DNA from: Aidingimonas halophila | GTDB lineage: Bacteria; Pseudomonadota; Gammaproteobacteria; Pseudomonadales; Halomonadaceae | NCBI RefSeq assembly: GCF_900106955.1 | Contig: NZ_FNNI01000001.1 | Span: 124,001-188,000 of the forward strand | Direction: 5' to 3' | DNA: 64,000 nucleotides | Part shown: in pieces, positions 1-64,000 of the stretch | How positions within the stretch are numbered: position 1 is the first letter of the stretch | Layout: each line of letters begins with the position of its first letter | The notes under the pieces: model-generated | What the model was told of the DNA's origin: nothing | Databases searched by the model: none | Seen by the model: the letters and a program-made list of their open reading frames with translations, nothing else | Position numbers and translations under genes: made by a program

Positions 1-493
1 TGATCTCCTGATAGATACGCTGCGCCTGAACCGGGCTCCCGCCAGGACTATCGATATGCAGCACGACGGCTTCTGCGTCATCGTTCTCCCAGGCTCGCTC
101 CACGCCGTCAATGATGCGTCTGGCATTGGCAGGAGATTCGGCATCGATGACACCATCAACTTCCACGAGCCCCAGATGCGGTCCCGCCGGCCCTTCCGGC
201 TGCTGTGCCATGAATACGCCGTAACCGGCCAATGCCAGTGACGCCAGGATCAGCACTGCAAACAGGAAGCGGAAAAACAGTTTCCAACGCCGCGAACGTC
301 GCTGCTCCTTGAGCACACCATCCATCCAGCGGTCCATCATCGCGAGCTGGGCCAGACGCTGTCGCTCCCTCAATGTTTCCGCGTCATCACTCCCATCGGC
401 CGATGCCGGCGACGAGTCGGCACTGCCACCCGATGTATCGGGTGGCACCTCGGGTCCCTGTGTCCATTTGTCATCGTGCGATTCATTGCTCAT
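1..493 (-). CDS. sppA: Signal peptide peptidase SppA, N-terminal part (cut by window edge)
   Basis: Reading leftward from the ATG at 491-493, the frame stays open to base 1, giving about 164 residues and no stop. The first 70 residues are hydrophilic and acidic. A membrane segment (FFRFLFAVLILASLALAGYG) follows, then the start of a peptidase S49 domain with GLVEVDGVI, the segment AVVLHIDSPGG and a following PVQAQRIYQEI. This is the usual order for SppA, an inner-membrane serine protease that degrades cleaved signal peptides and other membrane peptides. The catalytic Ser/Lys region lies outside the window. A DUF-type S49 relative such as SohB is less likely because of the cytoplasmic N-terminal extension. 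The HAD phosphatase gene lies 32 bp upstream in the same orientation. Confidence 0.85.
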   Translation of the reverse strand, partial: MSNESHDDKWTQGPEVPPDTSGGSADSSPASADGSDDAETLRERQRLAQLAMMDRWMDGVLKEQRRSRRWKLFFRFLFAVLILASLALAGYGVFMAQQPEGPAGPHLGLVEVDGVIDAESPANARRIIDGVERAWENDDAEAVVLHIDSPGGSPVQAQRIYQEI

Positions 494-525
494 GGGTTCT
501 CACATCCATTCCCTGTCAAACGCGT

Positions 526-1176
526 TCAGTCATGCAGCCAATCGACCAGCTCGGAAAACCTGTCGGCACTGAACACCGGTTCATACGCCGCCAGACGTTC
601 CGGGGCATGGACACCATAGGTGACCGCCACGCGATCCATCCCCACCGCCCGGGCCATCGCCAGATCATATTCGGTATCGCCTACCATCAATGCCTGCTCC
701 ACATCGACGCCACACTCACTCAAGAGTTCCTCGAGCATCTGTGGATGCGGCTTGGAACGGGTTTCATCGGCGGTGCGACTGGCATGAAACCAGTCACCGC
801 TGCCGTTTGCCATGAACACACGGTCGAGACCCCGGCGACTTTTGCCGGTCGCTACCGCCAGCTGCAGCCGGGGATTGGCACGCAATCGCGCCACGCCCGT
901 CTCGACTCCCGGGAAAAACGCCATGGGAATACGGTCGGCCGCCACGAAGCGTTCGGCATAACATTCACGTAACCGCTGGGCCCGCTCGCCCTCGATACCG
1001 GGGCATAACCGTGCAATGGCTTCAGGCAAGCCCAACCCGATGATATCACGCACCTCATCGGCCCCCAGAGGGTCCCAGCCGATATCCTGAGCCGCTGCCT
1101 GCATACAGGCCACAATCCGCGATTCCGAATCCATCAGGGTGCCATCCCAGTCGAAAATCACCAGCTGATACCGCAT
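526..1176 (-). CDS. HAD-superfamily phosphatase (subfamily IA, phosphoglycolate-phosphatase-like)
   Basis: A 216-residue protein with the HAD motifs in order. Motif I is FDWDGTLMDSE with nucleophile Asp9 and Asp11. A helical cap follows, then motif II (VATGKS), a Lys in the SKPHP segment, and motif III MVGDTEYDLAMA. The substrate cannot be told from sequence; relatives beside rluC in Pseudomonas are annotated as Gph-like or nucleotidase-like. Start choice: a GTG at 1182 is possible, but the GGAG at 1186-1189 sits only about 2 nt from it and 8 nt from the ATG at 1176, so the ATG is preferred. The gene follows rluC by about 15 bp and is probably cotranscribed with it. Confidence 0.85.
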   Translation of the reverse strand: MRYQLVIFDWDGTLMDSESRIVACMQAAAQDIGWDPLGADEVRDIIGLGLPEAIARLCPGIEGERAQRLRECYAERFVAADRIPMAFFPGVETGVARLRANPRLQLAVATGKSRRGLDRVFMANGSGDWFHASRTADETRSKPHPQMLEELLSECGVDVEQALMVGDTEYDLAMARAVGMDRVAVTYGVHAPERLAAYEPVFSADRFSELVDWLHD

Positions 1177-1191
1177 CGTCACGACTCCATC

Positions 1192-2139
1192 TCAAGACCA
1201 CTGACGTGCCCGAGCCAGGGCGGCCTGCAGGGTCTCATCCAGCGGTGCCTTGATACTGACCGGACGGCCATTGCGAGGTTCGGGGAATGTCAATGACGCA
1301 GCGTGAAGAAAAAGGCGCGACAACCCCAAACGCTGGGTCAGAAGCTGCTCCTTTCGGTTGCCATACTTGTCGTCACCCAACAAGGGGCAGCCGGCATGTG
1401 CTGCATGGACACGTATCTGATGCGTCCGACCGGTCACGGGCTCCACATCGACCAGAGTCATATCAGGCAGCGCCTCGCGAACGGCAAATCGTGTTCTTGC
1501 GACCTTCCCTTGGGTGTCAACGCGCACACGGCGTTCACCGTTGCCCGCCTCGTAGCGTAACAGCCGAGCACTGACGAACTCGCGTCGTGCCGGCCAGCGT
1601 CCTGCCAGCAGAGCCTGGTAGCGTTTCTCCATGCGGTGCTTCTTGAGTGACTCGTTGAGTGAGAGCAATCCCGTACGGGACTTTGCCAGCAATAAACACC
1701 CCGAGGTGTCACGATCCAGGCGATGCACGAGCTCCAGGAAGTCAAGATCCTCGCGTACCTGGCGAAGCGCTTCGATCAAGCCGATCTTGACACCACTTCC
1801 TCCATGCACGGCCAGGCCGGAAGGCTTGTTGATCACCAACCAGTCGGGCCCTTCCAATAATACGCTTCCCGCCAACAGGTTACGCAGGCTATCACTCACT
1901 TCCTGAACCGCCTCTTCCGGCGCCAGTCGCAAGGGCGGAATCCTCACGACATCGCCCGGAGACAACCGATGGTCTGCCTTGACGCGTTTCTTGTTGACGC
2001 GCACTTCGCCTTTCCGTACGACACGATAAATCAGCGACTTGGGCGCCCCTTTCAAACGGGAGCGAAGAAAATTGTCGATACGCTGTCCCGCCTGATCCTC
2101 CTGCACCTCGACCCAACGCACATCGCGTCCCTCGGCCAT
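1192..2139 (-). CDS. rluC: 23S rRNA pseudouridine synthase RluC
   Basis: A 315-residue RluA-family pseudouridine synthase. Residues about 17-70 form an S4 RNA-binding domain. The catalytic domain carries VHRLDRDTSG with the expected catalytic Asp142, plus VTGRTHQIRVHAAH near the C-terminus. The length is close to E. coli RluC (319), which modifies U955, U2504 and U2580 of 23S rRNA. RluD is the alternative, but RluC is favoured by the divergent position beside rne, the arrangement seen in E. coli and Pseudomonas. The start has a good ribosome site (GGAGA about 6 nt upstream). Confidence 0.93.
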   Translation of the reverse strand: MAEGRDVRWVEVQEDQAGQRIDNFLRSRLKGAPKSLIYRVVRKGEVRVNKKRVKADHRLSPGDVVRIPPLRLAPEEAVQEVSDSLRNLLAGSVLLEGPDWLVINKPSGLAVHGGSGVKIGLIEALRQVREDLDFLELVHRLDRDTSGCLLLAKSRTGLLSLNESLKKHRMEKRYQALLAGRWPARREFVSARLLRYEAGNGERRVRVDTQGKVARTRFAVREALPDMTLVDVEPVTGRTHQIRVHAAHAGCPLLGDDKYGNRKEQLLTQRLGLSRLFLHAASLTFPEPRNGRPVSIKAPLDETLQAALARARQWS

Positions 2140-2172
2140 GCTCGTCTCCCGTTATGCGCAGCAACATAGCGC

Positions 2173-2204
2173 ATTCTACCTCAGCGGACCGGGTGTTGTG
2201 TCAA
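2173..2204 (-). promoter_or_regulatory. Possible rluC promoter
   Basis: On the minus strand TTGACA (2199-2204) is followed by TAGAAT (2173-2178), upstream of rluC. Each hexamer is near consensus, but the 20-nt spacer is too long for a standard sigma-70 promoter, so this is tentative. The TTGACA directly abuts the -35 of the rne promoter on the other strand. Confidence 0.3.
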
Positions 2205-2233
2205 TTGCTGCGACTGACTATTGCTGGTATATT
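2205..2233 (+). promoter_or_regulatory. Probable rne promoter
   Basis: TTGCTG (2205-2210), a 17-nt spacer and TATATT (2228-2233) form a good sigma-70 promoter facing rne. The predicted transcription start near 2240 gives a leader of about 468 nt, comparable to the long rne leader of E. coli. Confidence 0.55.
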
Positions 2234-2239
2234 TCTTAC

Positions 2240-2707
2240 GCGCTCAGATGGGCGAGAAGCGTCCGAAAAACGCGCCTGCACGACAGACACGCAGGCCAGA
2301 GCGCCGAAACAAGGCGGTCGATGTCATCGCAACGACATACTACCGCCCGAAAGAAACGATTAGTTACGCCACGCCCGGACCCGAGTCGCGCTTTAGTGTG
2401 CGAATCATGGCCACGGGGCTTAGTCATCGCGTGCCGGAAGCCGGCGTTGGCGAATCGATGAATGCCAGGTGTCTGGCGGTAGACCGCAGAGCCGGACCAG
2501 CGTATCGCTAGCCGAAACATGTTCTGCCACCGCCGCGTACTCACAACATGGTCAGCCGTCCCAGTTGCGGAACGACACCGTTCCGTATTGGCGGAATGCA
2601 ACATTGCCTTCGTGACATGAACTGAGCACAAGCACGCAGCACCCAAAGGTTCGCCTTCGTCGACGCCATAGGGCGCTTTTCGGCACGCCCTTTGTTAGCG
2701 AGACGAC
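2240..2707 (+). promoter_or_regulatory. Long structured rne 5' leader
   Basis: The 568-bp stretch 2140-2707 has no convincing gene; most of it would be the untranslated leader of rne. Hairpins visible by eye are GCCAG/CTGGC with a 4-nt loop (2464-2477), a 7-bp stem CGGAACG/CGTTCCG with loop ACAC (2568-2585), and AGGGCG/CGCCCT with a 10-nt loop (2670-2691) about 17 nt before the start codon. In E. coli the rne leader is a target for RNase E and lets the enzyme limit its own mRNA; the same role here is inferred from position and structure. The ribosome site before ATG 2708 is weak. Confidence 0.5.
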
Positions 2708-5700
2708 ATGAAAAGAATGCTCATCAATGCGACTCAGCCGGAAGAGCTGCGTGTCGCGCTGGTCGACGGTCAACGCTTGTATGACCTGGACATCGAATCC
2801 GGTGCCCGGGAACAGAAAAAAGCCAACATCTATCGTGGCAAGATCACCCGCATCGAACCTTCACTGGAAGCTGCGTTCGTGGACTTCGGCGCCGATCGAC
2901 ATGGTTTTCTGCCCCTCAAGGAAATTTCTCGCGAATATTTCACCAAAGAGGTCTCGGGACGTCCCAACATCAAGGATGTGCTCAAGGAAGGTCAGGAGAT
3001 CATCGTCCAGGTAGACAAGGAAGAGCGCGGCAACAAAGGGGCAGCGCTGACGACCTTCATCAGTCTGGCGGGTCGCTTTCTGGTATTGATGCCCAACAAT
3101 CCTCGTGCCGGCGGCATCTCCCGCCGGATCGAGGGTGAAGAACGCAGCCAGCTCAAGGAAGCCATGGGACAATTGACCCTGCCTGACAAGATGGGGGTCA
3201 TCGTTCGTACGGCGGGTATCGGGCGCACACCGGAAGAGTTGCAGTGGGACCTCGATTATCTGGTCCAGGTCTGGGAGTCGATCACCGAGGAAGCCGGGAA
3301 GCGTCCAGCGCCGTTTCTGATTTACCGTGAGTCCAATGTCATCATTCGGGCGATGCGTGACTACCTGCGTCACGACATCGGCGAAGTCCTGATCGATAGT
3401 CCCGAAATCCATCAGGAAGCCCTGGCCTTCATTCGCCAGGTGATGCCTTCTTATCAACAGAAGATCAAGCTCTACGCCGACGAAGTGCCTCTGTTCTCGC
3501 GTTTCCAGATCGAGTCACAGATCGAAACGGCATACCAGCGCGAGGTCAAGCTTCCCTCGGGCGGGTCGATCGTCATCGATCATACCGAGGCGCTGGTGTC
3601 CATCGACATCAACTCGTCACGAGCCACACGCGGCAGCGACATCGAAGAGACGGCATTACAGACCAATCTGGAAGCGGCCGATGAAATCGCGCGGCAGCTA
3701 CGTTTACGAGACATCGGCGGCCTGGTGGTCATCGATTTCATCGACATGAGTCCGGCCCGTAACCAGCGTGAAGTCGAGAATCGCGTCCGTGACGCGCTCA
3801 AGCTCGACCGTGCGCGGGTACAGATCGGGCGAATCTCGCGCTTCGGTCTGATGGAAATGTCCCGTCAACGGTTGCGCCCTTCACTCGGTGAAACCAGCGG
3901 AGTCGTCTGCCCCCGCTGTGTCGGCCAGGGCACGATCCGTGATGTTCGCTCCCTGTCACTGTCGATACTACGCCTGATCGAAGAAGAGGCGATGAAGGAG
4001 CGCAGCGCACACATCCGAGCCATCCTGCCGGTCTCGGTCGCAACCTACCTGCTCAATGAAAAGCGCAACGTCCTCGCCGACGTCGAACGCCGGCAAAACG
4101 TTCGCCTGGTGCTGCTGCCCAGCGCCGATATGGACACACCGCACTACGATGTCCAGCGGCTCCGCGACGATCATCTCGACAGTGAAGGCCCCGACAAGTC
4201 GAGCTTCGAGCTCTCCACCGAGAGCGAGATCGGCAAAGAGCCCGACACGCGTGCCGACAAACTCGTTCAGCGTGATGAAGCCGCTGTCAAAAGTGTTGCT
4301 CATAATGCGCCGGCTCCTGCGTCACTGCAGCAAGAACCCTCTACCGCACCATCCAGTGACGATGAAGCCAGTGTCATCTCGCGGCTGTTCAAAGGGTTCG
4401 GCAAGTTGCTCGGAGGAGGTGGTGGTTCCGAGGCACCAGCGACTCCCCGACCCTCGGGTCAACAGACGACCACGTCATCTTCGCGGCAAGAGAGCTCCCA
4501 ACCCGCTCGTGAGAAGTCTACGCGCAGTGACGGCACCTCTTCTTCCGGACAAGAACCTTCCGAGAACCGTAGCGGCAACGGAGGACAGCGCCGTCAGCGT
4601 CAACGCAACGGCAAACAGGAGCGCGATGACAGCCGCACCAGGAACTCCCAGCGCCAGGACGAGTCCCGCTCGCCCAAGAGCGATACGCGCAGCGACGACA
4701 GTGATCAAGGCGATACCCGCAAACGTGGTGGACGACAGGATGGTCAGCGTCAATCTGGCGGCGCATCGACTTCACACAAGTCATCCGGTGACACATCAGG
4801 CAAATCGACCGCCAACAAACCCAAGGCGGCCGATAAGCCCAAGACGAACGGCCAGGCCAAGGCGAACGGCGAGGATTCGCAAAAAGGAAAACAGGAAACC
4901 GCGGACAGCAAGCCCAAGCGCACGCGTAATAATCCTCGCAAGCGTACCCGCAAGCATGCCATCAATCCGAAGGCAGAAGCCGAGCAGCAACGTCTGCAGA
5001 CAGAGGCTGAGACAGTGACAAGCCAGCCGTCTGAGGCTGGCACACAGGAGTCCCAACCCAAGACGATTGCCGACAAGGGCGGCGAAGAACGCGCAACGGC
5101 CGACCCGACGCCTCGGGACACGGCACAACCTGCCACCGCACCGGAGACATCATCCAATCAGGCAACATCGGATGAAGCCCCTGCAGCGGCTACACCACCA
5201 GAGACGGCGCAGGCAACCGACAAGGTGGCATCAGTCACCGAAGCGGTTGAGCCGGGAACTGCGGAAGCGACCGAGCAGAAAACAGCGGATGCTGTAGAAG
5301 ACGCCTCAGAACCGAGCGCCGACGTCGACGCAACGACCGAGGTCAACAGCGAGGCTACGGGCCAATCCGAGCCGACTCGAACCGAGTCAGTGTCACAGCA
5401 GGCGCCGACCCAGACGCCCGCCACGTCGGAATCTCCGTCCTCTGCTTCTTCCGAGCCAACGGATACCATGGCGCATCAATCATCCGAGGCGACGACCCAG
5501 TCATCTGCACCGGATACCCGCTCCTCTACAATGCAGCCGGATGTGCCGTTCGCTGAACAGCAAAGCACGTCGTCAGACGACGCGACCGCCAAGTCAGGTA
5601 TGACGACTCAGCAACAACAGACATCCGAGTCGGAAACAAACGACGAGGCAGCGACCGAGCAAACGACTGACGGTGAAACGTCGATGACGGCATCGGTTGA

Positions 5701-5824
5701 AGACGGCCAACGGGATGACGAGGTGCAGGCGACACGCCCCCGACGCCGCCGACGGGCACACAACGACCCGCGCGAGATGCGTCGGCGTGAGCAGCAAACC
5801 CCGTCGGAAAACAGCCAGCACTGA
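2708..5824 (+). CDS. rne: Ribonuclease E, degradosome scaffold endoribonuclease
   Basis: A 1038-residue RNase E (E. coli 1061). The N-terminal catalytic half has the S1 domain (about 35-125). The DNase I-like site has Asp300 in SIDINSSR and Asp343 in VIDFIDM, and the zinc-link cysteines Cys401 and Cys404 lie in CPRCVGQG. From about residue 500 the chain is low-complexity and probably disordered. At about 554-570 the segment [16 protein letters not shown] looks like the amphipathic membrane-anchoring helix (segment A). Arg-rich RNA-binding stretches follow at about 625-740, then a long acidic Thr/Ala/Glu-rich region. The C-terminus has RRRRR and an NDPR motif, the kind of short linear motif that recruits degradosome partners in Pseudomonas. 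The enzyme cleaves AU-rich single-stranded RNA in mRNA decay and rRNA/tRNA processing. Confidence 0.97.
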
Positions 5825-5843
5825 GCCTGGCATGTGACGCAAG

Positions 5844-5883
5844 GACGACGGGCCCGGAACCGAGCTGTTCCGGGCCCGTCGTC
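5844..5883. terminator. Hairpin between convergent rne and murB
   Basis: A perfect 17-bp inverted repeat (5844-5860 with 5867-5883) and a 6-nt loop lies 20 bp after the rne stop and 18 bp after the murB stop. Neither side has a strong T-tract (TTCT on the plus side), so it may work in both directions as a weak terminator or protect the 3' ends. Confidence 0.65.
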
Positions 5884-5900
5884 TTCTGTGACCGCGCCGG

Positions 5901-6920
5901 CTACTCGATGCCTATTGCACGCGGTTCCCGTTCCAGTACCACACCGAAACGTTCGGCCACTCTTCCGGCAATATCTTGAGCAAACGACAACAATTCCCGC
6001 GCCGTTCCCCCGCCATAGTGCACCAGCACCAATGCCTGCCTTTCATGAACACCAAACGCCCCGTGGCGTTTTCCCTTGAGACCGCACTGATCGATCAACC
6101 AGCCCGCGGCAAGCTTGACGCTGCCATCCGGTTGCGGAAAGCAGGGCATACCCGGATCGCTTTTCAATAGCGACTGCGCATGGTCTCGGGAGACGATAGG
6201 GTTCTTGAAGAAGCTCCCGGCATTGCACAAGTCGCTGGGGTCAGGCAGCTTTTCTCGGCGTACCTGACATACGGCCTCTGCAATGGCCTTGGCCGTTGGC
6301 TCCGGGCCGACCCGGTCGGCCAGGTCGCCATAAGTCAAACGAGGCCTCGGTCGGCGTGACAACCGCAATACCAGTCCCGTGATGAACGCCCGACCGGCCA
6401 ATTCGCGTTTGAAGATGCTGTCTCGATAGCCGAAGGCACAATCCGACGCACTCAGGCTGGAAAAGTCATCGCTTTCGGGGAAATAGACCTGCACGCGCTC
6501 AAGGATATCTGACAGCTCTACCCCATAGGCCCCGATATTCTGGATTGGCGCAGCACCGCAATGACCAGGAATCAACGCCAGATTCTCGACGCCCCACAGG
6601 TCTTGCTCGGCCAGCGACATGACCAGGCGATGCCAGTTCATGCCCGCATCGACATGAACCCGGACACTCTCGTCATCAATCGCTTCAACTTGCCATTGCG
6701 AGAATGTCGGACGGACGACCGCGCCTGCCAAGAACGGGCCAAGGATCAGGTTGCTCCCGCCTCCCAGCAGCGTCAGCGGCCACCCCTCCTGACGGGCGAG
6801 TCGACAGGCCTGACGCAACATTTCAGGCGTCCGGGCCAGCAGATAATGTTCAGCTCGACAGGGCAATCCCAGCGTATTGGCATTGCTCAGATCGCGGTCG
6901 CGCTGCCAGTCAAGTCTCAC
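5901..6920 (-). CDS. murB: UDP-N-acetylenolpyruvoylglucosamine reductase (type I)
   Basis: 339 residues, matching type I MurB (E. coli 342). The enzyme reduces UDP-GlcNAc-enolpyruvate to UDP-MurNAc with NADPH and FAD in the cytoplasm. The FAD-binding domain has LLGGGSNLIL. The substrate domain has the type I insertion with FGYRDSIFK, and AGSFFKNP supplies the catalytic Ser. The C-terminal LEREPRAIG aligns with the catalytic Glu of E. coli (LEPEVR). It starts with GTG at 6920, overlapping the stop of the phosphatase gene by 4 nt (GTGA). A GGAG 8 nt upstream supports this start and translational coupling. Confidence 0.96.
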   Translation of the reverse strand: MRLDWQRDRDLSNANTLGLPCRAEHYLLARTPEMLRQACRLARQEGWPLTLLGGGSNLILGPFLAGAVVRPTFSQWQVEAIDDESVRVHVDAGMNWHRLVMSLAEQDLWGVENLALIPGHCGAAPIQNIGAYGVELSDILERVQVYFPESDDFSSLSASDCAFGYRDSIFKRELAGRAFITGLVLRLSRRPRPRLTYGDLADRVGPEPTAKAIAEAVCQVRREKLPDPSDLCNAGSFFKNPIVSRDHAQSLLKSDPGMPCFPQPDGSVKLAAGWLIDQCGLKGKRHGAFGVHERQALVLVHYGGGTARELLSFAQDIAGRVAERFGVVLEREPRAIGIE

Positions 6921-7393
6921 CGCGACATCTCCATACGAGCCTGCAATCGCTGAATCAAGCCGTCAGCACCAGCCTCGATCAGGTCCAGAACACCATCGAA
7001 GCCATCACTGCCACCAAAATAAGGGTCAGGGACCGCTTTGCCTTTCATCCCACCCATCTCGAGGAACAGGCCGATATGAGCTTCGCTGTCAGTCGGACGG
7101 CGTGACTGCAGCACGGCAAGGTTCTCATGATCCATGGCCAACAGGTAGTCGAAACGATAGAAGTCCTCAACGGCGAGCTGACGAGCTCTCAAATCACTCA
7201 TATCGATGCCACGCTGGGCGGCAGCCGCTTGCGCGCGCGGGTCCGGGGGTTCTCCGACATGCCAGGGTCCCGTACCGCATGAATCCACCGTGACGGTATC
7301 GGCCAATCCGGCTCGCTTCAGATGCTGTAAAAGAATGGCTTCCGCCGTCGGAGAGCGACAAATGTTACCAAGACAAACCAACAAGATACGCAT
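6917..7393 (-). CDS. Low-molecular-weight protein tyrosine phosphatase
   Basis: 158 residues, typical for the family. The N-terminus carries the P-loop CLGNICRSP, with nucleophile Cys7 and Arg13. The general-acid Asp lies near residue 125 in VPDPYFGG. The frame is open far upstream into kdsB, but the family motif fixes the start at ATG 7393, 4 bp after the kdsB stop. A target is not evident; relatives include Wzb/Etp-type enzymes acting on bacterial tyrosine kinases, but no exopolysaccharide genes are nearby. The gene is probably cotranscribed with kdsB and murB. Confidence 0.9.
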   Translation of the reverse strand: MRILLVCLGNICRSPTAEAILLQHLKRAGLADTVTVDSCGTGPWHVGEPPDPRAQAAAAQRGIDMSDLRARQLAVEDFYRFDYLLAMDHENLAVLQSRRPTDSEAHIGLFLEMGGMKGKAVPDPYFGGSDGFDGVLDLIEAGADGLIQRLQARMEMSR

Positions 7394-7397
7394 ACAC

Positions 7398-8171
7398 TCA
7401 CCCTTGGTGGGAGGCTGTCGCCAGCCACTCTCTGACCCTTTCCAGATCCTCTGACGTATCGACACCGGCAGGGTGCGGCTCACGTGCCCGAGCGACGAGG
7501 ATACGATGACCATGCTGCAGCGCTCGTAATTGCTCGAGCTGTTCGAGCTGCTCGAGCGCAGAAGGCGCCCAATCTCGATAGGCCAGAAGGAAGCCGGCCC
7601 GATAAGCATACAGGCCGATATGTCGAAGCCAGGCATCATGTTCGAGCATTTCCGGCCGACCCGTGAAAGCGTCACGGTCCCAAGGGATCGGCGCGCGGGA
7701 AAAATAGAGCGCTCGCCCCTCGAGGTCACGCACGACCTTGACCACATTGGCATTGAACAGGTCGTTCACCTCCGTGATCGACTCGGCCAGCGTGGCAATG
7801 GATGCCTCAGGATCGTCGGCCAGCCGCAATGCCGTCTGATCGATCAGAGCGGGAGGCAGTAATGGCTCGTCGCCTTGTACGTTGACCAGAATGTCATCCG
7901 ACGACATCGCCAGCATATCGGCCACTTCGGCCAACCGATCGGTTCCTGACGGATGATCCGGCCGAGTCATGAGGGCCTCACCACCCACAGCATCGATCGT
8001 GTCACGAATCCGCTCATCGTCGGTTGCCACCACCACTCGCGATGCGCCGCTCCGGCAGGCCTGTCGCCAGACATGGACGATCATCGGCGCTCCGGCAATG
8101 TCCAGCAACGGCTTCCCAGGCAACCGGCTCGAAGCATACCGTGCCGGAATGACAACCGTATAATCGATCAT
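7398..8171 (-). CDS. kdsB: 3-deoxy-manno-octulosonate cytidylyltransferase (CMP-Kdo synthetase)
   Basis: 257 residues (E. coli 248). It activates Kdo with CTP for transfer to lipid A. The nucleotide-binding N-terminus is [17 protein letters not shown]. Further family landmarks are VATDDERI, the segment [27 protein letters not shown], and [12 protein letters not shown] in the second half. The [11 protein letters not shown] stretch near residue 220 aligns with the usual helix of the family and is not an insertion. The ATG overlaps the upstream ycaR stop by 4 nt (ATGA), indicating coupling within the lpxK-ycaR-kdsB group. Confidence 0.96.
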
Positions 8172-8389
8172 GCCGGCCGACTCCGATCATCATCGGATGG
8201 TGACGTCTTTCCCAGTTTTTCATCGACCGACATCACTCGCGCTTCTTCTTCCAGCATCACCGGAATACCGTCGCGAATCGGAAATGCCAGACCGTCGTAA
8301 TGACACTTGAGCTCGGCGTTGTCACGATCGTATTTCAGCTTGCCCTGACAAAGCGGGCAAACCAGCATGGCCAATAGTTGCTTATCCAT
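8168..8389 (-). CDS. ycaR: Trm112/YcaR-family small protein
   Basis: 73 residues beginning [18 protein letters not shown], the typical start of the UPF0434/YcaR (Trm112-like) family. Cys11, Cys14 and Cys29 are seen in CPLC and LKCHYDG. The fold is a small zinc-ribbon-like domain; a molecular function in bacteria is not established. It sits between lpxK and kdsB as in E. coli. A GAGGTG ribosome site precedes the ATG by about 6 nt. The start lies 8 nt inside the end of lpxK and the stop overlaps the kdsB start by 4 nt. Confidence 0.88.
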
Positions 8390-9443
8390 TGTCGCACCTC
8401 GTCTGAACAGAAACCGACCCACCCTCCATTGGAGCGCCGTCCGTCGTATCATGCAGCGCATCGAGTCGTTGTGAAAGCCAGTGGACGAAAGCCGCCTCCG
8501 GCGCCGCGACAACATCGAGCACCCAGCAATCCGGACCGACAATATCGCGGCACTTGACCGCGTCTTTTGCCGTCATGACAACAGGTGCCCGATCCCCGAA
8601 TGCCAAGTCAGACGCATGAAAGGTATGGTGGTCGGGAAACGCATGCGCATAGTGCGGTACGTTCAGCGCCTCCAGCGTCGCGAAGAAACGCTGAGGATGT
8701 CCAATGCCCGCAACGGCATGCACCGGTGACGAGAATGGCGCCGGCGTCAACGGCTGTATCCGGTCGTCAGCGAGTCGACGCCACTGTAACGGCTCCAGCG
8801 TCATATGGAAGGGCTCTGGAACCATTGCCAACTGCGCTTGACCATTGACGATCACGGCATCGACTCGTTCCAACCGAGATAGTGGTTCCCGCAATGGCCC
8901 TGCCGGCAGACACGCGCCGTTGCCGAAGCCGCGTTTGCCATCCACGACCACCAATTCGATATCCCGCCCCAATGCCAAGTGCTGCAGACCATCATCTGCC
9001 AACAGGATATCGCACCCTTCATCAAGCAGTCGACGCGCGCCACGGGGCCTGTCGGGGTCGGCCACCAATGGCGTATCCAATTGCGCCGCCAACATGGCGG
9101 GCTCATCCCCACAGCCCGATACCGGAGTATCACGGGTCACCAGCAGCGGATATGTTTTCCCGGCGCTACCATACCCCCGGGATACGATTCCGGGACGCCA
9201 ACCCTGCTCGGCCAACCACTGAGCCAACCACGCAACCAAAGGGGACTTACCGGTCCCTCCCAGCGTGATATTACCCACCACGATCACCGGCACCGGGGCC
9301 TTCCAAACCCGCTTCTTGCCTGCTGCATAGGCACGTGATCGGTGTGTTATCACGGCTTGGTAGGCCCATGCCAAGGGGCGCAATGCCTTGAGCCAGGGGG
9401 CATCGTTATACCAGGCATCAAGCAGTCGAGCAGACAGGCTCAC
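8382..9443 (-). CDS. lpxK: Tetraacyldisaccharide 4'-kinase
   Basis: 353 residues from the chosen start. LpxK phosphorylates the 4' position of the lipid A disaccharide at the inner membrane. The N-terminal hydrophobic helix and [16 protein letters not shown] are typical. The P-loop is [14 protein letters not shown] at about 55-68, followed by the segment PGIVSRGYG and DDGLQHLAL. The frame is open further upstream into msbA, but the GTG at 9443 overlaps the msbA stop (GTGA), has AGGAG about 7 nt upstream and starts the conserved N-terminus. The C-terminus is slightly longer than the E. coli enzyme (328). Confidence 0.94.
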
Positions 9444-11179
9444 ATCGTCTCCTGAAACTGCAACTGATGAAGTGCTGCATAGGGGCCGCCACGCACCAGC
9501 AAGTCTTCGTGCGTTCCCTCTTCGACGATTTCTCCATGCTCCATGACCAGGATCCGATCCGCTCGTTCGATCGTGGAGAGTCGATGGGCAATGACGAATG
9601 TCGTACGACCGCGACACACCTCTTCCAGGGCCCGCTGGATATAGCGTTCGGACTCCGTATCGAGTGCTGATGTCGCTTCGTCGAGGATCAGGATGGGCGC
9701 ATTCTTGAAGATGGCTCGTGCGATCGCCAGGCGTTGACGCTGCCCACCGGAGAGCATCACGCCATTATCGCCGATGAGCGTGTCATATCCATTGGGCATA
9801 CGCTCAATGAACTCATGGGCATATGCCGCGCGGGCCGCGGCTTCAATGGCTTCGGACGATGCGTCGTTCACACCATAGGCAATATTATCGGCAATGCTGG
9901 CGTTGAACAGGGTCACCTGCTGTGACACCAGTGCGATTTGACGTCGCAGTGGTGACAATCGGTACTCTTCGATCGGAACATCATCAATACGGATTTCCCC
10001 GGCTGTGGGGCGATAAAAACGTGGCAACAGACTTACCAGAGTCGACTTGCCACTACCGGAGCGACCCACGATGGCAACCATTTCCCCAGGTTCGACCTCG
10101 ATGTCGATGCCCTTCAACACCTCGGGCTGGTCCTCCCCGTAGGCGAAAGACACGTTCTGAATGCGCACATGTCCCTGTAGAGCCGCTGGCTCCCGTGTCC
10201 CCTCATCGCGTTCGGTCGGCTCCCGCATCAAGCTAAAGAGTTCACCGGATGCCGCAATACCCTTTTGGATCTCACTGTTGATCTCGGTCAACTGGCGAAC
10301 CGGCTTTGCCATCAATGAGGCCGCCGTGATGAAGGCGACGAATTCGCCCGGCGTCATATCCGACATAAGCGCAGGGGACATGGCAAACCACACCAACGTG
10401 GCCAACGCGGCAGCGATCAGCAACTGGATGATGGGTGTGGAAATCGCTTTGGTCAGTGCCTCTTTCATGCTCTGCTGGCGATTGTACTCACTGGCATCGG
10501 CAAAGCGGCGTTTCTCATAGTCTTCTGCACCATGTGTCCTGACGACACGATAGCCCGATAGCGCCTCGGAGGCGACATGAGTCACGTCACCCATGGAGTG
10601 CTGAATGCGGCGCGACAAGCGCCGGAATCGCTTACTGGCATAACTGACGACACCGCCAATCAGCGGAGTGACAGCCAGGAACAATAGCGTCAGCATCCAG
10701 TTGGTCCAGAGCAGGTAACCCACCAGGCCAATCACGAACAGTCCTTCACGCAATAGAATCGTCACTGCCCGCGTCGCGGCACCAGTGACCTGTTCGACAT
10801 GGTAGGTGACGCGTGAAATCAGATGACCACTGGAATGGGAATCGAAAAAACGGCCTGGAAGATGCAGCATGTGGTTGAAGACATTACAACGCAGGGTATG
10901 GACCACATTGCGCGCGACATCACTCATGAAATAGGTCCCAAGAAAGGTCCCCAATCCACGAGCCGCGAACATCCCCACGACAAACAGCGGCAGGAACAGC
11001 CGAAAGGCAGCATCCGGGTTCTGGATGCCATCGATCAAGCGCTTCATCATCTCGGCCAATGCAGTACTTGAGGCTGCATAGATCGCATAGCCCACGACAG
11101 CCAGGGAAAAGGAACGCCAGTGAGGTCTGACATAGCCCAGCAGTTGTTTATATGAGGACCAACCCGAGTACTGCGACAC
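9440..11179 (-). CDS. msbA: Lipid A export ATP-binding/permease protein MsbA
   Basis: 579 residues (E. coli 582), a half-size ABC exporter that flips core-lipid A across the inner membrane. The N-terminal domain has six predicted membrane helices (to about residue 310). The nucleotide-binding domain has Walker A GRSGSGKSTL, Q-loop VSQQVTLF, signature LSGGQRQRLAIARA, Walker B ILILDEATSALD and the H-loop in IAHRLST. Its 3' end overlaps lpxK, the arrangement of the enteric msbA-lpxK operon. It follows comEC by 25 bp. Confidence 0.96.
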   Translation of the reverse strand: MSQYSGWSSYKQLLGYVRPHWRSFSLAVVGYAIYAASSTALAEMMKRLIDGIQNPDAAFRLFLPLFVVGMFAARGLGTFLGTYFMSDVARNVVHTLRCNVFNHMLHLPGRFFDSHSSGHLISRVTYHVEQVTGAATRAVTILLREGLFVIGLVGYLLWTNWMLTLLFLAVTPLIGGVVSYASKRFRRLSRRIQHSMGDVTHVASEALSGYRVVRTHGAEDYEKRRFADASEYNRQQSMKEALTKAISTPIIQLLIAAALATLVWFAMSPALMSDMTPGEFVAFITAASLMAKPVRQLTEINSEIQKGIAASGELFSLMREPTERDEGTREPAALQGHVRIQNVSFAYGEDQPEVLKGIDIEVEPGEMVAIVGRSGSGKSTLVSLLPRFYRPTAGEIRIDDVPIEEYRLSPLRRQIALVSQQVTLFNASIADNIAYGVNDASSEAIEAAARAAYAHEFIERMPNGYDTLIGDNGVMLSGGQRQRLAIARAIFKNAPILILDEATSALDTESERYIQRALEEVCRGRTTFVIAHRLSTIERADRILVMEHGEIVEEGTHEDLLVRGGPYAALHQLQFQETM

Positions 11180-11204
11180 ACTTGCTCCGCTACTATTGAT
11201 GACT

Positions 11205-13499
11205 TCAGTCGACAGGTAAACCGCTATTGGGCATTGATTCTACCTGATGGCAGTGGGAGCCGACACCACCGGCCGGTGGCCGTTCCGCGACAATCCGTAT
11301 TCTCGACCCGTCCATGGTCAGTGTCAGGGCCCCATCACTGGCTGTGCTCCAGAGGCAACTTCCCTGTTGCCGAAAACGCCTGACGATCGTGTCATCCGGA
11401 TGGCCAAAAGGATTATCACGGCCTGCACTGAAAACCACGTGACGTGGCGAGAGCGCTTCAAGGAAGCGCCTACCGGAGCTCGTCTTGCTGCCATGGTGGC
11501 CGGCCACCAAGACATCCACAGGCCCCTCCAGCGAGTCGAGCAACTGGCGTTCGACACGATGGCCAACATCGCCGGTGATCAGCAATCGTCGGCGTGGGGA
11601 CGCCACCAGCAACACACAAGAACGATCATTGCTGGTGAGTGTCTCTGACGAATCCGCCGGTGGCCATAGGAACCGGAACCTCACACCATCCCACTGCCAT
11701 GCATCGCCACGCCGACAGGCGTCGGTGGAAACCGCCAGCGACTCGCCGGCGGGCGCCATGAATTGTGCTACCGTATGGGACTTCATGGCATCCAGTCCCC
11801 CGGCATGATCCATGTCACCATGACTGACGATGACGCGATCGAAATGACGCCCCGGCGGCCATAGACTTTCCAACGGCATGAAGCCCGAACGAAACTTCGG
11901 CCCCAGATCGTAGAGTGCCCGATGACTCCGGGTCTGCAGATCAATGGCGAGCCCCTGCCCCACGTCCTGAATTCTGACTTGTATCTCATCGGCCGCCGGC
12001 GTGGGCGCCTCCAATGTCAGAGGAAACAGCAGCAGAACCAAACTGACTCCCCACCGCAACGTTCTGTGTAATCCAGGCAAGGACCAGCATGCCGACAGTA
12101 TCATCAGAGATAACGACAACGGCATGATCATCCAGTGCGGAGGCGTCCACGCCGGTATCATCGTCACAGCCGACGCCAGTACTGTCTGCAGACACTGGCT
12201 CGCCAATTCAAATCCGGACCAGCACACCTCGGCCAGTGGAGGCGCCCAGGCCAACAACCAGCCCAATAGCCCCAGCGGTACCAGAATGCTACTCACCCAG
12301 GGCACAGCCACCAGATTCACCAATGGCGCCACCGGTGCCAGTCGCTGGAAAGCCAGCAGCGCTGCTCCCGCCATCAACGGCGCCAACAGCCACTGCGTAC
12401 GTAGCAGTGCCCACAGCCATCCTCGTACACCACGTGGCCGTGACCGTCCTTGCCACACCACGATCAACAAGCCCACAGCCAGAAACGAGAGCCAAAGCCC
12501 CGGTCGCCACGCTGATAATGGGTCGATGATGATCACCAGGGCCAACGCGAGCCACCATGCCTGCCAGACGCCGGGGGCATGACGGCCACTTGCCACCCAC
12601 AAGCCGATAATGGTCATGATCATCGCTCGCAAGGCCGGGGGCTCGAGGCCGGCCAGTCCGGCATAGCCCGCCGCGGTCAATCCTGCAGCCCACCAGGGCC
12701 ATACCGTCAGACGCCACTGTTCAGGCATCAGCAGGCGAGCTATCCCCCGACATATCATCAGCATACCGGCAGCAATCAGACCGACATGCAACCCCGAGAT
12801 AACCACCAGATGCGTGGTTCCGCTACCGTTGAGCAACTTCCAGTCATCGTCGGCGAGGCGCTCTCCGGCACCCAGGCTGAGTGCAGCCAGCCAGCGACGG
12901 GTTCGATCCCCCAGTTCCTGTTCATCCAGGTATGCCAGCGCTGCTTGACGCAACGACCATGGCGCCGAAGCCAAACGTTCAGCCATGGGCTCATCGCGCA
13001 CATACCCGGTGGCACCGATACCTTCCCGCCACAACCAAGCGCGATAATTGAATGTATGAGGATTGGAAAAGCCACCGGGAGGCCGCAACCTGGTAGTCAA
13101 GGACCAGCGCTCCCCCGTCCGGAGGCGCTGATCTCCGTATAGGGACAATTTCACCAGATCGAGCTTGTCACAACTTGGCAGGTACGAGGATAACGGCCGA
13201 CATCGGTCGACCCGGAAGCGTAAGCGCGTTATATCATCGGCAAACTCACTGGATACAACACGGCCTTCCAAACGCAGATCCTGGCGCGACAGACCTTCCG
13301 GTAACTCGGCACCTGTCGAGAGCAGAATGCATGAAGCGGTCCAGCCCAGTGCCGCCATCATCATGACTCGCTTGGGACGCCGCACGGCCATCAACATTGC
13401 CAATGCCCATGACTCGAACAGCCCGGGAGGCGCCCAATGTCCCAAGACGACTCCCGCCAACGCAGCAAGCGCCGCTGGCATAGCCCAACCGATTTGCAT
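11205..13499 (-). CDS. comEC: ComEC/Rec2-type DNA uptake channel protein
   Basis: 764 residues from the chosen start. N-terminal membrane segments are followed by the DUF4131 region, the competence domain with many helices (about 200-500, including HLVVISGLHVGLIA), and a C-terminal metallo-beta-lactamase-like domain with HGDMDHAGG and GHHGSKTSSG. The family carries single-stranded DNA across the inner membrane during transformation. Start: GTG 13529 and ATG 13526 are in frame, but ATG 13499 has GAGG 8 nt upstream and begins the hydrophobic segment. The gene looks intact. The position upstream of msbA is as in E. coli (ycaI). Confidence 0.9.
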   Translation of the reverse strand: MQIGWAMPAALAALAGVVLGHWAPPGLFESWALAMLMAVRRPKRVMMMAALGWTASCILLSTGAELPEGLSRQDLRLEGRVVSSEFADDITRLRFRVDRCRPLSSYLPSCDKLDLVKLSLYGDQRLRTGERWSLTTRLRPPGGFSNPHTFNYRAWLWREGIGATGYVRDEPMAERLASAPWSLRQAALAYLDEQELGDRTRRWLAALSLGAGERLADDDWKLLNGSGTTHLVVISGLHVGLIAAGMLMICRGIARLLMPEQWRLTVWPWWAAGLTAAGYAGLAGLEPPALRAMIMTIIGLWVASGRHAPGVWQAWWLALALVIIIDPLSAWRPGLWLSFLAVGLLIVVWQGRSRPRGVRGWLWALLRTQWLLAPLMAGAALLAFQRLAPVAPLVNLVAVPWVSSILVPLGLLGWLLAWAPPLAEVCWSGFELASQCLQTVLASAVTMIPAWTPPHWMIMPLSLSLMILSACWSLPGLHRTLRWGVSLVLLLFPLTLEAPTPAADEIQVRIQDVGQGLAIDLQTRSHRALYDLGPKFRSGFMPLESLWPPGRHFDRVIVSHGDMDHAGGLDAMKSHTVAQFMAPAGESLAVSTDACRRGDAWQWDGVRFRFLWPPADSSETLTSNDRSCVLLVASPRRRLLITGDVGHRVERQLLDSLEGPVDVLVAGHHGSKTSSGRRFLEALSPRHVVFSAGRDNPFGHPDDTIVRRFRQQGSCLWSTASDGALTLTMDGSRIRIVAERPPAGGVGSHCHQVESMPNSGLPVD

Positions 13500-13605
13500 T
13501 CCGTTGCCCTCGGTTTGGTTCGCCATCACTGCTCAAGCCGACAGCATGGCGAGACATGAAACTTGTATGGATAATGGGTCGAGTTCGAAAGGCCAGAGGG
13601 ACGCC

Positions 13606-14136
13606 ATGCCGCGCCGGTTCCTTCAGCGTTACCTTCCCCATCCCGATGCGCTCAAGCGCAATCGGTCGCTGCGCGTTATCGAGCCCCTCATCAGTGATGC
13701 GTCACTCTGGATGCTTTCACGACGTAGTGTGGCCAACGCGTTCATGGTCGGCCTGTTCAGTGCGCTGCTCCCTATCCCTTTTCAGATGCTGCTGGCCGCG
13801 TTCGGGGCCTGGCTGCTTCGTTGTAATCTGCCGCTATCGGTCGGCCTGGTCTGGATCACCAACCCACTCACCATGCCACTGATATATTACGGTAATTACC
13901 GCCTGGGGAGTTGGCTACTGGATACCCCGGCTCGCGAGGCTCCCGAAAGAGTCTCTACACGCTGGGTCGCCGAACAGGCAATGGATATTCTTCCAGCACT
14001 CACCATCGGATCGTTGGTCAGCGCCCTCATCGCGGGGTTACTCGGCAATCTGATCATCCGCTTGATCTGGCGCTGGCATGTTTCACGCAACTGGCGTCGC
14101 CGTCGACGGCGACGCCTGCGCTTTCGTCACCGTTAG
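13606..14136 (+). CDS. DUF2062 membrane protein
   Basis: 176 residues. The N-terminus MPRRFLQRYLPHPDALK is basic. Two or three membrane segments follow (about 45-75 and 130-160), with the DUF2062 landmark FSALLPIPFQM and the conserved ITNPLTMPLIYY. The C-terminus is extremely Arg-rich (RRRRRRRLRFRHR). No biochemical function is known to me for the family. It often lies between comEC and lolD in gammaproteobacteria, as here. The ATG at 13606 has AGAGGG about 6 nt upstream. It runs convergent to lolD with a 10-bp gap. Confidence 0.85.
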   Translation: MPRRFLQRYLPHPDALKRNRSLRVIEPLISDASLWMLSRRSVANAFMVGLFSALLPIPFQMLLAAFGAWLLRCNLPLSVGLVWITNPLTMPLIYYGNYRLGSWLLDTPAREAPERVSTRWVAEQAMDILPALTIGSLVSALIAGLLGNLIIRLIWRWHVSRNWRRRRRRRLRFRHR

Positions 14137-14146
14137 GTCCTGATCG

Positions 14147-14860
14147 TCAAGCCGTTGTGAGGTGGCCATCATCCAGCTGCATGACGCGGTCTTGATGATT
14201 GGCCAGGGCCATGTCATGCGTTACGACCACAAACGCACATGCCGTGGTATCTGCCAGCTCGTCCATCAGGGCCAGGATATTTGCCGCAGTGGACTGGTCG
14301 AGATTGCCGGTCGGTTCATCCATCAGGACCAAGCTGGGATCGGTGACCAATGCACGTGCAATGGCGACACGTTGCCGCTCACCGCCGGAAAGTTCACCTG
14401 GCTTGTGGTCAGCACGATCCCCCATCCCGACTCGCCCGAGGATTTCCATGGCACGTGACTGCGCCTGGGCACGTTTTTGTCCCCGGATGATCAATGGCAG
14501 GGCAGCATTTTCCAGAGCCGTCAGTTCTGCCAGTAGATGATGGAACTGATACACGAAGCCGATGTGCCGATTCCTGAAGCGCCCCAATGCCGCATCATTG
14601 AGTTCGGAAAGTGCCTGGCCGGCAACCCACACGTCGCCGCCGGAGGGTTTGTCCAGGCCACCGAGCAGATTGAGTAGCGTCGTTTTACCGGAACCCGAGC
14701 TGCCAACGATAGCGACCCGTTCACCTGCACTGACATCGAGTTCCAGCGCATTCAGTACCGTCAGGTCCCGCGGCCCTTCCCGGTAAGTTCGCGTTAACCC
14801 ACGACAGCACAAGAGCACATCGTTACCGCTTGTGGATTCCCGGGATTTCCGACCGTCCAT
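14147..14860 (-). CDS. lolD: Lipoprotein-releasing ABC transporter ATPase LolD
   Basis: 237 residues (E. coli 233). It is the cytoplasmic ATPase that powers release of outer-membrane lipoproteins to LolA. Walker A is GSSGSGKTTLLNLLGG, the LolD-typical segment FVYQFHHLLAELTALEN follows, the signature is LSGGERQRVAIARAL, Walker B LVLMDEPTGNLD, and the switch His is in VVTHDMALA. The frame starts at ATG 14878 inside the permease gene, but ATG 14860 has GAGGAG 6 nt upstream and follows the permease stop by 10 bp, so it is preferred. Confidence 0.95.
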   Translation of the reverse strand: MDGRKSRESTSGNDVLLCCRGLTRTYREGPRDLTVLNALELDVSAGERVAIVGSSGSGKTTLLNLLGGLDKPSGGDVWVAGQALSELNDAALGRFRNRHIGFVYQFHHLLAELTALENAALPLIIRGQKRAQAQSRAMEILGRVGMGDRADHKPGELSGGERQRVAIARALVTDPSLVLMDEPTGNLDQSTAANILALMDELADTTACAFVVVTHDMALANHQDRVMQLDDGHLTTA

Positions 14861-14870
14861 TGCCGTCTCC

Positions 14871-16112
14871 TCATTCATAACGCAACACCTCCGCAGGCTG
14901 GACTCGTGAGGCGCGCCAGGCCGGATACAGTGTCGACAGGAACGTCAACGTTACCGCGGCAGCAACGATATTGCCGACATCCGCCCAATTGAGACGCGAC
15001 GGCAAGTCACTGATGAAATAGACGTTGGCATTCAGGAACTGGATATTCAGCACGCTCTCCACCCAGCCGATAACATCCGAAATCCCCAGGGCGAGGGCGA
15101 TACCCAGCACGACGCCGGCGAGAATCCCGATGAAACCGATCGCCAATCCCTGAACGATGAAGATTCCCATGATCGAACGCGGGGTCGCGCCGATCGTTCT
15201 CAATATGGCAATGTCGGCGTGCTTGTCGGTCACCACCATGACCAGTGTCGACACGATATTGAAAGCCGCCACTGCAATGATGACCGTCAGCAGGAGCCCG
15301 ATCATGCGCTTCTCCATGGCAATGGCTTCGAACAGGTTGCCACGAGTGTATGTCCAGTCCAGGCCACGGAAATCGGACCCCAATTCATTGATGATCGCCT
15401 GCGTCTCGTCACTGGCTGCAAACAGATCATCAAGCTCCAGCCGAACACCTTCGACGGCCTCTCCCAAGCGCGCCAGACGCTGCATATCCTCAATGTTGGC
15501 GTAGGCCAGATTCCCATCGAGATCGGCGCCGACACTGAATATGCCACTCACCGTGAAGCGCTTCAGCCGAGGGAAAACGCCGGCTGGCGTGATCGAGGCC
15601 TCGGGTACCAACAACGTGACCTGGTCACCGACCCCGACCCCCAGGTTGCGTGCCAGCATGCTTCCCAGGACGACGTGCCACTCGCCAGACTCAAGGTCGT
15701 CCAGAGTTCCCTCGACCATGTGCTCGTCGATGATCGACACGTCACTTTCACGGGAGGGCTCGATACCATTGACCATGGCGCCTTCATTACGCCCTCCAAC
15801 AGAGAACATGCCCTGCTGTTCGACGTACGGAGCCGCGCCAATGACGCGCTCCCGTTCCGTCAAACGATCTGCCAGGCCTTGCCAGTCCTCCAGACCTCCC
15901 GACTTCTCGATCTTGGTATGAGGTACCATGCCGAGTATCCGGGTGCGCAGTTCGTGATCGAAACCGTTCATGACGGATAACACCAGGATCAATACCGCCA
16001 CGCCCAGTGTCAGCCCCAGCATCGAGGTCAATGAAATGAAAGAAATGAAATGATTGCGGCGCTTGGCTCTGACGTAACGCAGGCCTAGCATGAATGGCAG
16101 ACGATCGAGCAT
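14871..16112 (-). CDS. Lipoprotein-releasing permease, LolC/LolE family (possibly LolF)
   Basis: 413 residues with the LolC/E layout: one N-terminal membrane helix after the family motif GLRYVRAKRRNHFISFIS, a large periplasmic domain (about 50-270), then three helices with an FtsX-type core (VAAFNIVSTLVMVV, IGATPRSIMGIF). It pairs with LolD to extract lipoproteins from the inner membrane. Enterobacteria and Pseudomonas have separate lolC and lolE flanking lolD; only one permease gene occurs here. That suggests a homodimeric LolF as in Acinetobacter and Francisella, unless a second copy lies elsewhere. An AAGGA lies about 10 nt before ATG 16112. Confidence 0.88.
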   Translation of the reverse strand: MLDRLPFMLGLRYVRAKRRNHFISFISLTSMLGLTLGVAVLILVLSVMNGFDHELRTRILGMVPHTKIEKSGGLEDWQGLADRLTERERVIGAAPYVEQQGMFSVGGRNEGAMVNGIEPSRESDVSIIDEHMVEGTLDDLESGEWHVVLGSMLARNLGVGVGDQVTLLVPEASITPAGVFPRLKRFTVSGIFSVGADLDGNLAYANIEDMQRLARLGEAVEGVRLELDDLFAASDETQAIINELGSDFRGLDWTYTRGNLFEAIAMEKRMIGLLLTVIIAVAAFNIVSTLVMVVTDKHADIAILRTIGATPRSIMGIFIVQGLAIGFIGILAGVVLGIALALGISDVIGWVESVLNIQFLNANVYFISDLPSRLNWADVGNIVAAAVTLTFLSTLYPAWRASRVQPAEVLRYE

Positions 16113-16194
16113 CGCATTCGGTTCCTTGTCAGCGGGCGCTCATGGTACGTTTTTTTACCAACGGGCACATCATCGTTGCAGATAACCGGCCAGC

Positions 16195-16223
16195 TTGTTT
16201 TCTACCGGCATCGGTTTTACATT
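16195..16223 (+). promoter_or_regulatory. Probable aguAB promoter
   Basis: TTGTTT (16195-16200), 17-nt spacer and TACATT (16218-16223), facing aguA. The predicted start of transcription near 16230 leaves a leader of about 48 nt. Confidence 0.5.
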
Positions 16224-16277
16224 GCTTTTCCTGCCAACGGCCTGGACCCGCCAAGAGCATACCGATCAGAGACCTTC

Positions 16278-17321
16278 ATGGCTAACTGCTTGTTCCCCGA
16301 ATGGTACCCTCAAGATGCAATACAGTTGACCTGGCCGCATCCCGAAAGCGACTGGGCACCGCTGTTGAGTCGACTCGAAGCAACGCTGGAGACGCTCGTG
16401 GCGGTCATTGCCCGCTATCAGCATGTACTGATCAGCGTGGCGGACGGCGGCACCCGGCAACGTCTGCTGACCACTTTCACTCAAATGGGGATCGATACGC
16501 AGCGACTGCGGCTTTATGTCGCACCCAGCGATGATACCTGGGCTCGCGATCATGGGCCGATCGCCGTGGCACGAGAGGGCCATCCCCACCTGCTGGATTA
16601 CACCTTCACTGGCTGGGGTGGCAAGTTTCCCGCGTCTCTCGACAACACGTTGACTCGCCGACTGGTCGACCAGGGCGCGTTTTCTGCCACGGTAGAGACC
16701 CGCTCCTTGGTACTGGAAGGAGGAGCGATCGACACCGACGGTCAAGGCACACTGTTAACCACCCGAGCCTGCCTGCTCAACCCCAACCGCAACCGGCAGT
16801 GGGAGCAAACCGATATCGAAAAGCAATTGCGTCGGGACTTGGGAATCGAACGATTTCTTTGGCTGGAACACGGCCATCTCGAGGGGGATGACACGGATAG
16901 CCATATCGATACCCTTGCACGTTTCTGCGATCACGGGACTATTGCCTATGTCCGTTGCGAGGACCAAAGTGACAGCCATTATCCTGAACTGGCTGCGATG
17001 GAAGCCGAGCTGCGTGCCATGCGACAACCCGATGGCACTCCCTACCGACTGATTCCGTTGCCCTGGCCATCTCCCTGTCGGGATCCGGAAGACGGTCATC
17101 GACTACCGGCGACCTACGCCAACTTCTTGATCATCAACGGTGCCGTGCTGGTACCCGCTTATGGTGATGCCGCGGACCAACATGCAATCCAGGCATTGCA
17201 AAATGCATTTCCTGCCCGCGATATCATTCCCATCGACTGTCGCACCGTCATACGTCAGCATGGAAGTCTACACTGTCTGACCATGCAACTACCGTGCGGC
17301 AGTCTCAATCTGTCACCATGA
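16278..17321 (+). CDS. aguA: Agmatine deiminase
   Basis: 347 residues of the peptidylarginine-deiminase-like family (PF04371). Conserved blocks are DDTWARDHGPI, FTGWGGKF, LEGGAID, the segment GHLEGDDTDSHIDTLARF with the catalytic His/Asp, and GSLHCLTMQLP with the expected nucleophile Cys333. The family hydrolyses agmatine to N-carbamoylputrescine and ammonia. The N-terminus LFPEWYPQDAIQLTWPHP fits the start at ATG 16278; the frame is open upstream to 16176 but without family sequence. aguB follows by 29 bp, which supports agmatine rather than protein arginine as substrate. Confidence 0.9.
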   Translation: MANCLFPEWYPQDAIQLTWPHPESDWAPLLSRLEATLETLVAVIARYQHVLISVADGGTRQRLLTTFTQMGIDTQRLRLYVAPSDDTWARDHGPIAVAREGHPHLLDYTFTGWGGKFPASLDNTLTRRLVDQGAFSATVETRSLVLEGGAIDTDGQGTLLTTRACLLNPNRNRQWEQTDIEKQLRRDLGIERFLWLEHGHLEGDDTDSHIDTLARFCDHGTIAYVRCEDQSDSHYPELAAMEAELRAMRQPDGTPYRLIPLPWPSPCRDPEDGHRLPATYANFLIINGAVLVPAYGDAADQHAIQALQNAFPARDIIPIDCRTVIRQHGSLHCLTMQLPCGSLNLSP

Positions 17322-17350
17322 ATTCCATCATTACTTGAAGGTAGGAAGCG

Positions 17351-18247
17351 ATGACGACGACATTGACAGCGGGACTGGTTCAACAAGCCGCCTGGCCCGA
17401 CAAATCAAGAAGCCTGGCAGCGAGTGAAGCTGGCATACGCCAGTTGGCTTCTGATGGCGCCCAATTGGTTCTCCTGCAGGAATTGCACGCCACGCACTAT
17501 TTCTGCCAGTACGAGGATACAGAGTTGTTCGAATTGGCCGAGCCGCTGGATGGACCGACCGGCAGTTGGTTGGCGGCTCTGGCAGCGGAACTCGACATTG
17601 TCCTCGTGGGCTCTGTATTCGAGCGTCGAGCTCCAGGCATCTATCACAATACCGCGGTCGTCTACGATCGTCAGCGGGGACGTATTGGCCACTATCGCAA
17701 GATGCATATTCCCGATGACCCTGGATTCTATGAAAAATTCTATTTCACGCCTGGAGACCACGACGATGGCCAGGGCTTCCATCCCATCGATACATCGGTC
17801 GGCCGATTGGGTGTTTTGGTATGCTGGGATCAATGGTATCCGGAAGCCGCACGCCTGATGGCATTGGCCGGCGCCGATCTATTATTGTATCCCACGGCCA
17901 TCGGTTGGCATCCACCTGATGACGATGCAGAAAAAGTCCGCCAGAAAGATGCCTGGACCTTGATCCAACGTTCTCATGGCGTCGCCAACGGCATGCCGGT
18001 CATGGTAGCGAACCGTATCGGCCATGAGCCCGACCTCTCGGGTGTCAGTGATGGTATCGATTTCTGGGGTGGCAGTTTCATATGCGGTCCCCAAGGAGAA
18101 ATGCTCGCTCATGCCGGGGAAGAAGATACAACACTGATTGTCGATATTGACCTGACTCACAGTGAACATACCCGCCGCCTGTGGCCCTACCTGCGCGATC
18201 GTCGTATCGATGCTTATGGCGACCTGACAAGACGGTACCGGGACTGA
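17351..18247 (+). CDS. aguB: N-carbamoylputrescine amidohydrolase
   Basis: 298 residues of the carbon-nitrogen hydrolase (nitrilase) superfamily. The catalytic triad is visible as Glu44 (LLQELHATHYFC), Lys117 (YRKMHIPDDPGFYEKFYF) and Cys158 (VLVCWDQWYPEAARL). These blocks are diagnostic of the AguB subfamily, which makes putrescine, CO2 and ammonia from N-carbamoylputrescine. A strong AGGTAGGA site lies just before ATG 17351. With aguA it completes the agmatine route to putrescine; an arginine decarboxylase is not in the window. Confidence 0.95.
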   Translation: MTTTLTAGLVQQAAWPDKSRSLAASEAGIRQLASDGAQLVLLQELHATHYFCQYEDTELFELAEPLDGPTGSWLAALAAELDIVLVGSVFERRAPGIYHNTAVVYDRQRGRIGHYRKMHIPDDPGFYEKFYFTPGDHDDGQGFHPIDTSVGRLGVLVCWDQWYPEAARLMALAGADLLLYPTAIGWHPPDDDAEKVRQKDAWTLIQRSHGVANGMPVMVANRIGHEPDLSGVSDGIDFWGGSFICGPQGEMLAHAGEEDTTLIVDIDLTHSEHTRRLWPYLRDRRIDAYGDLTRRYRD

Positions 18248-18288
18248 GCGGCCGATGTACGGACTGCAACAACGCATGCCTCTAGCAT

Positions 18289-18306
18289 CGTCAGGACACC
18301 CTGACG
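18289..18306. terminator. Small hairpin between convergent aguB and the Nudix gene
   Basis: CGTCAGG/CCTGACG with a 4-nt ACAC loop sits in the 84-bp convergent gap. There is no T-tract on either side, so a termination role is only suggested by position. Confidence 0.35.
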
Positions 18307-18331
18307 AGTATGTCGCAGCCCGTACGTCCGC

Positions 18332-19297
18332 TTATCGGCAGGATTTCCAGAAATCCCGAATGGAGGCGATGCCTTGCGCACCAACGCCACGCGCATGATC
18401 GGCATCATGACGCGTCATCCCACCCAGGGCGAATACCGGCATCGCGGCACGCTCAACCAGTTGCTGGAAATCATGCCACCCCATGGGATAGACATCCGGA
18501 TGGGTCGGCGTAGTTCGTAACGGCGAGAGGGTGACAAAATCACAGCCGATACGCCCCGCCTGTTCCAGTTGCGCCTGATCATGCGTCGATGCGGCAAGCC
18601 ATTTGTCTTCGGGGACAGGGCGCCGCTCCAATGACATCAACTGCTCGCTGGTCAAATGAATTCCGTCAGCATCGACCTCGTCGAGCAGCCTGGGATCGCC
18701 ATTGAGCAGCAACCGAGCCTCGTAACGACGGCATAGTTCCAGTGCCTTTTTCGCTCTCGATACGAACGCATCATTCTCCAGTGTCTTGGCACGCAGTTGA
18801 ACCAACCGCACCGCATCCTCACTCAAGGCACGTTCGAGCTTGGACATGAAAGTGGCATCGTCCGCTTCTTCAGCCGTAATCAGATACTCGGTGGGCAACA
18901 TCACGGCACGCAGGATCGGCATATTTGCCGCCGGGAAGGGATAATTGAAAAGCTCATCCAGCCTGACCCAGCGAACGGCTTGCCCCTCGCGGCCAAACGG
19001 CTCGCCGGCATACTCCCGGACCTGCCAGACATCCATCAGAACATGCTTGTCGGGGTATTCGTGGTGCACCCGGATCAGTGGCTGGGCACGTTGTATCTCG
19101 ACGCCCAACTCTTCATGGAGTTCGCGTTTCAACGCTTCGAATCCCGTTTCGTAGGGCGCCAGCTTGCCTCCGGGAAATTCCCACAGACCACCCTGATCAA
19201 CAGTCGATGGTCGACGGGCAATCAATACTTGTCGACCGTCGCGACTGATCATGGCGGCCGCCGCCACATGCACCCTTCTCTTTACCATTGTCTCCAT
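18332..19297 (-). CDS. Nudix hydrolase fused to a TenI/ThiE-like barrel domain
   Basis: 321 residues in two domains. Residues about 5-130 are a MutT-type Nudix domain with a perfect Nudix box (G at GKLAPYE, then RELHEELGV) and WEFPGGKL. Such enzymes remove 8-oxo-dGTP. Residues about 150-320 resemble a thiamine-phosphate-synthase/TenI barrel (LVQLRAKT, ADGIHLTSEQL, ASTH, ALGGM), but the GPxxxTxTK-like phosphate motif is replaced by LSPLRTTPTHPD, so TMP synthase activity is doubtful. Pseudomonas has the same fusion downstream of secA and argJ. ATG 19297 has AAAGGG about 4 nt upstream; ATG 19288 is possible. Confidence 0.88.
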   Translation of the reverse strand: METMVKRRVHVAAAAMISRDGRQVLIARRPSTVDQGGLWEFPGGKLAPYETGFEALKRELHEELGVEIQRAQPLIRVHHEYPDKHVLMDVWQVREYAGEPFGREGQAVRWVRLDELFNYPFPAANMPILRAVMLPTEYLITAEEADDATFMSKLERALSEDAVRLVQLRAKTLENDAFVSRAKKALELCRRYEARLLLNGDPRLLDEVDADGIHLTSEQLMSLERRPVPEDKWLAASTHDQAQLEQAGRIGCDFVTLSPLRTTPTHPDVYPMGWHDFQQLVERAAMPVFALGGMTRHDADHARGVGAQGIASIRDFWKSCR

Positions 19298-19335
19298 TGA
19301 ACCCTTTCCCACATGATACCGACTATTCAATGCGA

Positions 19336-20559
19336 TCAACTGCGATAGTCAGCGTTGATCGATACATATTCGTGAGACAGATCCGACGTCCATACTGTCG
19401 TACCGGCATCACCACGCCCCAGCCGAATGCGGATGGTGATTTCCTCCTCGGCCATCACGGCGCTTCCAGCCTCTTCCGTATAGCCGGGGGCTCGCCCTCC
19501 CTTTTCAACCAACCGGACATCGCCAAGATCGATACGCACAAGATCGACATCGAATGCTTCGACCGGGGCACGACCAACAGCGGCCAGAATGCGCCCCCAG
19601 TTGGCATCACAAGCGTAAAGCGCCGTCTTGACCAACGGAGAATGCGCAACGGTGAAGGCCACATCCCGCGCTTCCTGTTCCGTCCGCGCTTCGCTGACAT
19701 CCAGCGTGACGAATTTTGTCGCGCCTTCCGCATCCCGGATGATCTGCTGAGCCAGAGATATCAACACCTCATCGAGCGCGTTGCGAAAACGCTGGATCGC
19801 AGCATCGCCATCAATGCGGGCACCACGCCCCGTTGCCACGAGCAGGCAGGCATCGTTCGTGGAAGTATCACTGTCCACCGTGATGCTGTTGAACGAACGC
19901 TGAACACCCGAGCCAAGCCACTCGGATAACCGAGGTTGCTCGATGCAGGCATCCGTCGTGACAAACGCCAGCATGGTCGCCATGTCGGGCTGAATCATGC
20001 CGGACCCCTTGGCAATCCCATTGAGGGTGACCGGCTGACCATCGATCTCGATACTGACCGTCACACCCTTGGGCCGCGTATCGGTAGTCAAGATCCCGTC
20101 GGCAGCTTGCTGCCATCCGTTATCATCCAGAGCCCCGACCGCTTCCGGCAGTGCAGCCAGCAAGCGGTCCATCGGCAACGGTTCACCGATGACTCCGGTC
20201 GAAAACGGCAGTACCATTGCCGGATCGACTTCTCCGAGGCGCGCCAGTTCCTGACAACAGGATTCCGCATCACGTCTACCGGCGATACCAGTCCCTGCAT
20301 TGGCATTGCCGGTATTGATCAACAAGTATCGCGGTGACGTGCCTCGGGTTTGGCAAATCGCCATATGATCCTTGGCGACATGCACCGGCGCCGCACAGAA
20401 CGCATTACGCGTGAACGTACCGGCAACACTGGCGTCCGGCGCGATCTCGACCACCACCAGATCACGGCGGTTGGCCTGTTTGATTCCCGCCATAGCCGTA
20501 CCCAACCGGATGCCGTCGATAGCCGGCATAGCTGGAAAAGGCACAGTTCCCACCGCCAT
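19336..20559 (-). CDS. argJ: Bifunctional ornithine acetyltransferase / N-acetylglutamate synthase
   Basis: 407 residues. The precursor is self-cleaved at the conserved KGSGMIQPDMATMLAF block, making Thr195 the N-terminal nucleophile of the beta chain. Other landmarks are NTGNANAGTG (oxyanion region) and the C-terminal SHEYVSINADYRS. ArgJ transfers the acetyl group from N-acetylornithine to glutamate in the cyclic arginine pathway; whether it also uses acetyl-CoA cannot be judged here. It starts 12 bp after the secA stop and is probably cotranscribed with it, as in Pseudomonas. Confidence 0.96.
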   Translation of the reverse strand: MAVGTVPFPAMPAIDGIRLGTAMAGIKQANRRDLVVVEIAPDASVAGTFTRNAFCAAPVHVAKDHMAICQTRGTSPRYLLINTGNANAGTGIAGRRDAESCCQELARLGEVDPAMVLPFSTGVIGEPLPMDRLLAALPEAVGALDDNGWQQAADGILTTDTRPKGVTVSIEIDGQPVTLNGIAKGSGMIQPDMATMLAFVTTDACIEQPRLSEWLGSGVQRSFNSITVDSDTSTNDACLLVATGRGARIDGDAAIQRFRNALDEVLISLAQQIIRDAEGATKFVTLDVSEARTEQEARDVAFTVAHSPLVKTALYACDANWGRILAAVGRAPVEAFDVDLVRIDLGDVRLVEKGGRAPGYTEEAGSAVMAEEEITIRIRLGRGDAGTTVWTSDLSHEYVSINADYRS

Positions 20560-20571
20560 GATGTCATCTCC

Positions 20572-23304
20572 CTAGCTCAATTTGCCACAACACTGCTTGT
20601 ATTTCTTGCCAGACCCACAAGTGCAGGGGTCGTTACGACCGATCTTGGGGCCCTCACGACGCAATGGACGCCCATCAACTCCCGGCGGCAGAATCCGCTT
20701 GTCATCTTCATTGGATTCAGTCGACGGCTGTTCATCATGTCTGGATGCCGCCGTCGCTTTTTCTCGCTCGAGCGATTCGCGTCGTTGACGCTCGAGTTCC
20801 TCGACTTCCTCGCGGCGACGTACCTGCACATGGCTGAGAATTCGTGTCACATCGGATTTGATATTCACCAGCAGTTGCTGGAAGAGTTCGAATGCTTCCC
20901 GCTTGTACTCTTGCTTGGGATTTTTCTGAGCGTAACCGCGCAGATGAATACCGCGCCGCAAATGATCCATGGATTGCAGATGCTCTTTCCAGCGTGTATC
21001 GAGTACCTGAAGCATGACTTGCTTTTCGAAGCGGCGCATCAATTCCTCGCCGACAGCCTCGACCTTCGCGGCGTAAGCTTCACGATGCTGGGTCTGCAAA
21101 CGCTCACGGAGCTGCTCTTCGTGGAAGTGCTCATCCTCCTCGGCCCACTGCACGACAGGAACATCCAGATTGAATTCGGATTTCAGATGATCCTGCAGAC
21201 CTCTGAGATCCCATAATTCCGGCAAGCTTTGCGGCGGCACGAAACTACTGATCGCCTCGTCGAGGACCTCCTCACGTATTCCCATGACGTTAGCGGAGAC
21301 ATCATCAGCCGCTAGAATTTCATTGCGTTGTTCATAGATGACACGACGCTGGTCATTGGCTACGTCATCGTATTCGAGCAACTGTTTACGAATATCGAAG
21401 TTCCGACCTTCCACCTTTTTCTGCGCACGCTCGACAGCATTGGACACCATCCTGTGCTCGATAGCCTCACCGCGCTCGAGGCCTAACGCTCCCATCATTT
21501 TCTGAACGCGCTCGGACCCGAACAAGCGCATCAGGTTATCTTCAAGCGAAAGGAAGAAACGGGTCGAGCCCGGGTCTCCCTGACGTCCAGCGCGGCCTCG
21601 CAATTGATTATCGATCCGTCGTGACTCATGCCGCTCGGAGCCGACCACGTACAACCCACCCGCACGAAGCACCGCGTCATGACGTTCTTGCCATGCCACC
21701 TTGATGGCATCGATCTGCTCTTGATCGGGGTCGTCGAGTTTGGCGACCTCGGCTTCCCAGTTGCCCCCCAGGACAATATCCGTTCCGCGACCCGCCATGT
21801 TGGTCGCGATGGTAATTGCACCTGGACGTCCCGCCTGCGCAATGACTTCGGCTTCCTGCTGATGCTGCTTGGCATTAAGTACATTGAAGCTCATGCCCTC
21901 GCGCTTCATCATGTCCGCCAGGCGTTCGGAGCTCTCGATGGAAGCCGTACCGACCAACACCGGACGCCCTGACTCAGTCTGCGACTTCACATCGGCAATA
22001 ATCGCCTCGAATTTCTCTTCCTCGCTGAGATAGACCAAGTCATTCAGGTCATCACGAATCATCGGCTTGTTGGTAGGAATCACCATGACGTCAAGGCCAT
22101 AAATCTGACGAAATTCGAAGGCCTCGGTATCCGCCGTGCCGGTCATCCCGGCCAATTTCTCATACAAGCGGAAATAATTCTGGAATGTGGTCGAGGCCAA
22201 CGTCTGGCTCTCACGTTGCACGGTCACGCCTTCCTTGGCTTCTACGGCCTGGTGCAACCCTTCGGACCAGCGGCGCCCCGGCATCGTACGCCCGGTATGC
22301 TCGTCGACGATCACGACCTGATCGTCATTGACGATGTAATCCACATCACGTTGATAAAGGTGACGGGCACGCAGTGCCGAATGCATATGCTGCAGCAGGT
22401 TGAGGTTCTTGGCCGCATACAGCGAGTCCTCCTCGGCCAAAAGCCCTTGTTCCCGCATCAGTGACTCGACCTTGTTATGCCCTTGTTCGGTCAACTCCAC
22501 TTGCTTGTGCTTTTCATCAAGCGTGAAGTCTCCCGATGTCGGGTCCTCCGGATCACTGCACTGCTGGACGTCTTTCGCCAGGCGGTCAATTACCTTGTAT
22601 AGCTCGGTATTTTCCTCGACCGGCCCGGAGATGATCAGTGGGGTGCGCGCCTCATCGATCAGTATCGAATCAACCTCATCGACAATGGCGTAATGCAATT
22701 CCCGCTGGACCTTGTCTTCCAGTGAAAACGCCATATTGTCGCGCAGATAATCGAACCCGAACTCATTATTGGTGCCATAAGTGATGTCGCACGCATAGGC
22801 GGCACGCTTCTGTGCCGAGGTTTGTCCCGAGTAGATCGTACCCACGCTCAAACCGAGCAGTTCATAAAGCGGCCGCATCCACTCGGCATCGCGGCTTGCC
22901 AGGTAATCATTGACGGTCACGACATGCACGCCCTTGCCCGAGAGCGCATTCAGATAGACGGCAAGCGTCGCAACCAGCGTCTTGCCTTCACCGGTCTTCA
23001 TCTCGGCAATTCGACCGCGATGGAGTGCCAGCCCGCCTATCAACTGCACATCGAAGTGACGCATGCCCATAGCGCGTTTACTGGCTTCGCGAACAGTCGC
23101 AAACGCCTCAGGCAACAGTTTATCCAAGCTCTCGCCACCCGCGAGACGTTCGCGAAACACGGCGGTTTGCGCCGTCAACGCTTCATCATCGAGAGCTTCC
23201 ATCTGGGTTTCCAGAGCGTTGACCTGAGATACTATCTTTCCCAGACGCTTCACTTCACGGTCATTTTTCGTACCGACGACTTTACGTAGCAACGTATTCA
23301 GCAT
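20572..23304 (-). CDS. secA: Preprotein translocase ATPase SecA
   Basis: 910 residues (E. coli 901). The motor drives secretory proteins through SecYEG. Features in order are the N-terminal [17 protein letters not shown], Walker [29 protein letters not shown], the preprotein cross-linking domain, [13 protein letters not shown] and [17 protein letters not shown] of the second nucleotide domain, and the C-terminal zinc-binding SEC-C motif [14 protein letters not shown]. The frame is open to ATG 23334, but family sequence begins at ATG 23304, which has only a weak ribosome site (GGA). A SecM-like ORF and a hairpin lie immediately upstream, hinting at translational control. Confidence 0.98.
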
Positions 23305-23326
23305 GGAGTGTCCAATTTTGCCAAAG

Positions 23327-23373
23327 CGCAGCATGACCGTTTCGAGACGATCGTAGCTACCATGCTACCTGCG
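23327..23373 (-). promoter_or_regulatory. Stem-loop between the SecM-like ORF and secA
   Basis: In the 87-nt gap before secA, bases 23361-23373 can pair with 23327-23335 (9 bp with a 4-nt bulge), and an alternative smaller hairpin GTAGC/GCTAC lies at 23353-23368. The two structures share bases and cannot form together. In E. coli a secM-secA hairpin hides the secA ribosome site and is opened by stalling on secM; here the stem covers the upstream in-frame ATG at 23334. The regulatory role is inferred. Confidence 0.4.
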
Positions 23374-23391
23374 CTGATGTAATCAAGGGTG

Positions 23392-23718
23392 TCAGGATAT
23401 CGAAACGCATGTATCGGTCGGTACGGGGGGACCTCGGCACGCCAGGACATCGTAAGCCGCTGCGGGAAGGCGCTTTACTAACCGCCAGGGAACGAGCTTG
23501 ATACGCACAGGGGTAGGCATGGGCACCCGCGGATAACAACGCCGACGATGTGCGATGTTGCGGCTACGAGCTCGAATGACACTGGGCGTCAACAAGCAGA
23601 TCTGTACCACACGCTCGACCGATCTTCCCGGTTCGGCATTCAGCAATGTGGCTGGCAGTAAGCACCCTACCAACAGCCCTGCCAGCCACCAGCGAGTAAT
23701 CACCCCACGTGGCGACAC
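23392..23718 (-). CDS. Putative SecM-like secretion monitor upstream of secA
   Basis: A short ORF of 108 residues from GTG 23718 (129 from ATG 23781). It begins MSPRGVITRWWLAGLLVGCLLPATLLNAEP: an Arg-containing start, a hydrophobic core and a small-residue cleavage region, i.e. a Sec signal peptide. By memory E. coli SecM starts MSGILTRW and has ALSNAAEP around its cleavage site, a notable match in layout. The rest is basic with no known domain. Ten residues from the end is RGPP (in LACRGPPVPTD), resembling the RAGP of SecM and the RAPP/RAPG cores of other arrest peptides. Neither start has a well-placed ribosome site. It lies directly upstream of secA. A spurious ORF remains possible. Confidence 0.5.
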   Translation of the reverse strand: MSPRGVITRWWLAGLLVGCLLPATLLNAEPGRSVERVVQICLLTPSVIRARSRNIAHRRRCYPRVPMPTPVRIKLVPWRLVKRLPAAAYDVLACRGPPVPTDTCVSIS

Positions 23719-23774
23719 TCCTGCAGCAGCCTGTGCAGTATCGTCTGTCGCGGTCCTGGTATGGTACATAACTG

Positions 23775-23803
23775 TTGACATATTCCCGTTCGTGCTATGG
23801 TAT
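23775..23803 (+). promoter_or_regulatory. Probable dciA promoter
   Basis: A perfect TTGACA (23775-23780), 17-nt spacer and TGGTAT (23798-23803) face dciA, with transcription expected from about 23809. It overlaps the far 5' end of the divergent SecM-like ORF. Confidence 0.5.
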
Positions 23804-23836
23804 CAGCCAGTTTCACCGGCCTTGCAGAACAAGCTA

Positions 23837-24298
23837 ATGAGTATAAAGGTTAAGCGTTTCCGCGCCCAGTCCATCAACTCGCTACTTAGCGGTAGCAGCG
23901 AGCTTGGCCATCTGATACGAGCCGCTTCATTGCTCGAACGGGCGCAAGGTGAATTGCGTCGCGCCTTGCCAGGCGACATGCAGGAGCATGTGTATGTCGG
24001 AGGCTATCACCAAGGAAAACTGACCATTATCACGGACAAGGCCGCCTGGCTGACATGGCTTCGATTCCAGCAATCTCATTTGCTCGGCATACTCCATCGC
24101 TTGCCGGAATTGGAGAGTGTGACGGGACTCGCGTTCAAGGTTCGTCCGGTTCACCCGCCCAAGGTGCCTCAACGTCAACATCGCAGACTCCCCAGCAAGG
24201 CAGCCGATGAATTATCGAGTTGCGCAGCTGACACTGACAATCCCCGCTTGAAAAAGGCGCTTGAGCGCTTGGCATCACATGCCGAAAGACAGGAATAA
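23837..24298 (+). CDS. dciA: DUF721 protein, probable replicative helicase loader DciA
   Basis: 153 residues. The N-terminal half (about 15-105) has the DUF721 pattern: a helical LIRAASLLERAQGELRRALP followed by strands with HVYVGGYHQGKLTIITDKAAWLTWLRFQQSHLL, which corresponds to the KH-like domain of DciA. The C-terminal third is basic and probably disordered. DciA is known to load DnaB in bacteria without DnaC. Its position between lpxC and secA fits other gammaproteobacteria. The frame is open upstream to 23555, but the ATG at 23837 starts the family sequence and lies after the promoter. Confidence 0.78.
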   Translation: MSIKVKRFRAQSINSLLSGSSELGHLIRAASLLERAQGELRRALPGDMQEHVYVGGYHQGKLTIITDKAAWLTWLRFQQSHLLGILHRLPELESVTGLAFKVRPVHPPKVPQRQHRRLPSKAADELSSCAADTDNPRLKKALERLASHAERQE

Positions 24299-24340
24299 CG
24301 ACACAACCAACGCCGGCCGGAATCCTCGACGATCAAACGA

Positions 24341-24370
24341 AAACGCTGCCTTCCTGGGAGGGCAGCGTTT
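24341..24370. terminator. Bidirectional terminator between dciA and lpxC
   Basis: A perfect 10-bp stem AAACGCTGCC/GGCAGCGTTT with a 10-nt loop. On the minus strand it continues into GTTTTCGTTTG, a reasonable T-tract for lpxC; on the plus strand the tail (TTTCTAA) is weaker. Confidence 0.75.
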
Positions 24371-24396
24371 CTAATCCATAACGGGGCCAAACCGCT

Positions 24397-25308
24397 CTAT
24401 GCCATGGCAGGTGCCGCATATGAAATCGGCACGTCTTCGGTTTCGTCTTCAAACGTCACGATTTCCCAAGCGTCGGGCTGCTGAAGCAAGGCACGACAGA
24501 GCTGGTTGTTAAGCGCGTGGCCGGATTTGACACCACGAAACTCGCCAATCAGGCTGAAACCGAGTTGGTAAAGATCGCCGATGGCATCCAGCACTTTATG
24601 TTTGACGAACTCATCGTCATAACGCAGACCACCTTCATTCACGATCCGGTAATCATCTACCACGATCGCATTGTCCAGGCTGCCACCTAGAGCCAGATTA
24701 TGAGAACGCAAAAATTCGAGATCTCTCATGAAACCAAAGGTTCTCGCCCGAGAAACCTCTCTAACGAAAGAGGTCGTGGAGAAGTCGACAACGGCTCTCT
24801 GCTTCTGTAATTCGATGACAGGGTGATCGAAATCGATGGCAAAAGAGACCTTGAAGCCTTCATGAGGGAGAAATACAGCCTCTTTGTCATCTTCCTGAAC
24901 GGCAATTTTCCGTTTGATACGAATGAACTTCTTGGGAGCATCCTGCTCGGTGATGCCAGCCGATTGAATCAGGAACACAAAAGGACCGGCACTGCCATCC
25001 ATGATGGGTACTTCCGGAGCACTGACATCGACGTAAGCATTATCGATACCAAGACCGGCGAGCGCCGACATGAGGTGCTCAACCGTTGCCACCTTCGCTC
25101 CCCCTTGAGAAAGCGCTGTGCATAGCATCGTATCAGTGACGTTCTCGGCTCGAGCAGCGATATGTACCATCGGGTCCAGATCGGTACGCACGAAGATGAT
25201 ACCAGCATTGGCAGGTGCCGGCCTCAACGTGAGGTAGACCTTTTCTCCCGAATGCAACCCAACGCCGGTTGCACGAATGGTATTCTTAAGAGTTCGTTGT
25301 CGTATCAT
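24397..25308 (-). CDS. lpxC: UDP-3-O-acyl-N-acetylglucosamine deacetylase
   Basis: 303 residues (E. coli 305). The zinc enzyme commits UDP-GlcNAc to lipid A synthesis. Start sequence [21 protein letters not shown] is diagnostic. Zinc and catalytic residues appear as Glu77-His78 in [15 protein letters not shown] and His/Asp in [11 protein letters not shown]. The frame opens at 25329, but the family start is ATG 25308. It is the last gene after ftsZ, as in enterobacteria and Pseudomonas, and has its own promoter. FtsH-mediated turnover through the C-terminus cannot be assessed, although the tail ends in small apolar residues (YAAPAMA). Confidence 0.97.
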
Positions 25309-25348
25309 GGGCAATTGCCAGGCAGCCATTCATTATCAAACACCGTTC

Positions 25349-25377
25349 ACTATAACACTGAACAGGGGTGACAACAA
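25349..25377 (-). promoter_or_regulatory. Probable lpxC promoter
   Basis: On the minus strand TTGTTG (25372-25377), a 17-nt spacer and TATAGT (25349-25354) lie between ftsZ and lpxC, with the start expected near 25342, about 34 nt before the lpxC ATG. Confidence 0.6.
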
Positions 25378-25421
25378 ATTGTCATTGCAACGCGCGCCTT
25401 TCATTGCCGTGATAGCCAGGC

Positions 25422-26594
25422 TCAATCAGCCTGGCGACGGAGAAAGGCGGGGATATCCAAGTAATCATCAAGCTCCTGGGATTTGCGGCTATCCGATCGA
25501 CTACGCGCAGCATTTTCCTGCTGCTCGGCTTTCGCGGACTGCTGCCGCATGACCGCGGGCTGTTGCTGAAGCTTGCGATAGTCGGAGGTATCGGGACGCG
25601 CGGCTGCTGTCTCACGCGGTGCTGCCTTCTGCTGATTACCTTCCAAACCGGCAGCGACAACGGTCACCCGAAGCTCGTCCGACATTTCCATATCGATGGA
25701 GGTTCCCACGACGATAGTGGCATCTTGAGAAGCGAACTCCTGGACCGTCGCCCCGACGTCATTGAATTCACCAATGGACAGGTCCGGCCCGGCGGTGATA
25801 TTGACCAGAATACCGCGTGCGCCGTGCAAGTCGATATCCTCCAACAGGGGACTGCGGATGGCCTTCTCGGCAGCTTCCCGAGCGCGGTTCTCACCGGTGG
25901 CTCCGCCGGTTCCCATCATGGCCATTCCCATCTCGGACATGACGGTTCGCACATCCGCAAAGTCAACGTTGATGATACCCGGGCTGGTGATCAACTCGGC
26001 GATTCCCTGAACGGCACCGAGCAACACGTCATTGGCCGCACTGAAAGCCCCCAACAAGCTGGCATTCTTGCCCAACACGGCGAGCAGCTTCTCATTGGGA
26101 ATAGTGATCAGGGAGTCGACATGTTCGGAAAGCTCTTTCATGCCTTCTTCGGCAGCACGCATGCGCTTGGGTCCCTCGAACGGGAACGGCCGGGTCACGA
26201 CGGCCACTGTCAGGATCCCCAGCTCCTTGGCTACCTGTGCAACGATCGGCGCACCTCCTGTCCCGGTACCTCCCCCCATACCGGCAGTGATGAACACCAT
26301 GTCGGCACCCTCGATAAGTTCGGCAATTCGGTCACGATCTTCCATTGCCGCTTGCCGACCTACATCGGGATTTGCCCCGGCGCCAAGTCCTTTGGTGATG
26401 TCACTGCCCAATTGGAGAACGGTCTTGGCAGTGACGCGTTTGAGAGCTTGCGCATCAGTGTTGGCGCAGACGAACTCTACACCTTCAATGTTGCTCTCGA
26501 CCATGTGGTTGACGGCATTACCACCACCGCCACCGACACCGACCACTTTAATGACCGCACTGCTTGAGGGTGCGTTATCTACCAGTTCGAACAT
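25422..26594 (-). CDS. ftsZ: Cell division GTPase FtsZ
   Basis: 390 residues (E. coli 383). The tubulin homologue forms the Z ring. The GTP signature [13 protein letters not shown] is at about 104-116, the N-terminal [13 protein letters not shown] at 19-31, and the T7 loop [11 protein letters not shown] in the middle. A variable Gln/Ala-rich linker (about 320-375) precedes the conserved C-terminal peptide [12 protein letters not shown] that binds FtsA and ZipA. ftsA lies 33 bp upstream. A 7-bp inverted repeat spans the stop codon (25416-25434) without a T-tract. Confidence 0.99.
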
Positions 26595-26627
26595 AACCCC
26601 GTCTCCTGGGACCGTTAGCGGCCCTTG

Positions 26628-27917
26628 TCAGAAATTTCCTTTGAACCAGCCCTTGATCTTGTCCAGCGCCGGAATACCGTCCTTGAATCCACGCCGGGAG
26701 ACGTCCTCCCCTTTCGGCTGGGCCGAAACCAATTTCCCCTGCCCCTGGCGACCATGCCCGAGCCTGGCTTCACGCATACCATAATGTAGCAAACCGACTC
26801 CCGTTGAATAAATCGGATTACGCACGACATCAGCCAAGCCTCTGACATTGTATGGAAAGGCGATACGAACCGGCATATGAAAGATTTCTTCTGCCAACTC
26901 GACCACGCCTTCCATACGAGAAGTGCCGCCTGTCAAGACGACACCCGCCGCTACCAAATCTTCATAACCGCTTCGCCTGAGCTCTTCGCGAACCAGCGTA
27001 AAGAGCTCTTCATAACGAGGCTCCACCACTTCGGCCAATGCCTGACGGGACAAATCCCTTGCCGGCCGGTCACCTACACTGGGCACTTTGATCATCTCGT
27101 CACTGGATGCCAACTGTGTAAGAGCACAGGCATATTTAACTTTAATATCTTCGGCGTACTGCGTTGGTGTTCGTAGCGCCATGGCAATATCATTGGTCAC
27201 TTGATCCCCGGCAATCGGGATGACAGCCGTATGCCGAATGGCACCCTCGGTGAACACAGCAATGTCCGTTGTGCCGCCACCGATATCGACGACGCAGACT
27301 CCCAGCTCGCGCTCATCTTCAGTCAAGACCGCATGGCTGGACGCCAGTTGCTCCAGAATAATCGCATCGACTTCAAGCCCACAACGCCTCACGCACTTCT
27401 CGATGTTCTGCACTGCATTGAGCGCGGCTGTCACCAAATGAACACGTGCCTCGAGCCGAACCCCGGACATGCCGAGTGGCTCACGAATTCCTTCCTGGTT
27501 GTCGATGGCAAATTCCTGGGGTAACACATGCAGAACACGTTGCCCTTCCGAGATGGCTCTTGCACGCGCTGAATCAATGACTCGATCAATATCCGAAGTA
27601 GTGACCTCTCGTTCCTTGATGGCGACAACGCCATCGGAATTCATGGAACTGATATGACTCCCGGCGATCCCGACATAGACAGAATGGATATCACAACCGG
27701 CCATCAATTCCGCTTCTTCGACTGCGCGCTGGATAGACTGCACAGTCGACTCGATATTGATCACAACTCCTTTTTTCATGCCTCGAGATGGATGCGAGCC
27801 GATACCAGCAATTTCGATACTTCCATCATCTGTGGCTTGTCCAACGATCGCCACGACTTTGGATGTTCCGATATCCAGCCCGACTACCATATTCGACGCA
27901 TCGGATTGAACTGCCAT
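26628..27917 (-). CDS. ftsA: Cell division protein FtsA
   Basis: 429 residues (E. coli 420). This actin-like ATPase tethers FtsZ to the membrane. Phosphate loops are VGLDIGTSKVVAIVG near the N-terminus and VDIGGGTTDIAVF near 215; VLTGGTSRMEGV is the adenosine motif. The 1C subdomain is present. The C-terminus LDKIKGWFKGNF is the amphipathic membrane-targeting helix. It is separated from ftsQ by 196 bp holding a promoter-like element. Confidence 0.98.
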   Translation of the reverse strand: MAVQSDASNMVVGLDIGTSKVVAIVGQATDDGSIEIAGIGSHPSRGMKKGVVINIESTVQSIQRAVEEAELMAGCDIHSVYVGIAGSHISSMNSDGVVAIKEREVTTSDIDRVIDSARARAISEGQRVLHVLPQEFAIDNQEGIREPLGMSGVRLEARVHLVTAALNAVQNIEKCVRRCGLEVDAIILEQLASSHAVLTEDERELGVCVVDIGGGTTDIAVFTEGAIRHTAVIPIAGDQVTNDIAMALRTPTQYAEDIKVKYACALTQLASSDEMIKVPSVGDRPARDLSRQALAEVVEPRYEELFTLVREELRRSGYEDLVAAGVVLTGGTSRMEGVVELAEEIFHMPVRIAFPYNVRGLADVVRNPIYSTGVGLLHYGMREARLGHGRQGQGKLVSAQPKGEDVSRRGFKDGIPALDKIKGWFKGNF

Positions 27918-27988
27918 GGGCCGGGAAGACTCCTTAATACTCGTCTATATCGAATGTCCGTATAAGGACGTAATAACACCTTGGACCA

Positions 27989-27994
27989 ATTATA
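27989..27994 (-). promoter_or_regulatory. Possible ftsA-ftsZ promoter (-10 element)
   Basis: A perfect TATAAT (minus strand) lies in the 196-bp ftsQ-ftsA gap. The best -35 match is weak (TGGTTA, 18-nt spacer). Transcription from about 27982 would give a 65-nt leader. Extra promoters before ftsA/ftsZ are known in E. coli; here the evidence is only the hexamer and the gap. Confidence 0.45.
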
Positions 27995-28113
27995 GGAACA
28001 ACTTGCGCCGATTAACCAGCCCTGATGTAAATCATTCGTCAGAATACGGGGATTTTTACCAAAAAGGAACACCCGAAAAGCCTATTTGACGGGGGATGTA
28101 TCCAAAAAACGAC

Positions 28114-28833
28114 TCATGAACCTTCATCACCATTCAACGAGTCGGTATCCGTCTCACCATGCCAGGCAACGGCAACACCATTAGGATAGCGGAGATCTAT
28201 GTAGCGAATTTGCGACGCCTGACTACCCAATTGACGTTGCCATGCCGCGGTCAATCTCGCCAACCTGGCATCACGATCATTTCGCCCCAACATGATCCAG
28301 ACACTATCATCGAGTTGAAGTCGCCACGCCCCCCTTGCTTCCAACCTCAACTGGGTCACTTCAACGCCCAACGTATCGAAACGCCCCTGTAGTTTTTCAA
28401 GATAATTCAGCACCTCCTTGCCACTATCATCCGGGCCCGCAAGATCCGGTAAACCATCGGGAGGAGTCACCTGCCCAATATCGAAGGGCTCGCCCTCTTC
28501 ATTGAGCAACTCGTCATCGTTCCATCGAGCCACGGGGCGTTGCTCCACCAATTCGAAGCGCAACGCATTGGGCCATTCTCGAGACACGCTGACTTCCGCC
28601 AACCAACCTATCCGTTTGGCGCGATGTCGCAGGTCCCCCAAATCCACGGACAACCATGTCTTGCCACGCATCAATGGGGCCATGTGGTTCTGCAGATAGC
28701 TGGCACTCACATACTGGAGATCACCACCGACCGATACTCGTTCTATGGGGCGATCCAGCCACACCCACAACGCTCGTCCACCGGCACCCAGTAGCACGAC
28801 CAACAATACGATTCCCAACCATGAGCCCCGCAT
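28114..28833 (-). CDS. ftsQ: Cell division protein FtsQ
   Basis: 239 residues, shorter than E. coli (276). A single N-terminal membrane helix (about 4-25) is preceded by almost no cytoplasmic tail. The POTRA domain begins at RVSVGGDLQYVSASYLQ; the beta domain contains WPNALRFELVEQRPVARWNDDELLNEEG and the C-terminal IRYIDLRYPNGVAVAW. FtsQ links FtsL/FtsB to the early divisome in the periplasm. The short cytoplasmic tail differs from E. coli. An upstream start is unlikely because ddlB ends 7 bp away. Confidence 0.94.
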   Translation of the reverse strand: MRGSWLGIVLLVVLLGAGGRALWVWLDRPIERVSVGGDLQYVSASYLQNHMAPLMRGKTWLSVDLGDLRHRAKRIGWLAEVSVSREWPNALRFELVEQRPVARWNDDELLNEEGEPFDIGQVTPPDGLPDLAGPDDSGKEVLNYLEKLQGRFDTLGVEVTQLRLEARGAWRLQLDDSVWIMLGRNDRDARLARLTAAWQRQLGSQASQIRYIDLRYPNGVAVAWHGETDTDSLNGDEGS

Positions 28834-28839
28834 AATGAA

Positions 28840-29769
28840 TCAAGCGCCCATCGAGGTATCGAGAATCTGCATGACCAAGGCATCGAAATCCATACCGGCA
28901 TGAGCCGCCGATTGAGGCACCAGGCTATGATCCGTCATTCCCGGAACGGTATTGACCTCGAGAAGCCAGAAACTGCCGTTGGCATCGCGCATCACATCGA
29001 CACGCCCCCATCCACGACCGCCGATGACGGCAAACGCCTCACGACATAGCTCGCCCAGTACGTTTTCCTCCGCCGGAGGCAAGCCGCATGGCAAATGGTA
29101 GAGTGTCTCGTTGGAATGATATTTGGCCTCATAATCATAGAAACCGCTCGGCACCTCGACGCGAATCGCCGGCAGGACCTTGTCTCCCAATAACGACACG
29201 GTATATTCATCACCTTCGATAAACCGCTCCGCCATGACATTGGCATCGAAGCGAGCCGCCTCCTGATAGGCTGATTTCAACGCTTCCACGTTATCGACAA
29301 TGGTAATCCCGAGCGTCGAACCTTCATGAACAGGCTTGACGATCAAGGGCAACCCAAGGCGCTCACAAACATCACGCCAATCGGAGTGTTCCCCGAGCGT
29401 AATGCTTTCCGGCGTCGGCAGGTTCCAGGCATGCCACAGCATCTTCGTGCGCTGCTTATCCATACCCAGCGCCGACGCCAGAACCCCACTCCCGGTATAG
29501 GGAATCTTCAGTAACTCCAGGGCGCCTTGCAGGGTGCCGTCTTCTCCATCACCACCATGCAGAGCGATAAAGACTCGATCCGGACGCATGGTCTCGAGGC
29601 CAACCAACCCGCCTTCCGCCAGATCGTACCCTTGAGCGTCGACTCCCTGCCGCCATAACGCCGCAAGAATTGCCGCGCCACTGATCAATGAGACTTCCCG
29701 CTCAGCGGAATCGCCGCCATAGAGAACCACGACACGACCGTATTCACCAGGCTCTCGTCCCAGATTCAT
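28840..29769 (-). CDS. ddlB: D-alanine--D-alanine ligase B
   Basis: 309 residues (E. coli DdlB 306). This ATP-grasp enzyme makes D-Ala-D-Ala for the pentapeptide stem. Landmarks are [18 protein letters not shown] with the substrate Glu, [27 protein letters not shown], the segment [16 protein letters not shown], and [16 protein letters not shown] at the metal site. The ATG overlaps the murC stop by 4 nt (ATGA). Confidence 0.97.
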
Positions 29770-31184
29770 AGCTCCACCTCTGCGAGATTCAAGCGACTCT
29801 CCGCCAAGCGCATGGAGATCCCTCCAATATCTCCAGCGCCCTGCGTAATGAGGATGTCACCGGGATGCAACAGGGTCGAGAGCAAATCGGGTAATGCACC
29901 TTTCTCTTCAACGAACAGCGGATCCACCTGGCCGCGCTGGCGAATCGACCCTGCCAGAGTACGGCCTTCCGCGCCGGTGATCGGTGCTTCCCCGGCACTG
30001 TAGACATCCAATAGCAACAGAGCATCGACGCCGGACAAAACACGCACGAACTCTTCATAAAGGTCACGCGTCCGGGTAAAGCGGTGCGGCTGATACACCA
30101 TGACCAACCGGCGTTCGGGCCATCCGGCACGCACCGCCTGAATCACCATTTCCACTTCCCGAGGATGATGACCGTAATCATCGACGAGCATGATGTCGCC
30201 ATCCCCTTGAGGCGCCGGATAGTGACCGTGCACCTGGAAACGGCGTCCAACGCCGGCAAAGCTCGCAAGTCCTTTGAGGATCGCTGTATCGGACACACCG
30301 GCGTCGCTCGCGACGGCGATTGCCGCCATTGCATTCAAGGCATTATGGCGCCCCGGCATGGCTAGATTCACATCCAGAGGCGCCTGACCATCCGGCCGTA
30401 GCGCCGTAAAATGCACTCCTCCACCTTTCTGAGAAAACTCAACGATCCGATAATCGGCATCAGCACTAAAACCATAGGTCACGAATTGTCGATGCACCTG
30501 ATCGAGCATGTCGCGGACATGCTCATCATCGACGCACAGAATGGCCAGACCATAAAACGGAAGATTATGGAGAAACTCGAGAAACGTACTTCTCAACCGC
30601 TCGAAATCACCGCCATACGTCGACATATGGTCGGCATCGATATTGGTGACGATCGAGACCATCGGTTGCAGATGCAGAAAAGAGGCATCCGATTCATCGG
30701 CTTCCGCGACTAACAGATCGCCTTCACCAAGACGTGCATTGGTCCCCGCGCTGGTCAACTTGCCACCGATCACGAATGTTGGGTCCAACCCGCCTTCGCC
30801 AAGCAACGTCGCCACGATACTGGTCGTGGTAGTCTTGCCGTGAGTGCCCGCAACGGCGATCCCATGCCGGAAACGCATCAATTCAGCCAGCATCTCGGCA
30901 CGTCTTACTACTGGTACACGATGTTCGTGAGCCCAGCGTATTTCGGGATTGGCAGCGTCGACGGCCGTGGAAACCACTACGACGTCCGCGTGCTCCACAT
31001 GACTGGCATCATGGCCTATGGCAACATTGATTCCCACATCGCGGAGGTGGGCAACGACCGCACTCTCCTTGAGGTCACTGCCGCTGACGGCGTATCCCTG
31101 GTTGGCCAATACTTCTGCAATACCGCACATACCGGCACCGCCTATACCCACGAAATGAATGCGCCGTATACGACGCATTCCCAT
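29766..31184 (-). CDS. murC: UDP-N-acetylmuramate--L-alanine ligase
   Basis: 472 residues from ATG 31184 (E. coli 491). The Mur ligase adds L-Ala to UDP-MurNAc. The N-terminal domain starts [23 protein letters not shown]; the ATP loop is [15 protein letters not shown]; further family blocks are EADESDASF, the segment [13 protein letters not shown], and [12 protein letters not shown]. The start is uncertain: ATG 31178 and 31184 both lack good ribosome sites, and a TTG at 31247 would give an N-terminal extension closer to the E. coli length. murG lies 52 bp upstream. Confidence 0.96.
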
Positions 31185-31236
31185 GCCGCGGTTATCATTG
31201 CCACGCTCTGCCTGGCAAATGGCGTTGGATGTTGTA

Positions 31237-32328
31237 CTAGCGCTCAAGTCCTGTCTCCATACAGCCAGCCACCAGGCGATCAACGGCATCGACATGCGCA
31301 CTTGCGCGTACCTTTTCCGCCATGGTGGCAAGAATTTGGGGATTCAATAACGAGGACAGTCGTTCGGCGAGAGACGATGACGTCAGGTCACGTTGCAAGA
31401 GCATGACGCTACCCCCCGTATCGACAAGCCCTTTCGCATTGATGGCCTGATGATCGTCAACGGCATGAGGAAAAGGAATCAACAACGATGGCTTGGCAGC
31501 CGCCGCCAATTCAGACACCGTCAATGCGCCTGCACGGCACACGACTAGATCCGCCCAATCATAGGCCGTTGCCATATCCTCGATGAATGCTGTCACTTCT
31601 GCGTCAACGCCATGCTCCAGGTACGCCTGGCGTGTCGATTCCTCCTTGTCGCGACCAGCCTGATGCCAGACTTGTGGGCGTCGTTCCCTCTCCAGAAGAC
31701 TCAATGCCGTCGGCAGTGTCTCGTTCAGCACTTTTGCACCCAATGACCCACCGACCACCAATAGACGCAGTGGTCGTTCACGCATCGAGTCGCTATCATG
31801 TGGCTGAGTACCGAGTGACGCTATCGCTTCACGTACCGGATTGCCGATCACCTCGACATTGTGTCCTGGGAATGCATCAGGGAATGCCGCATAGACACGC
31901 TTGGCAAAGCGGGCCAGTACCCGGTTTGTCATTCCCGCAATCGCATTTTGCTCATGAATCAGCACCGGTCGGCCCATCAACCAGGCAGCAATTCCCCCCG
32001 GGCCACTCGCGAAACCGCCAAGACCGACCACGACGCCGGGATTGACCTGACGGATAATGCGACCCGCCTGCCATACGGCGCGGGTAAGCCGCCAGGGTGC
32101 CATCAACCAGCCGACCATACCGTTACCCCGCAAACCGGCAACGGAAATACGATGCAACGAAAAGCCGGCATCAGGCACCAGGGTATTCTCGATACCATGC
32201 GGACTGCCCAGCCAGGACACCTCTATCCCCTGTGCAGTCAAGCCCTGCGCCAATGACAAGGCGGGTATGACATGGCCTCCAGTACCTCCGGCCATGATCA
32301 AGGCACGCTTGGGATTGCCCCGGCTCAT
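31237..32328 (-). CDS. murG: Lipid II synthase MurG (GlcNAc transferase)
   Basis: 363 residues (E. coli 355). The peripheral inner-membrane GT28 enzyme transfers GlcNAc to lipid I. The glycine-rich N-terminal loop is [17 protein letters not shown]. The second G-loop is GGFASGPGG, and [16 protein letters not shown] leads the C-terminal domain with [24 protein letters not shown], the nucleotide-sugar site. The frame is open upstream inside ftsW, but ATG 32328 has AAGGAG 8 nt upstream and overlaps the ftsW stop (ATGA). Confidence 0.97.
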
Positions 32329-33533
32329 TGTTTCGCTCCTTTTCGATATCCCGCTGTTCGGGCGGTTTTCCTTGATGCGGTCGGTCTTGAGCGCCTGACC
32401 CGTCGACGAGTCTCGATATCGACCCGCAGCAGCATCGCCACCATGACACAGCTGACCAGCAGACTGGAGCCACCATAGCTGAGCAATGGAAGTGTCAACC
32501 CTTTGGTGGGCAACATACCAGTGCTTACCGCGATATTGATGAAGGTCTGGGCACCAAGCACGAGAGCGATCCCATAACTGAGATATGCAGCAAACGGCAG
32601 TTTGACCAATTCCGCATTCCGTCCGATGACCAGGCCGCGATATATGAGCAGGGCAAACAGGATCACCACGCTCATCGCACCAATCAGGCCCAGTTCTTCG
32701 GCAATCACCGCAAAGACGAAATCCGTGTGAGCCTCGGGCAGATAGAACAATTTCTGAACACTGTTTCCCAACCCGAGCCCTAGCCAATGCCCCCGGCCGT
32801 AGGCTATCAGAGCCTGGGTCAACTGATAGCCACTGGCGAACTGATCCGACCAGGGATCGGCGAAACTAGTCAATCTCGCCAGCCGGTAGGGTTCAGCAAT
32901 CGCAACAACAAACCCCAACGCCCCGACAGCCATCAGCAATAACAGAAAACGCCACCAAGGGGCACCTGCCATCAGCAACATTCCCAGCACCCCCCCCATC
33001 AGCACTACTACGGCACCATAATCAGGCTCCAGGATCAGCAAGCCGGAAAAGATAAGAGCCACGACCAATGGCCGCAGAAAAGCGCCCCACTGCCGCCGTA
33101 CCTCAGGCAGAAAACGTTCCAGATAACCTGCCAGATACACGATCAAGAATAGCTTCGCCACTTCCGATGCTTGAAGGTTGAAGGGGATCCCGGGAACAGA
33201 TAACCACCGTTTGCTGCCGTTGACTTCGCGTCCCACCAGCAACACCATGATCAGCAACACAAAACCCAGCAACAGCAAAAAAGGCCCGTTAACCCGCCAC
33301 CAGGCAAGAGGAACACGAGTCACACCTGCTGCCGCCGTCAGTGAGATAAGAATGAAAAGACCATGACGGAGGCTGTAATGATACGGATTGCCTGTCAGGC
33401 CGGAAGCGACTTCCGTGGACGCGGAGGTCACCATCACCCATCCAATGATGAGCAGCGCCAGAGCCGCCACCAGCAACCAACTATCAAACGGATAGCCCTC
33501 GGTTGAGAATCGTTGGGTCAGCGATCTTCGCAT
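32325..33533 (-). CDS. ftsW: Septal peptidoglycan polymerase FtsW (SEDS)
   Basis: 402 residues (E. coli 414) with about ten membrane helices. SEDS landmarks are WVMVTSASTEVA in helix 1, the region of KRWLSVPGIPFNLQASEVAK, LEPDYGAVVVLM with the conserved Asp, AHTDFVFAVIAEELGLIGA and GLTLPLLSYGGSSLL. FtsW polymerises lipid II with FtsI at the septum. RodA is excluded by the dcw context. The frame begins at 33563, but ATG 33533 has GGGGAGG 5 nt upstream and is preferred; it lies 15 nt inside the end of murD. The C-terminus is highly basic. Confidence 0.96.
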   Translation of the reverse strand: MRRSLTQRFSTEGYPFDSWLLVAALALLIIGWVMVTSASTEVASGLTGNPYHYSLRHGLFILISLTAAAGVTRVPLAWWRVNGPFLLLLGFVLLIMVLLVGREVNGSKRWLSVPGIPFNLQASEVAKLFLIVYLAGYLERFLPEVRRQWGAFLRPLVVALIFSGLLILEPDYGAVVVLMGGVLGMLLMAGAPWWRFLLLLMAVGALGFVVAIAEPYRLARLTSFADPWSDQFASGYQLTQALIAYGRGHWLGLGLGNSVQKLFYLPEAHTDFVFAVIAEELGLIGAMSVVILFALLIYRGLVIGRNAELVKLPFAAYLSYGIALVLGAQTFINIAVSTGMLPTKGLTLPLLSYGGSSLLVSCVMVAMLLRVDIETRRRVRRSRPTASRKTARTAGYRKGAKQ

Positions 33534-34903
33534 GACGCCTCCCCTGCCGACGAACGCACCCATCGGCAGAATACCTCACCCCTCGCCTGATAACCGGTAA
33601 ACTGATCAAGACTAGCGCATGCCGGCGATAACAGGACGCAGTCACCAGGCTCGGCTATCGATCGTGCATGCGCCATGGCCTGCTCGAGATCCGACACCCG
33701 TGAGATAGCGAGGAAGGAAGGCAATGCCTGCGCCAGACGCTCCGCATCCTGCCCGAACAGAACGGCTGCACGCGCATAGGTCGCTAACGGTTGGGCCAAT
33801 GGCGTAAAGTCCGCATCCTTACCAACCCCACCTGCCAACAACACCAACTTTCCCGGAATCGTCGGCCCTAGACCATGAATGGCAGCAAGCGTTGCACCGA
33901 CATTGGTTCCCTTGGAATCGTTGATCCAGGAAACGCCATCGAGATCAGCAACCCACTCTCCCCGATGTGGCAACCCCGGGAAACGAGCCAGCGCTTGTCG
34001 CATTGCCCTGAGCGGCAACCCCAAGTGCTGTCCCATTGCCAATGCAGCTAATGCATTGGCCTGGTTATGCCGCCCACGCAATCCCATGTCGGTGGTCCGT
34101 ATCAGTGGTTTACCGCCATGCATCAACCATGTCTCGCCCTCCAACTCGCTGATTCCCCACTCCTCATCGACGGGCTCCTGTGTCGTGAACCGATCCAGCG
34201 CCGGCACATCCATCACCGGCCAGGTTCTCTCGTCTTCGCCATTGACTACAGCATGGCGGGCACCCCGAAATATCGATTGTTTAATGGACCCATAATTCGC
34301 CATGTCTCCGTGGCGATCGAGGTGATCCTCGCATAAATTGAGATACGCTGCGGTCTCAGCGCCTAACCAGACGGTCGTCTCAAGCTGAAAACTCGACACT
34401 TCGAGCACGAACAGCTCAGCGTCAGGATGTTCATGCAGCAAATCCAACGCTGGCGGTCCGAGATTGCCGCCAACCGCCACCCGTCGCCCGGCCGCCCTGG
34501 CCATCTCACCCAACAACGTAGTCACGGTCGACTTGGCATTGGAGCCAGTGATTGCAGCGATGGGAACGCAACACTCGCGCACGAAGAGCTCTATCTCCCC
34601 GATTACAGGAATACCGTGGCCCTGAGCATGTCGTGAACGTGCTGCTGCCGCCAATTCCGGCATTCGCGGATCGACACCCGGGCTCAGCACGATTTCACCG
34701 GCCTCACTCATATCCAATTCGGAAAGCGGACCGCAATACACCGGTACATCGGGATGGTCGACACGAAATGACGCCAACCCCGGAGGGGAAGGTCGCGTAT
34801 CGGCTAGCATGAAAGGCACATTGCGCTCGGCCAGATGACGGGCAATGGCGCCTCCTGACACCCCAAGCCCAACAACTAGCGTCATCCCGAGCGGGACTTT
34901 CAT
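33518..34903 (-). CDS. murD: UDP-N-acetylmuramoylalanine--D-glutamate ligase
   Basis: 461 residues (E. coli 438). It adds D-Glu to UDP-MurNAc-L-Ala. Landmarks are the N-terminal LVVGLGVSGGAIARHL, the ATP loop ITGSNAKSTVTTLLGEM, NLCEDHLDRHGDM, GLPHRGEWV, NDSKGTNVGATLAA and LSPACASLDQFTGYQARGEVF. The frame is open to 34960, but ATG 34903 has AGAGGTG about 6 nt upstream and begins the family sequence. Confidence 0.97.
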   Translation of the reverse strand: MKVPLGMTLVVGLGVSGGAIARHLAERNVPFMLADTRPSPPGLASFRVDHPDVPVYCGPLSELDMSEAGEIVLSPGVDPRMPELAAAARSRHAQGHGIPVIGEIELFVRECCVPIAAITGSNAKSTVTTLLGEMARAAGRRVAVGGNLGPPALDLLHEHPDAELFVLEVSSFQLETTVWLGAETAAYLNLCEDHLDRHGDMANYGSIKQSIFRGARHAVVNGEDERTWPVMDVPALDRFTTQEPVDEEWGISELEGETWLMHGGKPLIRTTDMGLRGRHNQANALAALAMGQHLGLPLRAMRQALARFPGLPHRGEWVADLDGVSWINDSKGTNVGATLAAIHGLGPTIPGKLVLLAGGVGKDADFTPLAQPLATYARAAVLFGQDAERLAQALPSFLAISRVSDLEQAMAHARSIAEPGDCVLLSPACASLDQFTGYQARGEVFCRWVRSSAGEASCEDR

Positions 34904-34956
34904 AGTGACACCTCTTGGCCAGATAGCCGTACGGTTTTTTCGGGAGGAAAACTGCG

Positions 34957-36039
34957 TCAACGAAGCTTGAGTGTTGCTAGACCAAGCAGGACCAGAACAA
35001 CCGTAATGATCCAGAACCGGACGATGACGCGAGGTTCAGGCCACCCTTTCAGTTCATAATGGTGATGTAGCGGTGCCATGCGAAAAATTCGTCGTCCAGT
35101 CAGTTTATAGGAACCGACTTGAAGGATGACCGATACGGTTTCCATCACGAAGACCCCACCCATGACGAACAAGACGATTTCCTGACGCACGATTACCGCA
35201 ATCACGCCCAGCGCAGCACCCAACGCCAAAGCCCCGACATCCCCCATGAAGACCTGGGCCGGGTAAGTATTGAACCAGAGGAAGCCCAGGCCGGCGCCAG
35301 CAATCGTGCCACAAAATACCGCTAATTCCCCGGCGCCAGGAATCACCGGTATATGCAGATAGGTAGCGAATACCGTATTCCCGCTGGCATAGGCAAATAC
35401 CGCCAATCCCATCGCGACCAGGACCGTCGGCATGATAGCCAGACCGTCGAGCCCATCGGTCAGGTTGACAGCGTTGGAACTCCCAACGATCACGAAATAT
35501 GCCAGGACAATGTAGAACAGCCCCAGTTGGACGACGACATCCTTGAAAAACGGAACGATCAGGCTCGTTTCAACCGGGCCTGCCGCCGTCAGATACAGAA
35601 TCGCCGCTGCCGCAAGGCCAATCAGAGATTGCCAGAAATATTTCCACTTCGCCGGTAACCCCCGTGGATTTTTCTCCACGACCTTGCGGTAATCATCGAT
35701 CCAACCGATGGCGCCATACCCAAGCGTCACGCCCAGCACGACCCAGACGTAATGATTGCGAAGGTCCCCCCACAGCAGCGAGCTGATAGCGATTGCCATC
35801 AGGATCATGGCTCCCCCCATGGTAGGGGTGCCCGCTTTGGACAAATGGGACTGAGGCCCATCATCCCTGACGGCTTGCCCGATCTGCCTCTCGACCAATC
35901 GGCGGATCATCATCGGTCCCAACCACAAGCACAACAGGAGAGCGCTCAGAGTCCCCATGATGATGCGAGTCGTGAGGTAATTGAAAACATTGAAGGCGCT
36001 TTGAAATTGCGCTAAAAACTCGGCCAGAAAAAGCAGCAT
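34957..36039 (-). CDS. mraY: Phospho-MurNAc-pentapeptide transferase MraY
   Basis: 360 residues, the same as E. coli. The ten-helix membrane enzyme makes lipid I from UDP-MurNAc-pentapeptide and undecaprenyl phosphate. Diagnostic blocks are [60 protein letters not shown] and [19 protein letters not shown], which hold the catalytic aspartates and the HHH metal-binding motif. It follows murF by 9 bp. Confidence 0.98.
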
Positions 36040-36048
36040 GTATTCCGT

Positions 36049-37419
36049 TCACCTTGATCCATCACAACGCAGCGCATCCACGACTCGTTCCATGGCCGCA
36101 CTACGTGACCCTTTAACCAGCACGCTGGCTCCCGTCGGAAGATGCTCTCGAGCGTATCCGACCAACGCCTCCCATTGCTCGAAATGACATCCCATGTCGC
36201 CGAACGCATCAACTGCCGGTTTGGCATCCGTCCCCATCGCTACCAGGCATTGAACACCACATGCCCTCGCATAGTGGCCGATATCGGCATGCAATTCCGG
36301 CGAGGCATCTCCCAACTCCGCCATGGCGCCCAACACGCACCAACGAGGAGAAGGCCACTCGGCCAACAACTCAAGAGCCGCTTTTACCGCCCCGGGGCTC
36401 GCATTGTAAGTGTCATCGAGTATATGAGTGCCACGAACGCCATCAACAACCGCCATACGCCCCGGCATAGGGCGAAATGACGACAACCCATTCACGACAC
36501 GTGTCTCGGATACCCCCATGGCCAACGCGCATGCCGCCGCCGCCAGGGCATTGGATACATTGTATCGTCCCAGCAACGACAGGGTGACGCGCCCCAGAGC
36601 ACGCCCATCCAGCAATAGCGTGAAAGCATAGCGCCCCAACGCATCACAGACCAGCCCACTGGCACGCAGCCTGGCCGCCGGATGCATCCCAAAATCCAGG
36701 ACGTCATGAGGCATGGCCAACCGTTGCCAGACAGAAAAAAAGGCATCGTCCCGGTTCAGTACCGCCACACCATCATCCGGTAAGCCCGACAAGATCTCCC
36801 CTTTGGCTTGAGCTATACGCCCACGACCGCCGAACTCCCCGAGATGCGCACCGGTCACATTGGTGATGACTGCCACATTGGGTGCTGAAAGTGCCGAAGT
36901 CCAGGCGATCTCCCCCAGATGATTCGCGCCGAGTTCGATAACGGCATATTGATGCTCCGGGCGTAACGAAAGCAGCGTCAAGGGAGCCCCGATGTCATTA
37001 TTGAAGTTCCCCTGCGAGGCCAGAACCTCATGATCACCGCCTAATAGAGAGGCCACCAGTTCCTTGACGGTCGTCTTGCCACTATTGCCGGTAATCGCAA
37101 CCAGAGGCCCATCCCAGGCTCGGCGCCGTGCCTGTCCTAAAACACCCAAAGCGAGCCGGGTATCCTCCACAACCAGCTGCGGCAGGTCATCATCGATCGG
37201 TCGGGACACAATGGCAGCGATGGCTCCGGCTTCACGGGCGTTGGCAATGAAGTCGTGCCCATCAAAGCGCTCTCCAACCAAGGCGAGAAACAGGTCCCCG
37301 GGAGCCAGAGTCCGCGTGTCCGTCACGATGCGATGGCAGACCTTTTCTTCGGCCTCGGGACAATCGATCGCGAGAATGTCGGCAATATCTGCCAGAGTCG
37401 CCAGGCCACATTGCGTCAT
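36049..37419 (-). CDS. murF: UDP-MurNAc-tripeptide--D-Ala-D-Ala ligase
   Basis: 456 residues (E. coli 452). It adds the D-Ala-D-Ala made by DdlB. Landmarks are TDTRTLAPGDLFLALVGERFDGHDF, the ATP loop ITGNSGKTTVKELVASLL, NNDIGAPLTLL, ELGANHLGEI and LDDTYNASPGAVKAAL. The ATG overlaps the murE stop by 4 nt (ATGA), so translation of the two ligases is probably coupled. Confidence 0.97.
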   Translation of the reverse strand: MTQCGLATLADIADILAIDCPEAEEKVCHRIVTDTRTLAPGDLFLALVGERFDGHDFIANAREAGAIAAIVSRPIDDDLPQLVVEDTRLALGVLGQARRRAWDGPLVAITGNSGKTTVKELVASLLGGDHEVLASQGNFNNDIGAPLTLLSLRPEHQYAVIELGANHLGEIAWTSALSAPNVAVITNVTGAHLGEFGGRGRIAQAKGEILSGLPDDGVAVLNRDDAFFSVWQRLAMPHDVLDFGMHPAARLRASGLVCDALGRYAFTLLLDGRALGRVTLSLLGRYNVSNALAAAACALAMGVSETRVVNGLSSFRPMPGRMAVVDGVRGTHILDDTYNASPGAVKAALELLAEWPSPRWCVLGAMAELGDASPELHADIGHYARACGVQCLVAMGTDAKPAVDAFGDMGCHFEQWEALVGYAREHLPTGASVLVKGSRSAAMERVVDALRCDGSR

Positions 37420-38942
37420 TGTTCGTCCCTTTGAGCTTGAAGCGCAGCAGTGGCCACGTCGACATCCGAGAATGCATGACGCACTCCATGTATCTCCTGA
37501 TAGGTTTCATGACCTTTACCGGCAATCAGCACCACATCTTCCGCCTCTGCCTCGCGAATGGCATGCTCGATCGCTCCATCTCGGCCACCGATGCACCACG
37601 CACGTTGGGGCGATGCCTCATCCAGGCCGGCCATGATATCCTGCCTGATACACTGCGGCGCCTCGGTTCTGGGATTGTCATCGGTAACAACCAGCAGATC
37701 GGCATGTGCCTGCGCCGCTTGAGCCATCAACGCCCGCTTGCCCCGGTCTCGGTCACCGCCACACCCGAAGAGACACCATAGGCGGCCATGCTTACCGCGA
37801 TGGGCGCGCAACGCTTGTAGTGCATTGGCCAAGGCATCCGGCGTATGTGCATAATCAATCACCACGCTGGGCTGTCCAGGAAATGATAACAATTCCATAC
37901 GTCCAGGAACCGGCTTGAGCGCGTCGGCAGCCTGAAACAGGGCATCCAGATCATCCCCCAACCCCCAGGCAGTCGCGATCGCCAGCAGTACATTATCAAG
38001 GTTGAAGCGTCCCATTAACGAGAGCGCCAGCTCACGCTCTCCTTGCGGTGTCGCGACCAGCGCTCGCTGCCCCTCCTCATGCGGAGTCCACTCGACGACT
38101 CGGAGTGTTGCTGCCTCCTGATCACCGCACGCCAGTACCCGAACATGCTGCGCCATACCTGACAGCATCAGACGAGCCAGTGCATCATTACCATTGACCA
38201 CGGCCACCTGAAGCTCCTGACGCTGAAACAGTTTGGCTTTGGCAGCCGCGTATGCCGCCATGCTGTCATGGTAGTCGAGGTGGTCGCGACTCAAATTGGT
38301 GAACACTGCCGTATGCAGACGACATCCCCGCAAGCGTTGCTGATCCAGCGCATGCGAGGAGACTTCCATGGCAATACGCGAGATACCCCGATGTGCCATG
38401 TCACCCAGTTGAGCCTGAAGCATCAACGGCCCCGGCGTGGTCAAGCCACTGTCGATAAGCTGTCCTGCAGGCCCGAATCCAAGCGTTCCGATCAAACCCG
38501 CACGATGCCCCAGCGCATCACTCAACTGGGCCAGATAGTGGGTTACCGAACTCTTGCCATTGGTACCGGTCACGCCAACCAGCGCCAGAGTATCCGGCAC
38601 CGCAAAGAGTTTGTGTCCCAACTCTCCCAAGCGTTGCTGTAGCGCAACGAGTCCCAAAACGCATTGCGAGGTACCACCGCTTTCCGTCACTCCCTCATCG
38701 TCATGACGCAAGACCAAGGACGCACCGGCAGACAGCGCCTGCTCGATGAATTGCCTGCCATCGACGTGAGTGCCTGGCAATGCCAGGAAAACATCTCCCT
38801 TATCGACATCACGACTGTCCGTCACCAGGCGAAGCCGTTCCGGGACGTCCTCTGCCAGGTACCGGTCACTTAGTGCTTCCGGCCACATGGCATCGAGACA
38901 AGCAAGCAGGTGATCTCGTTCGAGGTGCATCAAATTGGCCAT
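37416..38942 (-). CDS. murE: UDP-MurNAc-L-Ala-D-Glu--meso-diaminopimelate ligase
   Basis: 508 residues (E. coli 495). The ATP loop is GVTGTNGKSSVTHYLAQL. TNLSRDHLDYH and VIDYAHTPDALANAL are family blocks. The substrate-specificity loop reads VTDDNPRTEAP; the DNPR motif indicates meso-diaminopimelate rather than lysine, as expected for a Gram-negative. ATG 38942 overlaps the ftsI TAA by one base (TAATG) and has AGGAG about 5 nt upstream. Confidence 0.98.
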   Translation of the reverse strand: MANLMHLERDHLLACLDAMWPEALSDRYLAEDVPERLRLVTDSRDVDKGDVFLALPGTHVDGRQFIEQALSAGASLVLRHDDEGVTESGGTSQCVLGLVALQQRLGELGHKLFAVPDTLALVGVTGTNGKSSVTHYLAQLSDALGHRAGLIGTLGFGPAGQLIDSGLTTPGPLMLQAQLGDMAHRGISRIAMEVSSHALDQQRLRGCRLHTAVFTNLSRDHLDYHDSMAAYAAAKAKLFQRQELQVAVVNGNDALARLMLSGMAQHVRVLACGDQEAATLRVVEWTPHEEGQRALVATPQGERELALSLMGRFNLDNVLLAIATAWGLGDDLDALFQAADALKPVPGRMELLSFPGQPSVVIDYAHTPDALANALQALRAHRGKHGRLWCLFGCGGDRDRGKRALMAQAAQAHADLLVVTDDNPRTEAPQCIRQDIMAGLDEASPQRAWCIGGRDGAIEHAIREAEAEDVVLIAGKGHETYQEIHGVRHAFSDVDVATAALQAQRDEQ

Positions 38943-40663
38943 TAGCGCTCCTGAGCCTCAGACTGCTGGTCGGGTGGGACGTCCAGCAGCCGCAATGCAC
39001 TCCCCGTTACCCGGGAAAAAACGGGCGCCGCGACCGCGCCACCATAATACTCATCGCCCCGAGGATGATCGATCATCACGACCGTCACAATGCGAGGCTC
39101 CGACACAGGGGCAATGCCTGCAAACAAACTACGGTAGGCATCTTTTTCATAACCTCCCGGAGAGGACTTGCGTGAAGTCCCCGTTTTCCCGGCAATACGA
39201 TACCCCGACACAGCAGCCCGATGTCCCCCCGCACCTGGCTGCACTGACTCTTCCAGCATCCTCAAGAGCTCATGGGATATTTCTGGATCGAAGACCTGCG
39301 TGCCCTCAGGTGATTCATTGCGCTTGAGCAGCGACGGCTCCAAACGCCGTCCATCATTGGCAATAGCGGTATAGGCACTGGCCAGTTGCAGTGTCGATAC
39401 CGACAGGCCATATCCATAGGAAAGTGCCGCACGTTGGCTTCGTGACCATCGCACCGGCGGCGGTACGCTGCCGTCTGCTTCCCCCGGAAATCCTGTTTCG
39501 GGCGGCTGGCCCAACCCTAAAGCGTTATAGCGTTCCCAAAGTGTCGTGTCATCGAGCTCCAGTGCAATGCGTGACATACCGATGTTGGACGATTTTTCGA
39601 GTATCTCCGCCAGTGTCAAGCGGCCATAGTTGCGAAAATCATGGATCGTGAACCCATCGATACGCATCCAGCCAGGCGATGTGTCGATGACAGTATCCGG
39701 CTCGTACTCCCCTGTAGATAATGCCGCAGACATCGCCAGCGGTTTCATGACCGAGCCAGGTTCAAAGACATCAACGATCGCCTGATTGCGCAATCCGCCA
39801 GGATCCATACCGGCGCGATCATTAGGATTGAACGAGGGGACATTGGCCATAGCCAGGACTTCGCCATTGCGGTTATCGATCATCACAAGGCTGCCACCTT
39901 TGGCATCATGCTCGGAAACGGCTGACTTGAGTTCACGGTAGGCCATGTATTGAAGCCGTTGATCGATGGATAGCGTCAAATCCCCCCCGGGTTTCGCATC
40001 CTGCAACAGCTTGACATCACGCACCAGTCGGCCGCGTCGATCTTTCAATACCCGTCGTTTGCCCGGCTCCCCGGCGAGGTGCCGTTGATAGGCAAGCTCC
40101 AACCCTTCCTGGCCTCGATCGTCGACATTGGTGACACCCAATAACTGTGCCGTCACCTCACCGGAGGGATAATAACGACGGTACTCATTCTCCGCATGAA
40201 CACCCGACAGGTTCAGATCCAGAACACGCTGCGCCGCTTCAGGGGTCAATTGACGGCGCAAATACATGAACTCGCGATCCTGATAACGCTCGATGCGGGC
40301 ATTGAGGTCCTCCAGATCCATATCGATCGCTCGGGCCAGCATCAGACGCTGAATATCATCTGCCGGTAGCTCTTCAGGCTCGGCCCAGAGCGTCACTACC
40401 GGTGTGGAAATCGCCAGAGGCTCACCATTGCGGTCCTTGATCATGCCTCGGTGTGCGCCAAGCGACTCCGTACGCAACGTTCTCGCATCGCCCTGTCCCT
40501 GCAGAAACGTACGATCGATGATATGAAGATCGACGATGCGCATACCCAGCAATCCCAATGCAACGATGACGATCGTGACCATCAGGGCATAACGACCACC
40601 ACGCATCGGCTCCATCGCGGGAGAGCGGCGTGACCTTGCGGATTCGCGGTGCTCTTCGCTCAC
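38942..40663 (-). CDS. ftsI: Septal peptidoglycan transpeptidase FtsI (PBP3)
   Basis: 573 residues (E. coli 588). One N-terminal membrane helix (about 26-45) follows a basic cytoplasmic tail; the class B pedestal runs to about 225. The penicillin-binding domain has SVMK with nucleophile Ser304 and Lys307, SSN in the second motif, and KTGT (GKTGTSRK) in the third. FtsI crosslinks septal peptidoglycan with FtsW. It starts with GTG overlapping the ftsL stop (GTGA) and has GAGGTG 8 nt upstream. Confidence 0.97.
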   Translation of the reverse strand: MSEEHRESARSRRSPAMEPMRGGRYALMVTIVIVALGLLGMRIVDLHIIDRTFLQGQGDARTLRTESLGAHRGMIKDRNGEPLAISTPVVTLWAEPEELPADDIQRLMLARAIDMDLEDLNARIERYQDREFMYLRRQLTPEAAQRVLDLNLSGVHAENEYRRYYPSGEVTAQLLGVTNVDDRGQEGLELAYQRHLAGEPGKRRVLKDRRGRLVRDVKLLQDAKPGGDLTLSIDQRLQYMAYRELKSAVSEHDAKGGSLVMIDNRNGEVLAMANVPSFNPNDRAGMDPGGLRNQAIVDVFEPGSVMKPLAMSAALSTGEYEPDTVIDTSPGWMRIDGFTIHDFRNYGRLTLAEILEKSSNIGMSRIALELDDTTLWERYNALGLGQPPETGFPGEADGSVPPPVRWSRSQRAALSYGYGLSVSTLQLASAYTAIANDGRRLEPSLLKRNESPEGTQVFDPEISHELLRMLEESVQPGAGGHRAAVSGYRIAGKTGTSRKSSPGGYEKDAYRSLFAGIAPVSEPRIVTVVMIDHPRGDEYYGGAVAAPVFSRVTGSALRLLDVPPDQQSEAQER

Positions 40664-40977
40664 GGACGAATCACCTCGGCCTCGTTGACATCAGGAAGGC
40701 GCATATCCAAGCGTTCCCCCGCCAGTTTTTCGATCCGTGCCGGGGATGACCATGCACTCTCTTCCAGCAGAAGTTGCCCCCATTCCGTCTGGAGTTGGTC
40801 CGCTTCCTGTTCGAGACGTTGCAGACGTGCATATTGCTCGCGCGTCAAATGCGCACTGGTAATGACTGCCAATGCGGTCCCCAACAGCAACAACAGCAAA
40901 CCTATCACCAACAGCAGCTGCCCACTGGGACGCCACCGGGCGCCAATTGCAGGGAACAAGGCTCGTCCTTTGAGCAT
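40660..40977 (-). CDS. ftsL: Cell division protein FtsL
   Basis: 105 residues (E. coli 121). A short cytoplasmic tail is followed by a strong membrane helix (LLLVIGLLLLLLGTALAVI, about 22-40). A periplasmic coiled coil with heptad leucines follows (LQRLEQEADQLQTEWGQLLLEE), then the conserved end RIEKLAGERLDMRLPDVNEAEVI. It forms the FtsQLB complex. ATG 40977 starts 8 bp after the rsmH stop; an earlier in-frame ATG at 41019 lies inside rsmH. Confidence 0.93.
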   Translation of the reverse strand: MLKGRALFPAIGARWRPSGQLLLVIGLLLLLLGTALAVITSAHLTREQYARLQRLEQEADQLQTEWGQLLLEESAWSSPARIEKLAGERLDMRLPDVNEAEVIRP

Positions 40978-40984
40978 ATCCGTT

Positions 40985-41941
40985 TCACACCAGCTTGCGC
41001 GCTGCGCGCAACACGGCACTGCGAGCGCGTGGATTGTCGTCGACTTCGCTTGCCTCTGGCCGCCTGGCTTTTCCCATCATTTCCAGGCGCCTGGCCAATT
41101 CATCATCACGAACGGGCATACCGCGTGGCAAATGACTATCGCCGCGTACATGCTCCCGAATGAAGCGCTTGACGCGCCTATCCTCCAATGAATGGAAGCT
41201 GATGACCACCAGGTGCCCTCCAGGAGCCAGTGCCTCCAATGCCGCCTTCAAGGCAGTGTCCAGCTGTTCCAGCTCGTTATTGATATGGATACGTAACGCC
41301 TGAAAAACCCGTGTAGCAGGATGCTTACCCTTCTCCCATGCTGGATGGGCGGCTTTCACGACCTCCGCCAGATCTTCGGTACGCTCGAATGGTCGCTCCT
41401 GGCGCCGCCGAACTATCGCTCGGCTGATACGTTTGGCAAAGCGTTCTTCACCTAACGATTTGAACACTCGTACCATTTCCGACTCACTGGCATATGCCAA
41501 CCACTGTGCAGCACTCTCGCCACGGGTAGGATCCATACGCATATCCAGTGGCCCGTCTCGGAGGAAACTGAAGCCTCGTTGCGGATCATCCAACTGAGGA
41601 GAGGACACCCCGATATCGAGCAATACCCCCGCAAGTCGACCATGGACACCGTGTCGTTCGGCGACTTGATCCAAGCTGGCGAACTCACCGGCTTCCATAA
41701 AGAAACGGGAATCATCGATCGACCGGGCGGCTTGCAACGCCTCGGGATCTCGATCAATGGCAATCAGGCGTCCGGATGGCGAGAGGCGATTCAATATGGC
41801 ACGCGCATGACCTCCCCGTCCGAAAGTGCCATCCAGATACACACCGTCAGGGTCATTCACCAAAATATCCACGGCTCCATCAAGGAGCACACTGGCATGG
41901 CGATAGGTCGGCGGTTCCGGAAGGTTATCTGAAGACGTCAT
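40985..41941 (-). CDS. rsmH: 16S rRNA (cytosine1402-N4)-methyltransferase RsmH
   Basis: 318 residues (E. coli 313). SAM-dependent methyltransferase acting on C1402 of 16S rRNA; rsmI close by modifies the ribose of the same nucleotide. Landmarks are YRHASVLLDGAVDIL, the SAM loop YLDGTFGRGGHARAIL, AIDRDPEAL, LLDIGVSSPQLDDPQRGFSF, and VISFHSLEDRRVKRFIREH. It is the first gene of the dcw cluster here: mraZ, usually upstream, is missing and rnpB lies 67 bp away. Confidence 0.97.
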   Translation of the reverse strand: MTSSDNLPEPPTYRHASVLLDGAVDILVNDPDGVYLDGTFGRGGHARAILNRLSPSGRLIAIDRDPEALQAARSIDDSRFFMEAGEFASLDQVAERHGVHGRLAGVLLDIGVSSPQLDDPQRGFSFLRDGPLDMRMDPTRGESAAQWLAYASESEMVRVFKSLGEERFAKRISRAIVRRRQERPFERTEDLAEVVKAAHPAWEKGKHPATRVFQALRIHINNELEQLDTALKAALEALAPGGHLVVISFHSLEDRRVKRFIREHVRGDSHLPRGMPVRDDELARRLEMMGKARRPEASEVDDNPRARSAVLRAARKLV

Positions 41942-42008
41942 GCAATTCTCAATCTGTCAGGCCATGGCGGGATAGACGCCAGGGGCCCGATGACGACGGA
42001 TGGAGTGA

Positions 42009-42369
<361 letters not shown>

Positions 42370-42375
42370 CAAGGG

Positions 42376-42404
42376 AGAATAACAGCCTCCCTGCTACCGC
42401 TCAA
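42376..42404 (-). promoter_or_regulatory. rnpB promoter
   Basis: Minus-strand TTGAGC (42399-42404), 17-nt spacer and TATTCT (42376-42381). The predicted start at about 42369 agrees with the 5' end deduced independently from P1 pairing. The -35 lies just past the rsmI stop codon. Confidence 0.75.
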
Positions 42405-42409
42405 GCGAT

Positions 42410-43282
42410 TCACTGCTCACTGTGCTGCGCCCTCTCCTTGGCGAGCTGGGCACGCTCATACCAATCCTTCTTTCCACCCCCCAATAGTTTCGACGCGACA
42501 GCCGCCACCTGTTTGACGCCGACCTTTTCAGCGATCATGGCATCAACCAAGCGTTGTCCCTCCACATTGACTGCTGTTTCGTCGTGGGTCGAGTCGGCGC
42601 CCTCAAGCATCACGACAAATTCGCCTCGCGACTGGTCAGGGTCACGCTCCATGAGAGACTGCAGTTGAGCAGGAGCCCCCTCAAGAAAGGTCTCGAACGT
42701 TTTGGTCAGTTCGCGAGCTAGCACGACACGCCGCTCACCACATATACCCTCGATATCTTTTAGCGTGTGGCGTATTCGATGAGGTGACTCATAGAAAACG
42801 AGCGTTTCCGGTCGTTTCGCAAGCATTTCAAGCCGGGAACGTCGCGCGCTTGACTTGGCGGGCAGAAAACCATGAAAAGAGAAGCTGTCAGTCGGCAGGC
42901 CGGATGCCGATAATGCCGCGATCAGGGCACAAGCTCCCGGAATGGGAATGATTCGATGCCCTGCCTCACGCAGCGCCCGCACGAGTAGAAACCCAGGATC
43001 ACTGATCAATGGCGTCCCCGCATCGCTGATCAATGCAACATCCTCACCGCGCTCAAGGCAGGCTGCGATCTGCGCAATACGGAAGTGTTCGTTGTGTTCA
43101 TGCAGCGACATCAGCGGCCGCTCCACTCCGAAATGCCGCAACAGGCGACCGCTGTGCCTCGTGTCTTCAACGGCGATCAACGCCACATTTCCCAGAACAT
43201 GAGCAGCACGAGCTGTCAGATCATCTAGATTCCCAATCGGTGTGGCGACCACGTACAATGCGCCGTAAGCTGATACAGTCAT
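42410..43282 (-). CDS. rsmI: 16S rRNA (cytidine1402-2'-O)-methyltransferase RsmI
   Basis: 290 residues (E. coli 286), a tetrapyrrole-methylase-fold enzyme methylating the ribose of C1402. Landmarks are LYVVATPIGNLDDLTARA, AVEDTRHSGRLLRHF, SDAGTPLISDPGFLLVR, IPGACALIAALSASGLPTDSFSFHGFLP and FYESPHRI. The frame is open to 43300, but ATG 43282 has CGGA 6 nt upstream and starts the family sequence. It is divergent from lpoA with a 44-bp gap. Confidence 0.96.
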   Translation of the reverse strand: MTVSAYGALYVVATPIGNLDDLTARAAHVLGNVALIAVEDTRHSGRLLRHFGVERPLMSLHEHNEHFRIAQIAACLERGEDVALISDAGTPLISDPGFLLVRALREAGHRIIPIPGACALIAALSASGLPTDSFSFHGFLPAKSSARRSRLEMLAKRPETLVFYESPHRIRHTLKDIEGICGERRVVLARELTKTFETFLEGAPAQLQSLMERDPDQSRGEFVVMLEGADSTHDETAVNVEGQRLVDAMIAEKVGVKQVAAVASKLLGGGKKDWYERAQLAKERAQHSEQ

Positions 43283-43326
43283 TGCGGTTCCGACATGCAA
43301 GTTACCCCAGACAAGGGATAGGATTT

Positions 43327-45142
43327 ATGGACAAATCGCCTCGAAATTTCCTGGCGGCGGCACTGCTGGCGCTTCTGGTAGCCGGTTGCGCAGGACAGCC
43401 CGGCCCCGTCGAACGCGAGGATGCCGATCCTCAGGAACTGCTGGAGCAAGCCGAGGAACAGTCCGCTGCTGACGCCGCACGCAGTCGACTGGAAGCGGCT
43501 GATATCCTAGCACGTCGTGGCAATGAAACGCAGGCTCTCGATATCGCCAAGGCGATCGATGCCGGCCAGCTGGAAAACGAGCAGCGAATCCGCTGGGCCT
43601 TGCTCCTTTCGGAACTGGCTTTGGATCATGAGGATGACAGGGCTGTTATCGAAGCCACTCAATTGCTTGATGAAGACCGGGATATTGCTACAGAAGACGC
43701 CAACATTCTGCGTCAGAGACGGGGGCTGGCACTGGGTAATCTTGGAGAACCGCTAGCCGCCACGGAAACGTTGATCGCACTACAGGAAGACACCGACAAT
43801 CTTGACCTGAATGACGCTATCTGGAAACAAATATCGCGTCTCGGCGAACGTCAGCTAGACAGTCTGGCGGCAGATGCCTCTCGATTGATGAGAGGCTGGA
43901 CGGAATTGGCGTCACTGCAACAACGCAGCGGCGGCGATATCAACCGTTTGATCCGGCTGTATGATGACTGGCAGGAGCGCTACTCCAGCCACCCAGCAGC
44001 CCGCCGCTCTCCTGCCAAACTTGACGCCTTGCGTGATTTGCGTGATGAGCAAGTGGAACGTATCGCTGTCCTGTTACCGGAATCCGGTTCACTTGCTGAT
44101 GTCGCCGGGGAGATACGTGAAGGCATGGAAGCGCGGCACATGCAAGCCGTCGAGGACGGCGAATCCACGCCACAAATCACATTTCTCGATTCCAGTAATA
44201 GCGACCTGGAATCGCTTTACGCCGAGGCGACCATGAATGGAGCACAGGTCGTGATCGGTCCATTGGACAAGGATCAGGTCAGCAGGCTGGAGAATCGCGA
44301 CGAACTGCCCTTGCCCACCCTGGCACTGAACTACGGGCAGTCCGAGGAGAATCAGGCCGACAACCTGTTCCAATATGGTCTGTCGGCCGAAGACGAAGCG
44401 CGTCAAGTCGCACGCCGAGCCTATCTTGATGGCCATCGCCGCAGTGCCGTTCTGATTCCCGACAATGACTGGGGGGAGCGCGTCGGCGAGGCATTTCGGC
44501 GTGAATGGGAGACGCAAGGAGGCGACGTTGCCACCGCTCTGCGCTATAACCCCGACGCCTCCGTCACCCGTGCCATCGAGCGACTGCTGGATGTCGATGG
44601 CAATGATCGTGCCCGTACTGACGACATCGACATGATGTTCCTGCTCGCACTGCCCCGTTACGCGAGACAGGTTCCTCCAACGCTCGATTACTACTATGCA
44701 GAAGAGTTACCGATCTACGGGACATCGCACCTCTATGAAGGCCGACCACAACCCGACAGCGATCATGACCTCAATGACGTGTTCTTCATCGATATTCCCT
44801 GGCTGCTTCCCGATGCCGCTGTTGGCGGTGAAGATGCACTGCCCTATGCCAACACTTACAAGACGCTCAGTGAAGAGAGCGATCCCTCCCTGCTCAAGCT
44901 AAAAGCCATGGGGGTCGATGCCTACGAGCTCGCACGCCGCCTACCACAGATTCAGCAGATCAGTGGTACGGAAGTTTTCGGTGCCACTGGCACATTGCGC
45001 GCGCAGGATGATGGACGTATACAACGCACACTTCCCTGGGCACAGTTCATTGACGGCATCCCCCAGTTGCCCATGCAGAGTGCCGCAAGAGGCATCTTCG
45101 GCGATGATTTCGATGATGCCTTCGGGGAGGAAAAGGAGGAAG

Positions 45143-45171
<29 letters not shown>
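43327..45171 (+). CDS. lpoA: Outer-membrane lipoprotein LpoA, activator of PBP1A
   Basis: 614 residues (E. coli 678). The lipoprotein signal ends LLVAGC with lipidated Cys21. Residues about 30-240 are a helical TPR-like domain with repeated Ala/Glu/Leu-rich helices. From about 240 there is a periplasmic-binding-protein-like domain (RIAVLLPESGSLADVAGEIREG, VIGPLDKDQV, ALNYG, VLIPDNDWGERVGEAF, GVDAYELARRLPQ). LpoA spans the periplasm to stimulate PBP1A. The last 22 residues are extremely acidic with a final run of five Asp. The frame is open upstream across rsmI, but the signal peptide fixes ATG 43327. Confidence 0.92.
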
Positions 45172-46724
<1,553 letters not shown>

Positions 46725-46751
46725 TCATTATGCAGTTAGCTAAGTAAACAA

Positions 46752-46773
46752 GGCAGGCCTGATGGAGCCTGCC
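46752..46773. terminator. Hairpin between convergent dolP and sspB
   Basis: GGCAGGC/GCCTGCC, 7 bp with an 8-nt loop. On the minus strand it is followed by TTGTTTACTT, a weak T-rich tail, so it more likely ends sspB transcripts. Confidence 0.55.
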
Positions 46774-46791
46774 CCGAATGAACAAGCGCTC

Positions 46792-47271
46792 TCACTTGAC
46801 GACTCGTAATGACGGTTTGCCTTTGTTGGGCGCTTTCGATTTACCCTCATCCTCGGCATCCGTAGCCGATGATTCGACGCTGGATAAATCGGGCTTTTTC
46901 TCGGCCTCATCGGATATGACAGGCTCCGACTCCTCTTCCGGCTCATCCTGACCAGGCATGACCGGCTCATGACCGAAGACCATGCCAACGCCATTTTCCC
47001 GAGCATAAAGAGCAATCAACGCATCGCTGGGTACCACCACTTCCATGGGGTGCCCCCCAAAGCGGGCATTGAATGTAATTGCATCGTTTCCTATTGAGAG
47101 TTCACGTACGGCCGACGGCGAGAGATTGAGCACAATCTGACCGTTCTGCACGAACTGCCTTGGCACCAGTACTCCTTCGCGTTCAGCATCCACGACGATA
47201 TACGGTGTCTGATCGTTGTCCAGCAGCCACTCGTATAGTGCTCTGGCAAGATAAGGACGGCTAGATAACAT
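46792..47271 (-). CDS. sspB: ClpXP protease specificity-enhancing factor SspB
   Basis: 159 residues. The folded domain (about 1-110, SSRPYLARALYEWLLDN, NLSPSAVRELSIGN, FNARFGGHPMEVVVP) binds ssrA-type tags. A flexible acidic linker follows, and the C-terminal KPSLRVVK is the ClpX-docking (XB) peptide, nearly identical to the one in E. coli. SspB delivers ssrA-tagged proteins and RseA to ClpXP. ATG 47271 has GAGG 7 nt upstream. Confidence 0.96.
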   Translation of the reverse strand: MLSSRPYLARALYEWLLDNDQTPYIVVDAEREGVLVPRQFVQNGQIVLNLSPSAVRELSIGNDAITFNARFGGHPMEVVVPSDALIALYARENGVGMVFGHEPVMPGQDEPEEESEPVISDEAEKKPDLSSVESSATDAEDEGKSKAPNKGKPSLRVVK

Positions 47272-47333
47272 GGGGGAACCTCGCTTTATCGCATACCGGA
47301 TAGGTGTCACGATTTCATCGCTATTCGCTGAAT

Positions 47334-47960
47334 TCAGGCGCGCATTTCCCGCTCGGCTTCGGAAAGCGATGCCTGGAAAGTGTCACGGGCAAACAGGCGC
47401 TCCATGTATGCCAGCAAAGGTTTGACCTGCTTTTCCGGCAATTCAATTCCCAATGCCGGCAAACGCCATAGCAAAGGCGCCATGCAACAATCCACCAATG
47501 AAAACTCTTCACTCATGAAAAACGGCATGTCTTCGAAGATGGGGGATATCCCCACCAAGCTTTCGCGTAATTCCTTACGTCCCCGGTCGGCGTCTTTCTT
47601 GGACCCACTGAGAATATCATCGACCAGCGGACACCATTCCCGTTCGATACGGTGCATCCACAAGCGACTCTGCGCTCTCGCTACCGGATAGACCGGCAAC
47701 AAGGGAGGATGCGGAAAACGTTCATCCAGATACTCCATCATCACCTTGGATTCGTAGAGTACCAAGTCCCTATCCAGCAGAGTCGGCACACTGTCATAGG
47801 GGTTCAGGTCCGCCAGCTCCTTGGGATGATTGTCTTCCGTAACATCCAGGATGTCGACAGCCACGCCTTTCTCGGCCAAGACGATACGCACTCGATGACT
47901 GAAGTGGTCGTCACTCCCGGAATAGAACGTCATCGACGACCGCTTTGTCACTACACCCAT
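47334..47960 (-). CDS. sspA: Stringent starvation protein A
   Basis: 208 residues (E. coli 212), glutathione-S-transferase fold without enzymatic activity in known members. The thioredoxin-like half has [24 protein letters not shown] and [37 protein letters not shown]; the helical half has [19 protein letters not shown]. SspA binds RNA polymerase and alters transcription in stationary and acid stress. ATG 47960 has AGGA 7 nt upstream. Confidence 0.96.
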
Positions 47961-48065
47961 GAAACAATCCTCACATTTGTCCGAACCCGAATGATAACAC
48001 GTCCTGACTGTGACACGCTGCCCATATACAGTACCGGACTTTCGATATCTGGCATAAAAGTCAAA

Positions 48066-48091
48066 GGCGCATGGCCCTGAGACCATGCGCC
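48066..48091 (-). terminator. Terminator of the petABC operon
   Basis: A perfect 9-bp stem GGCGCATGG/CCATGCGCC with an 8-nt loop lies 25 bp after the petC stop, followed on the minus strand by TTTGACTTTT. Confidence 0.8.
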
Positions 48092-48115
48092 CTCATGTCG
48101 AAGATCACTGCTGGA

Positions 48116-48853
48116 TCAATGCACGTCCCGCCAGTACTCTCGTTTGAGCAGGTAGGCTATGACGCCGAAGATGAACAGGAAGATCAAGACCTTTGGCCCC
48201 AATGTATTGGCCTGGAGCTTGGAGGGCTCCCCAACATAGGCCAAAAAATTGGTGAGATCGTAGACAGCCTCTTCGAATTCCTCGGGCTCCATCTCGCCAG
48301 GCTCTGTCACCTGAAGCACATCGCACGACCCATCCCCACTCGCATCTTCATCTTCAGGGCATACTTTCTCCTGGACCCCTTGCAAGGGCTCCAGCACATT
48401 AGGCATGGCCACCATATCGAAGACTTCGTTGTTGACGCCCGTGGGCTGATCTTCATCCTTATAAAAGGTCAGCAGGTATGAATATATCCAGTCGGTCCCT
48501 CGTAACCGACTGTGTAGTGTCAGATCGGGCGGCGGCGCTCCGAACCAGTTTTCCGCATCGCCCTTATCCATGGCGATATGCATCTGATCATTGAACAATA
48601 AATCGGAGGAGAAGATGAGATTGTCCTCGACCAGATCTTGAGGCATATCAAGATCACTCGCGGCGCGCGAGAAACGCTGATACTCCAGGGAATGGCATCC
48701 TAGGCAATAATTGACATACAGCTTCATGCCATTTTGCAGCGATGCCTTGTCCTCAAGATCCGGTGTCATCGAATACGGCAAGTCACTACTGGGCGCGGCG
48801 ACACCGACCAAGGGAACCAGCGCGAACAGCAGTGCGAACAGTTGCTTTTTCAT
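48116..48853 (-). CDS. petC: Cytochrome c1 of the bc1 complex
   Basis: 245 residues. A Sec signal peptide (about 1-20, cut after GVAA) is followed by the haem-binding CLGCH (Cys50, Cys53, His54). A single C-terminal membrane anchor lies near 213-235 (PKVLIFLFIFGVIAYLL). Cytochrome c1 takes electrons from the Rieske protein in ubiquinol oxidation. ATG 48853 overlaps the petB TAA by one base (TAATG). Confidence 0.96.
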   Translation of the reverse strand: MKKQLFALLFALVPLVGVAAPSSDLPYSMTPDLEDKASLQNGMKLYVNYCLGCHSLEYQRFSRAASDLDMPQDLVEDNLIFSSDLLFNDQMHIAMDKGDAENWFGAPPPDLTLHSRLRGTDWIYSYLLTFYKDEDQPTGVNNEVFDMVAMPNVLEPLQGVQEKVCPEDEDASGDGSCDVLQVTEPGEMEPEEFEEAVYDLTNFLAYVGEPSKLQANTLGPKVLIFLFIFGVIAYLLKREYWRDVH

Positions 48854-50112
48854 TAGCCAGTCACCCTTTCCGGAACGGGTTTTGTTTTTTCTATCCGTGT
48901 GTAGTACGGCATCAGCAGAAAGAACGCGAAATAGACTGCCGTACAAATCTGGGAAATCTGAGTCCGCACTCCAGTGGGTGGCAATACTCCCAGCACTCCC
49001 AGAATGCAGAAGCTGATCACAAACAGCCCCAGCATGATTCGTGAGAACCAGCCCTTGTAGCGCATCGAGCGTGCTGGACTACGATCCAGCCAAGGAAGAA
49101 CGAAGAGAATCGCAATCGCCGCTCCCATGGTCATGACACCAAGGAACTTGGCATCAAGGCCGAACAGGGAGAAGGTCACAGACCGCAACATGGCGTAAAA
49201 AGGCGTGAAATACCACACCGGCGCGATATGATCCGGTGTCGATAGCGGGTCAGCGGGTTCGAAATTGGGCTTTTCGATAAAATAACCGCCACCTTCAGGA
49301 AAATAGAAGACCACCACGCAGAACACGAAGAGGAAAACGGCGACCCCAAACAAGTCCTTGACAGTGTAGTAAGGGTGGAACGGTATGCCATCCAGGGGTT
49401 TGCCGGAAGCATCCTTCTTGTCCTTGATTTCGACCCCGTCAGGATTATTGGATCCGACTTCATGCAACGCAATGAGGTGGAGGACCACCAATCCCAGGAT
49501 GACGATAGGCAACGCCACCACATGCAGCGCAAAGAACCGGTTGAGCGTAATTCCCGACACGAGAAAATCGCCACGAATCCACTGCGCAAGGTCAGGCCCG
49601 ATAAGAGGAATCGCCGAGAACAACGAGATAATCACCTGAGCGCCCCAATAGGACATCTGCCCCCATGGCAGTAGATAGCCCATGAAGGCCTCGGCCATCA
49701 GCACCAGATAGATCGTCATGCCGAACACCCAGACGAGCTCTCTCGGCGCGCGATAGGAACCGTACAGCAAGCCGCGGAACATATGCAGATAGACAACGAC
49801 GAAAAATGCCGACGCCCCCGTTGAGTGCAGGTAGCGAATCAGCCACCCGTATTCGACATCACGCATGATGTACTCAATGGAGTCGAATGCCCCTTCGGCC
49901 GAGGGGTTATAGCTCATGGTAAGCCAGACCCCGGTCAGGATCTGGTTGACGAGCACCAACAACGCCAGTGAGCCAAAGAAATACCAGAAATTGAAATTCT
50001 TAGGGGCATAATACCTGGACAGATGCTCCTGCCACATCTGAGTGGCTGGGAAGCGGTCATCCACCCAACGCATGAACCCACGTTCCGCCTTGACGCGATT
50101 CGGATTACCCAT
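48853..50112 (-). CDS. petB: Cytochrome b of the bc1 complex
   Basis: 419 residues with eight or more membrane helices. Landmarks are WYFFGSLALLVLVNQILTG, the haem-ligand histidines in RYLHSTGASAFFVVVYLHMFRGL and LNRFFALHVVALPIVILGLVVLHLIALHEVG, the Qo-site region, and GSNNPDG. It holds both b haems and the quinone sites. ATG 50112 overlaps the petA TGA by one base. Confidence 0.97.
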   Translation of the reverse strand: MGNPNRVKAERGFMRWVDDRFPATQMWQEHLSRYYAPKNFNFWYFFGSLALLVLVNQILTGVWLTMSYNPSAEGAFDSIEYIMRDVEYGWLIRYLHSTGASAFFVVVYLHMFRGLLYGSYRAPRELVWVFGMTIYLVLMAEAFMGYLLPWGQMSYWGAQVIISLFSAIPLIGPDLAQWIRGDFLVSGITLNRFFALHVVALPIVILGLVVLHLIALHEVGSNNPDGVEIKDKKDASGKPLDGIPFHPYYTVKDLFGVAVFLFVFCVVVFYFPEGGGYFIEKPNFEPADPLSTPDHIAPVWYFTPFYAMLRSVTFSLFGLDAKFLGVMTMGAAIAILFVLPWLDRSPARSMRYKGWFSRIMLGLFVISFCILGVLGVLPPTGVRTQISQICTAVYFAFFLLMPYYTRIEKTKPVPERVTG

Positions 50113-50708
50113 CAGGCGCTCTCCTTGTCTTCCCCAACCCAGACGATATTGTCGCCTTCATAGCGATGTGGCGGCACTTCGAGATTGGTCGGCGCCGGGA
50201 CATTGACGAACACGCGACCAGCGAGGTCGAAGCGCGACCCGTGACAGGCACAGAAATAGCCACCCGGCCAATCGCCTCCCAGATCAGAAGCCCCCGGCTC
50301 AGGACGGAATGTCGGCGAACAGCCCAGATGGGTGCAAATGCCTACCAGGACGCCGACTTCGGGCTTGATGGAGCGAAGGGGACCAGAAATATATTCCGGT
50401 TGTTGGGGATCCTCAGAGTCAGGGTCCGCCAGTTGTGAGGTATCCAAATTCTCCGTCGCTTCGATCATTTCCTTGCTACGGCGCACCAGCCATACCGGCT
50501 TGCCGCGCCACTCGACGGTCATCTGCTGACCTTCCTCAAGCTTGGAAATATCGGCAGGTACAGGCGCTCCCGCTGCCCTCGCTCTGGCACTTGGCTGCCA
50601 TGAAGCGACAAAGGGAACCGCAACCCCGACAGCACCCACCGCCCCCACGACGGTAGTCGCTCCCACGAGGAAGCGGCGTCTCCCTTTGTTGATGCCGTGC
50701 TCTGTCAT
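50112..50708 (-). CDS. petA: Rieske iron-sulfur protein of the bc1 complex
   Basis: 198 residues. The N-terminus has a twin-arginine-type anchor KGRRRFLVGATTVVGAVGAVG. The 2Fe-2S cluster is bound by CTHLGCSP and CACHGSRFD, which also contain the disulfide cysteines. It is the first gene of petABC, with a promoter and a palindrome about 80-110 bp upstream. Confidence 0.97.
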   Translation of the reverse strand: MTEHGINKGRRRFLVGATTVVGAVGAVGVAVPFVASWQPSARARAAGAPVPADISKLEEGQQMTVEWRGKPVWLVRRSKEMIEATENLDTSQLADPDSEDPQQPEYISGPLRSIKPEVGVLVGICTHLGCSPTFRPEPGASDLGGDWPGGYFCACHGSRFDLAGRVFVNVPAPTNLEVPPHRYEGDNIVWVGEDKESA

Positions 50709-50788
50709 TGTAATGTTTCTCCCATCAACTCACCCGCGGTCTCTATTGTTCGCTGATGCCGGGCGACTCACGGACATTAATCCAAGCT

Positions 50789-50817
50789 ATGGTAAAAAAG
50801 TGAACAGTTCAACACAA
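50789..50817 (-). promoter_or_regulatory. Probable petABC promoter with palindrome in the spacer
   Basis: Minus-strand TTGTGT (50812-50817), 17-nt spacer and TACCAT (50789-50794). The spacer contains the palindrome TGAAC-N1-GTTCA (50801-50811), which could be an operator. The predicted start near 50782 gives a 74-nt leader. Confidence 0.45.
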
Positions 50818-50877
50818 GATAAGCAGTCTCTGACCTAAGTTGCATATGAGGCTTATCTATTTGATTTACATAAGAAA

Positions 50878-50905
50878 GCGCCCGGGCATTTTTTGACCCG
50901 GGCGC
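50878..50905 (-). terminator. Terminator of the rplM-rpsI operon
   Basis: A 9-bp GC-rich stem GCGCCCGGG/CCCGGGCGC with a 10-nt loop lies 23 bp after the rpsI stop; the minus-strand tail is TTTCTTA. Confidence 0.8.
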
Positions 50906-50928
50906 CACAACTGCTATGGAAAGCGCGA

Positions 50929-51318
50929 TTAACGCTTGGAGAACTGAGGACGGCGACGCGCCTTGCGCAAGCCGATCTTCTTACGTTCCACGCTACGTGC
51001 ATCCCGAGTCACATAGCCGGCGGTACGCAACGGCTTACGGAAATCCTCGTTGTACTGAATCAGGGCACGGGTGATCCCGTGACGGATAGCTCCTGCCTGG
51101 GCAGAGCCCCCGCCGCCGGACACAGTGACGTAAACATCGAACTGATCTTGAGTCTCGGTCAACTCCAGCGGCTGGCGAACGACCATATGACCAGTCACGC
51201 GACCGAAGTAATCATTCAGTTCGCGATTGTTGACAGAAATCTTGCCGGTGCCCGGCTTCAGAAACACTCGGGCAGTAGAGGTCTTGCGGCGCCCGGTACC
51301 GTAATACTGCTGTGACAT
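50929..51318 (-). CDS. rpsI: Ribosomal protein S9 (uS9)
   Basis: 129 residues (E. coli 130). Starts [26 protein letters not shown] and ends with the conserved [12 protein letters not shown] tail that reaches the P-site tRNA. It follows rplM by 12 bp in the standard L13-S9 operon. Confidence 0.99.
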
Positions 51319-51330
51319 GACGAGTACCCC

Positions 51331-51759
51331 TTAAAGGTTCAGTTCTTGCGGCTGTTGAGCGGTATGCGGATGATCGGCGCCTGCATAGACCTTGAGCTTG
51401 GAATGCATGGCACGTCCAAGCGGCCCCTTGGGTAGCATGCCCTTGACGGCCTTTTCAATAACGCGCTCCGGCGCATACTCGATCATACCTTCGAAGCTCA
51501 TCGAACGCAGACCCCCCGGATAGCCGGTATGCCGATAGTACTGCTTGTCGCTCGCTTTGTTGCCGGTCACGCGAACCTTCTCGGCATTGACCACCACGAT
51601 GTAATCACCGGTATCGACATGCGGAGTGTATTCGGGCTTGTGTTTGCCACGCAGACGGCGGGCAATTTCGGTTGCCAGACGACCGAGCGTCTTGTCCGTC
51701 GCGTCGACGACATACCAATCGCGCTGGACGGACTGCGGCTTAGCACTGAACGTCTTCAT
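51331..51759 (-). CDS. rplM: Ribosomal protein L13 (uL13)
   Basis: 142 residues, exactly the E. coli length from ATG 51759 ([20 protein letters not shown]). The frame is open to 51774, but the GGTGA 8 nt before 51759 and the family start support the shorter form. Conserved [10 protein letters not shown]... is replaced by the usual YPGGLRS and [20 protein letters not shown] blocks. L13 is an early 50S assembly protein and in E. coli represses its own operon. Confidence 0.99.
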
Positions 51760-51884
51760 GAATTGATTCACCAAAATCGATGTATTGGGCCAACGTTTGC
51801 CATTCCTGACTTACGTGACCATCCCTATTCTTCTTGGTTGTGCCGTACGGTAGAGCTCGGTAAACGGCACAACGAGCCGAGCGA
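51760..51884 (-). promoter_or_regulatory. Structured leader of rplM-rpsI (probable L13 autoregulation)
   Basis: The leader of about 125 nt holds a perfect 10-bp hairpin (51864-51873 with 51837-51846, 17-nt loop) with no T-tract, so it is not a terminator. In E. coli L13 binds its own leader to repress translation. The same role here is inferred from position; the stem lies about 80 nt before the start codon. Confidence 0.5.
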
Positions 51885-51890
51885 GCGCGC

Positions 51891-51919
51891 ATTATACATG
51901 CCTGAAAAGGAAAGGTTAA
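51891..51919 (-). promoter_or_regulatory. rplM-rpsI promoter
   Basis: Minus-strand TTAACC (51914-51919), 17-nt spacer and a consensus TATAAT (51891-51896). The predicted start is near 51884, followed by a GC-rich segment (GCGCGCTCGCTCGG) resembling the discriminators of stringently controlled ribosomal promoters. Confidence 0.75.
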
Positions 51920-51979
51920 GCGAAATCGATCACGAACTGCAGCCATACTGGCTCGGACCTGGTTCTGTATCACTCGTAT

Positions 51980-53170
51980 TCAGGGCTTATGCGGTAGCGC
52001 AAGGTACTCATGCGACTGCATCTCAAGCAAGCGTGACAGTGTCCGCTCGAACTCGAAGGCCAGATCATCGCCACGATAAAGCTGCTCAGCCGGTGCTGCC
52101 GCAGACATCAACAGCTTCACACCGCGATCATAGAATTCATCGACCAGATTGATGAAGCGCCTTGCTTGATCATCGCTTTCACGGCCCATATAGGGAACAT
52201 TGGAGAGCAGGACACTATGAAATTCTCGAGCCAGTTCAATGTAATCGTTCTGACTACGAGGGCCATCACAGAGTTCGGAAAACTCGAACCAGACCACATC
52301 GTCATGCATACGACGAGACGTCAAGAGCCGGTGATTGACCTCTATAGACACCCCGCTCTCCCCTTCGCTTCCGGCAATTTCTCGAAAACTGCGCGCCAGT
52401 TCGGCTTCCGCCGCGTCATCAAGGGGGGAATGGAAGATTTCAGCCCTCTCAAGAGCCCTTAGCCGATAGTCGACCCCTGAATCCACATTCACCACCACGC
52501 AATGGCGATTGAGAAGATCGATGGCCGGCAGGAATCTCGCACGCTGCAATCCATCCTTGTACAGGTCGTCAGGAGTAATATTCGATGTGGCAACCAGAAC
52601 CACCCCCTGCTCGAACAGGGCTTCCAGTAAATTGGCCAGGATCATCGCGTCGGTGATGTCCTTTACGAAGAACTCGTCGAAACAGATGACACGAGCCTCA
52701 CTGGCAAACTTGGCAGCGATCAAGCGCAACGGATTCTTCTCGCCTTTATAATGCTCCAGCTCGTTGTGCACACGCTGCATGAAACGGTGAAAGTGCGTTC
52801 GCATCTTGTCCGGGAACGGCAGTGTCTCGTAGAAGGTATCCACAAGGTATGTCTTGCCACGCCCAACACCGCCCCAGAAGTACAGCCCCATGATGTCGGG
52901 CGACTCGTGAAATGGGGATGATTCCTGCTTCTGCCCCAACAACCCGGCCAAACGCGACCGCAGCCCCTTGCCTGAAGCGACGGGTCGAGGCTCGGGTCGG
53001 GGCTTGGACACCAACTCATCGTAGAGTCGCTGAAGGTGTTTGACCGCCTCTTCCTGAGCGGGGTCGTATTCGAAATCTTCACGCGCCAAATCGGCATGAT
53101 AACGAGCCAATGGTGTGGCGGCTGCATGCGCAGCGGACGGGTCATGTGGAGTGGTCACTGTTGAACACAT
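51980..53170 (-). CDS. zapE: Cell division ATPase ZapE (AFG1-like)
   Basis: 396 residues (E. coli 375). P-loop ATPase with GLYFWGGVGRGKTYLVDTFYETLP (Walker A), FHRFMQRVHNEL, and VICFDEFFVKDITDAMIL (Walker B), LFEQGVVLVATSN, and the C-terminal FINLVDEFYDRGVKLLMSA. ZapE associates with the divisome in E. coli. ATG 53170 lacks a strong ribosome site; the N-terminal 20 residues are Ala/Thr-rich and could be shorter. Confidence 0.93.
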   Translation of the reverse strand: MCSTVTTPHDPSAAHAAATPLARYHADLAREDFEYDPAQEEAVKHLQRLYDELVSKPRPEPRPVASGKGLRSRLAGLLGQKQESSPFHESPDIMGLYFWGGVGRGKTYLVDTFYETLPFPDKMRTHFHRFMQRVHNELEHYKGEKNPLRLIAAKFASEARVICFDEFFVKDITDAMILANLLEALFEQGVVLVATSNITPDDLYKDGLQRARFLPAIDLLNRHCVVVNVDSGVDYRLRALERAEIFHSPLDDAAEAELARSFREIAGSEGESGVSIEVNHRLLTSRRMHDDVVWFEFSELCDGPRSQNDYIELAREFHSVLLSNVPYMGRESDDQARRFINLVDEFYDRGVKLLMSAAAPAEQLYRGDDLAFEFERTLSRLLEMQSHEYLALPHKP

Positions 53171-53211
53171 CAGTGTATGGGCTGCCTCATACGAATTTAT
53201 AAGCTTGGCAT

Positions 53212-53217
53212 ATTATA
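53212..53217 (-). promoter_or_regulatory. Possible zapE promoter (-10 element)
   Basis: A consensus minus-strand TATAAT, without a clear -35, would start transcription near 53205, about 35 nt before the zapE ATG. Confidence 0.4.
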
Positions 53218-53270
53218 CGCTGTCCAAGCGCCAAGCGCATGCCATCGACCAATGCCTTGCGTCATGCACA

Positions 53271-53301
53271 TTGACCTCAGTCTTGGCCTGCCCCATATAA
53301 T
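53271..53301 (+). promoter_or_regulatory. Possible zapG promoter
   Basis: TTGACC (53271-53276) and a consensus TATAAT (53296-53301) face zapG. The 19-nt spacer is long but tolerable; the leader would be about 95 nt. Confidence 0.45.
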
Positions 53302-53402
53302 GGGCTCGAGCGACGTCATCGCAATCGTCGCCGTCACAAGCCTGGTCGCTCATAATCTCGTCAATGACGACCAGTGCCGCAAGCATTTCTAAGGGGAACG
53401 AC

Positions 53403-53849
53403 GTGTACGAGAGCAATATCGACTGGATACTGGCAATCGTCAGTGGGCTGGCGGGAATAGGTATCGGCGCTCTGGGGTATCATCTGCTGAACAGCAATGT
53501 GGCCCGCAATCAGAAAGTGCGCCAGCGCCTGGCAGAAACCGAGCTGGAATTGAACCAGGTCAAAGAATCATTGAATGATCATTTTGCCCGGGCTGCCGAT
53601 CTTGTAGAAAGCATACAACGTCAGAGCCAGGAGCTTGAGCAACAACTTGCCCAAGGAGCCGATCGCTTCTGTGACGATAGCCAGATCCGTCGGCGACTCA
53701 ACAACATGCCGGCTGATGAAGCGGAGCCCGGCGAACCAGTCACAGCCGCCCCGCGCGACTACGCCGATAATCACGGCACACTGTCTGAAGATTTCGGGCT
53801 ACGCTCGACGTCCACGACCCAGGAGCCGGATCAGCCACCGCGCTATTGA
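53403..53849 (+). CDS. zapG: YhcB/ZapG-family membrane protein (DUF1043)
   Basis: 148 residues. One N-terminal membrane helix (WILAIVSGLAGIGIGALGYHLL, about 7-28), a coiled coil (about 35-85: QRLAETELELNQVKESLNDHF, SIQRQSQELEQQLAQGADRF) and a disordered acidic tail. The family acts at the interface of division and envelope synthesis in E. coli. The start is GTG 53403 with AAGGGG 7 nt upstream; the in-frame ATG at 53364 lies before this site. It is divergent from zapE, as in enterobacteria. Confidence 0.88.
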   Translation: MYESNIDWILAIVSGLAGIGIGALGYHLLNSNVARNQKVRQRLAETELELNQVKESLNDHFARAADLVESIQRQSQELEQQLAQGADRFCDDSQIRRRLNNMPADEAEPGEPVTAAPRDYADNHGTLSEDFGLRSTSTTQEPDQPPRY

Positions 53850-53854
53850 CAACG

Positions 53855-54613
53855 TCAGGCCGGATTGTCGATGTCCACGAAACGATGTTCGAGCTCGAGA
53901 TGGGTCGCCAGCCATTCGCCCAGTGCCTTGATACCACCACGCTCGGTGGCATGGTGACCCGCAGCCAGGTAGCTGATACCCATCTCTCTTGCCATATGCG
54001 TAGTACGCTCCGAGATCTCGCCGGAAATAAAGGCTTGCGCGCCCGACTCAGCGGCCTGGGCAATCATGTCCTGGGCGCCTCCGGTGCACCAGGCTATGCG
54101 GGTCAACGGCCGATCATTCCCTGATATCAGCAACGGCGCCCGACCGAGCTTCTCCTGCAGCCGGGCCGCCAAGGCACGATCATCCAGTGGCTGTTTTGGC
54201 GCTCCGAGCCACAACAGCCCCTCCCCCAGGGGTGCATCCGCGCAACCATCGACATCGAAACCCATGAGTTCCGCCAACCTGGCATTGTTTCCCAGTGTCG
54301 GATGCGCATCCAGTGGAAGGTGATAAGCCATCAGATTGATATCATTGGTGAGTAATGTCGCTATCCGATGACGCTTCATCCCAGTGATATTGACAGGCTC
54401 GTTCTTCCAGAAATATCCGTGGTGTACCAGTAGCGCATCGGCTCCCCATGCAACCGCCTCATCGAGAAGCGCTTGACAGGCAGTCACGCCGGTCATGATG
54501 CGTTGAACTGTCTCCGTTCCAGCCACCTGCAATCCATTGACAGTAAAGTCCTTGAACTTGTCGGGTTGCAACTGGGTTTCACAGGCTTCGACAAGTTCAT
54601 CACGAGAGATCAT
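53855..54613 (-). CDS. Nif3-like dinuclear metal-centre protein (YbgI family)
   Basis: 252 residues. The Nif3/YbgI family binds two metal ions; visible ligand-containing blocks are LLVHHGYFW, AYHLPLDAHP, and the C-terminal AAGHHATERGG. Middle segment IAWCTGGAQDMI and FISGEISERT are conserved. A hydrolase (GTP cyclohydrolase 1 type 2-like) role is suggested in databases but not proven. Start ATG 54613 has GGAGG 5 nt upstream; the GTG at 54619 overlaps that site. It is convergent with zapG (5 bp gap) and divergent from degS. Confidence 0.92.
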   Translation of the reverse strand: MISRDELVEACETQLQPDKFKDFTVNGLQVAGTETVQRIMTGVTACQALLDEAVAWGADALLVHHGYFWKNEPVNITGMKRHRIATLLTNDINLMAYHLPLDAHPTLGNNARLAELMGFDVDGCADAPLGEGLLWLGAPKQPLDDRALAARLQEKLGRAPLLISGNDRPLTRIAWCTGGAQDMIAQAAESGAQAFISGEISERTTHMAREMGISYLAAGHHATERGGIKALGEWLATHLELEHRFVDIDNPA

Positions 54614-54622
54614 CGCCACCTC

Positions 54623-54651
54623 CGGACAGGTGAAATGGGCAGTGTTACAAT
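54623..54651 (+). promoter_or_regulatory. Probable degS promoter
   Basis: CGGACA (54623-54628), 17-nt spacer and TACAAT (54646-54651). The -10 lies in the left arm of the palindrome at 54644-54665. Transcription would start near 54658. Confidence 0.45.
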
Positions 54652-54665
54652 CACATCATTGTAAC
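54644..54665. repeat. Perfect inverted repeat between divergent nif3-like and degS genes
   Basis: GTTACAAT-N6-ATTGTAAC, an 8-bp perfect palindrome in the 100-bp divergent intergenic region. Each arm contains a TACAAT that could serve as -10 for one of the two genes, so this may be two facing promoters or an operator controlling both. Confidence 0.6.
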
Positions 54666-54713
54666 GACCCAGGTCCATATCAGCGACCGCCCAAGTCGAC
54701 AAGGATGCTTTGC

Positions 54714-55973
54714 ATGCGCCGTTTCTTGCCACTTTTTTGGCCGGTTCTGTCCGGCATATTGCTTGCCATCGTTCTGCTCAATGCGTTTCCTGACTTGATT
54801 GGACGCTCACAGGACCAGGATGACAACGGCTCCGACCCCATTCCGACCTTACAACTCCCGACGGTCGAACCACCGGCCATTCCTCAATTGACCAGTAGCG
54901 ATACCTCGGAAGAGGACTCCCGCCCGGCTCCCGATGTACAGAGCGCCGCCCCCTTGTCGCGCGAACAAGGGCCCGCCAGCTACTCCGATGCGGTCGAACG
55001 TGCCGCTCCAGCCGTTGTCAACATTTATTCTTCCCGGGTCGTCGAGCGTGATCAGCATCCCTTGATGTCCGACCCCTTCTTTCGGCAGTTCTATGGCGAT
55101 GAGATGCCCAGCCGTCAGCGCATGCTCTCCAGTCTCGGGTCCGGAGTGATCGTCAGCGAAGATGGCTATGTTCTGACCAATCACCATGTGATCAGTGATG
55201 CCGACCAGATACAGGTCGCACTACGCGACGGCAGGGAGACACTGGCCGAGGTCATCGGCACCGACCCTGAGAGCGACCTGGCCGTATTGAAGATCGATCT
55301 TGACGACCTCCCCGTGATTTCCATGGCCGATTCCACCGAGACCGCAGTGGGAGACGTCGCGCTGGCTATCGGTAACCCATTCGGCGTCGGACAAACCGTG
55401 ACCATGGGGATAGTCAGTGCTACCGGACGCAGCCATCTGGGACTCAATGCTTATGAGGATTTCATTCAGACGGATGCCGCCATCAACCCTGGCAATTCCG
55501 GTGGTGCGCTGGTCAACCCGGAAGGCGCCATGGTGGGAATCAACACGGCAATTTTCTCCCGCTCCGGTGGGTCACAGGGTATCGGGTTTGCCATTCCGGC
55601 CAACCTGGCTCGCAACATCCTCGACGAGCTGGTCACTCAAGGGCGAGTGATTCGTGGATGGCTCGGCATCGAAGCCCAGGAAATGACACAGGAGCTGGCC
55701 GCTTCATTCGGACTGAACACGCTCAAAGGGGTCGTGATTTCCGGCGTGGTTCCGGATGGCCCGGCGGACGAAGCAGGACTGGAACCCGGCGATGTGCTGC
55801 TGGAGATCGATGGGCGACCGATTCTCGACGCCCGAGCAGCCATGGCCGAGATAGCGGCGCTAGAGCCAGGCTCAGACTTACCGCTGACGGTCATCCGCAA
55901 TGGGGAAACGCTCGACGTCGAACTGGAGGTGGGCGAGCGGCCACCGCCCGAGTTACGCGAACCCGAACGCTGA
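54714..55973 (+). CDS. degS: Periplasmic site-1 serine protease, DegS/AlgW type
   Basis: 419 residues, longer than E. coli DegS (355) and Pseudomonas AlgW (389). An N-terminal membrane anchor (about 4-24) is followed by an acidic, Pro-rich linker of about 70 residues. The trypsin-like domain has His158 (LTNHHVI), Asp188 (ESDLAVLKI) and Ser262 (NPGNSGGALV). One PDZ domain (about 310-400) follows (GWLGIEAQEM, VVISGVVPDGPADEAGLEPGDVLLEIDG). DegS/AlgW cleave the anti-sigma factor RseA/MucA when misfolded porins bind the PDZ domain. The anchor and single PDZ argue against DegP. ATG 54714 has AAGGA 8 nt upstream; ATG 54705 is possible. Confidence 0.92.
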   Translation: MRRFLPLFWPVLSGILLAIVLLNAFPDLIGRSQDQDDNGSDPIPTLQLPTVEPPAIPQLTSSDTSEEDSRPAPDVQSAAPLSREQGPASYSDAVERAAPAVVNIYSSRVVERDQHPLMSDPFFRQFYGDEMPSRQRMLSSLGSGVIVSEDGYVLTNHHVISDADQIQVALRDGRETLAEVIGTDPESDLAVLKIDLDDLPVISMADSTETAVGDVALAIGNPFGVGQTVTMGIVSATGRSHLGLNAYEDFIQTDAAINPGNSGGALVNPEGAMVGINTAIFSRSGGSQGIGFAIPANLARNILDELVTQGRVIRGWLGIEAQEMTQELAASFGLNTLKGVVISGVVPDGPADEAGLEPGDVLLEIDGRPILDARAAMAEIAALEPGSDLPLTVIRNGETLDVELEVGERPPPELREPER

Positions 55974-55984
55974 CCGTTCCATGT

Positions 55985-57310
55985 TTACTGACGCTGGATA
56001 CGATACTCTGCGGAACGAGCATGCGCTGTCAGGGATTCCCCGCGTGCCAGTTCCGCTGCCGTCTTGCCCAGAGCGGATGCCCCCTCGGGTGAGCAGTGGA
56101 TCAACGACGAACGCTTTTGAAAGTCGTAGACGCCTAGTGGTGAAGAAAAACGGGCAGTCCCCGAGGTCGGCAGGACATGATTGGGGCCCGCACAATAATC
56201 CCCCAGGACTTCGGCCGTATGGCGTCCCATGAAGATTGCACCGGCATGGCGAACACCCGAGAGCATGGACTCGGGATCCGCCACTGACAACTCAAGGTGC
56301 TCAGGTGCAATGCGATTGATCAAGGCAAGCGCATCATCGCGATCACGACACGTAATCAGTGCCCCCCTGCTACGCAGAGATTCCTGAATAATGGAAGCGC
56401 GCTCCATACTGGGTAGCAGGCGTTTCATCGATGCCTCGACCGCCTGCAGATGGTCGGGATCCCAGCTGACCAGTATCGCTTGCGCGTCTTCATCATGCTC
56501 CGCCTGGGAAAAGAGGTCCATGGCAAGCCAATCCGGTTCGGTACCCCCATCGGAAACCACCAGAACCTCCGAAGGGCCGGCGATCATGTCGATCCCCACC
56601 TGGCCGAATACCGTTTTCTTCGCCGTGGCTACGTAAATGTTTCCCGGTCCGACGATCTTATCGACCCGTGGAACCGTCTCCGTACCATATGCCAGTGCGG
56701 CAATCGCCTGAGCGCCTCCCAGAGTATATACCTGATCAATCCCGGCGAGATACGCAGCCGCCAACACCAGATCATTGCATACGCCATCCGGTGTCGGTAC
56801 GACCATCACGATTTCTCTGACGCCTGCGACATGCGCTGGAATGGCGTTCATCAACACCGAGGAAGGGTACGCCGCCTTACCTCCCGGAACATAGATACCT
56901 GCCCGGTCCAGCGGCGTCACTCGCTGACCCAGGACGGTGCCGTCATCTTCAGTATACTGCCAGGATGTTGGCTTCTGTCGCTCATGATAAGCACGGATGC
57001 GATCGGCTGCCGCAGCAAGCGCCTCACGCTGACTCTCGGGCAGCCTTTCGAAAGCATCGCGCAGTACCTCGGGCTGCAGCGTCAATTCCTGCATCGTCGT
57101 CGCCTGAAGACGGTCGAAACGATGCGTATATTCGAGCAGCGCCTCATCACCCCGCGTCCTGACAGCTTCGATGATATCGTCGACACGACGCTGTATCGTG
57201 GCGTCAGACACCCCCTCCCATTCAAGCAAGGCATTCAGGCGTTCGTCGAAGTCCATATCCTTCGTCGAGAATCGGTTGATGCGGATGTCGGTGGCAGAAT
57301 TGTCAGGCAT
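55985..57310 (-). CDS. hisD: Histidinol dehydrogenase
   Basis: 441 residues (E. coli 434). The zinc enzyme performs the last two oxidations of histidine synthesis. Landmarks are [73 protein letters not shown] and [14 protein letters not shown] precedes ATG 57310 by about 5 nt. It follows hisG by 35 bp and ends 11 bp from the convergent degS stop. Confidence 0.97.
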
Positions 57311-57345
57311 GCTACTTCCTCGATTGCCGATCGTCGTTTCGCTTC

Positions 57346-58005
57346 TCAGGCCGAGACGGTAGGGTCCCCGTGGCGCGACATCACTGCCTCGCGGAGTCGG
57401 TCGATCAACGGTTTCAGTTGCTCGTGCTTCATGGTCATGGCGGCCTTGTTGACCACCAGCCGGGTACTGATATCGGCAATCAACTCGCGTGGCGCCATGC
57501 CGTTGGCACGCAGCGTGTTACCGGTATCGACGATATCCACGATCTCATCGGCCAGATTCATCAAGGGGGCCAGTTCCATACCACCATAAAGTTTGATGAC
57601 TTCGGCCTGGATACCTCGTTCCGCATAATACCGACGTGCGATATCCACGAACTTGGTGGCCACTCGGCGACGCGCGCGGGCCGGCTCAGCCCCCTGGATG
57701 CCCGCGGTCATCAAGCGGCATTTGGCGATCCGGAGATCCAGCGGCTCATATAGCCCTTCGGCTCCATGCTCCATCAACACATCCTTGCCGGCGACTCCCA
57801 GATCCGCCGCACCGAGTTGCACATAGGTCGGCACATCCGTAGCGCGTATCACCACTAGCTTGACGTTCGGCAAGTTAGTATCGAAAAGCAGTTTACGGCT
57901 CTTGTCGATATCCTCGGAAGGTTCAATGCCGGCATCTGCCAGCAATGGCAAGGTCTCTTCCAGAATACGTCCCTTGGACAAGGCCAATATCAATTGCTTG
58001 CTCAT
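57346..58005 (-). CDS. hisG: ATP phosphoribosyltransferase, short form (HisG-S)
   Basis: 219 residues, the short form lacking the C-terminal regulatory domain. Landmarks are [77 protein letters not shown]. It catalyses the first step of histidine synthesis. Short-form enzymes need the paralogous HisZ subunit for activity and feedback control; hisZ is not in this window. Position murA-hisG-hisD is common in gamma- and betaproteobacteria. Confidence 0.97.
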
Positions 58006-58026
58006 AGCGTCTCGTCGGTTGATCGA

Positions 58027-59558
<1,532 letters not shown>

Positions 59559-59636
59559 GAACAAGGACTCCTTGAAGACATCATCGTGATCGCAGCTATC
59601 GCCACGACCCAAAACCATCATACATGGTAATGAAAA

Positions 59637-59665
59637 GCGCCGCCGATGGCGATGGGCGGCGGCGC
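59637..59665 (-). terminator. Terminator after mlaB
   Basis: An 8-bp GC-rich stem GCGCCGCC/GGCGGCGC with a 13-nt loop, followed on the minus strand by TTTTCATT. It would separate mlaFEDCB transcripts from ibaG-murA-hisGD. Confidence 0.7.
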
Positions 59666-59695
59666 AACAAGTATCAGACGAAACGCGTCAGTCGA

Positions 59696-60019
59696 TCAAT
59701 CGGCGGGCAGTAGCGCATCCAGGCTTGCCACTTCAGTCAGCCGGCGTAACGGCGGCGACAAGATGACGGTTCGTACCGTCAGGCCAGCGTCAACGGCACA
59801 TCGCATCCACTCCAACATGACGCTGAGGGCAGCACTGCTGACCCGATCCACCCCGCCAAAATCGAGTTCAATCTCGCCGTTGGGCGGGCAAGCAACAAGC
59901 CATTGTCTCCCCGCATCGGCAATTACCGTCGCCACGTCAAAGTCGACATCCCCACTGACGACGAGGCGCTGCTCCATTGCCGACAAGCGGGCGCCTTGAG
60001 CATTCAACAAGAGCGTCAT
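59696..60019 (-). CDS. mlaB: MlaB, STAS-domain subunit of the phospholipid ABC transporter
   Basis: 107 residues, a single STAS domain with GDVDFDVATVIADAG and IELDFGGVDRVSSAALSVMLEWMRCA, the latter holding the conserved Ser-Ser-Ala helix start. MlaB binds and stabilises the MlaF ATPase on the cytoplasmic face. ATG 60019 overlaps the mlaC stop by 4 nt. Last gene of mlaFEDCB. Confidence 0.9.
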   Translation of the reverse strand: MTLLLNAQGARLSAMEQRLVVSGDVDFDVATVIADAGRQWLVACPPNGEIELDFGGVDRVSSAALSVMLEWMRCAVDAGLTVRTVILSPPLRRLTEVASLDALLPAD

Positions 60020-60678
60020 GACTCGCCGTTTTCCAATTCCTCGACATCCACCTCCGGCGACCAACTATCAATGACGGCATCATAGTCGCGATTATGGTCT
60101 CGCATGGCCTGATCAAACTGGTTGCGGAACGTCAGACCCAGGTTGATGCCGTTGACGATCACATTGACAACCTTCCATCCATCATCCGTCTTCCGCAGTG
60201 AATACGTGACCGGATACACCTCCCCATCATTGGCAACGACTTCCATATCCACACTCGCCTGATCTTCCGAGCGCGAATGCCGCTGCTTGTCCAGGACACG
60301 CAACTCATCATAGTCGAACGAAACTAACCCCTTGGCATAAGTGTCGATCAGAGTTTGGCGAAACGTATCAGCAAACCGGGCGCGCTGCTCAGGCGTTGCA
60401 TTCTTGAAATAACGACCCATGACACTGGCACCGATATAGCGAAAATCAGCAACGCCATCCAGGTTGGCATCCACCAACGCTTCGAGTTCATCGACATTCT
60501 CGGCGAAATAATCTTCCCGGCCGTCGATTTCGCCCATCAGGTCATCAATGCTGTCACGAATTATCTGCTCCGGACGCTGTTCCGTACTTTGAGCCTGCAC
60601 GCCCAGCGATACCAGGCTCAGGCTGCATAACATCAGCCCAATCAACGTATGTTTTCCCACCCACTGCAACAGTTGCAT
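60016..60678 (-). CDS. mlaC: MlaC, periplasmic phospholipid-binding protein
   Basis: 220 residues (E. coli 211). A Sec signal peptide (about 1-29, ending GVQAQ) precedes the MlaC/Tgt2D domain (AFADTFRQTLIDTYAKGLVSFD, YSLRKTDDGWKVVNVIVNGINLGLTFRNQF). It ferries phospholipid between the outer-membrane MlaA complex and MlaFEDB. The C-terminus is acidic. Confidence 0.95.
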   Translation of the reverse strand: MQLLQWVGKHTLIGLMLCSLSLVSLGVQAQSTEQRPEQIIRDSIDDLMGEIDGREDYFAENVDELEALVDANLDGVADFRYIGASVMGRYFKNATPEQRARFADTFRQTLIDTYAKGLVSFDYDELRVLDKQRHSRSEDQASVDMEVVANDGEVYPVTYSLRKTDDGWKVVNVIVNGINLGLTFRNQFDQAMRDHNRDYDAVIDSWSPEVDVEELENGES

Positions 60679-60706
60679 AACCGGTTCTCCTAGCTTGCTG
60701 TCCCTG

Positions 60707-61171
60707 TCAATCCGTTGCCATATTCGACACGACTTGCTGGATCAATTCTTCCAGTACGACGGCAGATTGTGTGTCGTTAATGGTATCGCCATCACCGAGC
60801 GTGTCCGGATCTCCCCCGACCGACAGCCCAACGTACTGCTCGCCCAGCAATCCTGCCGTCAGAATCGCGGCCGTCGTGTCACGCGACAACTGATCTTCCA
60901 ATTCACCATCGATTTCCATGACAACGCGAGCGTCATACCAGTCGGTATCCAGCTCGATATCACTGACGCGTCCCACCGTCACACCTGCCATGGTGACCCG
61001 CGAGCGTGGTTTCAGGCTGCCGATATTGGAGAAATTGGCTTCCAGCGTGAATGTCTCACGAGGCGCATCGAAAGTCAGTCCGCTGACGCGCAACCCGAGA
61101 AACAGCAGCCCCAGGATGCCCGCCAGCATGAATAGTCCGACACTTAGCTCCACCATCTTGCTGCGCTTCAT
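60707..61171 (-). CDS. mlaD: MlaD, MCE-domain subunit
   Basis: 154 residues, shorter than E. coli (183). One N-terminal membrane helix (about 7-27, VELSVGLFMLAGILGLLFLGL) and one MCE domain (FTLEANFSNIGSLKPRSRVTMAGVTVGRV, AAILTAGLLGEQYVGLSVGG), forming a hexameric lipid channel on MlaE. The C-terminal part after the MCE domain is a short helix (VVLEELIQQVV). GGGAGA precedes the ATG. Confidence 0.95.
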   Translation of the reverse strand: MKRSKMVELSVGLFMLAGILGLLFLGLRVSGLTFDAPRETFTLEANFSNIGSLKPRSRVTMAGVTVGRVSDIELDTDWYDARVVMEIDGELEDQLSRDTTAAILTAGLLGEQYVGLSVGGDPDTLGDGDTINDTQSAVVLEELIQQVVSNMATD

Positions 61172-61187
61172 CCGTTATCTCCCACCA

Positions 61188-61973
61188 TCAGGAAAGTCCT
61201 CCAAACATGAGCGCCGTCAACACGAAATCCAGCCCTAAAACCGCCAGTGACGAGTACACCACAGTACGTGTTGTCGCTCGGGAAATACCCTCGGATGTCG
61301 GCACCAAATCATACCCCTGGAAGACAGCAATCCAGGTCACGACCCAGGCAAACACCAGGCTCTTGATCATGCCGTTTCCCACATCACCAAAGAACGCTAC
61401 GCTGGCCTGCATGTTGCTCCAGTAAGACCCCTCATAAATACCCAACCACTGGACGCCAACCAGGTACCCTCCCCAGATACCGACGACACCAAAGCCGACG
61501 GTCAGAACCGGCAAGGAAACGAAACCCGCCCATAAGCGGGGAGCCACGATGCGTCGCAGCGGGTCGACGCCGATCATCTCCATGCTGCTGAGCTGCTCGG
61601 TGGCTTTCATCAAGCCGATCTCGGCGGTTAGCGCCGATCCGGCACGACCGGCGAAGAGCAGCGCTGCCACCACGGGGGCCAACTCACGCAACAGCGAGAG
61701 TGCCACCATCTGCCCCAATGCCTGTTCCGCACCGAAATCAACCAGAATGGTATAGCCCTGCAGGCCAAGTACCATGCCGATAAAGACGCCCGACACCAGC
61801 ACGATGGCCAGTGAAAGCACGCCGACGGCATACATCTGCCGCAGCCACAACGACCAACCTTCACGAGATGGCATACCTACTGCCGAGCGCGCCAGGAACA
61901 TGCCGGCACGCCCCAGTGACTCGATCGTTTCACAGCCATGGCGACCCAACCGGGCAATGAGGTCCACCATCAT
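61188..61973 (-). CDS. mlaE: MlaE, permease of the phospholipid transporter
   Basis: 261 residues (E. coli 260), five or six membrane helices. Landmarks are [94 protein letters not shown] 61973 overlaps the mlaF stop by 4 nt; the adjacent in-frame ATG 61970 has better spacing (7 nt) from AGGA. Confidence 0.96.
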
Positions 61974-62779
61974 CCATTCCTCACGTCGAGAATATCGTGA
62001 TAGTAATTATCCGCCGGATAATGAAATGGCACTGGCCCATCAGGCTCGCCATGTACGAACTGTCGTACTCGAGGGTCTTCCTCGACATCCAGAGTCTCCG
62101 GCGTACCATGCGCCATGACCTGCCCATCAGCAATCACATAGACATAGTCGGCAATGGATAATGTCTCTTTGATGTCGTGAGAGACGACGATAGCCGTCAA
62201 CCCTAACGCCTCATGAATGCGCTTGATCAACTGTACCAATACGCCCATGGATATAGGATCCTGTCCCACGAATGGCTCGTCATACATGATCAACTCAGGG
62301 TCGAGAACCATAGCCCTTGCTAGAGCGACCCGCCGTGACATTCCTCCCGACAGTTCCGAGGGCATGAGATAACGCGCTCCTCGCAGCCCCACGGCTTCCA
62401 GCTTCATCAGCACGACATCGCGAACCATCGAATCCGGCAGGTCCGTGTGGACCCTTAACGGAAACGCCACATTCTCATAAACGTTGAGATCAGAGAACAG
62501 GGCACCGCTCTGGAACAGCATCCCCATCCGCCGACGCAGCCGGAACAAAGCGCGACGAGACAAGGCATGCACATCATGACCATCCACCGTTACACGGCCG
62601 GAATCGGGCACCAATTGCCCACCAATCAGCTTGAGCAGCGTGGTCTTGCCGGTGCCGCTCGGCCCCATGATGGCCGTCACCTTGCCTCGCGGTATCGACA
62701 GGCTCACCCCCCGAAAGATATCCATCTCTCCGCGAGCAAAATATAAATTGTCAACGACTACCCAGGGCGAATCAGCCAT
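61970..62779 (-). CDS. mlaF: MlaF, ATPase of the phospholipid transporter
   Basis: 269 residues (E. coli 269). Walker [18 protein letters not shown]-loop [23 protein letters not shown], signature [15 protein letters not shown], Walker [17 protein letters not shown]-switch [17 protein letters not shown] lies just before ATG 62779. It heads mlaFEDCB, which maintains outer-membrane lipid asymmetry. Confidence 0.97.
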
Positions 62780-62809
62780 GGATTCACCTCCCCAGCCAAA
62801 TTATCGAAC

Positions 62810-62815
62810 ATTGTA
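62810..62815 (-). promoter_or_regulatory. Possible mlaFEDCB promoter (-10 element)
   Basis: Minus-strand TACAAT with a poor -35 (TGGCGA, 18-nt spacer). Start expected near 62803, 24 nt before the mlaF ATG. Confidence 0.4.
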
Positions 62816-62880
62816 TCTTAACCTTTCCCGCCCTCGCCAGCACCCAAGAGGCGGCCAAAGTCCATATACCGGCTTGCGCC

Positions 62881-62909
62881 TTGCGTTGGAGGCCCCGGAC
62901 GCGTTTAAT
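62881..62909 (+). promoter_or_regulatory. Probable promoter of the exchanger gene
   Basis: TTGCGT (62881-62886), 17-nt spacer and TTTAAT (62904-62909), with the start near 62916, 36 nt before ATG 62952. Confidence 0.5.
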
Positions 62910-62951
62910 GTGGTCCCCTTTCCAGTCACCGAAACCGATAGACGTTTTTCA

Positions 62952-63905
62952 ATGTTGCTTGCGCTTTTCAGCATGCTGGCGGGGCTGATCGCCCTGCTAT
63001 GGAGTGCCGACCGGTTCGTCGGATCCGCTGCGGCAACCGCTCAGCGCGCCGGCATGAGCCCAATGCTCATCGGCATGACACTGGTTGCACTGGGAACATC
63101 GGCACCGGAAATCGTCGTGTCCATCATGGCGGCACTGGACGATTCCCCCGGGCTAGCTGTCGGCAACGCTCTCGGCTCGAATATAGCCAATATCGGCCTG
63201 GTGCTGGGTGTCACCGCCCTGGTGGCACCGATCCCCATTCGTTTCTCCATCGTTCGCAAGGAGTTGCCCCTGTTGCTGGGAGCAACCGGCCTGGCCGGAT
63301 ACACTCTCGCCAACGGATACCTCGGACGTGTCGATGGATTGCTGTTACTCACCCTGCTGGTTTTTAGCTTATGGTGGCTGGTTCGTGCTGACACGCTTGA
63401 CGACGTTTCTGATAGCGACATTCCTGACATGCGATTGGGAACGGCACTCTTCTGGTCGGCGACCTCGTTGATCGTTCTGGTACTGGGTTCCCGGGCCTTG
63501 GTCTGGGGGGCCATTGACGTCGCGACCCGCTTCGGTGTCAGCGACCTTGTGATAGGATTGACGATCGTTGCCATCGGCACCAGCTTGCCGGAGGTGGCCG
63601 CCTGCATCGCCAGTGCACTGAAACGTCACCATGACATCGCCATCGGAAATGTGATCGGCTCCAACCTCTTCAATATGTTAGCGGTTATGCCGATCCCCGG
63701 CTTACTGGCACCGGGCGCCACGGACTCAGCGGCAGCCAGCCGGGATTTTCCGGTCATGCTTGCCTTGACGCTCGTGCTTGGTGCCATGTTGCTGTGGCAA
63801 CGCCATAATAACCTGGGCAGAGGAGCAGGCACGCTGCTGACATTGGCCTATATCGCTTATCTGGGGCTGTTGATCAAGACAGGCACGCCCATCATACCCT
63901 CTTGA
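62952..63905 (+). CDS. Na+/Ca2+ exchanger family protein (YrbG-like)
   Basis: 317 residues (E. coli YrbG 325) with ten predicted membrane helices in two halves. The two alpha repeats are seen as ALGTSAPEIVVSIMAAL with NALGSNIANIGLVLG, and AIGTSLPEVAACIASAL with NVIGSNLFNMLAV, which hold the ion-binding Glu and Ser/Asn residues. The family exchanges Na+ for Ca2+ (some with K+). It is divergent from mlaF and followed by kdsD, as in E. coli. The frame is open into mlaF; ATG 62952 starts the first helix. Confidence 0.93.
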   Translation: MLLALFSMLAGLIALLWSADRFVGSAAATAQRAGMSPMLIGMTLVALGTSAPEIVVSIMAALDDSPGLAVGNALGSNIANIGLVLGVTALVAPIPIRFSIVRKELPLLLGATGLAGYTLANGYLGRVDGLLLLTLLVFSLWWLVRADTLDDVSDSDIPDMRLGTALFWSATSLIVLVLGSRALVWGAIDVATRFGVSDLVIGLTIVAIGTSLPEVAACIASALKRHHDIAIGNVIGSNLFNMLAVMPIPGLLAPGATDSAAASRDFPVMLALTLVLGAMLLWQRHNNLGRGAGTLLTLAYIAYLGLLIKTGTPIIPS

Positions 63906-63944
63906 ACCTTGAGCCACATCACGGGACAGCCAACAATTGACGTC

Positions 63945-64000
63945 ATGACATCCGACTCCGAATCTCCGTTTTTACAAAGCGCCCGTCGCACCTTGCAACT
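63945..64000 (+). CDS. kdsD: Probable arabinose-5-phosphate isomerase KdsD, first 18 residues (cut by window edge)
   Basis: From ATG 63945 the frame reads MTSDSESPFLQSARRTLQ and stays open to the end. The FLQSARRTL stretch fits the KdsD N-terminus, and kdsD follows the yrbG-like gene in E. coli and Pseudomonas. The call rests mostly on gene order. The ribosome site is weak. Confidence 0.55.
   Translation, partial: MTSDSESPFLQSARRTLQ

Follow-up and report, generated by a model that had tools for sequence, protein, structure and literature searches.

A small upstream open reading frame (uORF) that directly precedes secA on the minus strand of the 64,000-nucleotide stretch of Aidingimonas halophila DNA analysed here (the window) very probably encodes a ribosome-stalling secretion monitor, which would raise the production of SecA when protein export is slow. 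The basis for this reading is the frame itself, its signal, its motif, the spacing between them, the pattern of selection and a place beside secA that is kept family-wide, together with folding over the secA start that is seen at the family level only. The stalling of the window's own sequence, the force-dependent release of that stall and the induction of secA we infer. What is new is the presence of the uORF in every Halomonadaceae genome examined, a corrected gene model, a selection profile in which constraint ends sharply, and two conserved cysteines. The significance of the system is that an RGPP-type secretion monitor, apparently unrelated to SecM, is fixed across a whole bacterial family rather than patchy in its distribution. 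Its 89 natural sequences also show at a glance which positions of an arrest peptide are fixed and which are free. The uORF family is also suited to tests of how an RGPP stall is released by export in halophiles, organisms that serve as industrial hosts.

The initial annotation of this DNA had described a same-strand ORF just ahead of secA that has a Sec-type signal, with a CRGPP motif 10 residues before its stop, and both features are present in the sequence, where the frame has its stop at 23392 and a C-terminal end reading DVLACRGPPVPTDTCVSIS. The start had to be revised. Comparison with Aidingimonas lacisalsi, whose uORF protein is 63% identical to that of the window, reveals a one-base indel immediately 5' of ATG 23769 ('CAACAGT-TATG'), and the homologous ATG is the start in nearly all relatives, in which it is preceded by a conserved GGAG/GGGAG sequence and a GACAGC block. 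The uORF therefore starts at ATG 23769, and its 125 codons specify a protein of 125 aa. A longer reading of 129 residues from ATG 23781 was rejected, being out of frame in A. lacisalsi, and the GTG at 23718 that had been taken as the start of a 108-codon frame ('MSPRG...') is ruled out by the indel and by the homologous ATG of the relatives. Residue numbers follow the 129-residue reading (P0001) unless stated, so that R116, P118 and P119 are R112, P114 and P115 of the 125-aa protein.

The true start of secA, as aligned across relatives, is at 23304 (MLNTLLRK...), which leaves a gap of 87 nt behind the uORF stop. The gene order is lpxC - uORF - secA, with a divergent dciA, whose start is placed by the conserved CTTTATACTCAT, between lpxC and the uORF. 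The divergent start codons of dciA and the uORF lie 67 nt apart (23769-23837), and their promoters must therefore overlap or lie within genes. A consensus scan found no sigma-70 promoter for the uORF; a TA[GCT]CAT sequence conserved about 25 nt upstream of the uORF ATG is a candidate promoter element. A plus-strand ORF at 23555-24298 that spans the uORF was discarded, since the overlap represents an artefactual N-terminal extension of dciA. The coordinates of the features are collected in Table 1. Elsewhere in the window, a minus-strand ORF at 18332-19339 seems to join a Nudix (MutT) domain to a ThiE-like domain of the thiamine-phosphate synthase type.

Table 1. Features of the uORF-secA locus, in window coordinates.
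Feature	Position	Strand	Basis or remark
uORF for a probable 125-aa secretion-monitor arrest peptide, ATG to stop	23392..23769	-	open frame, relatives, purifying selection
Putative N-terminal export signal: Arg-containing n-region and hydrophobic core WWLAGLLVGCLLPATLL	23635..23769	-	invariant residues, synonymous bias
Codon for Cys40, within the lipobox-like L-V-G-C of the hydrophobic core	23662..23664	-	invariant (28 representatives)
D111-V112-L113 codons (GATGTCCTG), before the arrest core	23443..23451	-	conserved; could pair with the secA Shine-Dalgarno
Predicted arrest core R116-G-P118-P119, CGA GGT CCC CCC	23425..23436	-	R, P, P 88/88; G 82, A 6
Unconstrained tail VPTDTCVSIS, 10 residues	23395..23424	-	synonymous fraction 0.30 vs 0.28 without selection
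secA Shine-Dalgarno UUGGAC	23310..23315	-	5 nt before ATG 23304
secA, presumed regulated gene	20572..23304	-	ORF list; start aligned across relatives
Divergent dciA, neighbour, outside the device	23837..24298	+	PF05258 match E=2e-8

Conservation was assessed in the secA leaders of 89 Halomonadaceae genomes, from 88 of which the uORF was extracted automatically. The frame is open before secA in 89/89, at a distance of 24-188 nt with the exception of one in-frame fusion, and the motif R-[GA]-P-P occurs in 88/88 extracted uORFs (82 RGPP, 6 RAPP). Its arginine is found at positions 103-123 (at 109 in six members). The spacer from signal to motif has 69-76 residues across the 88 uORFs although its sequence drifts, and the tail past the motif has 2-15, or 56 in one genome in which the frame runs into secA. 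Among 28 diverse representatives the invariant residues are W31, L33, A34, L37, C40, L41 and P43 together with R116, P118 and P119. Since frame and motif are kept in 89/89, with no non-synonymous differences at R, P and P in 198 pairs, the uORF is conserved far beyond chance. In one leader (L011; G070 contig C1, about 3,081,500-3,082,100) the uORF stop is lost, giving an in-frame uORF-secA fusion that is either natural or an assembly error.

Outside the family the picture is one of absence: a family profile matched 12/12 Halomonadaceae genomes and 0/283 genomes from other families of the order, and in 83 secA leaders from those families no uORF combined a hydrophobic N-terminus with a RAPP-like C-terminus. 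Within the A. halophila genome, no similar uORFs were found before secDF and yidC. Outside the window (L281:854-2818, contig C17) this genome has a second SecA-like gene, for a protein of 654 aa, whose neighbours are an HlyD-like ORF and an M50-type peptidase/biotinyl-lipoyl ORF; a RAPP-type uORF was not seen at that locus.

The pattern of selection was measured as the synonymous share of single-base codon changes between closely related pairs, for which the neutral expectation is 28%. The signal core and residues 108-119 each have a share of 89%, and residues 52-78 one of 86%; for the spacer it is 69%, and for the tail only 30%. At R, G/A, P and P there are zero non-synonymous differences in the 198 pairs, compared with 140 at the very next position, and because the motif residues are fixed while their codons vary the invariance belongs to the peptide and not to the mRNA. 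Directly before the core, D is conserved in 83/88, V in 74/88 and L in 73/88. On the model of the RQH family, for which toeprinting is reported in PMC10987492, a stalled ribosome is predicted to have P118 in its P site and to be decoding P119 in its A site, and constraint stops at this second Pro, the codon predicted to be in the A site. Strong constraint up to this residue and neutrality right after it is the pattern expected of an arrest peptide, and this invariance of the peptide, with its abrupt end, is regarded as the strongest evidence for one short of experiment. The alignment across Halomonadaceae that the initial annotation had called for thus returned a conserved signal, a bias towards synonymous substitution and an invariant R-[GA]-P-P close to the C-terminus, and these bear out its proposal of a secretion-monitor arrest peptide, a function that is very likely right.

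The putative export signal is conserved in the family as [RQ]WWLAGLLVGCLLPAGL, with an R-rich n-region ahead of the WWLAGLLVGCLLPAGL core. A possible signal-peptidase site follows A49 in the window's protein, and a small-x-small site is located downstream of the core in 83/88 uORFs. Around C40 the core reads L-V-[GS]-C in nearly all members, which is lipobox-like. A lipoprotein signal at Cys40 is unsupported as it stands, with the PROSITE-type lipoprotein rule satisfied in only 11/88, and processing by signal peptidase I, or slow processing, is favoured from these sequences. A second cysteine, Cys62 (23598-23596, minus strand), is kept in at least 90% of members, and a RAESRR stretch is also conserved. 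We know of no role for conserved cysteines such as Cys40 and Cys62 in arrest peptides.

Peptides of this general kind have been described before. Fujiwara et al. (2024) defined the RQH family from 30,175 genomes (PMC10987492, to whose main text the statements here refer). In all RQH members the stall is reported there to come when the third residue of the motif occupies the P site. The R109GPP representative of the group uA_RQH_Pseudomonadales stalls ribosomes of both E. coli and B. subtilis in vitro, with a fraction arrested of >0.9. RGPP is also the most robust arrest core in several contexts (PMC12992588). Four characters of the RQH family recur in the uORF, which is a small frame of unknown function on the same strand directly upstream of secA (89/89), with an N-terminal signal, a RAPP-like motif near the C-terminus (88/88) and a spacer of 69-76 residues where >30 are expected. 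The Halomonadaceae are among the families that GTDB moves into Pseudomonadales, merging most of Oceanospirillales (PMC7498684), and because order, motif and exclusivity agree we infer from the main text of PMC10987492 that the uORF very probably belongs to uA_RQH_Pseudomonadales. The earlier view that no description existed for this lineage was too strong, given this group with its RGPP at 109 (PMC10987492, main text) and an order that includes Halomonadaceae (PMC7498684). The group and the uORF have in common a place upstream of secA, an N-terminal signal, RGPP near the C-terminus and, very probably, the GTDB order. However, uA_RQH_Pseudomonadales is grouped by order and motif only, in a main text that does not mention Halomonadaceae by name (PMC10987492), whereas the Halomonadaceae uORFs constitute a true homology family, with conserved signal and cysteines, found in every member examined. 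ApdA/ApdP (RAPP) and ApcA (RAPG) likewise have a core of R-A/G-P-P type and stall at its third residue, but they belong to Actinobacteriota and Alphaproteobacteria and precede secDF or yidC, and the likeness to them is by description only.

What, then, is the relationship of the uORF to SecM? The SecM family (PF06558) of Enterobacterales and Pasteurellaceae resembles it in its place between lpxC and secA, in its Sec signal, and in an arrest motif that contains R and P, is placed at the C-terminal end and has a short tail behind it. The uORF could accordingly be envisaged as a true but highly diverged SecM orthologue, in the same place ever since Enterobacterales and Halomonadaceae shared an ancestor and working in the same way, a view that agrees with a neighbourhood like lpxC-secM-secA of E. 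coli, with the same architecture and with a spacer of ~70 residues like that of the short SecM class (PMC10987492, main text). Against this, no homology was detected: PF06558 matched neither the uORF family nor anything in the A. halophila genome, an hhalign profile comparison with E. coli SecM gave a probability of 0.0, and Pfam/NCBIfam searches of the members yielded no family beyond chance single matches. The SecM motif FxxxxWIxxxxGIRAGP is absent, the uORF motif being DVLxRRGPP, with RGPP in place of RAGP and no conserved F, WI or GI. The SecM-like letters that had been pointed out ('G-x-I-T-R-W', 'NAEP') are indeed present, but are common only to A. lacisalsi and not to the family. Common descent is also unsupported because dciA intervenes next to lpxC and because the 83 leaders from the order's other families are without a comparable uORF. 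Orthology with SecM is improbable, and of the 'divergent or convergent' origin proposed in the initial annotation it is the convergent one that fits better, a divergent SecM being unsupported. By analogy, the uORF very likely works like SecM but is not SecM.

The conservation beyond the motif, which includes the two cysteines and the RAESRR stretch, could be taken to reflect a small exported protein that has its own periplasmic job, executed by Cys40, Cys62 and an Arg-rich body, and that sits before secA by chance, with RGPP merely causing a pause. Such a protein would not be expected to lose all constraint abruptly at the second Pro, to hold its spacer to a fixed length while leaving the sequence free, or always to adjoin secA, and RGPP-type motifs are depleted from proteomes (PMC12992588); this explanation is very improbable. 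Another alternative would be a leader without arrest, where ordinary translation opens the secA start by translational coupling. The short distance to secA and the folding of uORF codons over the Shine-Dalgarno (SD) would suit coupling, which nevertheless leaves an invariant R-x-P-P and a conserved signal with free codon choice unexplained and is scarcely credible.

With the uORF as a secretion monitor, its product would be a substrate of the Sec pathway that monitors that same pathway. The N-terminal signal would deliver the nascent chain to the Sec machinery as translation arrives at R-G-P-P, where P118 in the P site and the Pro-tRNA for P119 in the A site would block peptide-bond formation, thereby stalling the ribosome. 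Active SecA/SecYEG would pull on the chain and release the stall, and slow export would lengthen it. As with SecM, the stalled ribosome would cover or melt mRNA that is otherwise folded over the secA ribosome-binding site, and translation of secA would increase.

Such an mRNA switch is likely at the family level, as judged from predicted folding. The secA SD is less exposed than under synonymous shuffles of the uORF codons in 65/87 members, with 32 of the 87 in the lowest tenth and 6 in the highest, the RNA p-values being naive in that the relatedness of the genomes is ignored. Removal of the ribosome-covered stretch leaves the SD more exposed in 77/87, a gain that is partly trivial because removing sequence removes pairing partners. 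Several genera show complementarity between the D-V-L codons (GATGTCCTG) and the SD region (TTCAGGACATC), in duplexes that reach -19 kcal/mol. No DVL:SD helix common to the entire family was found: the pairing is strong in some genera (e.g. L028, L036, L046, L053) and poor elsewhere, and at the level of single bases the D codon and the SD region covary weakly. Within the window the SD has an exposure of 0.54 when free versus 0.56 with the covered stretch removed, and the RNA fold z-score is -0.7. Only a 5-bp core (UGUCC/GGACA) joins the D-V-L codons to the SD region, and the SD lies within a local UGGA/UCCA hairpin common to A. lacisalsi. With so small an effect here, the switch is likely for the family but no more than possible for the window. 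The only match to a known RNA element at the locus was a sub-threshold Rfam match inside secA. A more elaborate arrangement, in which, in several genera, the D-V-L codons double as an anti-Shine-Dalgarno of secA while the two cysteines add a second input to stall release, such as signal-peptidase II processing or the periplasmic redox state, is unlikely. The predicted D-V-L:SD pairing is near 1.0 in L028, L036, L045, L046 and L053, and their near-perfect complementarity makes these five well suited to testing whether the codons have a double role.
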